From positions 1 through 34,842 of the forward strand of contig MFER01000002.1 in NCBI GenBank assembly GCA_001777655.1: a stretch of DNA of 34,842 nt, given 5' to 3'. The notes beneath the pieces were generated by a model, which saw only the letters and a list, made by a program, of their open reading frames with translations, had not been told where the DNA came from and searched no databases. Source of the DNA: Candidatus Doudnabacteria bacterium RIFCSPHIGHO2_02_FULL_43_13b. Lineage in GTDB: Bacteria; Patescibacteriota; Doudnabacteria; UBA920; O2-02-FULL-48-8. The position numbers were made by a program, and so were the translations under genes. How positions within the stretch are numbered: the first letter of the stretch is position 1; every line of letters begins with the position of its first letter. Shown piece after piece: positions 1 to 34,842 of this stretch.

Positions 1-31
1 TACTTTACAAACTTAACAGGGTGGTCACTAT

Positions 32-1519
32 CTATCTGAACCTAGACAGAGCTTTTTTAATCCGAGATAAAATTATTTCTCTGCCATTTGGTAAAACACC
101 GAACGCTTCCATGATCTCAAACGGTCCGGGAGAAGCTTTAAGTCCAGTTAAGGCGATTCGAAGCGGCCAAAGCATTGATCCTTTATCTTTGCCTGTAAGT
201 TCGTCCAAAAATTTCTTTTCAATTTCTTGTTTTGAAATTTGAAATTCGAAATTCGAAATTATTTTTTTTGCGTCAGACAAAGATTGTTTAATCTCTTCAT
301 TATTCATTTTTTTCCAGCGTAATAGTTCCGGATTGAACTCAGGCTCGCTGAAAAAATACCTAACCCTCTCCCCTATTTCAGATAGCTTTTTTAGTCGTCC
401 TTGTTCCAAAGCGATAATTTTGAATAAAAATTCTTTCGGGTATTTTTTAAATTCGGTGAAAGTTTCGGTTAAGTATGGTAAAAGTCGCAAGTGCAGCTCC
501 TCGATCTTCAGTTCGCGAATATACACGCCATTGAGCCAGTCGAGTTTTTCCAAATCGAAAACCGCCCCGGACTTATTTAGTTTCTCGAAAGAGAATTCCT
601 CAATCAATTCATCCAGGGTAAATTTTTCCTGCTCGGTTTTTGGATTCCAACCGAGTAATGCCACGAAATTTAAGAGCGCTTCCGGCAGGTATCCTTGTTC
701 CAAAAAGTCTTTGACCGCCACGTCTCCTTCTCTTTTTGAAAGTTTTTTCCGCGATTTGGAAAGCAGCAGGGGCAAATGCGCAAATTTCGGCAATTCCCAC
801 CCAAACGACGAATAAATCAAAATATGCTTGGGCGTGGACGGGATCCACTCTTCTCCGCGAATCACATAATTGACGCCCATCAAATAATCATCCACCACCA
901 CAGCTAGATGGTAAGTTGGGAAACCATCTGATTTGAGCAAAACTTGATCGTCCAAATCGTTGGTTGAGATTTCAATTTGGCCATGAACCAGATCGGTAAA
1001 TCGGATTTGCTGATTTGGCGGGACGTTTAATCGAATTACTTTAGGTTCATTATTTTTAATCTTGTTTTGAATTTCTTCTTTTGTTAGTTTAAGACAGAGC
1101 TTGTCGTATTTGGGTGGTATTTTTTTGGCTGTCTGTTCACTGCGTAAGGCTGTCAATCTTTCTTGGCTGCAAAAACAATAATAAGCGTTTCCCCGATTAA
1201 CTAAGTCTTCCGCATATTTTTTATAAAGACCTAATCTTTTCGATTGCAGGTAAGGTCCTCGATCTCCTTTTTCTAAAACTACCCCATCCCAATAAAAACC
1301 TTCGTCGGGATTAAGTTTAAAATCCGTCAGAGTCTGAACTATATTTTCAAGCGCCCCTGGAACATTTCTTGCTTGATCAGTGTCTTCTATTCGTAGGATA
1401 AACTTGCCGTTGTTTTTTTTAGCCCATAGAAATTCAAACAAAGCGGTGCGCAACCCGCCAATGTGTAAAAATCCCGTGGGACTGGGAGCGAATCTAGTTC
1501 TAACTTCTACTCGATCCAT
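32..1519 (-). CDS. gltX: Glutamyl-tRNA synthetase
   Basis: RTRFAPSPTGFLHIGGLRTALFEF (HIGH-type) and KLSKREG (KMSKS-type) motifs. The ORF track start at 1567 is upstream; MDRVEVRTRFAPSPTG at 1519 is the likely start. Confidence 0.96.
   Translation of the reverse strand: MDRVEVRTRFAPSPTGFLHIGGLRTALFEFLWAKKNNGKFILRIEDTDQARNVPGALENIVQTLTDFKLNPDEGFYWDGVVLEKGDRGPYLQSKRLGLYKKYAEDLVNRGNAYYCFCSQERLTALRSEQTAKKIPPKYDKLCLKLTKEEIQNKIKNNEPKVIRLNVPPNQQIRFTDLVHGQIEISTNDLDDQVLLKSDGFPTYHLAVVVDDYLMGVNYVIRGEEWIPSTPKHILIYSSFGWELPKFAHLPLLLSKSRKKLSKREGDVAVKDFLEQGYLPEALLNFVALLGWNPKTEQEKFTLDELIEEFSFEKLNKSGAVFDLEKLDWLNGVYIRELKIEELHLRLLPYLTETFTEFKKYPKEFLFKIIALEQGRLKKLSEIGERVRYFFSEPEFNPELLRWKKMNNEEIKQSLSDAKKIISNFEFQISKQEIEKKFLDELTGKDKGSMLWPLRIALTGLKASPGPFEIMEAFGVLPNGREIILSRIKKALSRFR
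234..261. repeat. 7-nt-period tandem repeat in gltX
   Basis: GAAATTT GAAATTC GAAATTC GAAATTA. Confidence 0.9.
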
Positions 1520-2333
1520 GTTTTCTTTTATATTGATAAATTTTCCATATAAATACCAAGACTGCATTCCAAATGCGAATTATCCGCCATGGTTGGGTAA
1601 TTAGCCTCCACAGCCACTCCAAGCCTATCAGATGCATAAATTTAGGTGGTACAAGCCGCTTTCCAGCTAAATAGTCAAATGTTCCACCTAGGCCGATTAC
1701 GACCCTGCAGTTGAGATTCTGCAGATTTTGAGCAATCCAGAATTCCTGTTTGGGAGGAGAATATGCTATAAGTAGTATATCAGAATTACTTCGAGCAATC
1801 TCCTCGACAATTTTTTCATCAAAAAGTCGTCCCGAAATGACTAGTTTAATGTTCAGGTTTGGAAATAATTTTTTTAACCGGGATGCCGCTTGTGTGGCCA
1901 CATTTCCTTGCCCTCCCACCAAACTGACAGAGTAATTGTTGTCAGTTGCGGATTTAGCCAAATCATAAATTAATTTGCTTCCGGTAATTTGTTCTTTAAT
2001 GATTGTTCTGACGTAATCTGGTTTGAGTACAATGGCTGCTCCAGTGTAGATTATTTGCCAGAGCGCCTGAATGTAAGTTAGCAGTTTATATTTTATTGTT
2101 GGTAGTGAGAGAAATTTGGCGGCCCACAATATCCCTATTCCATCGGGTAGGGCTATTGCTGCATTATTGAGAACCTGTTTATAATCAGGATCGTCAAGGG
2201 CAAAAACTACAAGTTCGGAATAAGGCGTGACAATGTATACATTTTTATCCGATCGGACAAAATTGTATATTTCCCGGATTACTGCCTCTTTGCTTAAATT
2301 ATCAATTAATACCCCAGCAACGTTGACCTTCAT
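1500..2333 (-). CDS. WecG/TagA/CpsF family glycosyltransferase
   Basis: NVYIVTPYSELVVFALDDPDYKQVLNNAAIALPDGIGILWAAKFL and a later GLGGTFDYLAGKRLVPPKFMHLIGLEWLWRLITQPWR block, typical of the family. Overlaps the gltX start. Confidence 0.92.
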   Translation of the reverse strand: MKVNVAGVLIDNLSKEAVIREIYNFVRSDKNVYIVTPYSELVVFALDDPDYKQVLNNAAIALPDGIGILWAAKFLSLPTIKYKLLTYIQALWQIIYTGAAIVLKPDYVRTIIKEQITGSKLIYDLAKSATDNNYSVSLVGGQGNVATQAASRLKKLFPNLNIKLVISGRLFDEKIVEEIARSNSDILLIAYSPPKQEFWIAQNLQNLNCRVVIGLGGTFDYLAGKRLVPPKFMHLIGLEWLWRLITQPWRIIRIWNAVLVFIWKIYQYKRKHGSSRS

Positions 2334-2860
2334 AAAAGACTTTCCTCCTTAATTGGTATATGTTTCGCGTGACTTTCTAAAAGTTGACTTTCATAAAGCA
2401 CTACCCTATCCGCCAAAAAATTAAGTTTGCTGAGTTCTTCGTGGGGATAATTTTCGATTTTTCTTTTGGGAAACATATTATTATCCATATGGACCGAAGC
2501 TAGCTTTACGTGAGGGTAAAAGGAACGGTCTTGAAAATTAAAGCCAAGGTTTTTGAAATTTTTTTCCAGCTCTTTTTGAAACTTCATAATTGGATCGTTT
2601 TTCGATACAGTGAGGTGAATTTGATGATAAAACATTTGAAGACGGCTAAATTCCACTAAAAATGATTTTTGTCCCTGACAGAACTTAGAAAAGGTCTGGG
2701 TTAAACCCCCGAGTCGATCAGAACTTACCTCACCAAAAAAATTCAGGGTTATGTGTAAGTTTATCGTATTGATATAAGAAATCGGCAATCGCCCGCGAGT
2801 GATTGAGACTAAGAGATCCTTCGTGGATTGTGGCAGAGGAAGAGCGGTGAAGATACGCAT
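2330..2860 (-). CDS. thpR: RNA 2',3'-cyclic phosphodiesterase (2'-5' RNA ligase family)
   Basis: Two HxTx-like motifs (HITLNFFGEV; HVKLASV) and MRIFTALPLP N-terminus. 4-nt overlap with the downstream gene. Confidence 0.88.
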   Translation of the reverse strand: MRIFTALPLPQSTKDLLVSITRGRLPISYINTINLHITLNFFGEVSSDRLGGLTQTFSKFCQGQKSFLVEFSRLQMFYHQIHLTVSKNDPIMKFQKELEKNFKNLGFNFQDRSFYPHVKLASVHMDNNMFPKRKIENYPHEELSKLNFLADRVVLYESQLLESHAKHIPIKEESLL

Positions 2861-2904
2861 AATTACTTTCAATTATAGCATAATTTTGATAGAATATTCT
2901 TATT

Positions 2905-3147
2905 ATGGATATCAAACGCCAGTTCAAAAAGAATCGGTTCCTCCACTCCCCTGCTCATGTGCTGGCTGACGAACTCTCAATTAAATTGAACGACAAGAAA
3001 CATTTCGGATTCTATTTGAAAATGGCCACGATTTATGATCATAGTTTTTTACGTAGATTGGCCGGTGAAGTTTTAGAAAGTAAGTCGGCAAAAAAAACAG
3101 GAGCACTGTTTGCTTATTTGATAAAAAAGAATAAACCAAATGCTTAA
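2905..3147 (+). CDS. Small conserved hypothetical protein (80 aa)
   Basis: Intact ORF overlapping def by 8 nt, in the same operon direction. -10-like TAGAAT about 9 nt upstream and no obvious Shine-Dalgarno. Confidence 0.75.
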   Translation: MDIKRQFKKNRFLHSPAHVLADELSIKLNDKKHFGFYLKMATIYDHSFLRRLAGEVLESKSAKKTGALFAYLIKKNKPNA

Positions 3148-3616
3148 AATAATTATTGTTCCCAATCCAATTTTAACCCAAAAAACTGAACTAGTCTCAA
3201 AATTTGATTCGGCTCTTTCGAAATTAACCAGTCAAATGATCGCCGCCTGCAGAAACGCCAGCGGGATCGGATTGGCTGCGCCTCAGATCGGTAAATCAAT
3301 CCGCCTTTGTATTATAAACTTGGAGCACATGGGGATGCCGCCGTTTGCTCTGGTCAACCCGAAAATTGTAAAAAAATCCTGGAAGAAAGTGGAATTGGAA
3401 GAAGGTTGCCTTTCAATCCCAGGCGTATGTGGTATCGTTAGGCGTCCTCAAAAAATTACGATCAAAGCGAAAAATCTTGACGGTGAAGAAAAAAAGTTTG
3501 AAGCTGATGGATTGGTCTCTCGCGTTATTCAACATGAGGTCGATCATTTGGACGGGATATTATTTACCAGTAAAATTATTAGGCGGACTGATCCGAAGCC
3601 GCAAGAAAAAATGTGA
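3140..3616 (+). CDS. def: Peptide deformylase
   Basis: GIGLAAPQIG, EGCLSIPG and QHEVDHLDGILF motifs. Confidence 0.96.
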   Translation: MLKIIIVPNPILTQKTELVSKFDSALSKLTSQMIAACRNASGIGLAAPQIGKSIRLCIINLEHMGMPPFALVNPKIVKKSWKKVELEEGCLSIPGVCGIVRRPQKITIKAKNLDGEEKKFEADGLVSRVIQHEVDHLDGILFTSKIIRRTDPKPQEKM

Positions 3617-4539
3617 TGCCTAAGAAAATTATCTTTGTTGGTACAACTGAATTTGGCATCCCAACGTTAGAAAAGCTCATGAAGGATTACGAGCTTGTCT
3701 TAATCATAACGCAGCCTGATAAACCAGCTGGTCGTGATAAGAAACTGACTCCTCCGCCGATCAAAACTTGGGCTGAGAAAAATAACATTAAAGTTCTTCA
3801 GCCTCAAAAAATTCTAGATTCTAAATTACAGATTTTAGATCCCCAGCCTGATTTGATGATTGTAGCCGCTTACGGGCAAATAATTCCGAAAGAAATACTA
3901 GATCTTCCCAAATTCGGCTCGATCAATATTCATGGCTCAATTTTACCTAAATACCGAGGTGCTTCGCCTATTCAAGCTGCCATTGCCAACGGCGACGCCG
4001 AAACAGGAATCACCCTGATTCAAATGGATGAAAAGATGGATCATGGGCCTCTGATCGCGGCTAAGACAATCAATATTAACAGTAACGATAATTACATGAC
4101 ACTTCACAAAAAATTGTCGGATACTGCGGCGGATTTGGTTGCCGAAACTTTACCCAAGTGGGTTTCAGGTGAAATCAAACCATACGAACAAAATCATGAA
4201 AAAGCTACTTTTGTCCATTTGCTATCAAAAAATGACAGCAAGATCAATTGGTCAAGACCCTCAATCGAGATTGACCGCCAAATCCGCGCTTTTAATCCGG
4301 AGCCTGGCACTTGGACGACGCTTGCCAATAAACATCTTAAAATTCTGGCAGCTGAAATTATTGCTGATCATAAAATAGAATTGCCGGGCAAGCTCTACGT
4401 CGCCAATGGCGAGCTGGCGGTAAAATGTTTGGATAGCGGTCTGCTTTTGAAAAAAGTCAAACCGGAAGGCAAAAATGAAATGACCGGCAAGGATTTCCTC
4501 AACGGTCTGAAGAATCTAAACAATAAAATATTTATTTAA
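3616..4539 (+). CDS. fmt: Methionyl-tRNA formyltransferase
   Basis: FVGTTEFGIPTLEKL, INIHGSILPKYRGASPIQAAIANGDAETGITLIQMDEKMDHGP. Start ATG 3616 (or GTG 3613) overlaps the def TGA stop. Confidence 0.96.
   Translation: MPKKIIFVGTTEFGIPTLEKLMKDYELVLIITQPDKPAGRDKKLTPPPIKTWAEKNNIKVLQPQKILDSKLQILDPQPDLMIVAAYGQIIPKEILDLPKFGSINIHGSILPKYRGASPIQAAIANGDAETGITLIQMDEKMDHGPLIAAKTININSNDNYMTLHKKLSDTAADLVAETLPKWVSGEIKPYEQNHEKATFVHLLSKNDSKINWSRPSIEIDRQIRAFNPEPGTWTTLANKHLKILAAEIIADHKIELPGKLYVANGELAVKCLDSGLLLKKVKPEGKNEMTGKDFLNGLKNLNNKIFI
3811..3845. repeat. 7-nt-period degenerate tandem repeat in fmt
   Basis: ATTCTAG ATTCTAA ATTACAG ATTTTAG ATCCCCA. Confidence 0.8.
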
Positions 4540-5228
4540 GCAATCGAGCGGCCGCCATCCACAAATAAGACTTGACCAGTCACAAAATCGGCTTCCAGTA
4601 AATACAAGACGGTTTTAGAAATTTCTTCCGCCCCGCCCCATTTTTGAAGCGGGGTGCTTTTTAACACCTCAGCGTTATCCTCATCCGAAAAATCCGCGGG
4701 CTTGAGGATCGGCCCTGGTGCAATACAGTTAACCAAAATATTCGGCGCCAGCTCCTTCGCCAAAGACTTAGTTAGCCCTTGTATCGCTGATTTCGCGACA
4801 TTATAAGGCAAGTAATCTTTATAGGGTTGAGTCATGACTGACCAGTCAGAGATCAGAATAATTTTACCTTGCTTCATTTCATCAGCCACTGTTTTGGCCA
4901 CCAAAAATGCGCTCTTGGCAATCACATTCATATTCTCATCCCAATCTTTCTCTGAAAGACTGGACCAGGGAGTGGCTTTGTATATTGCAGCCATGTGAAT
5001 CAAGCCATCAATGTGGCCATAGTGTTTTTTTGTTTTAGAAACAACATCGGCAACTTGTTTGGAATCTGTCAGATCAGCCCGGATATACAAAACACTCTCA
5101 CCAAGCTCAGGCTTAGTCGTCATGTAAGTGACAGCTATCTTAACGCCTTTATCAATTAAGGCCTTTGCTACATCCTGGCCAATTCTCGCCACACCGGTCA
5201 AAATCAATGCTTTATCTTTAATAGTCAT
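4536..5228 (-). CDS. Short-chain dehydrogenase/reductase (SDR)
   Basis: N-terminal Rossmann-like segment (ALILTGVARIGQDVAKAL), YNVAKSA catalytic YxxxK, C-terminal VTGQVLFVDGGRSI. Confidence 0.9.
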   Translation of the reverse strand: MTIKDKALILTGVARIGQDVAKALIDKGVKIAVTYMTTKPELGESVLYIRADLTDSKQVADVVSKTKKHYGHIDGLIHMAAIYKATPWSSLSEKDWDENMNVIAKSAFLVAKTVADEMKQGKIILISDWSVMTQPYKDYLPYNVAKSAIQGLTKSLAKELAPNILVNCIAPGPILKPADFSDEDNAEVLKSTPLQKWGGAEEISKTVLYLLEADFVTGQVLFVDGGRSIA

Positions 5229-5233
5229 TTTTC

Positions 5234-5268
5234 TAATTACTTATTACTCTTTACTAATTACTATCACC
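5234..5268. repeat. 7-nt-period degenerate tandem repeat at the SDR / PQQ-dehydrogenase junction
   Basis: TAATTAC TTATTAC TCTTTAC TAATTAC TATCACC. Confidence 0.8.
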
Positions 5269-6447
5269 AGTGTAACTAATTTTATAAATCACCCCGGCTT
5301 TGTCGTCAGACACAAACATTGTCCCTCCTGACTGGATCAAAATATCCACCGGCCGGCCGAGGGCGGAATTTCCTTGCAACCACCCTGTCACAAAATCCTC
5401 TGTGCCTTCGTAATTGCCTTGAGCGTCTAGTTTGATTCGAACCAACTTGTAACCCGTAGGCACAGACCGGTTCCAGGAACCATGAAAAGCGACGATGAGG
5501 TCATACCAGAAATCTTCTGGCCAACCTTCTTCTGGAACAAACGCCAATCCTAAAGGCGCCGAATGAGCCTGCATTTCTACGACTGGTGGAGTCTTATCAA
5601 GGCAAGGATCTTGTATGTAGACATTTTTATCGAAGTTTGTATCATGAATATTTTTTCCGAAGCAGTTGGGCCAGCCGTAATTTTTGCCTTCTTCCAAAAT
5701 ATTGATTTCGTCAGGCGGTATATCATCTCCCAACAAATCGCGGCCCATGTCTGTCCCCCACATCCGACCATCAACATAACTCCAATCAAAAAAGACGGTG
5801 TTACGAAGACCTGAAGCGAATTTTTTAAAATCACTGCCGTCACGATTTAGGGTATAAATCGCCGCCCTTCTTTCATCTTTTTCGACACAGACGTTGCAAG
5901 ATGAACCAATCGAGACATATAGTCGATCGTCTGGACCAAATTTTAATGTTCTCGTGAAATGCCCGCCACCCTGGGTTGGCAAATCAGCGATTTTCTGAGG
6001 ATCGGCGTCAGAGTAAACCGGTATTTTGGAAATTTTACCTCCCTCAGCATAATAAAGTATGAATGGTTCTTTATAATCAAAAACTAGTCCGTGGGGATTA
6101 TCCAGGTTGCGTAAAATACCGTCGCGCACGATCGGCACTATCTGATCTTTGATTTCAATGTAAGATATTTTTCCTAGACTTGTTTGTGAGACCCACATAT
6201 TGCCGAAGCCATCAAAGGCCATGACTCTCGCGCCTGGCAATCCTTTAGCGAAAATCTCGATTTTGAAATTGTCAGGTAATTTGAGGGGAAAATCTGTGGC
6301 ATTTTCTGAAGGGATAGTAGTGATATCCTCTGGGGGATTATTTATAGCCGGGCCGATCCCTCGGAGATTTTGATAATAAAAATAAAGGCCATACAGGATA
6401 GCGACTCCAACGAGGACAACAAGTAAATTTTTTATAAACTGCTTCAT
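5254..6447 (-). CDS. PQQ-dependent sugar dehydrogenase-like (soluble aldose dehydrogenase family), membrane-anchored
   Basis: N-terminal TM; GLVFDYKEP, GGGHFTRTLKFGPDDRLYVSIGSSCN, FASGLRNTVFFDW, PDEINILEEGKNYGWPNCFG, APLGLAFVPEEGWPEDFWYDLIVAFHGSWNRS, GRPVDILIQSGGTMFVSDDKAGVIYKI. Confidence 0.92.
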   Translation of the reverse strand: MKQFIKNLLVVLVGVAILYGLYFYYQNLRGIGPAINNPPEDITTIPSENATDFPLKLPDNFKIEIFAKGLPGARVMAFDGFGNMWVSQTSLGKISYIEIKDQIVPIVRDGILRNLDNPHGLVFDYKEPFILYYAEGGKISKIPVYSDADPQKIADLPTQGGGHFTRTLKFGPDDRLYVSIGSSCNVCVEKDERRAAIYTLNRDGSDFKKFASGLRNTVFFDWSYVDGRMWGTDMGRDLLGDDIPPDEINILEEGKNYGWPNCFGKNIHDTNFDKNVYIQDPCLDKTPPVVEMQAHSAPLGLAFVPEEGWPEDFWYDLIVAFHGSWNRSVPTGYKLVRIKLDAQGNYEGTEDFVTGWLQGNSALGRPVDILIQSGGTMFVSDDKAGVIYKISYTGDSN

Positions 6448-6449
6448 GT

Positions 6450-6839
6450 TTAGAATATATATTCTTTTTGGAGCTCCAAGACTTTAAAATCTATGCCGAT
6501 TTTTGGTAAGAAAATCTCAGGGATTTTATGATGACCGGTGAATAAGTTGGAATTAATTAAAGCGTCATGTACCGGAAAAGCAAATTTCGGCTTAATTTGC
6601 TTAGCGTAATCTACCGCATCGGAAATTTTTAGCCACAGACCCGCTACCGGCAAGGCCAAAATTTCCACCGACAGTTTAGGGTTATACAAGGCATCACCGG
6701 GGTAAAACAGCCGATCTCCAAAACGCGCAATCCTTTTTCTTCGATTAATAAGCAACAATGCCCTAGTCTCGTTATCTTCATATTTTTGCAAGTTCCAATT
6801 TAACTTTCTGGCCAAACCAGGTACGAGCATTTTTGGCAA
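6450..6839 (-). pseudogene. C-terminal fragment of an MBL-fold metallohydrolase (UlaG/lactonase-like)
   Basis: GDRLFYPGDALYNPKLSVEILALPVAGLWLKISDAVDYAKQIKPKFAFPVHDALIN resembles the C-terminal half of UlaG-like MBL proteins. The N-terminal half with HxHxDH is absent and the reading frame runs into the murI 3' end. Confidence 0.6.
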
Positions 6840-7572
6840 AATCTAAGCTTAATTTGGTTACGTATATCTTCCGTTGCCGCTTTTTGGTCAGTTTCTTGTC
6901 AATTTTTGGGTGTCTATTTAAATAATCCAAGAGTTTAATGGGAACGACCTTGTCCTGGCTGATTAATTTTATTCCCTTTCCTAAACTTTGCGCAAATTTG
7001 TCACCAATTATGGCGTAGTGGGTACAACCTAAGATCAAATTCTTTACCTTTTTATTTTCAATAATCGCCGAGTATTTTCTAACGGCCTTTTCTAATTTGG
7101 CGAGTTGGTTTGTTTCCAAAAGTGGGACGAGTTCCGGGGCGGGTATTTCCGAGATTTTAAGCGCAGAGTTAAGTTTTCGAAGTTCCCTCGTATAAGCCTT
7201 GGCTTTGACTGTTGCATTAGTGGCGATGACGCAGGTATCCCCCGCTTTAATTAATTCCACGGTTGGGCGTATTACACCCAAAACCCTTCGATCTTGATAA
7301 TACTTAGGTAAAAAATTTTGTTGAATTTTGCGAAGCGCTTGGGCGGAGGAAGTATTGCAAGCAACAATTACCAACTGGCAGCCTTGGCGGAACAAAAAAT
7401 CCACGCCTTTCGAAGTAAGTTCAAGAATTTGACGTTGGTTTTTCTCGCCATAGGGCAGATTTTTCGTGTCGCCCAAATAAACATAATCATATTTTGATAA
7501 ATCTTTGCTCATGACCATACTACTGAGCAAATATAACCCGCCTAATCCTGAGTCAAATACGCCAATTTTCAT
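6778..7572 (-). CDS. murI: Glutamate racemase
   Basis: MKIGVFDSGLGGLYLLSSM, YDYVYLGDTKNLPYGEK, IVACNTSSAQALRKIQ, NLILGCTHYAII. Confidence 0.96.
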   Translation of the reverse strand: MKIGVFDSGLGGLYLLSSMVMSKDLSKYDYVYLGDTKNLPYGEKNQRQILELTSKGVDFLFRQGCQLVIVACNTSSAQALRKIQQNFLPKYYQDRRVLGVIRPTVELIKAGDTCVIATNATVKAKAYTRELRKLNSALKISEIPAPELVPLLETNQLAKLEKAVRKYSAIIENKKVKNLILGCTHYAIIGDKFAQSLGKGIKLISQDKVVPIKLLDYLNRHPKIDKKLTKKRQRKIYVTKLSLDFAKNARTWFGQKVKLELAKI

Positions 7573-7675
7573 CCCGTTTAGAAATTTTGATTAGTTAATT
7601 ATGCGATTTAATTATATTATTCCCGTTGAATTTTATTTCACTGGCAAAGGTGCTTATGAGTATTTCTAACGGGAT
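7571..7675. repeat. Inverted repeat bounding the murI/PCD intergenic region
   Basis: ATCCCGTTTAGAAAT (7571-7585) and ATTTCTAACGGGAT (7662-7675), complementary with a single bulged T. Confidence 0.7.
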
Positions 7676-7999
7676 TCATATTTGGTCGATCTTGGCTGCC
7701 AAGATAAAATCATTCTCAGATAATCCACCGACAGCATGGGTCATAAGTTCGATGATGACTTTTTTGTAAGAAATATATAAATTGGGATGATGATCTTCAG
7801 CCTGGGCGATTAGCGCGATTTGGTTAGCAAAGCCCATGGACCCAACAAAGTTCTTAAATTTGAATTCCTTTAGTATTTTTTTGTCGTCAATTGACCTCCA
7901 ACCACGCGAAAGTTTGGGAAGAAACTTAGCGACTTCTGCTTTAGAAAACGCCGGCATTCCACCTTCGCAGGGTATACATTTTTTATCTGCAAGTTTCAT
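7676..7999 (-). CDS. 4a-hydroxytetrahydrobiopterin dehydratase (pterin-4-alpha-carbinolamine dehydratase)
   Basis: CEGGMPAFSKAEVAKFL, AEDHHPNLYISYKKVIIELMTHAVGGLSENDFILAAKID. Confidence 0.94.
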   Translation of the reverse strand: MKLADKKCIPCEGGMPAFSKAEVAKFLPKLSRGWRSIDDKKILKEFKFKNFVGSMGFANQIALIAQAEDHHPNLYISYKKVIIELMTHAVGGLSENDFILAAKIDQI

Positions 8000-8002
8000 A
8001 AT

Positions 8003-8557
8003 TTATTCTTCCTTGTAAGTAAACAACCCAACAAGTCTCGATTGGGCAACGATATGTCCTTCCATGGCCTTCTCCAAACTTGCTTTACCTTCGATTTCAG
8101 TTTCAGTCAGGTTTTGATCCAGGGCGTATAACTTAAAAAAATAACGATGCGTGCCGGACGGCGGGCACGGCGCGGTGTACGAAGCTCGACCAAGACTATT
8201 CGGGGCCATCTTTCCTGGCGGAGTAGCGTGTTCTTCAATTCCTTTGGTGTTTGGCGGCATATTATAAATTACCCAATGAACAAAGGTTCCGATTGGTGCG
8301 TCTGGATCATCCATAATCAAAGCTAGGCTTGAAGCGTTGGCGGGTACATCAAGAAATTCCAAAGGAGGACTGACACTACCTCCCCGGCAGCTATAAATTT
8401 CAGGTATTTGAGAATTATTAGTAAAGACAGAGCTCAAAATCGTCATATTTCCAACTTTTTTAAAATCTTCCTCGGCTTTTTGAGTTTTTTGATAATATCT
8501 AAAACCCCAGTAAGCCCCCACGATCATTACTACGAGGATTAAGATGATTCGTTTCAT
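8003..8557 (-). CDS. YbhB/YbcL family Raf-kinase-inhibitor-like (PEBP) protein
   Basis: IPEIYSCRGGSVSPPLEFLDVP, LIMDDPDAPIGTFVHWVIYNMPP, APCPPSGTHRYFFKLYALD; N-terminal TM/signal. Confidence 0.93.
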   Translation of the reverse strand: MKRIILILVVMIVGAYWGFRYYQKTQKAEEDFKKVGNMTILSSVFTNNSQIPEIYSCRGGSVSPPLEFLDVPANASSLALIMDDPDAPIGTFVHWVIYNMPPNTKGIEEHATPPGKMAPNSLGRASYTAPCPPSGTHRYFFKLYALDQNLTETEIEGKASLEKAMEGHIVAQSRLVGLFTYKEE

Positions 8558-8573
8558 TTACATCAAACTTAGA

Positions 8574-8738
8574 TTAAACCTCTGGTTGGTCTTTTTGGCC
8601 CATTACCCCTTCGTGTCGTCCATCGGAGCAGGGACACGAAACCAGGGGTTGTCCTTGCAGCTTGCATCCTTGAGTATCGCACTCTTTCGGATGATTGGAA
8701 ACACCGCCGCAACTTGGGCAGACATAATGTTTATCCAT
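8574..8738 (-). CDS. Small cysteine-rich (zinc-ribbon-like) protein, 54 aa, absent from the ORF track
   Basis: Manual reverse-strand translation: MDKHYVCPSCGGVSNHPKECDTQGCKLQGQPLVSCPCSDGRHEGVMGQKDQPEV*. Shine-Dalgarno AAGGAG upstream of ATG (8738). CxxC, CxxxxC and CxC pattern. Confidence 0.82.
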   Translation of the reverse strand: MDKHYVCPSCGGVSNHPKECDTQGCKLQGQPLVSCPCSDGRHEGVMGQKDQPEV

Positions 8739-8747
8739 ATTGACTCC

Positions 8748-9506
8748 TTATTTAATTTCAAAAATTAATGTAACATTAACCGTTATATCTTGACTCCCCA
8801 CTGAAACATCCGCATCACCACCTCCGCCCTTGCCTTCTAGCGCGTAAGGCACCGGATAAGGCGGGTATCCGGAGTCTTCTGAAATGCTGACAATTCTGCC
8901 GATTCTTAAGCCAGTCGCGTCGCCTAATTCTTGCGCTTTCTGTTTAGCTTTTTCGATAGCTTGCTTCCGCGCCTCCTGCTTTAATCCGTCTGGATCTTCG
9001 AAACTGAAATATACTCCCTGCAACTGGTTACTGCCGCTCGTTAGGGCTGAATCTAAAACTTGGTTAAGAGTTTCGGCTGATTCATCAACGTTATGAATTT
9101 TTATCGTAAGGGTTTGATTGGCCTCATAACCATTGATGTCGTTGCGGCCATTGGTGTAATCAAGGGTCGGATAAATGCTGAAGTTCGAAGTGACTATGTC
9201 TGCGTCCGCCACGCCGAGTTTTTTAATAGCCTCAAGGATTTGACTGACTTTTTTATTGTTATCGTCCTGAGCCAATTTAGCAGTTTGGGCTCGACTGATC
9301 ACCCCCACGGTAGTGGTGGCCAAATCAGGCTTGGACGAAACTCTGCCTTCCGCAGTCATCGTGATCGTATTGTCTGGTTTTTTGTTAGCTAAAATTTTAA
9401 ATACCGAGGAACCCTTGTCTAGGACAGCGAGTCCTAAAAATAAAATAACCAAAACCGCGATAACGTTTAGATAATTTTTGCTAACGAAACTTTCGTTGGT
9501 ATTCAT
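8748..9506 (-). CDS. SIMPL domain-containing (DUF541) protein with N-terminal TM
   Basis: ITMTAEGRVSSKPDLATTTVGV...AKLAQDDNNKKVSQILEAIKKLGVADADIVTSNFSIYPTLDY...GYEANQTLTIKI. Confidence 0.93.
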   Translation of the reverse strand: MNTNESFVSKNYLNVIAVLVILFLGLAVLDKGSSVFKILANKKPDNTITMTAEGRVSSKPDLATTTVGVISRAQTAKLAQDDNNKKVSQILEAIKKLGVADADIVTSNFSIYPTLDYTNGRNDINGYEANQTLTIKIHNVDESAETLNQVLDSALTSGSNQLQGVYFSFEDPDGLKQEARKQAIEKAKQKAQELGDATGLRIGRIVSISEDSGYPPYPVPYALEGKGGGGDADVSVGSQDITVNVTLIFEIK

Positions 9507-9546
9507 AATTGTTTTAAGTTAATAACAGACCTTAATTATAGCAAAT

Positions 9547-11175
9547 CTATTCAGAATTCAAAATTTCGTCAGGGACCAGCCATTGGCAGCTAGATTTATC
9601 CTTCTTAATCCTTTCAATCTCTGAAAGTAGTTGCGGCTGTTGAGAGCTAATATACTGGGCTAACTGATCAAACTTAATTTGCTCATAACCAAAACTATCA
9701 ACCAGATATATTTTACGATACTTCGCCGTTATATCTTCGTTCGTAGGATTAAGAAAATACATTTCTAGCAAAGTTTTGGATTCGGCGCCGGTCAAAAAAA
9801 TTATATAATATCGCGCCCAGCAGTCATTGTCCGAAACTTTAACGATTGTTAAATCTCTCTGGTCAACTCCCGCTAGCCGCATTGACTCGCCCACTTGGTA
9901 AAATTGCTCGAGCTTGGATGAATAATTGTAGGCCCAAGCTCGGCTAAACTTAAAAGCGTCAAAAAGTTTACTCGCGGCCAGGCCCGTGCCAAGCACGGAT
10001 ATCAACAGGGCCACTGGCATAATTTTTTTAACCAAGTTAAGGCTGATTAGTTTTTCCAAGAGTTTATTTGTAAGCGGAGCAAAAATTAAAAGGACTGCAA
10101 ACAGACTGAATAAGTAGCTTTGATAAATAAAATTCGGGATTTTCGACTCTATCAGAGATACGGCAATTAAATTCCACAAAAACCAACCTAGAGATAGCAC
10201 CAACAAAATTTTCAACTTTCGATCCATCTTAGCAAACTTCCAAGTTAGTGCGGTTAAAATTAACCCTAAATAATATATCCAGGTGAACTTGAACAAATAT
10301 CTATTCGGTAGATAATCAGTCAAATAATAATAGAACGGCCTCCCCCACCCTTCGTAGTTTTTCGCGTGGAAAAAAGCAATTCCTAATTCCCTGCTAAATG
10401 TTTCTGGCGAGGAAAAATATTGCGGTATATAATAGATTGCCAGCAACCCCAAAAATGACAACGAAGAAAGCCAAAACATTTTTCCAAACTTTTTATAGTC
10501 CCACAGAAGAGTTACGAAAAAGATTGCTGCCGGGATCGCGCCCAGTAGATTTTTTGCCATAATCGGCAGTGAAACCAAAGCCGCGATCGCGCAAACCTTC
10601 CGGATTGGATATTGTAATCTCGTGAATTTTTCAAAATTCCAATACCAAAGCAACCCCCCGAATGCGCCGACACTGGTAAAAGCGAGAACGATATCTGATA
10701 CGCCAAACGCGTAACCAGTCACTAACTCGTGAGTAAACGGGGTATTGACCCAAAAAATGGCGGCAATGGTCGCCAAAAAAGCTGTCGCAAGATTTTTCGA
10801 AAATAAATAAACCACTGCGATAAACAAAAGCCCGGTCAGTAAAACCAAAACAGCAAAGGATAACCTTTTAACTTCAATAGTGACCTGCCCATCCAACTGG
10901 AAAAATATATAGGGTACATAAGCAAACAGGGGTGGAATGTGCTGCCAGAACGGACCTTCCATCCAATTACCCGGCTTTTCTTCCAGTGGGTTAATACGCA
11001 CCATTGGAGGAAAAAATTTCCTTGTAGTATTGGCGGCCACAGCGGAATTAGACAGCTCATCGTGTCCGTGAATAGTTTTTTCAAAAATTAACGGCAGATC
11101 AATTTTTGTATTGCGAACAAACCAGGCAGTAAACAGCAAACAAAGAATCAGAAAGCCGATTGTTCTGATTTTCAT
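9547..11175 (-). CDS. Polytopic membrane protein, GT39/PMT-like glycosyltransferase (DUF-type dolichyl-phosphate-mannose family)
   Basis: Many hydrophobic segments; HGHDELSNSAVAANTTRKFFPPMVRINP extracellular loop with acidic residues. Start MKIRTIGF at 11175, TAATG overlap with the upstream gene. Confidence 0.65.
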   Translation of the reverse strand: MKIRTIGFLILCLLFTAWFVRNTKIDLPLIFEKTIHGHDELSNSAVAANTTRKFFPPMVRINPLEEKPGNWMEGPFWQHIPPLFAYVPYIFFQLDGQVTIEVKRLSFAVLVLLTGLLFIAVVYLFSKNLATAFLATIAAIFWVNTPFTHELVTGYAFGVSDIVLAFTSVGAFGGLLWYWNFEKFTRLQYPIRKVCAIAALVSLPIMAKNLLGAIPAAIFFVTLLWDYKKFGKMFWLSSLSFLGLLAIYYIPQYFSSPETFSRELGIAFFHAKNYEGWGRPFYYYLTDYLPNRYLFKFTWIYYLGLILTALTWKFAKMDRKLKILLVLSLGWFLWNLIAVSLIESKIPNFIYQSYLFSLFAVLLIFAPLTNKLLEKLISLNLVKKIMPVALLISVLGTGLAASKLFDAFKFSRAWAYNYSSKLEQFYQVGESMRLAGVDQRDLTIVKVSDNDCWARYYIIFLTGAESKTLLEMYFLNPTNEDITAKYRKIYLVDSFGYEQIKFDQLAQYISSQQPQLLSEIERIKKDKSSCQWLVPDEILNSE

Positions 11176-11486
11176 TACAGTGTTTTTAGTAAGGTCCAAG
11201 TTGTGATGATGGAAACAAAAGTCAAAACGACGCACACTATCGTCGCCAAATTTCGATCGTCTTTATCTGAGATATAAAATTTTAACGCGAAAAGGAAACC
11301 AAAAGGCGGAAAAATCAATGAAATTAGATACGCCCAGCGTTTTTCTTTATCAGAAATAAAATTAGTTGGTTGTTTCTGTAAAGCCTGGACCATCAGGCTT
11401 GCCACGTCGATTTGTTTATCTTCGCTGGCAAGCTTACGGTAACTTTCTAATTGCTCGGTCAGTTTGTCGTCATCCATGTTAGCCAT
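11175..11486 (-). CDS. Small membrane protein (103 aa) of unknown function
   Basis: Hydrophilic N-terminal half and two predicted C-terminal TM segments. Overlaps neighbours on both sides (8 nt with the P-type ATPase ORF, TAATG with the GT). Confidence 0.7.
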   Translation of the reverse strand: MANMDDDKLTEQLESYRKLASEDKQIDVASLMVQALQKQPTNFISDKEKRWAYLISLIFPPFGFLFALKFYISDKDDRNLATIVCVVLTFVSIITTWTLLKTL

Positions 11487-14115
11487 GTCGTTTTGAAAAA
11501 ATTAATTTTCTCATCTCCTCTGTCACAATTATACTAAAAGCAATAAGAATTACCAATAACCATTCCGTTCCTGTCAACGATTTTGTTTTCAGAAACTGCT
11601 GCATAAAAGGATGGTATACGGCGAACAGCTGCAGGATGATTACTATTAACGTCGCTCCTACCAAATATTTGTTCGAGAAAAAATTTAACCCAAAAATTGA
11701 TTTAGTCTCACTGCGGCAATTCCACGCATTAAACCACTGAAAGACGGCCATAGCAGTCAGGGTAATTGTCATGGCTTTGACAAGATCGAGGTGATAATAA
11801 AAATTAAAAAGTAACAAAGAGCCAACGGCCATGGGTATCGCCATCGTCAACATTCTCTGAAAGGAAAGCGCGTCAAGAAACGAATTACTCGATCGTTTGG
11901 AGGACAATAATCCTGCTTCTTTGGGCTCCATCGCCAAGGCCACATCCAAAAATCCATCCGTAATAAAATTTAACCAAATAATCTGAGAGGCTAAAATCGG
12001 CAAAGGAAAACCTAAAAATAGAGAGCCGGCGATAATCAATACTTCTCCGGCACTGGTGGAAAAAAGATATAGAACTACCTTGCGAATCGTGTTGAATATA
12101 CTTCTTCCTTCTTCGATTGCCGAAACCACACTGCCAAAATTGTCATCCAGCAGCACTATGTCGGCAGCTTCCTTGGCCACCTCAGTTCCAATTTTACCCA
12201 TAGCGATGCCTAAATCAGCTGCAACCAGCGATGGTGCGTCATTCACGCCGTCGCCGGTCATGGCGATAATGTCGCCGCTAGATTTGTAAGCGCGGATGAT
12301 TTTCAGCTTGTGGTCAGGGCTAACCCTCGCAAAAACAGTAATCCGAGGCAGGCGGTTCACTAATTGCTCGTCTGACAATTGCTCTATTTCACTCCCAGTA
12401 AGTACCTGATCCCCTGCTGAATAGATCTTAGCTTCAGCTGCCACAGCCAAAGCAGTGGCTCGATGATCGCCTGTTATCATGACCGTTTTTATTCCTGCGC
12501 CCTGAGCTTTTTTTACAGCATCCTTAACTTCAGGTCTTAGGGCGTCGATCATACCGGCGAAACCAAGAAGTGTTAATCCCATCACATCATCTGGAGTGAT
12601 TTCACTTTTTTTGGTTTTTTTAAAAGAAACCGCCACCACCCTTAATCCTTCCGCTGCAAGTTTATTGAGTGAGTCTCCCAAAACTTTCTTTTCATTTTTA
12701 TTATGGATCGACAAATCAATAATTGTTTCTGGCGCACCTATGACGTTTATCTTATATTCATGCGGTCCCTTTCTTAGGACAGCATGATATTTGGTTTTTG
12801 AAGAAAAAAGTATTTCAGCCAATTTTGGGTTGTTTTGCTCAAATTCCTGCTTTTTGATCCCAATTTTTTCAGCTAGAACCGCAACCGCAGCCTCTGTCGG
12901 GTCGCCGGAGATCTGCCAGGCCTGTTTTTCTTGATTAAATTTTGCCACGGCTGTCGCGCAACCAGCGATGGTTTCAGCAAAATTGACCAAGTCGTGATCA
13001 TTCAAAGACTCGATAATCCGACCACCTTGTCGAATCTGACCTTCTGGCGCATAGCCCGTACCCTCAATCTGATAAATTTTATCAGCAATTAATACTTTCT
13101 GAACCACCATTTCGTTTTTAGTAATGGTGCCGGTTTTATCAAGCGCGATCACCGACGCCTGGCCCAATGATTCTACCGCTTGTAATTTTTTGACCAATGC
13201 ATTCTGCCTGCCCATGCGCCAAACCCCAGTAGCCAAAATTAGCGTTAAGACTATCGGCAGACCCTCCGGAATTAAGGAAACACTCAGAGAAACCACGGTT
13301 GTGAACATTTCTCTAGCAGGTTTGCCAGAATAAATCCCGACGAAAAATAGTAAAGTCACAATTGATGTGACTGTGATAATAATCACGCGTGACAACATGC
13401 GAACATCTGCTTTTAGAGGATCTTCCGATTGAATCGTTGATATTTTTTTTGAAATCGATCCAATTACCGACTCAATACCTGTTGCTACTACGACCGCTAA
13501 CCCGCCTCCAGAGACGACATTCGTCCCTTTGAAGACCATATTTTTCATATCGGCATTGGTTATATTTGCTTGCGCAATTTGTTCGGTAAATTTATAGACC
13601 GGTACGGATTCGCCAGTTAGGGGAGATTCGTCCAAGGTCAGGGTGTTTGATAAAATTACTCTGGCATCCGCCGCTACTTTATCTCCTTCCTGCAAAACTA
13701 AAATATCACCCGTAACCACCTCAAAATCATCGATAATTTTTTCAACGCCTTCACGAAGAACCAAGGCTTTGGTTCGAATCAGATGGTTTAATGAAGCCAG
13801 CGTATTTTGGGCCTTTCCCTCCTGGATCGTTCCGACCACGGCATTAAACAACAAAACGAATAGGATAATTATTGCGTCAGTTCGCTCTTGGATCAAAAAA
13901 ACTATAATACTAGCGATTAGTAAAATATAGATGAGGGGGCTTTGAAATTGCCTAAAAAAAATCGCCCATAAACTATCCAGCCTGGCTTCAGGTAGACGGT
14001 TTTCCCCGTATTTTCTTTGGTTTATCGATACCTGCTGGTTGGATAGGCCCGACAATGTTATTCCGAAATACTCCAGTACTTGTTTTGTAGAGAGCGTGTG
14101 CCAGGATTGAGTCAT
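11479..14115 (-). CDS. P-type cation-transporting ATPase (P2A Ca2+-ATPase-like)
   Basis: SLIPEGLPIVLTLILATGVWRMGRQNALVKKLQAVESLG, ALDKTGTITKNEM, MITGDHRATA, MTGDGVNDAPSL. Confidence 0.95.
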   Translation of the reverse strand: MTQSWHTLSTKQVLEYFGITLSGLSNQQVSINQRKYGENRLPEARLDSLWAIFFRQFQSPLIYILLIASIIVFLIQERTDAIIILFVLLFNAVVGTIQEGKAQNTLASLNHLIRTKALVLREGVEKIIDDFEVVTGDILVLQEGDKVAADARVILSNTLTLDESPLTGESVPVYKFTEQIAQANITNADMKNMVFKGTNVVSGGGLAVVVATGIESVIGSISKKISTIQSEDPLKADVRMLSRVIIITVTSIVTLLFFVGIYSGKPAREMFTTVVSLSVSLIPEGLPIVLTLILATGVWRMGRQNALVKKLQAVESLGQASVIALDKTGTITKNEMVVQKVLIADKIYQIEGTGYAPEGQIRQGGRIIESLNDHDLVNFAETIAGCATAVAKFNQEKQAWQISGDPTEAAVAVLAEKIGIKKQEFEQNNPKLAEILFSSKTKYHAVLRKGPHEYKINVIGAPETIIDLSIHNKNEKKVLGDSLNKLAAEGLRVVAVSFKKTKKSEITPDDVMGLTLLGFAGMIDALRPEVKDAVKKAQGAGIKTVMITGDHRATALAVAAEAKIYSAGDQVLTGSEIEQLSDEQLVNRLPRITVFARVSPDHKLKIIRAYKSSGDIIAMTGDGVNDAPSLVAADLGIAMGKIGTEVAKEAADIVLLDDNFGSVVSAIEEGRSIFNTIRKVVLYLFSTSAGEVLIIAGSLFLGFPLPILASQIIWLNFITDGFLDVALAMEPKEAGLLSSKRSSNSFLDALSFQRMLTMAIPMAVGSLLLFNFYYHLDLVKAMTITLTAMAVFQWFNAWNCRSETKSIFGLNFFSNKYLVGATLIVIILQLFAVYHPFMQQFLKTKSLTGTEWLLVILIAFSIIVTEEMRKLIFSKRHG

Positions 14116-14124
14116 TGTTTTTGT

Positions 14125-15162
14125 TTATGAAATAATCTTTTTATAGGCGCTCAAATAACCCTTCGTCATCTGGACGGCAGAAAAATTCTCCCTCGCATAG
14201 TTTGAGCACGCTGCACGATTAATCCTGTCGATTTGATCAATGCTCTGGATTATTTTCTCCTCATTGTCGCAAATAAACCCGGTTTCACCATGCTTAATTA
14301 ATTCGGGCACCGAACCTCGATTCGTCGCAATTACCGGTGTGCCGCAAACCAAACTTTCTACGAAAAAAAGTCCGAAAGGCTCTTCCCACTGGATTAGGGC
14401 GAGCAAGGCTTTGGCGTTACTCAAAAGTTCGACTTTCCCCTGATGATCAACTTCGCCAATAAACTTAATTTGCTTGCCGTCTACCAAGGGTTGAATTTGT
14501 TCTTCGAAGTAACGTCTATCTACCGCGTCTACTTTAGCTGCCATGATTAATTTCACATTGGCCGCTTTCGCAGCCATGATCGCCTGAAGTGGCCCTTTTT
14601 CTGGCGACATCCTGCCCAAAAAAGCAAAATAATCGCCTTGGGGCTTTTCTACAAACGGAAACCTATCAATTTCTATGCCATTGTAAACATTGGCGACAAA
14701 ATTTAACTCCGGCATGGGCTTGCGTTGACTTAAACTGATGCTGATGAAGTTGGATTTCTTATACATACTGTAAATAAAATTTTGGTAATCATCATTAAGT
14801 GGCCCATGCAGAGTTGTGACTATTGGCGTTTTAATTAACTGTTCTAAACTTAACAATCGCCAGCCAACGTGATTATGGATGACATCGAAATTTTCTTGGG
14901 CTAACTTCGCAGCAATTTTGCCGATCGAGGTGACGATCACCGCGTTGCCATATTGTGCATTTTTTAAATTCATCGACCTTAAGGACCTAGGCAGAGTTTC
15001 CACCAGTTTTGCTTTTGTCTTGGATCCTGCCGGAGCAAACAAGACCACTTCGTGTCCAAGGGTCACTAAATTTTCTGTAATATTTGACACGACCAATTCA
15101 GTGCCGCCGTATTTTGCCGGTGGGACGGATTCGGAGAATGGCGAGACGATTGCTATTTTCAT
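14125..15162 (-). CDS. GT4-family glycosyltransferase
   Basis: PPAKYGGTELVVSNITENLVTLGHEVVLFAPAGS, FLGRMSPEKGPLQAIMAAK, EPFGLFFVESLVCGTPVIATNRGSVPELIKHGETGFI. Confidence 0.93.
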   Translation of the reverse strand: MKIAIVSPFSESVPPAKYGGTELVVSNITENLVTLGHEVVLFAPAGSKTKAKLVETLPRSLRSMNLKNAQYGNAVIVTSIGKIAAKLAQENFDVIHNHVGWRLLSLEQLIKTPIVTTLHGPLNDDYQNFIYSMYKKSNFISISLSQRKPMPELNFVANVYNGIEIDRFPFVEKPQGDYFAFLGRMSPEKGPLQAIMAAKAANVKLIMAAKVDAVDRRYFEEQIQPLVDGKQIKFIGEVDHQGKVELLSNAKALLALIQWEEPFGLFFVESLVCGTPVIATNRGSVPELIKHGETGFICDNEEKIIQSIDQIDRINRAACSNYARENFSAVQMTKGYLSAYKKIIS

Positions 15163-16637
15163 TCGTTTAAGGCTAATTTAAGAAAATCGATAGCCCATTT
15201 GTAGACGTTATTTTCCTGCAAGATGGTTTTCATTTGGTCGTTGCGCGCCTTTTTCATCTCTGGCTTCATTGTCAGAGCTTCATAAAGCGCGTTTGAGGAT
15301 CCTTCAGTGTCAAAAGGATTGATCAACATTGATTCTTTCAGATCCTTGGCGGCGCCCGTAAATTTAGAAAGCAGGAGTACTCCTTTTTTTGAATCAATGC
15401 AGATTAAATATTCCTTGGCTACCAAATTCATTCCATCATCTAAAGCTGTCACTAAGCAGGCGTCAGCAAGTCGATAATAGCTAAAAAGATCCTCTCTGGA
15501 AACTCCGTGTTTAACTAAATAAACCGGCTTCCAGTTTTTAGTCCCATGCTTACTGTTAATTCTATCGGCTAAGTGGTTGATTTGACTATTATAAGATTTA
15601 TATTCACTGATCCTCGTGCGGCTAGGCACCCCAATTGAAACGAAAATAATATTTTTGCGAAACTGCTTATACTTATCCAAAAACCGGTCGATAATTTTTA
15701 GTCTTTCAAGGATCCCTTTGGTATAATCAACCCGTTCAGCCGAAATCACCAATTTTTCGTTTTTCCAAGGGATGCCTAATTTCTTTTTAACAACGGTCGG
15801 GTTCATTTTTTTACTTGTTTTCAATTTATCGCTGATGCGGTCAAAATCAACACCAGCGGGGAGGGATGCCAACCTTGTGGTATGGTTCTTATAAACCGCC
15901 GATCTCGGTTCATAATCCACGATCACCTCTAGATCGCTGCGAACGCATTTCAGAAAGTTTTCTACATGGTACCCGCGGTGGAACCCGATAAAATCTGAAG
16001 CCAACAGGCCTTCCAACATTTCTTTTCTCCATGGATTAATTCGGAAAATTTCATAGGTAGGCCATGGAATATGCCAAAAGACCCCGATTTGCAAATCAGG
16101 TCTTTGCTTTTTTAGCATTTTAGCTAGCAACGAAAACTGATAATCATGTATCCAAACAAACGCTTTTTTATTTTTAACCTCTTCCAGAATCGCATCAGCA
16201 AATTTTCTGTTGACCGCAACATACTGCTTCCACCATGAAGCGTGAAATTTTGGTTTTATAAATACGGCGTGAAAAAGCGGCCAGATGGTTTGATTCGATA
16301 CGCCGTAATAAAAGCCTTTTTGTTCAGCATCCGACAAAAAAATTCTCTTCAATGTATACGACGGGTTCCAAGGAGGTACGCTGATCTTTCCTTCTTTATC
16401 AACCATTAGGTGATCGGCATCCCCGCTCGAAACTGCAAACATTGTCCCGCCGGTCTTTCTAAGAATTGAGTCAATTAGCGTATTCACTCCCCCGCCTATG
16501 GCTTTTTCAACTTTAATCTCTTTGATACTTCCTTCCGTGGTCGTGTGAATGTAAGGCTCTTTTTGGGCAACAACAATCATCTGACGATCAGCGAAAGTCT
16601 TTTTAATGTATCTGATAAAATTTTGTTCAGTAATCAT
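15159..16637 (-). CDS. otsA: Trehalose-6-phosphate synthase-like glycosyltransferase (GT20)
   Basis: VWIHDYQFSLLAKMLKKQRPDLQIGVFWHIPWPTYEIFR, DFIGFHRGYHVENFLKCV, SAERVDYTKGILERLKI, YLICIDSKKGVLLLSKFTGAAKDLKESMLINPFD. Confidence 0.88.
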   Translation of the reverse strand: MITEQNFIRYIKKTFADRQMIVVAQKEPYIHTTTEGSIKEIKVEKAIGGGVNTLIDSILRKTGGTMFAVSSGDADHLMVDKEGKISVPPWNPSYTLKRIFLSDAEQKGFYYGVSNQTIWPLFHAVFIKPKFHASWWKQYVAVNRKFADAILEEVKNKKAFVWIHDYQFSLLAKMLKKQRPDLQIGVFWHIPWPTYEIFRINPWRKEMLEGLLASDFIGFHRGYHVENFLKCVRSDLEVIVDYEPRSAVYKNHTTRLASLPAGVDFDRISDKLKTSKKMNPTVVKKKLGIPWKNEKLVISAERVDYTKGILERLKIIDRFLDKYKQFRKNIIFVSIGVPSRTRISEYKSYNSQINHLADRINSKHGTKNWKPVYLVKHGVSREDLFSYYRLADACLVTALDDGMNLVAKEYLICIDSKKGVLLLSKFTGAAKDLKESMLINPFDTEGSSNALYEALTMKPEMKKARNDQMKTILQENNVYKWAIDFLKLALNE

Positions 16638-17716
16638 CGGAGTCTTTGGATTTTTTTATAAATCTTAACGTAATTTTCTGTCATGGCGTCGCTGCTGAAG
16701 TATTTTTCTACTCGCCTCCGACAGTCCTGCCTGGAAATTTTTTTTATTTGGCGAATTTTCTGAGACATCTCGGAGGTATCCTTCACTAAAAAACCAGTTT
16801 TTCCATGTTTGATCAGTTCCGGTGCGGCACCTGCGCGAAACGATATAACTGGCGTTCCGGTTGCCATCGATTCCGTCATAACCAGGCCAAATGGTTCGTT
16901 CCATTTTATGGGATTTAGAAAGCCTATTGCATTGCCCATAAGGTGGTTTTTCAATTTGTCATCGAGCTCTTTAATATGCAAAATTTGTTTGCCGTCAACC
17001 AATGGTTTGATCTGGGCTTTATAGTAGGCGTAGTCTTCCGGTTCTCCTTTTGGGTTAAGCTTACCAGCGAGTATTAGGTTAACTTTTGCTTTTTTCGCCG
17101 CCATGACAGCCTCCCTTACCCCTTTATCTGGGTTGAACCTCCCGACCCAGATAAAGTAATTTTTTGGGTTAGGATTAAATTTGTAAATTTTAGTGTCGAT
17201 TCCGTTATAAACTGTTCCGAGCCAGTTTAAATTTTTGCCCCCCTGTCGTTGGGCGTTTGAAATGGAAACATAATTTAAGTCTTTGTATTTTTGAAAAACC
17301 CTGTGGCGATCTTGCGTTTTACTCGAGAATGGGTAGGGAAAATGCAAAGTAAATACAATCTTGTCTTTGATGTATCTGGCTAATGGCAATGCAAGGTAAT
17401 CAGAGGCTTTATTTAAATGAACATGGATTATATCAAATTTTTTTTCAAGATCAAACGCGGCCGTTAGATTTAATAAAGGATAAGTAATATTAGTCCATGG
17501 AATTCCCGCATCAACCAGAGGGCGAGGATAGACAGAAATTAAATTAGCCGATGTCCTGGCAGTACCCGCAGCGAACAATGTTACATTATGCCCTCTCTTT
17601 ATCAATCCTTCAGTCAAATTAAACAAGACTCTTTCAGTCCCGCCGTATCTTTTTGGCGGAATGTTTTCCCAAAGTGGAGCAATCTGAGCTATTTTCAAAA
17701 TTTTATGGTTACTCAT
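16634..17716 (-). CDS. GT4-family glycosyltransferase (paralogue of 14125..15162)
   Basis: PPKRYGGTERVLFNLTEGLIKRGHNVTLFAAGTART, WVGRFNPDKGVREAVMAAKKAKV, EPFGLVMTESMATGTPVISFRAGAAPELIKHGKTGFLV. Confidence 0.93.
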   Translation of the reverse strand: MSNHKILKIAQIAPLWENIPPKRYGGTERVLFNLTEGLIKRGHNVTLFAAGTARTSANLISVYPRPLVDAGIPWTNITYPLLNLTAAFDLEKKFDIIHVHLNKASDYLALPLARYIKDKIVFTLHFPYPFSSKTQDRHRVFQKYKDLNYVSISNAQRQGGKNLNWLGTVYNGIDTKIYKFNPNPKNYFIWVGRFNPDKGVREAVMAAKKAKVNLILAGKLNPKGEPEDYAYYKAQIKPLVDGKQILHIKELDDKLKNHLMGNAIGFLNPIKWNEPFGLVMTESMATGTPVISFRAGAAPELIKHGKTGFLVKDTSEMSQKIRQIKKISRQDCRRRVEKYFSSDAMTENYVKIYKKIQRLR

Positions 17717-17722
17717 ATTTCT

Positions 17723-17797
17723 TGGCTGGGGAGGAAGGATTCGAACCTTCGAATGACGGATTCAGAGTCCGTTGCCTTACCACTTGGCTACTCCCCA
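17723..17797 (-). tRNA. tRNA-Gln(CUG), CCA encoded
   Basis: Reverse strand TGGGGAGTAGCCAAGTGGTAAGGCAACGGACTCTGAATCCGTCATTCGAAGGTTCGAATCCTTCCTCCCCAGCCA. Acceptor TGGGGAG/CTCCCCA, anticodon stem ACGGA/TCCGT with loop CTCTGAA, T-arm GGTTCGAATCC. Confidence 0.96.
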
Positions 17798-17806
17798 CTG
17801 TGACTT

Positions 17807-17812
17807 ATTATA
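17807..17812 (-). promoter_or_regulatory. -10 element for tRNA-Gln
   Basis: Reverse strand TATAAT about 10 nt upstream of the tRNA 5' end; -35 weak. Confidence 0.45.
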
Positions 17813-17837
17813 CAATTTACAGGACTTTTTTTCCACC

Positions 17838-17868
17838 TTGACGTAGTGTAATTTTTTTGCGATATTAT
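17838..17868 (+). promoter_or_regulatory. Sigma70-like promoter for the putative ncRNA
   Basis: TTGACG (17838-17843) and an AT-rich -10 region GATATTATAA (17861-17870), spacer 17-19 depending on register. Confidence 0.5.
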
Positions 17869-17874
17869 AACCGA

Positions 17875-18218
17875 ATTGGAAAGAGGAATTGAGTGTGCGT
17901 AAGTTAAGGGTTTTACTGCCTCGTTTTCCGCACGACGGCGGTGAGACACATCAAGCTTTCTATCACAGATGGCTCAGACCCATCAAGTCAGCACCGGCTC
18001 ATAACCTAATGCTGGCGAATCCGTAAGGTAAGTTGGACTAGATAGAAGCTTGGTACTTTATCTTGCGCCGAGGACGGAAGGGGTTAGCCTGGCAGAGCGC
18101 CAAAGTGGCTGCCTCATGATGTTTCCAGTGCAGCCCGCCCGGCGCCGTTTGGGCTGACCCCGACCTCCTTGATTTTTTTGCAAACGAGTCTTGATCTTTC
18201 AGACTCGTTTTTTTTCTT
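17875..18218 (+). ncRNA. Putative long structured ncRNA, family unassigned
   Basis: No convincing ORF. Nested complementary segments: AAGCTTTCTATC/GATAGAAGCTT (17953-17964/18041-18051), GGGGTTAGCC/GGCTGACCCC (18080-18089/18152-18161), GCGCC/GGCGC (18097-18101/18141-18145), GGCTGC/GCAGCC (18107-18112/18130-18135), GTGCG/CGCAC (17895-17899/17929-17933). Ends in a strong intrinsic terminator. Confidence 0.72.
18182..18218 (+). terminator. Intrinsic terminator of the putative ncRNA
   Basis: AAACGAGTC ... GACTCGTTT stem followed by TTTTTCTT. Confidence 0.85.
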
Positions 18219-18921
18219 ATTTAAAAACTGAATATTTAATCAGGGCCAAGAGAGATTCTACTTGCCCTTTCAGATTCATGTGCTTTCCTTCTTCAGAGCT
18301 TCTCGGTTTATAAGAAACCGGGACTTCAATTATCTTAAAACCAGCTTTGGCGATCCGCGCGGTCACTTCAGGTTCAAAGCCAAACCGTTTCGACTCTAAT
18401 CTTTGCAAAAATGAGTTTAACACTTCCCGATCAAACGCTTTATAGCACGTCATCAGATCGGTAAGATCAAGTCCGGTCAAAGCATTACCTAGTCTCGTAA
18501 ATAATTTGTTAAATAAACTATGCCAAAAACCCAAGCCAGGGGAGGAAGCCAGATATCTGGAACCGTAAACAACTTTAGCTGATTGCTCCAAGATTGGACG
18601 AATAACCTTGTGAAGTTCCTGCGGGTTGTATTCGGAGTCGCCATCTTGGATAACCACGATATCACCTCGGGCAACCTCAAAACCTTTCTTTAACGCCGCT
18701 CCCTTGCCCTGGTTCGATGCCAGCGTTAACAGTTTGATTGCGGGATGATTTAGTTTCAAAAGCAGTTCGCTCGTGCCATCCGTGGAGTGATCGTCTACAA
18801 TTATAATTTCTTTTTCGATATTAAAAGTATTGGCCAGGATAACCTGGTCAATTATGTCTTTTATCGTGTTAATTTCGTTGTATACGGGGATAACAACGCT
18901 GATTTTTTTATATTCAGTCAC
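18217..18921 (-). CDS. GT2-family glycosyltransferase (dolichyl-phosphate mannosyltransferase-like)
   Basis: SVVIPVYNEINTIKDIIDQV, EIIIVDDHSTDGTSELL, NQGKGAALKKGFEVARGDIVVIQDGDSEYNPQEL. Confidence 0.94.
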   Translation of the reverse strand: MTEYKKISVVIPVYNEINTIKDIIDQVILANTFNIEKEIIIVDDHSTDGTSELLLKLNHPAIKLLTLASNQGKGAALKKGFEVARGDIVVIQDGDSEYNPQELHKVIRPILEQSAKVVYGSRYLASSPGLGFWHSLFNKLFTRLGNALTGLDLTDLMTCYKAFDREVLNSFLQRLESKRFGFEPEVTARIAKAGFKIIEVPVSYKPRSSEEGKHMNLKGQVESLLALIKYSVFK

Positions 18922-19000
18922 CCTATTATTTTACATGGACTAAATAATATATACAAAAAGGCCAATTTAAGCTATACTTATGCATATTATTTAATAATTT

Positions 19001-20998
19001 ATGACAGAAACATTTATTTATAGTTTTGCCACGCTTGCCGGTATTGCCGCAATCATTTACGGCTTTGTCCTGACTAATTTAGTCTTAAAAAAGCCTGCCG
19101 GTAATGACAAGATGCGAGAAATTGCCGCTGCTATCCAAGAAGGAGCGCAGGCTTACCTGTCTCGACAATACAAAACAGTCGCCTTGGTCGCCATAATCCT
19201 CGCCATCATAATTTGGTACTTCTTAGGCTTTAATACTGCCATCGGTTTTGTGGTCGGGGCAGTTGCCTCAGCTGCGGCCGGTTTTATCGGGATGTTCGTC
19301 GCCGTTCGAGCTAACGTCCGCACCGCGGAAGCGGCCAAAACCGGACTAGCAGCAGCTTTCCACTTAGCTTTCAGGGGTGGCGCGGTGACTGGTTTGTTTG
19401 TCGTTGGTCTCGGGTTGCTTTCGGTAACACTCTTTTATTATTTCACCGGCGACTTAAAAGCCCTCATTGGTCTTGGCTTTGGCGGCAGTTTAATTTCTGT
19501 GTTTGCCAGATTAGGCGGTGGAATTTTTACGAAGGGTGCTGACGTTGGCGCGGATTTGGTGGGGAAAATCGAAGCTGGCATTCCAGAAGATGATCCCAGA
19601 AACCCCGCGGTAATTGCTGACAATGTCGGAGACAATGTCGGCGATGATGCCGGTATGGCGGCGGATTTGTTTGAAACATATGCCGTGAGTACCATCGCAG
19701 CGATGTTGCTTGGCAGCATTCTCTTTCCAGGCAATTTAAGTTTCATTTTATACCCGCTAATGCTCGGCGGTGTTTCAATCATCGCGTCCATAATCGGCAG
19801 TTTTTTTGTCAGGCTCACGGGAAAAGCAATCATGACCGCGTTGTATAAAGGTTTGGCAATTTCTGCCGTACTTGCGGGAATCGGCTTTTTCTATGTTACC
19901 AAGTATCAATTTAATAACCATTCAATCGGATGGCCGTTGTTCCTATCAACTTTAGTCGGCTTAGCAGTTACAGCCGCCATGGTTATTATCACTGAATATT
20001 ACACTTCCAAAAAGTTCAAACCAGTACTTTCAATTGCTAAAGCCTCAACCACTGGTCATGGGACAAACATCATTACCGGGTTGGCCGTCTCAATGCAATC
20101 CACGGCCCTACCGGTCTTGACAATAATTTCGGGCATCCTGCTTTCTTACCACATAAGCGGGCTTTATGGATCGGCAATCGCCGTCGTATCGATGCTGTCC
20201 ATGGCCGGGATAATTGTTGCCATCGATGCGTTTGGACCAATCACTGACAATGCCGGAGGCATCGCTGAAATGGCCGGGCTTCCTGACTCGGTACGGGTTT
20301 CTACCGACGCGCTCGACGCCGTCGGTAATACCACCAAAGCCGTGACCAAGGGCTACGCCATCGCATCAGCCGGACTCGCCGCTGTCGTCCTGTTTGCTTC
20401 TTATACTGAAGAACTAAAAGCAGTCGGTCAAAATTTATCATTTGATTTATCAGATGTTTCCGTATTAGCTGGCCTGCTTATCGGAGGGCTTCTCCCTTAT
20501 CTGTTTGCCTCGCTTGCGATGCAGGCAGTTGGTAAAGCTGGACAGAAAGTCGTAGAAGAAGTCCGCCGACAATTCAAAGAAATTCCAGGAATAATGGCAG
20601 GGACGGCTAAGCCTGACTATGGCAAGGCGGTTGATATCGTGACCAAAGCAGCAATTAAGGAAATGATCATTCCGGCCCTGATTCCGGTAGTGGTACCAAT
20701 CGTGGTCGCATTAATTCCCTTTTTAGGATTAAAGGCTCTGGGTGGTGTACTGGTCGGCTCCATCGTTACAGGATTATTCGTCGCCGTTTCCATGACATCT
20801 GGTGGTGCCGCCTGGGATAACGCGAAAAAATTCATCGAGGAAGGAAACTACGGCGGTAAAAAATCATTTGCACATCAAGCAGCCGTCACTGGTGATACAG
20901 TCGGTGATCCCTACAAAGATACAGCCGGTCCCGCCATTAACCCGATGATTAAAATTATTAACATCGTCGCCCTTCTGATTATTAGTCTGCTGGTTTAA
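19001..20998 (+). CDS. hppA: Membrane-bound proton-translocating pyrophosphatase
   Basis: [103 protein letters not shown]. Confidence 0.97.
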
Positions 20999-21014
20999 GC
21001 GCAAAACATATTCA

Positions 21015-21046
21015 ACGCCTCATACGCTTGAGGCGTTGATTTTTGT
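21015..21046 (+). terminator. Intrinsic terminator downstream of hppA
   Basis: CAACGCCTCA-tacgct-TGAGGCGTTG followed by ATTTTTG. Confidence 0.8.
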
Positions 21047-21066
21047 ACGCCTTAGGGATATACTTA
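21038..21066 (+). promoter_or_regulatory. Sigma70-like promoter for the 139-aa orphan
   Basis: TTGATT-17 nt-TATACT. The -35 overlaps the 3' arm of the hppA terminator. Confidence 0.6.
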
Positions 21067-21096
21067 TTTCATTAAATACCCAAGGAGGACCCTACC

Positions 21097-21516
21097 ATGC
21101 AAATGCTGATGCAGCCTTTGCCTGCGCTGGCGATGGCTCCGATCCTCATCGACCGTCAGCAATGTGAAGATGACTTCACCCCTCGTCGTAACGTAACCTG
21201 CGCCGTTGATTTCATCATCAGCGATAACGGCCTGATCTGTCCTCGGGTTGTGCTTTACTCCCCTCATTTCGGCTCGACAACGATTCTGTTCACGGACGGC
21301 TTTCGAAGCGACGAAGTCGCGGAATTACGCGGGAGCAACGCCAGGGTCAGCTTCGAACGAGGTGAACCCGGCTGCCCTGAAGCGTACGTTTCTGTCCTCT
21401 GCGGCCGTCGACGCTTCGAACAAATGGTCTTCGACCACGACGTTCGGTTTTGGTTCCGCGAGCGACACGACTGGGAGCCCGTGCCGGCTTCACCTAACGA
21501 AGGAATTTTTCTCTAA
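21097..21516 (+). CDS. Orphan hypothetical protein (139 aa, lysine-free)
   Basis: AAGGAGG Shine-Dalgarno upstream, own promoter and terminator. GC-richer than surroundings; no family recognised. Confidence 0.75.
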   Translation: MQMLMQPLPALAMAPILIDRQQCEDDFTPRRNVTCAVDFIISDNGLICPRVVLYSPHFGSTTILFTDGFRSDEVAELRGSNARVSFERGEPGCPEAYVSVLCGRRRFEQMVFDHDVRFWFRERHDWEPVPASPNEGIFL

Positions 21517-21558
21517 AGAGGCTGACAAGCCAGAACTTGTCAACCTCTTCTTTTTTTA
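21516..21558 (+). terminator. Intrinsic terminator of the orphan gene
   Basis: AAGAGGcTGACAAG-ccagaa-CTTGTCAaCCTCTT followed by CTTTTTTT. Confidence 0.85.
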
Positions 21559-22683
21559 CTCGATGATGCCGCCGCCAAGCAACTCATCGCCATTATAGAA
21601 AACTGCTGATTGACCGGGAGTGATTGCACGCTGGGGTTTATCAAATATAATCTTGAGTTTGTTATCTGTTATCTGTTCGATGGTCGCGGGATAATCCGGA
21701 TGATGATATCGAATCGTTACGCCGGCTTTCAGTAGAAAGTGAGGGGTTTGATTAACCCAAGTTACATCAACGACTTCAAACTTCTGCTGCCAGAGTTGTT
21801 TGTCATTCGAATCATTGGTAACTAATAATTGGTTTTGAGTTGTATCTTTTCTAACAACGTAATAAGGGCCGCTGCCGCCGATTTTAATTCCCTGTCTTTG
21901 ACCAATTGTATAAAAAGGTAGACCCTCGTGCTGGCCAAGGCTTTGTCCGCTGGTCGAAACAATTTCCCCAACCCTAGCCGGTATTTTAGCTTTCAAAAAT
22001 TGCTGGACATTGATTTTTCCGATAAAGCAAATGCCTTGGGAATCCTTTTTTTCTGCATTTGGCAGGCCAAATTTTCGCGCTAGCTCTCTAACTTCTGATT
22101 TTATATACTCACCTATTGGGAATAATATCTTCGACAACTGTTTTTGTTTTAACGTATATAAAAAATAACTTTGGTCCTTGGCCGGATCAATACCTTTGAG
22201 CAATCTATAGTCTGTTTTCTGTTTACTATTTTCTGTTTCCTGAATTCTTGCGTAATGCCCCGTCGCGACATAGTCTGCGCCCAAAGAAAGGGCCTTATTC
22301 AAAAATAATTTAAATTTGATTTCGCTATTGCACATCACATCCGGATTGGGAGTCCGATTCGCTGCATACTCTCGTAAAAAATATTCGACGACTTTGTCAT
22401 AATATTCTTTTTCAAAGTTCCAGATGTAAAACGGAATATCTAAAACCTGCGCGACCTTCCTCGCATCCTCCGAATCTTCCGCCCAGGTACAGCCCGTCCG
22501 CCACGGCTCGTTTTTAGCCTTATCCCGGGGCGTGCCGGGCGGGCCCCAATTGCCGAAATCTTCGCTCCAGTTTTTCATAAACACTCCAATAACACCAAAG
22601 CCTTGCTCTTTCAGCAAAGCTGCGCTGACGGAAGAATCTACTCCCCCGCTCATGGCTACGATAACGGTTTTTTTTGCTCTCAT
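21556..22683 (-). CDS. mnmA: tRNA-specific 2-thiouridylase
   Basis: VAMSGGVDSSVSAALLKEQGFGVIGVFMKNW, PNPDVMCNSEIKFKLFL, ADYVATGHYARI, KDQSYFLYTL, KDSQGICFIG. Start MRAKKTVIVAMSGG at 22683. Confidence 0.96.
   Translation of the reverse strand: MRAKKTVIVAMSGGVDSSVSAALLKEQGFGVIGVFMKNWSEDFGNWGPPGTPRDKAKNEPWRTGCTWAEDSEDARKVAQVLDIPFYIWNFEKEYYDKVVEYFLREYAANRTPNPDVMCNSEIKFKLFLNKALSLGADYVATGHYARIQETENSKQKTDYRLLKGIDPAKDQSYFLYTLKQKQLSKILFPIGEYIKSEVRELARKFGLPNAEKKDSQGICFIGKINVQQFLKAKIPARVGEIVSTSGQSLGQHEGLPFYTIGQRQGIKIGGSGPYYVVRKDTTQNQLLVTNDSNDKQLWQQKFEVVDVTWVNQTPHFLLKAGVTIRYHHPDYPATIEQITDNKLKIIFDKPQRAITPGQSAVFYNGDELLGGGIIE
21661..21681. repeat. Short 7-nt-period repeat in the mnmA 3' region
   Basis: GTTATCT GTTATCT GTTCGAT. 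Confidence 0.6.
22208..22249. repeat. 7-nt-period degenerate tandem repeat in mnmA
   Basis: TAGTCTG TTTTCTG TTTACTA TTTTCTG TTTCCTG AATTCTT. Confidence 0.85.
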
Positions 22684-22696
22684 GCCCGAAATTTTA

Positions 22697-23422
22697 TCAA
22701 ATTTCAGGCGCTTGTTCAAGCTGGGTAAGTGTGTTTATCCCGTAAACTTCATTCGGTTCAATCGGCAGAGTTTGGATTCGTTGCCCATTTTTGATAGCAA
22801 TCTCAACCATGTCGGTCAGATAATACTCTTTTTGTTTATTCATTTTCACCTTATTGATATTATTCCAAAGCCAGCTGGTTTTAAACGCATAAATTCCAGG
22901 GTTAACCTCCGTGATTTGCCTTTCTTGCTCGTTGCAAACGAGAAATTCCTTAATCTGCGCAACCTCGCCGTTGTTTCTTAAAATATGACCAAAGCTTTGA
23001 AAAACTTGATATTTATGATCAAAACTCGGAACCTTACTTGTAAACATCGTAAACGTATTTTTTTGTAAAACATGGTTTGACATAAGCTTTAGTAAACTCT
23101 CGTTTTTTATAAAAGGCATGTCGCCGTAAAGCACGATGACATTATCCGCCGTAACCTTATCTTTAGCCGCGGCAACCGCATGCGCGGTACCTAGTTGTCC
23201 TTCCTGAAACGCGTAAATATAACTATTCCCCAGATATGATTGGACCAGGTCATATTTATGTCCCACTACAATTATTGGTTTATGCTCAGTTTGGATATCA
23301 TTCAATGAATCTAAGAGGTGCTGAATTATGGGCTTGCCTCGAAATCCCACCAAAACTTTGGGTAGGGCGGAGTTCATTCGAGTGCCTTTGCCTGCGGCTA
23401 GTATAATAAATTGAAAACCCAT
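22697..23422 (-). CDS. NTP transferase (GlmU N-terminal-like nucleotidyltransferase), no LbetaH acetyltransferase domain
   Basis: FIILAAGKGTRMNSALPKVLVGFRGKPIIQHLLDSL, GQLGTAHAVAAAK, VIVLYGDMPFI. Ends after about 241 aa. Confidence 0.88.
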   Translation of the reverse strand: MGFQFIILAAGKGTRMNSALPKVLVGFRGKPIIQHLLDSLNDIQTEHKPIIVVGHKYDLVQSYLGNSYIYAFQEGQLGTAHAVAAAKDKVTADNVIVLYGDMPFIKNESLLKLMSNHVLQKNTFTMFTSKVPSFDHKYQVFQSFGHILRNNGEVAQIKEFLVCNEQERQITEVNPGIYAFKTSWLWNNINKVKMNKQKEYYLTDMVEIAIKNGQRIQTLPIEPNEVYGINTLTQLEQAPEI

Positions 23423-23441
23423 ATTGTATTACCGGGAACAG

Positions 23442-25151
23442 TTAAAACTGGATTTTATCACCTGGCTTAAGAGATCCTTCTTTTGCCGGCTCGGTGGACT
23501 GGTACGGTTGCTTTTTTGCTTCCGGATTTTTAGGAACCTGTTTATTTTCTTTGTCTAATGTTTTTTCTAACGATTTGCCTAGTTCTGAAAGCGTCGAAGT
23601 TGTTTGATCTATCCTTTCAGTAATCTTTTCAGAGGTCAGTTTATTCACTGTCTGCCATATCGGATTTTCTTGTTTCTTTTCAGGCTTCTTTTCTGGTTTA
23701 TTCTGAACTTGAGCCTTGCGGTCTACCTTCGGCGCCGAAGGTACCGGTTGTCGAATAGTGACGGCAGGACCAGTGGTGGCGCGCTGTTCGTAGCGTAAAC
23801 TTTCCTGCAAATCCTCTTGGTCGGCCGCGCCGCTTTCCGCTTCCGCCGCCTGCGTATGGAACTCCGCACCCATCCATCTGTTAATCTTTTCTTCGACTAC
23901 GGATCGAGGTGTAGCATAACGTTCGCGCGAAACATTTACGACTTTCTGTTCATTCTCCGTAACTTCCGCAATCGGCGGTAGGGTCACGGCCGAGAACGGC
24001 GCTGAAGATACCCCATTGATCATAAGTTTCAAAATAATATTATATTTGGTAGGGTTGACCAAATCATTCATGGTAAATGTCGGATCGAATTCCTTTTCTA
24101 AAAATTCCGCATCATCGGCGCCGACTCGAAAACAAACCAAGGTCCCGACGTTACCAAAAATAGCATCCCGCACCACAGTATTGCGGTCCGTGACTAATTG
24201 TCCGATGTATTGGTGTGCAACGATCAAATTCAAGCGATACTTCCGCGCTTCCGAAAGAATGTTGGCGAACGATTCAGTGGCAAAGTTTTGAAATTCATCG
24301 ACGTACAGATAAAAATCTTCGCGCTGCTCTTCCGGAATATCAACTCGGCTCATCGCGGCTAGTTGCAATTTCGTGATGATCATGGCGCCAAGCAGCGCCG
24401 AATTATCTTCGCCGATTCTTCCTTTCGAAAGGTTAATCAAAAAGATTTTTTTTCTATCCATAATTTCGCGTAAATCTATGGAACTTTTTGTTTGCCCAAC
24501 GATATTTCGAATAATAGCGGACGAAAGAAACTGGCCAACTTTGTTTTGAATCGGGGCTATAGCTTCATTTCTAAACTTATCGTTATAGTTGGCAAATTCA
24601 TCAACCCAGAATGATTTCACCACCGGGTCTTTGATGTTATCAACAATTTTCTTGCGATACGATTTATTGACCAACATTCGGGCGATGCCCAAAAGCGTAT
24701 TGCCCGGTGAATCAAGCAGCGCCAAAATAGTGTTATTTAAAATATATTCCATCCGAGCAGACCAAACCCCGGCCCAAATTTTGGTAAATACCCCCATCAA
24801 TCCCGAGGCGACTAAATGCTTATACTTTGAGTCAACCGATTCGAGCGGATTAAACGCGATCGGAAAATCAGTATCGGCCGGGTTCAGATACACCACATCA
24901 TTAACCCGATTCGAAGGGATGTAATTAAGAATTTTCTCGATCGAATCGCCATGAGGATCCACAAAAGCGACACCTTCGCCGGCGATGATGTCTTGAATCA
25001 CCATGTTCTCAATCATGGTGGTTTTGCCCATGCCGGTTTTTCCGATGATATACATGTGGCGCCTGCGGTCGTCGCGTTTGATGCCGAAAGCCACTTCCCT
25101 ATTTCGGAAGCTCGTTTTGGCAAAAATTGTTACGTCATTATCGGAGCCCAT
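23442..25151 (-). CDS. VirD4/TraG-like type IV secretion-type ATPase (DNA-binding domain)
   Basis: MYIIGKTGMGKTTMIENMVIQDIIAGEGVAFVDPHGDSIEKIL (Walker A), FYLYVDEFQNFATESFANILSEARKYRLNLIVAHQYIGQL (Walker B); low-complexity P/E/K-rich tail. Confidence 0.9.
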   Translation of the reverse strand: MGSDNDVTIFAKTSFRNREVAFGIKRDDRRRHMYIIGKTGMGKTTMIENMVIQDIIAGEGVAFVDPHGDSIEKILNYIPSNRVNDVVYLNPADTDFPIAFNPLESVDSKYKHLVASGLMGVFTKIWAGVWSARMEYILNNTILALLDSPGNTLLGIARMLVNKSYRKKIVDNIKDPVVKSFWVDEFANYNDKFRNEAIAPIQNKVGQFLSSAIIRNIVGQTKSSIDLREIMDRKKIFLINLSKGRIGEDNSALLGAMIITKLQLAAMSRVDIPEEQREDFYLYVDEFQNFATESFANILSEARKYRLNLIVAHQYIGQLVTDRNTVVRDAIFGNVGTLVCFRVGADDAEFLEKEFDPTFTMNDLVNPTKYNIILKLMINGVSSAPFSAVTLPPIAEVTENEQKVVNVSRERYATPRSVVEEKINRWMGAEFHTQAAEAESGAADQEDLQESLRYEQRATTGPAVTIRQPVPSAPKVDRKAQVQNKPEKKPEKKQENPIWQTVNKLTSEKITERIDQTTSTLSELGKSLEKTLDKENKQVPKNPEAKKQPYQSTEPAKEGSLKPGDKIQF

Positions 25152-25157
25152 AAAAAA

Positions 25158-26492
25158 TTATTTAATCGGTAAATCCATCGGGGGAGCCGCTTTAACGGCG
25201 CTAACTCGTTCCAATTGGCTGACACGAGAATGTGGGACTTGCGGGAAATGAAAAATTGAAGCCAGCTCTTCGGTATTCATCATTACCTTTCCAATACCCT
25301 TCCAGTGACTTCGGACCCTAAAATAATGGAGCATATGGCGTTTACGTTTCAAAATATTCATTCGCAAATAAGGCTGTTCTAATTTCTCTGAAATTTTATA
25401 AGCTTTATCAGTCCAGGAATGACCAATGTCGGGTTTCAACCCGTTGAGATTTATATCATCAAAATTGCGAAGCGCCCCGACAATTTCAGGAACCCTTAAA
25501 GCCTTATTTAGTTTATCTTTAGGGGTTAGGTATAAGGTTCGCACTCTGACCTCATAGCTAATCTTGCCTAAACTTCGCTCGATACTCGTAATTACAAATT
25601 TTTCAATATCGGTTTTGTGCAACATCAAACTCGGCGGCGGTTCATCAGCTCGGGTTTTTGGCCGCGCTTTTTCATCAGCTGGTCCTGAAAATGCGCTAAA
25701 CAGTGCGTCTAAAAGGAGACTTGGAACAGTGAATAAAATTTTACCCCAAATTGACTCTCCATGTTCCATGGGTTCCCCTTTTAATTTTTTTACCAAATGC
25801 CGGGCGTGTTCTTTCCAGTCGTCATTAACCGGCTTGATTATCACTTGATAAGCCATCAGTTCGTAAGGCTGAAGATTGCTCATAACCTCAATCACATTCG
25901 ACAGTGGATCAACGAAAGTTTCCTGAGCTGAATGTTCAAATGATTCGGTTTGGGCATAAGTCCTGATCGGATACTCACTTACTTTTTTCTTCAGCCACTG
26001 AGTGCCCCAAAAATCAAACGGCGCGAATTCCGGATCATAGTGGTGCGGAATATTGCGCAAGTAATCCTCGACTTCATGAACTTCAGCTTTTGGGTATTGC
26101 GCGAACAGGGCGCTTTCTAATAAATTTCTGTATCGTTCGGGAAGTTTAAAAACATACGAAACCTTGCCGCCTAAACTGACAATCTCGCAAGAGACAAATA
26201 ACACGACTTTTCCGTTCAGCATCTCGCCCCAAGTAAAATTCTGGTGAATCGCGTGCAAAGCCGCAAAGATTTGCTCCATGGCCAGCGGCGACTTCTCATT
26301 CAGCTCATCAACTTTTACTTCCAAAAACACCCATTTGACGGCGTCCATAAACTTATTTCGGTTCCGGTCTCGTTTCAGCCACCACAGCATATAAACCAGC
26401 GCTGAAAGAAAAATGAAAAAAAAGATCCAGCCAAAAACGCCGGCAAACAGAACCTCCGTGATCAAGGAAATATAATCAGTAAGAAATGACAT
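25158..26492 (-). CDS. Conserved membrane-anchored protein, partner of the VirD4-like ATPase
   Basis: N-terminal TM (LFAGVFGWIFFFIFLSALVYMLWWL) and a long soluble region. TAATG overlap with the upstream gene, 6-nt gap to the downstream ATPase. Confidence 0.8.
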   Translation of the reverse strand: MSFLTDYISLITEVLFAGVFGWIFFFIFLSALVYMLWWLKRDRNRNKFMDAVKWVFLEVKVDELNEKSPLAMEQIFAALHAIHQNFTWGEMLNGKVVLFVSCEIVSLGGKVSYVFKLPERYRNLLESALFAQYPKAEVHEVEDYLRNIPHHYDPEFAPFDFWGTQWLKKKVSEYPIRTYAQTESFEHSAQETFVDPLSNVIEVMSNLQPYELMAYQVIIKPVNDDWKEHARHLVKKLKGEPMEHGESIWGKILFTVPSLLLDALFSAFSGPADEKARPKTRADEPPPSLMLHKTDIEKFVITSIERSLGKISYEVRVRTLYLTPKDKLNKALRVPEIVGALRNFDDINLNGLKPDIGHSWTDKAYKISEKLEQPYLRMNILKRKRHMLHYFRVRSHWKGIGKVMMNTEELASIFHFPQVPHSRVSQLERVSAVKAAPPMDLPIK

Positions 26493-27613
26493 TAGTTTTT
26501 ATGTTCTTCTACCAATGCGTATTTATTGTTCCCGACTTTCATGAAATTTTTCTTATTGGATAGTCCGACTAAAATTGTATTGCGTTTAACTTGCCGCTTT
26601 TTCATAACTTCCGAAATAATTTCATCCCGGGACAGCGGCCGATTCATGGTTTTGAGAATTTCCTTGATCACATCAGCCACGACTCCTTTTTTATAACCCC
26701 AGTCGGCTAGAGCATAAATGCCTCGGCCAACCAAAACAAATCGCTTATCTTTGATTAACTCGTTATGCACAGTCTCTTGATACGCGGTGCGGTTATCGAA
26801 TTTATGATCATTGATCATTTTCGTAATTTGCGAATAGTGTTCGGGGGTTTTATGATGCTTTAAAACTAAATAAGCCTTATCGCCGACATCGCGTGGATTA
26901 ACCTCACTCCAATGTTTTAACCCTATTTCAGAGAAAGGGTTGATCTGGATATTTTTATTGATATTCAAATAACTTTTAAGAATCTTATCATTCAGTTCCA
27001 TGGAATGCTGCTTGAAATAATCGGTATTCCTGAATCGGCTAAATAATATATCTTGGGTGACTGCGTGTTTTTCTTGCTCCAATATTTCCTCGAATTTTTT
27101 GTCGACCGCTGCCAGTTTTTTCATATCAAAACCGACCAAATACCATGACTCGTAGTGTTCGGTCGATTCATTCAAGTGTCGAAATTGTTCACCAAGATTA
27201 AGTAAAAATTTTACAGCCTGGTTCTCCTGCCTATCAGACTTGTTGATCAAAACAGTTTGCAACAAATAATCCTCGCTGATAATTCCACCGTGCTCAATAA
27301 TGGTATCAAAAACCAATTGCAGCGCTCGTTCAAGCTGCGAGTGTTTTTTCTTCTTTAAGGTATTAATCGAATCTTTTTCGATTTGTCTAACCCGCTCGCG
27401 CGTCAAACTGTGCAACTTACCAATCGCCTCAAGAGTTTCGATTTCGGCACCGCCCAATCCAAACCGCTTACTCACAATTGTAGAATCTCGCTCTTTTAGC
27501 ATCAAAAGCAAGTTCGCAATCAACTCTTTGGGCTCAAACTCGCTTAAGTTACTTTGAGTTTGCGAGCCCATGATTTTATCCAAAATATTGGAATTGGATT
27601 GATCGTTATTCAT
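26492..27613 (-). CDS. Sigma-70 region 4 domain / HARE-HTH-like fusion regulator
   Basis: TIVSKRFGLGGAEIETLEAIGKLHSLTRERVRQIEKDSINTLKKK (sigma region 4), C-terminal GVVADVIKEILKTMNRPLSRDEIISEVMKKRQVKRNTILVGLSNKKNFMKVGNNKYAL (HARE-like winged helix). Confidence 0.88.
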   Translation of the reverse strand: MNNDQSNSNILDKIMGSQTQSNLSEFEPKELIANLLLMLKERDSTIVSKRFGLGGAEIETLEAIGKLHSLTRERVRQIEKDSINTLKKKKHSQLERALQLVFDTIIEHGGIISEDYLLQTVLINKSDRQENQAVKFLLNLGEQFRHLNESTEHYESWYLVGFDMKKLAAVDKKFEEILEQEKHAVTQDILFSRFRNTDYFKQHSMELNDKILKSYLNINKNIQINPFSEIGLKHWSEVNPRDVGDKAYLVLKHHKTPEHYSQITKMINDHKFDNRTAYQETVHNELIKDKRFVLVGRGIYALADWGYKKGVVADVIKEILKTMNRPLSRDEIISEVMKKRQVKRNTILVGLSNKKNFMKVGNNKYALVEEHKN

Positions 27614-27634
27614 ACAGCTTTAAATCTGATGTAT

Positions 27635-27663
27635 AGTATAGCATAAATTTGAATTTCTGTCAA
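27635..27663 (-). promoter_or_regulatory. Near-consensus sigma70 promoter
   Basis: Reverse strand TTGACA-17 nt (GAAATTCAAATTTATGC)-TATACT, 22 nt upstream of the ATG at 27613. Confidence 0.8.
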
Positions 27664-27665
27664 GA

Positions 27666-27694
27666 TTTACTTTTTTATTAACATCAATGATAAT
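27666..27694 (+). promoter_or_regulatory. Promoter for the small 69-aa ORF, probably leaderless
   Basis: TTTACT-17 nt-GATAAT; the -10 ends 6 nt before ATG 27701. Confidence 0.55.
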
Positions 27695-27700
27695 AGAGAC

Positions 27701-27910
27701 ATGGCCAATCCTGAAATAATTAATTACATTCCACCCGCTGAAGACCAGGATAGTGACTGCACTGCTTGTCATCAAGTCTATGGGACCAATCCCTATTGCT
27801 CGAGATGTAAAAAAACCATGACGACAGAAGACATAGCACGAAGAAAAAAAATAACTGAATTTCGGGGCGACGTACAACGACGGATCTTAAAGAACAAAAA
27901 AACCGCCTAA
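27701..27910 (+). CDS. Small CxxC/CxxC zinc-ribbon-like protein (69 aa)
   Basis: CTACHQVYGTNPYCSRC gives two CxxC pairs; flanked by its own promoter and terminator. Confidence 0.75.
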   Translation: MANPEIINYIPPAEDQDSDCTACHQVYGTNPYCSRCKKTMTTEDIARRKKITEFRGDVQRRILKNKKTA

Positions 27911-27925
27911 AGCGGTTTTTTTTAA
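27898..27925 (+). terminator. Intrinsic terminator, possibly bidirectional
   Basis: AAACCGC-ctaaa-GCGGTTT followed by TTTTT; A-run upstream gives T-run on the minus strand. Confidence 0.8.
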
Positions 27926-28842
27926 CGTCGGCGTCTTTGGTCGAAATTATACCAGACCAAGAGCATGGGACTGGCGATAAAAATCGAAGAATAAGTTCCA
28001 GCCACAATTCCCACCAGCAACGCTAATACGAAATAACGGATTGATTCGCCACCAAACAACAGCAATGAAGTTAAAACAAAAATCACAGTTAAGGACGTGT
28101 TGATAGATCGAATCAGGGTTTGATTAATACTGTTATTAATAATTTCAGCCAGGCTATCCCCGGTTCGTAGTCGTAAATTTTCCCGAATTCGGTCGAATAC
28201 GACAATCGTGTCGTGCACGGAAAAACCTAAAACCGTCAAAAGAGCAGTGACGAACAAACTGTCTATCTCTACACCTTTGAAACGGCCCAGGATCGCGAAG
28301 AAACCGATCACAATCAGTAAATCATGGAGCAGAGCAATAATCGCGGCGACACCAAACCGCCAAGAGGAAACCGGTTTCGTCACTTTACGAAAAGCATAAG
28401 CGATATAAAGAATAATCCCAAGAGAAACTAAGATCAACTGGACAATCGCACCTGATTTTAGTTCTTTGCCGATGATTGGGCCGATCGACGTGTATTGTTC
28501 TTCGGAAACTGATCCAAACTTATCGCTTAAGGCACCCAGCATGGCTTGGTGCCGGTCGTTTTCCAAAGGTCCGGTTCGAATAATTACTGAGCGCTCCCCT
28601 GTCGGTTGAATATGGCTGTTGGAAATATTCGATTGATCTAAAACGGCTTGAATCTCATTTAAAGCAGGAACGTTTTCGGCAAACTGAACCTGCGTGAGTG
28701 TCCCGCCTTTAAAATCAATCCCCAAATTCAGACCGAAAAGTACCAGCGCCACAATCCCCGCAATTAATAATACCGCTGACACCATAAACCAAAATTTGTA
28801 GTATTTGATGATATTAAGCATCGAAGTTGTATTACTGGGCAT
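27922..28842 (-). CDS. secF: Protein translocase subunit SecF
   Basis: LGIDFKGGTLTQVQF, SVHDTIVVFDRIRENLR, SINQTLIRSINTSLTV, GTYSSIFIASPMLL. Confidence 0.95.
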   Translation of the reverse strand: MPSNTTSMLNIIKYYKFWFMVSAVLLIAGIVALVLFGLNLGIDFKGGTLTQVQFAENVPALNEIQAVLDQSNISNSHIQPTGERSVIIRTGPLENDRHQAMLGALSDKFGSVSEEQYTSIGPIIGKELKSGAIVQLILVSLGIILYIAYAFRKVTKPVSSWRFGVAAIIALLHDLLIVIGFFAILGRFKGVEIDSLFVTALLTVLGFSVHDTIVVFDRIRENLRLRTGDSLAEIINNSINQTLIRSINTSLTVIFVLTSLLLFGGESIRYFVLALLVGIVAGTYSSIFIASPMLLVWYNFDQRRRR

Positions 28843-30184
28843 GTTTTTCCTCTGACATAGTTTTTACTCCGTACAACCAGTGATGAACCAAAATGTTGTG
28901 CCCGACCAATAGGCGCAAAAAAGTCCTGGTGATGGTGATTGCGGTAAACATCGAAACAATGATGCCCAAACTTAGGGTAACGGCAAATCCCCGGATGATA
29001 CTCGAGCCAAAGTATCCTAAAATAAAAGTTGTAATCAAACTGGAAAAATTCGAATCCCGCACCGAAAGCCAGGCCCGTTTAAATCCTTCTTCAACCGCTT
29101 GATCTAAGGTTTTCCCTTTTCGTAATTCTTCTTTCATGCGCTCAAAAATTAAAATATTAGCATCCACGGCCATACCGACGGAAAGAATAAAACCGGCGAT
29201 CCCTGCTAAGCTTAAGGTAATTCCGAACAATTTAAATATGGCTAAACTTAAGAATGTATAAATTGTCAAAGCTAAAACCGCGAGTAATCCCGGCAGCCGG
29301 TAATAAATAATCATAAACAACGCGACAATCGCAAAACCGATCAACCCCGCAGCCACGCTTTTTTGCACGGAAGCCAGACCTAAAGTTGCGCCGATGTTTT
29401 GCTGTTGGATCAATTTGATCGGCACCGGCAGGGCTCCTGAATTTAAACGGGTCACCAATTCCTTCGCCTCGGGAACCGTAAACTGGCCTGTGATGACTGC
29501 TTTACCATCTGTGATCGCGTTTTGCACGGTCGGAGCAGACAAGACTTGTCCGTCCAAAAAAATTGCCACTAGTTTGCCGACATTTCTCGTGGTAATATCA
29601 GCGAACAGTTTGGTCCCTTCCGCGTCGAATTGGAGCGTGATTTGCGGCACGCCGGTTTGCGGACTGAATTCCAAAATCGCGCGCTTAAACTGTTTTCCAG
29701 TCAAACCCGTAGTCATAAAGGCCTGATCGGCAGTTATACTAATCTGTCCGTTCTCATCAGGAATGACGGTTGGATTGGGATTTTCTTCTCGAAACTCCAA
29801 AAACGGAGTTTGACCAATCAATTTGATAGCTTCATTGATATCTTTCACGCCGGGCAACTCGATGATGATCCGATTATCCCCCGATAGCTGCACCACCGGT
29901 TCGGAAACACCAAAACTGTTCACGCGCCGTTCAATTACGTCTCTGGCAGAATTCATGGCGTCAGCTCTGGCCTCTTGTGGAATATCTTTTAAGTTTCCTT
30001 CATAAACCAAATGGGTGCCGCCCTGCAAATCCAAACCCAACTTAAGATTATATACCTTTTCGTAATTGATTTTTACTGGTTTCAGCGTAATTTTACTGCC
30101 TACCGGCAATACTAAATAAACCGCCCCCGCGGTCAGTAACAAAATAATTAAAAATTTAAAATAGAGGCCTTTTTTACGCATCAC
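28832..30184 (-). CDS. secD: Protein translocase subunit SecD
   Basis: LGLDLQGGTHLVYE, VQLSGDNRIIIELPGVKD, GMAVDANILIFERMKEELRKGKTLDQAVEEGFKRAW. Confidence 0.96.
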   Translation of the reverse strand: MMRKKGLYFKFLIILLLTAGAVYLVLPVGSKITLKPVKINYEKVYNLKLGLDLQGGTHLVYEGNLKDIPQEARADAMNSARDVIERRVNSFGVSEPVVQLSGDNRIIIELPGVKDINEAIKLIGQTPFLEFREENPNPTVIPDENGQISITADQAFMTTGLTGKQFKRAILEFSPQTGVPQITLQFDAEGTKLFADITTRNVGKLVAIFLDGQVLSAPTVQNAITDGKAVITGQFTVPEAKELVTRLNSGALPVPIKLIQQQNIGATLGLASVQKSVAAGLIGFAIVALFMIIYYRLPGLLAVLALTIYTFLSLAIFKLFGITLSLAGIAGFILSVGMAVDANILIFERMKEELRKGKTLDQAVEEGFKRAWLSVRDSNFSSLITTFILGYFGSSIIRGFAVTLSLGIIVSMFTAITITRTFLRLLVGHNILVHHWLYGVKTMSEEKHAQ

Positions 30185-30194
30185 AAAAATTATA

Positions 30195-30671
30195 CTAAAT
30201 TCTGCGCTTTTTTACAATAATTGACACTTTCCTCGGGGCGTTTTTAATCGCTTTCTCAACCAGCCAGGAACTGGATTGGACTTTCCCGCCCTGGCCGACA
30301 TTATAAACCATCCGACAGCTCAGCCTATTACAAAGGTCAACTTCCGGGATATTTTTTTTAGTTCGATCTCCGCCATTTGCGAAAACATCAGGTTTCACGC
30401 GAAGTAGGGCTTCTGAAACACTCAAATCAGTAGTACCGGCAAGATGTTTGGTCAACACTACTTCATCCACGTATCGGATGGCTTCGAGGACTTCTTTGCG
30501 TTCTCCTTCTCCCATAAACTTAAAACCTTTTTTTGCGATCAGCCAATTGTCATTGTTTAAAATCACAATTAATTTATCGCCCAGAGCCTTGGCCTCTTTA
30601 AACATTCGAATATGCCCAGGATGGATGGGGTCAAACCCTCCGGAAACCGCCACTGTAATTGGTTTTTTCAT
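30195..30671 (-). CDS. Cytidylyltransferase-like protein (HxGH nucleotidyltransferase)
   Basis: VAVSGGFDPIHPGHIRMFKEAKALGDKLIVILNND, GEGERKEVLEAIRYVDEVVL. Confidence 0.9.
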   Translation of the reverse strand: MKKPITVAVSGGFDPIHPGHIRMFKEAKALGDKLIVILNNDNWLIAKKGFKFMGEGERKEVLEAIRYVDEVVLTKHLAGTTDLSVSEALLRVKPDVFANGGDRTKKNIPEVDLCNRLSCRMVYNVGQGGKVQSSSWLVEKAIKNAPRKVSIIVKKRRI

Positions 30672-31153
30672 GTAATAATTTTGATAATAAAATATCCAAG
30701 CATGGCCAAGGTAATGGTAAGTTTAAAAATCGTCCCGATCAAGATCCCGACGAATGCGCCCCAGGCTGCCCGGAGGGCCACTTGGTGGTTTCGCTGTGCT
30801 ATAAATTCGCCTACAAATGCCCCCAAAAACGGCCCTAAAAACGCCCCAATTGGCCCCAAAACGACTATCCCCAGCAATACGCCAATCACAGCGCCCCACG
30901 CCCCATATTTTGACGACCTGTAGCCTTTCGCAGCCAGGGCCGGCGCGAATATATCGAAAAGGAAGGTGAACAAGGTCAGAATTGAAAAAATCACTACGGC
31001 CAAAATAGAAACTGTTTCAAACTTGGTAAACCACCCGTATAAAATCAGCCCGGCTAAAGACAGTGGCGGCCCAGGCAAAAAAGGTAAAATGGTTCCGACC
31101 AAGCCGACTAAAATCAGAAAACTCGAAATGAGAATAAGAATAATTTCATTCAT
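30668..31153 (-). CDS. DUF456 family membrane protein
   Basis: Four or more TM segments; LPFLPGPPLSLAGLILYGW, GAWGAVIGVLLGIVVLGPIGAFLGPFLGAFVGEFI. Likely start at MNEIILIL. Confidence 0.82.
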   Translation of the reverse strand: MNEIILILISSFLILVGLVGTILPFLPGPPLSLAGLILYGWFTKFETVSILAVVIFSILTLFTFLFDIFAPALAAKGYRSSKYGAWGAVIGVLLGIVVLGPIGAFLGPFLGAFVGEFIAQRNHQVALRAAWGAFVGILIGTIFKLTITLAMLGYFIIKIIT

Positions 31154-31154
31154 A

Positions 31155-32102
31155 TTATTTATCCCAAGCAAATCCACGGCCAAAATGTCCCCATTGAGAA
31201 GTTTGGGCGAATATCGCCTTGTCTAATTTTAACAGCATTTTAATCCCCTTTGGAGTTAAATCATAATTAGTCGGGACTGGCACTATGATACTATCTAGTA
31301 TTATAGTACTCATAACTGGATTAGGTTTGCCAATCGCATAAGCAAGTTTCACCAGCGCTTCTTTAGCGTGATTTTTTTTAATTAAGTCAATCGCTATTTT
31401 CCGAGCCATATAAGCCCCGGACCGATCCACTTTGGTGTAATCTTTCCCAGAAAATGACCCGCCGCCGATTGATACATTCGGACCATAACTGTCCATCGCG
31501 ATTTTCCGACCAGAGATGCCGGAGTCGGCATCGAACCCGCCGATCCGCCACTCTCCGGCCGGGTTGACCAAATATTCTTTAGCTAGCACGAATTGCTTTA
31601 CAAGCTTAAGTAATTCATCTGATTTGGTATTTTGGAATGAAGCCACAACAGTCTGAATTTTCTTCGTCTCGATATCCACTGTTATCTGAACCTTGCCGTC
31701 AACCAGGAATTTTTGATATATGTTTTTACAAAGATTCCTCGCCAGTTCGTATTCGAGCGGCATCAAACTTGGCGTTTCGTGGCAAGCGAATCCGACCATG
31801 ATGCCCTGATCCCCTGCCCCGCCCGCATCAACCCCGTGAGCAATTTCTGGACTTTGGCGGGTCGCAAAAACATTCACTTGAAAATTAGCCCCTACAATTA
31901 AGTGGACTAATTTTTCGATATCAACTTGACCCTTGCTGGTAATTTCACCGCTAACCGTGATGTGACCGTGTCCGCCCATGACCTCAACAGCAACTCTGGA
32001 ATCAGGGTCTTGTTTGAGATATTCATCCAGGATCGAGTCGGCGATAAAATCACAAACTTTATCAGGATGCTTAGGCGTTACAAATTCTGCAGTCTTGATC
32101 AT
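31155..32102 (-). CDS. metK: S-adenosylmethionine synthetase, compact (315 aa)
   Basis: HPDKVCDFIADSILDEYLKQDP, GVDAGGAGDQGIMVGFACHETPSLMP, NPAGEWRIGGFDADSGISGRKIAMDSYGPNVSIGGGSFSGKDYTKVDRSGAYMARKIA. Confidence 0.95.
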   Translation of the reverse strand: MIKTAEFVTPKHPDKVCDFIADSILDEYLKQDPDSRVAVEVMGGHGHITVSGEITSKGQVDIEKLVHLIVGANFQVNVFATRQSPEIAHGVDAGGAGDQGIMVGFACHETPSLMPLEYELARNLCKNIYQKFLVDGKVQITVDIETKKIQTVVASFQNTKSDELLKLVKQFVLAKEYLVNPAGEWRIGGFDADSGISGRKIAMDSYGPNVSIGGGSFSGKDYTKVDRSGAYMARKIAIDLIKKNHAKEALVKLAYAIGKPNPVMSTIILDSIIVPVPTNYDLTPKGIKMLLKLDKAIFAQTSQWGHFGRGFAWDK

Positions 32103-32130
32103 TGTTATATTTTAGCAAATATGACGTAAA

Positions 32131-32209
32131 CCAGGAAGTGAAAATTTGATGCCAATTTCGCTACTCGAAATTGGCTAATCGCTGAGCGAATCAAATTTTC
32201 ACTTCCTGG
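32131..32209. repeat. 79-bp Y-shaped perfect inverted-repeat element
   Basis: Outer arms CCAGGAAGTGAAAATTTGAT / ATCAAATTTTCACTTCCTGG (20 bp, perfect); inside are GCCAATTTCG-ctact-CGAAATTGGC (10 bp, perfect), TAA, and TCGCT-g-AGCGA (5 bp, perfect). Confidence 0.93.
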
Positions 32210-32249
32210 AAAAAAGAAAACCGAAGCAGTATCGTAAGAAAACTTCGGT
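32210..32249 (-). terminator. Intrinsic terminator of the small membrane-protein gene
   Basis: Reverse strand ACCGAAG...CTTCGGT hairpin followed by TTTCTTTTTTC. Confidence 0.8.
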
Positions 32250-32518
32250 CAAATCACGAACAGGATTGGCGCCAGTAGAAGCGCGCCGATGGTGTATCGC
32301 TTACTGCCCGCGATGATTGCGGCGATGACGACGGATGCCCAGGCCAGCCCGGCGCAAAAAACAATCGCCCCACGATTCGGATTTTCAAGCACCCATACGG
32401 GAACGGCCGCCAAGAATGCGCACCACCCTGCCATCAGCAAGGCAATGAATATCCCGGCGCGTTTGTTCGCCTCACCAACGACCAACTGTGGAAAGGCCGG
32501 AAGCTTCAAAAAGGCCAT
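32249..32518 (-). CDS. Small membrane protein (89 aa) of unknown function
   Basis: AGGAGGTGAACATG gives a strong Shine-Dalgarno before MAFLKLPAFPQLVV; two to three hydrophobic segments; own terminator. Confidence 0.75.
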   Translation of the reverse strand: MAFLKLPAFPQLVVGEANKRAGIFIALLMAGWCAFLAAVPVWVLENPNRGAIVFCAGLAWASVVIAAIIAGSKRYTIGALLLAPILFVI

Positions 32519-32569
32519 GTTCACCTCCTCTAACTTTCCTTTATCATAGCACATTTCTTCGTGCACATT

Positions 32570-34842
32570 CTATGCCTTCTGAGTCATTTTTTGCTGATGT
32601 TCTTGCGTATTCAAAAGCCCGCACTTTTTCCATTTCTTGCCGCTGCCGCACGGGCACGGGTCATTGCGACCGATTTCCTTGGAACTTGGATCTTGAAACT
32701 TGGGACTTTGCACTGGTTGCGGAGCGATGTCGACTTTAAAGATCGTATAAACAATATTTCGATTGACGTCGTCAAGCAGGCGCTGAAAAAGCGTAAATCC
32801 TTCGTTTTTAAATTCAATCAATGGATCACGCTGACCATAACCGCGCAGCCTGACAGAGTCGCGCAAATGTTCCATCGTATCCAAATGCTCTTGCCAAAGT
32901 TGGTCAATGGTTCGCAAATAAACAAACTTTTCCAGCTGTCGCATCATGTCTTTCCCCAATTTTTCTTCCTTAGCTTTATACTCTCGTTCTGCTACCTCAA
33001 CGAGATGGTCGATAAACTCTTGCTGATTGTTGATTAGTTTAATATCCTCCGGCCTAATCGGCAGAATTTGCGCGGCGTGTTCATACATATGACGCGGTTC
33101 GAATCTCCCGTCCGCCTCGGCTTCGCCGTAGGCGTGCCGGGCAGGCTCTCCCTCTTCATGCTCTTGGTGCGTCGTCACCATCTGGGTGATTTCTTTGGCC
33201 ACCAGATCCAAAATTTCATCTGACAGCGATTCGCCTCGATCTAAAATTTGTTTGCGTTTACCGTAAATAATCGTCCGTTGTTTGTTCATGACATCATCAT
33301 ATTCCAGGACGTGTTTGCGCATATCAAAATTCAACCCTTCAATCTTTCGCTGCGCGGACTCAATCGATTTAGAAATCAATCCATGCTCAATCGGCTGATC
33401 ATCTGGGATCCCCAGTGTCTGCATCATTTTCCCCACTCGCTCGCCACCGAACAGCCGCATCAAATCATCTTCTAACGATAAGAAAAATTGGGATGAGCCA
33501 GGATCGCCCTGACGACCTGAACGGCCGCGCAGCTGATTGTCGATGCGCCTGGATTCATGTCGTTCCGTGCCCAGCACCACTAAACCTCCCAATTCGATAA
33601 CTTTTTTCTGTTCGTCTAAATCAGCCGGGTTCCCACCCAAAATAATATCAACACCGCGGCCCGCGATGTTCGTAGCAAGTGTCACAGCGCCCAAGCGCCC
33701 GGCCTGCGCGATTATATGCGCTTCGCGTTCATTATTCTTCGCATTCAGAGTTTCGTGCGGCACCCCGGCAGAAGTTAGTAATTGCGACAAATACTCGTTT
33801 TTTTCAATCGAGATCGTGCCGATCAAAATTGGCCGACCGCTGGCATGAAGTTCTTTGATAGTACGGATTAGAGCTTGAAATTTTCCGTCCACGTTTTTTA
33901 ACACCTGATCTGGCGAATCTTGCCGAATCATCGGACGATTGGTTGGGATCGAGACTACTTCTAATTTGTAAATTTTATGAAATTCTTCGGCTTCTGTTTC
34001 CGCGGTCCCGGTCATGCCGGATAATTTTTTATAAAGCCTGAAATAATTTTGAAAAGTGATTGTGGCCAGGGTTTTGCTTTCCTGCTGGACCTTCACTCCT
34101 TCTTTGGCTTCGATGGCTTGATGCAGCCCTTCTGAATATCGCCGCCCGAACATTAATCGCCCGGTAAATTCATCAACGATAACTATTTCTCCTTGACGAA
34201 CGACGTAATGAGTATCTTTTCTAAATAATGCTTTGGCCCGCAGCGCTTGCTCGATGTGATGGATGGTCGAAATCCCTTCTTTGTCGTAAATATTTTGGAC
34301 ATTCAACATCTTTTCCAACTTCTCAATCCCCGCTTCCGTCAGGGTGGCGGCTCGTTTTTTTTCATCAACTTTATAATCAGTTTCGATTTCCAACTTTTCG
34401 ACGAATTTAGAAAATTGATAATATTTATCCGTCGGATCCGTATCCGGGGCGGATATAATCAATGGCGTTCTGGCTTCGTCAATTAGGATTGAATCGACTT
34501 CGTCAACAATCGCGTAAAATAAATCTCTTTGTACCATCTGTTCTTTTTGCCAAACCATATTGTCTCGAAGGTAATCAAACCCGTATTCGTTGTTCGTGCC
34601 ATAAACAATATCGGCTCGGTATGCCATTTGTCGAGTCGTTGTGCGCATATGTTTAACATCCAAAATCAGGCCCTGAACTTGTGATTCAATCTGCTTGATT
34701 TCTTCTGCCTCTGGCTCATAACCCGCATCGTATAAAAATGCCTGCTCGTGTTGGATGGAACCAACCGTTAACCCCAAAAAATTGTAAATTTGACCCATCC
34801 AGGATGCCTGCCAACGGGCCAGGTAATCATTGACTGTGACCA
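32570..34842 (-). CDS. secA: Preprotein translocase ATPase SecA, 5' end truncated by the window edge
   Basis: GTNNEYGFDYLRDNM, VDEVDSILIDEARTPLIIS, ATNIAGRGVDIILGG, GTERHESRRIDNQLRGRSGRQGDPGSSQFFLSLEDDLMRLF, SEC-C motif IGRNDPCPCGSGKKWKKCG. Upstream of the track Met, reverse strand reads VTVNDYLARWQASW to the window end. Confidence 0.97.
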   Translation of the reverse strand, partial: VTVNDYLARWQASWMGQIYNFLGLTVGSIQHEQAFLYDAGYEPEAEEIKQIESQVQGLILDVKHMRTTTRQMAYRADIVYGTNNEYGFDYLRDNMVWQKEQMVQRDLFYAIVDEVDSILIDEARTPLIISAPDTDPTDKYYQFSKFVEKLEIETDYKVDEKKRAATLTEAGIEKLEKMLNVQNIYDKEGISTIHHIEQALRAKALFRKDTHYVVRQGEIVIVDEFTGRLMFGRRYSEGLHQAIEAKEGVKVQQESKTLATITFQNYFRLYKKLSGMTGTAETEAEEFHKIYKLEVVSIPTNRPMIRQDSPDQVLKNVDGKFQALIRTIKELHASGRPILIGTISIEKNEYLSQLLTSAGVPHETLNAKNNEREAHIIAQAGRLGAVTLATNIAGRGVDIILGGNPADLDEQKKVIELGGLVVLGTERHESRRIDNQLRGRSGRQGDPGSSQFFLSLEDDLMRLFGGERVGKMMQTLGIPDDQPIEHGLISKSIESAQRKIEGLNFDMRKHVLEYDDVMNKQRTIIYGKRKQILDRGESLSDEILDLVAKEITQMVTTHQEHEEGEPARHAYGEAEADGRFEPRHMYEHAAQILPIRPEDIKLINNQQEFIDHLVEVAEREYKAKEEKLGKDMMRQLEKFVYLRTIDQLWQEHLDTMEHLRDSVRLRGYGQRDPLIEFKNEGFTLFQRLLDDVNRNIVYTIFKVDIAPQPVQSPKFQDPSSKEIGRNDPCPCGSGKKWKKCGLLNTQEHQQKMTQKA
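32678..32719. repeat. 7-nt-period degenerate tandem repeat in the secA C-terminal linker
   Basis: CTTGGAA CTTGGAT CTTGAAA CTTGGGA CTTTGCA CTGGTTG. Confidence 0.88.

Follow-up and report, generated by a model that had tools for sequence, protein, structure and literature searches.

GC-rich intergenic regions have been used as a signature to find structured RNAs (PMC6429828), and the large, structured orphan noncoding RNAs described from such regions of bacterial genomes (GC-IGR orphan ncRNAs; PMC6429828, PMC8632094) are the closest published counterparts of the locus that we analyzed in a stretch of 34,842 nucleotides from Candidatus Doudnabacteria bacterium RIFCSPHIGHO2_02_FULL_43_13b (contig MFER01000002.1, hereafter the window). 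Like these orphan ncRNAs, the candidate RNA unit occupies a long, GC-rich and protein-free intergenic region of a compact genome, its 53% G+C against 43% for the window fitting the GC-rich signature, and it combines a strong multi-helix fold with the lack of a family match. However, where the GC-IGR orphan ncRNAs with a consensus are backed by several representatives and by covariation, the present unit is a single sequence.

Some likeness to housekeeping RNAs is also seen. The tmRNA (RF00023) and class A RNase P RNA (RF00010) are, like the unit, about 350 nt long and respectively multi-domain and multi-helix, but neither covariance model matches the unit, ARAGORN calls no tmRNA with a tag ORF there, and the genome encodes both RNAs elsewhere (RNase P RNA at G000:C14:5217-5594, 126.9 bits; tmRNA at G000:C1:6800-7182, 116.7 bits). 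Bacterial SRP RNA (RF00169, RF01854) shares a long hairpin, and the CGGAAGG of the unit resembles its tetraloop region; yet the models give no match to E=10, a regex search of the window gives no S-domain core, and GAGGACGGAAGG was rejected as an SRP tetraloop, the SRP stem being unable to form around GGAA. Similarly, 6S RNA (RF00013) recalls the long irregular hairpin that we call domain 2, but 6S RNA has a large central bubble whereas domain 2 has small internal loops only, and its model gives no match to E=10. Neither the SRP nor the 6S models match elsewhere in the genome.

Beyond these families, the Rfam scan that the earlier note had suggested yielded tRNA-Gln as the sole match of the whole window at the gathering cut-off (Rfam 15), and with permissive filters at E<=10 the RNA region gave only snoRNA-like, viral, and plastid noise, the best sub-threshold match (E 0.54) lying on the opposite strand. 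The absence of RNase P, tmRNA, and SRP signatures reported in that note is thus borne out. Of the two options that it had left, a known but unrecognized Rfam class fails, since the scan to E=10 returned noise only, and a lineage-specific new RNA survives, the unit being absent from Rfam and from all relatives searched. Two further ideas were discarded: a derivation from a tRNA D-arm (TAGCCTGGCAGAGCGCC), for which the short matches in relatives fall outside tRNA genes, and an anti-Shine-Dalgarno mimicry by ACCUCCUU (about 18163-18170), which is the core of the 16S tail as read in a relative (G004) but is paired inside domain 2, in a window whose genes rarely carry Shine-Dalgarno sites.

The unit lies on the + strand in a 419-bp gap between tRNA-Gln(CTG) (17723-17797, -) and a GT2 gene (18217-18921, -), and the helices, promoter, and terminator first read there were all found again in the 17875-18215 region, at good coordinates (table 1). 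The -10 hexamer GATATT (17861-17866) is separated from TTGACG by a 17-nt spacer and preceded by TG. With 9 of 12 consensus positions matched in a consensus scan, the elements of the sigma70-like promoter are present as previously described, although their function is less assured: an 801-base scan gave 3 promoter-like sites against 0.8 expected, and a real promoter is plausible, not proven. The terminator and its T-run are likewise present (18182-18215; p=0.90 in the predicted fold), and their omission from the consensus scan list is explained by a loop larger than the 8-nt limit of that scan. This terminator sits between the convergent RNA unit and GT2 gene, and the U7 tract upstream of it may be a first, earlier intrinsic terminator. 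No co-directional gene lies directly downstream, GT2 being convergent; the next + strand gene, hppA (19001, +), starts 785 nt past the terminator, and GT2 lies entirely within this interval, in antisense. As read from the sequence, the unit thus has what a stand-alone structured ncRNA should have in terms of layout, namely its own promoter, an intrinsic terminator, and no gene of the same orientation immediately after it.

Table 1. Coordinates (in the window) of the candidate RNA unit and its predicted features.
Feature	Position	Strand	Description
Candidate RNA unit	17875-18215	+	Compact: promoter, two RNA domains, U7 tract, terminator hairpin with U8
Sigma70-like promoter (putative)	17838-17870	+	-35 TTGACG, 17838-17843; -10 region GATATTATAA, 17861-17870
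5' leader, largely unpaired	17875-17896	+	Predicted fold; approximate start, inferred from promoter spacing
Domain 1	17897-18068	+	Closed by GCGUAAG/CUUGCGC, then UAAGG/CUUUA; predicted fold
Domain 1 side hairpin, 15 bp	17910-17947	+	GUUUUACUGCC-UCGU / ACGA-GGCGGUGAGAC; G-U pairs; p 0.98-1.00
Domain 1 long stem	17950-17964/18041-18054	+	AUCAAGCUU-CUAUC / GAUAG-AAGCUUGGU; p 0.87-1.00
Domain 2, long irregular hairpin	18069-18171	+	CGAGGA.GG..GGGGUUAGCCUGG / UUGGGCUGACCCC..CC.UCCUUG; predicted fold
U7 tract	18173-18179	+	Immediately 3' of domain 2
Terminator hairpin	18182-18190 / 18202-18210	+	AAACGAGTC / GACTCGTTT; T-run after it, up to about 18215
ORF, 43 codons	GTG 17895 to 18026	+	VRKLRVLLPRFPHDGG...NLMLANP; AGAGGA seven bases before

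In the predicted fold, the helices group into two independently stable domains. Within the first, the long stem, which includes the AAGCTTTCTATC / GATAGAAGCTT pairing with one base bulged (17953-17964 / 18041-18051), encloses three hairpins (17968-17984, 17987-18016, and 18020-18037), so that the 17950-18054 segment is modeled as a cloverleaf-like four-way junction. The second domain adjoins the first without a linker and progresses inward from an outer CGAGGA/UCCUUG pairing to a 13-bp helix, then to GCGCC/GGCGC (18097-18101 / 18141-18145) and GGCUGC/GCAGCC (18107-18112 / 18130-18135; GGCTGC in DNA), with the GGGGTTAGCC / GGCTGACCCC helix at 18080-18089 / 18152-18161. The 12/11-nt, 10-bp, GCGCC/GGCGC, and GGCTGC/GCAGCC helices of the earlier note are therefore all recovered, the main helices having ensemble pairing probabilities of 0.87-1.00; weaker spots are the third junction arm (0.63) and a GG/CC pair of the second arm (0.55).

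This fold is more stable than nucleotide composition would predict. The minimum free energy of the 347-nt unit is -138.3 kcal/mol (z -5.69); dinucleotide shuffles average -106.6 +/- 5.6, and none of 100 folds as well. Each domain is also exceptional when taken alone (z -4.94 for domain 1 and -5.31 for domain 2, with 0/200 shuffles as stable in either case), and such a stability beyond that of shuffled sequences is another mark of a stand-alone structured ncRNA. The - strand folds at -119.3 kcal/mol, which makes the + strand 19 kcal/mol stabler, as expected, given its G-U pairs, if the + strand RNA is the functional one, and the better-folding strand is also the one that carries the promoter and the terminator. 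However, in a regression on G+C across the window, the RNA region ranks among the top stretches rather than first, several others being nearly equal or stronger, and fold strength is on this account supportive but, alone, neither unique nor decisive.

The distribution of the unit is extremely narrow. A blastn search against 60 relatives gave chance matches of 14-39 nt only, and a single-sequence covariance model of the RNA (R1; 277 positions, 97 pairs) matched nothing but itself across 49 genomes of the order or class and across 380 genomes of the phylum, searches of more than 40 genomes having been run with stricter filters that a very divergent homolog could escape. R1 also found nothing at E<=10 in the 800 kb searched of G004, a relative whose genome is a single contig. 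Among the strong folds examined in a structure scan of G004 for an unlinked counterpart are tRNA genes and large hairpins as well as a group I intron (RF00028, 57.9 bits; L182:5666-5897), and none of the nine listed shares the architecture of the unit. When the GT2 protein served as query against the GTDB r220 contigs, no close relative of the organism emerged. As far as these collections show, the RNA appears to be restricted to one genus or its immediate relatives.

The same junction can nonetheless be followed in other genomes, as the earlier note had advised. GT2 orthologs with 59-64% identity adjoin tRNA-Gln(CTG) in three genomes of the same family (G003, G008, and G004), and the unit is absent from all three: the gap of G003 spans some 150 bp or more and that of G008 about 30 bp, and that of G004 is occupied by an ORF resembling, by eye, a C39-type peptidase. 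That the RNA is missing at the junction of three relatives implies that the tRNA-Gln/GT2 neighborhood predates the RNA there. From these comparisons, the simplest history would be a gain of the RNA at this junction in the lineage of the organism, the alternative, a loss in several relatives, being the less simple of the two.

Other features of the window may be mentioned in their own right. On the other side of tRNA-Gln, the 14125-17716 region holds two glycosyltransferase-like ORFs around a gene of the GT20 (trehalose-6-phosphate synthase) family. Between hppA and a tRNA-thiouridylase gene, a stretch of 53% G+C, with neither an Rfam match nor a phage DNA match, carries an orphan 139-aa ORF (21097-21516, +) that has a strong AAGGAGGA site, a rarity in this window, where sites of this kind are missing from most genes. 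Finally, a perfect 20-nt inverted repeat (CCAGGAAGTGAAAATTTGAT / ATCAAATTTTCACTTCCTGG, 39-nt spacer; 32131-32209) forms a strong hairpin on both strands just upstream of a metK-like ORF (31155-32102, -).

Taken together, these observations make it probable that the unit is a genuine transcribed structured RNA, and its description as an orphan structured RNA gene, with no known family or relative in the collections searched, is credible. Transcription would start at its own promoter and stop at the intrinsic terminator; the resulting transcript, about 305-340 nt long, would fold into the cloverleaf-like domain 1 and the long-hairpin domain 2. A predicted promoter and terminator of its own, together with the lack of a gene in the same orientation immediately downstream, make it unlikely that the unit is a cis-acting leader; and as base-pairing sRNAs typically lack extensive self-structure (PMC6429828), the extensive self-structure seen here argues against a classical base-pairing sRNA. 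With both disfavored, we lean toward a self-structured RNA that would be transcribed, act in trans, and most likely serve as a scaffold to which one protein or several would bind. More tentatively, it might represent an undescribed class, a large two-domain bacterial ncRNA born or acquired in a single small-genome lineage and forming an RNA-protein particle. Two points weigh against a scaffold: a lack of homologs among 49 genomes of the order or class and 380 of the phylum is unusual for an important role, and the fold is a prediction resting on one sequence.

Among the competing explanations, the one that survives best, albeit an unlikely one, is an RNA element, mobile or of recent insertion, or the remnant of one, equipped with its own promoter and terminator and devoid of host function. 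It would account for the short gaps without RNA in G003 and G008, for the peptidase-like ORF in G004, for a G+C content above that of the surroundings, and for the lack of any relative at the same site. Yet neither direct repeats at the flanks nor inverted repeats at the termini mark an insertion around the RNA, which is single copy in the genome and has no meaningful match in phage and plasmid collections, six exact-match probes of IMG/VR being likewise empty.

Considerably less probable is a ligand-sensing leader or attenuator whose terminator would gate read-through into RNA antisense to GT2 or toward hppA. The large size and many helices of the structure, the intrinsic terminator at its end, and hppA as the next + strand gene would suit this role, and other bacteria have antisense RNAs under riboswitch control; however, the distance to hppA and the intervening antisense GT2 speak against it, as do a predicted fold without antiterminator pairing and the lack of an Rfam riboswitch match.

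A short mRNA translated from the 43-codon GTG ORF, the only notable ORF of the unit, is a still more remote prospect. Its AGAGGA has a Shine-Dalgarno-like spacing, but such a ribosome-binding site is missing from most genes of the window, 99.4% of 43-codon pieces taken from these genes have a higher codon score than the ORF, the ORF has neither a Pfam match nor a significant phage match, and domain 2 would be left unexplained. A decayed protein or pseudogene was also discarded, since six-frame translations of the unit with stops masked gave no Pfam family above the cut-off and the codon usage of this ORF is unlike that of coding sequence. The unit is noncoding. Last, a strongly divergent RNase P, tmRNA, SRP, or 6S RNA, to which the size range and the otherwise undetected SRP and 6S RNAs of the genome might point, is largely refuted and barely credible given the RNase P and tmRNA genes found elsewhere, the lack of SRP or 6S matches at E=10, and the undetected M domain of Ffh, the RNA-binding domain of the SRP protein, without which no SRP RNA is expected in this genome.

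The apparent absence of the SRP extends beyond the source organism. Neither the small nor the large SRP RNA (RF00169, RF01854) was detected in any of 14 genomes of the order (G000-G009 and G014-G017), nor was the Ffh M domain (PF02978) in the same 14, source organism included, when the same Pfam search was positive in 14/14 control genomes. In the single contig of G004, a six-frame search for the P-loop motif of SRP GTPases found neither Ffh nor FtsY, its matches being only an ABC-type ATPase and a PilB-like ATPase (named by eye). This pattern suggests that the SRP pathway was possibly lost in the whole bacterial class, of which a short literature search turned up no report, and this absence may matter more than the RNA unit itself. 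SecD/SecF-like ORFs (named by eye) lie in the window at 27922-30184.

As for the trans-acting structured RNA that we favor, if real, it would mean that a structured RNA of 300 nt is kept in a 0.78-Mb genome under compactness pressure while being absent from genomes of the same family. It would then offer a test case for the origin or acquisition of large structured RNAs, and its sequence and fold are a ready query for metagenomic searches.
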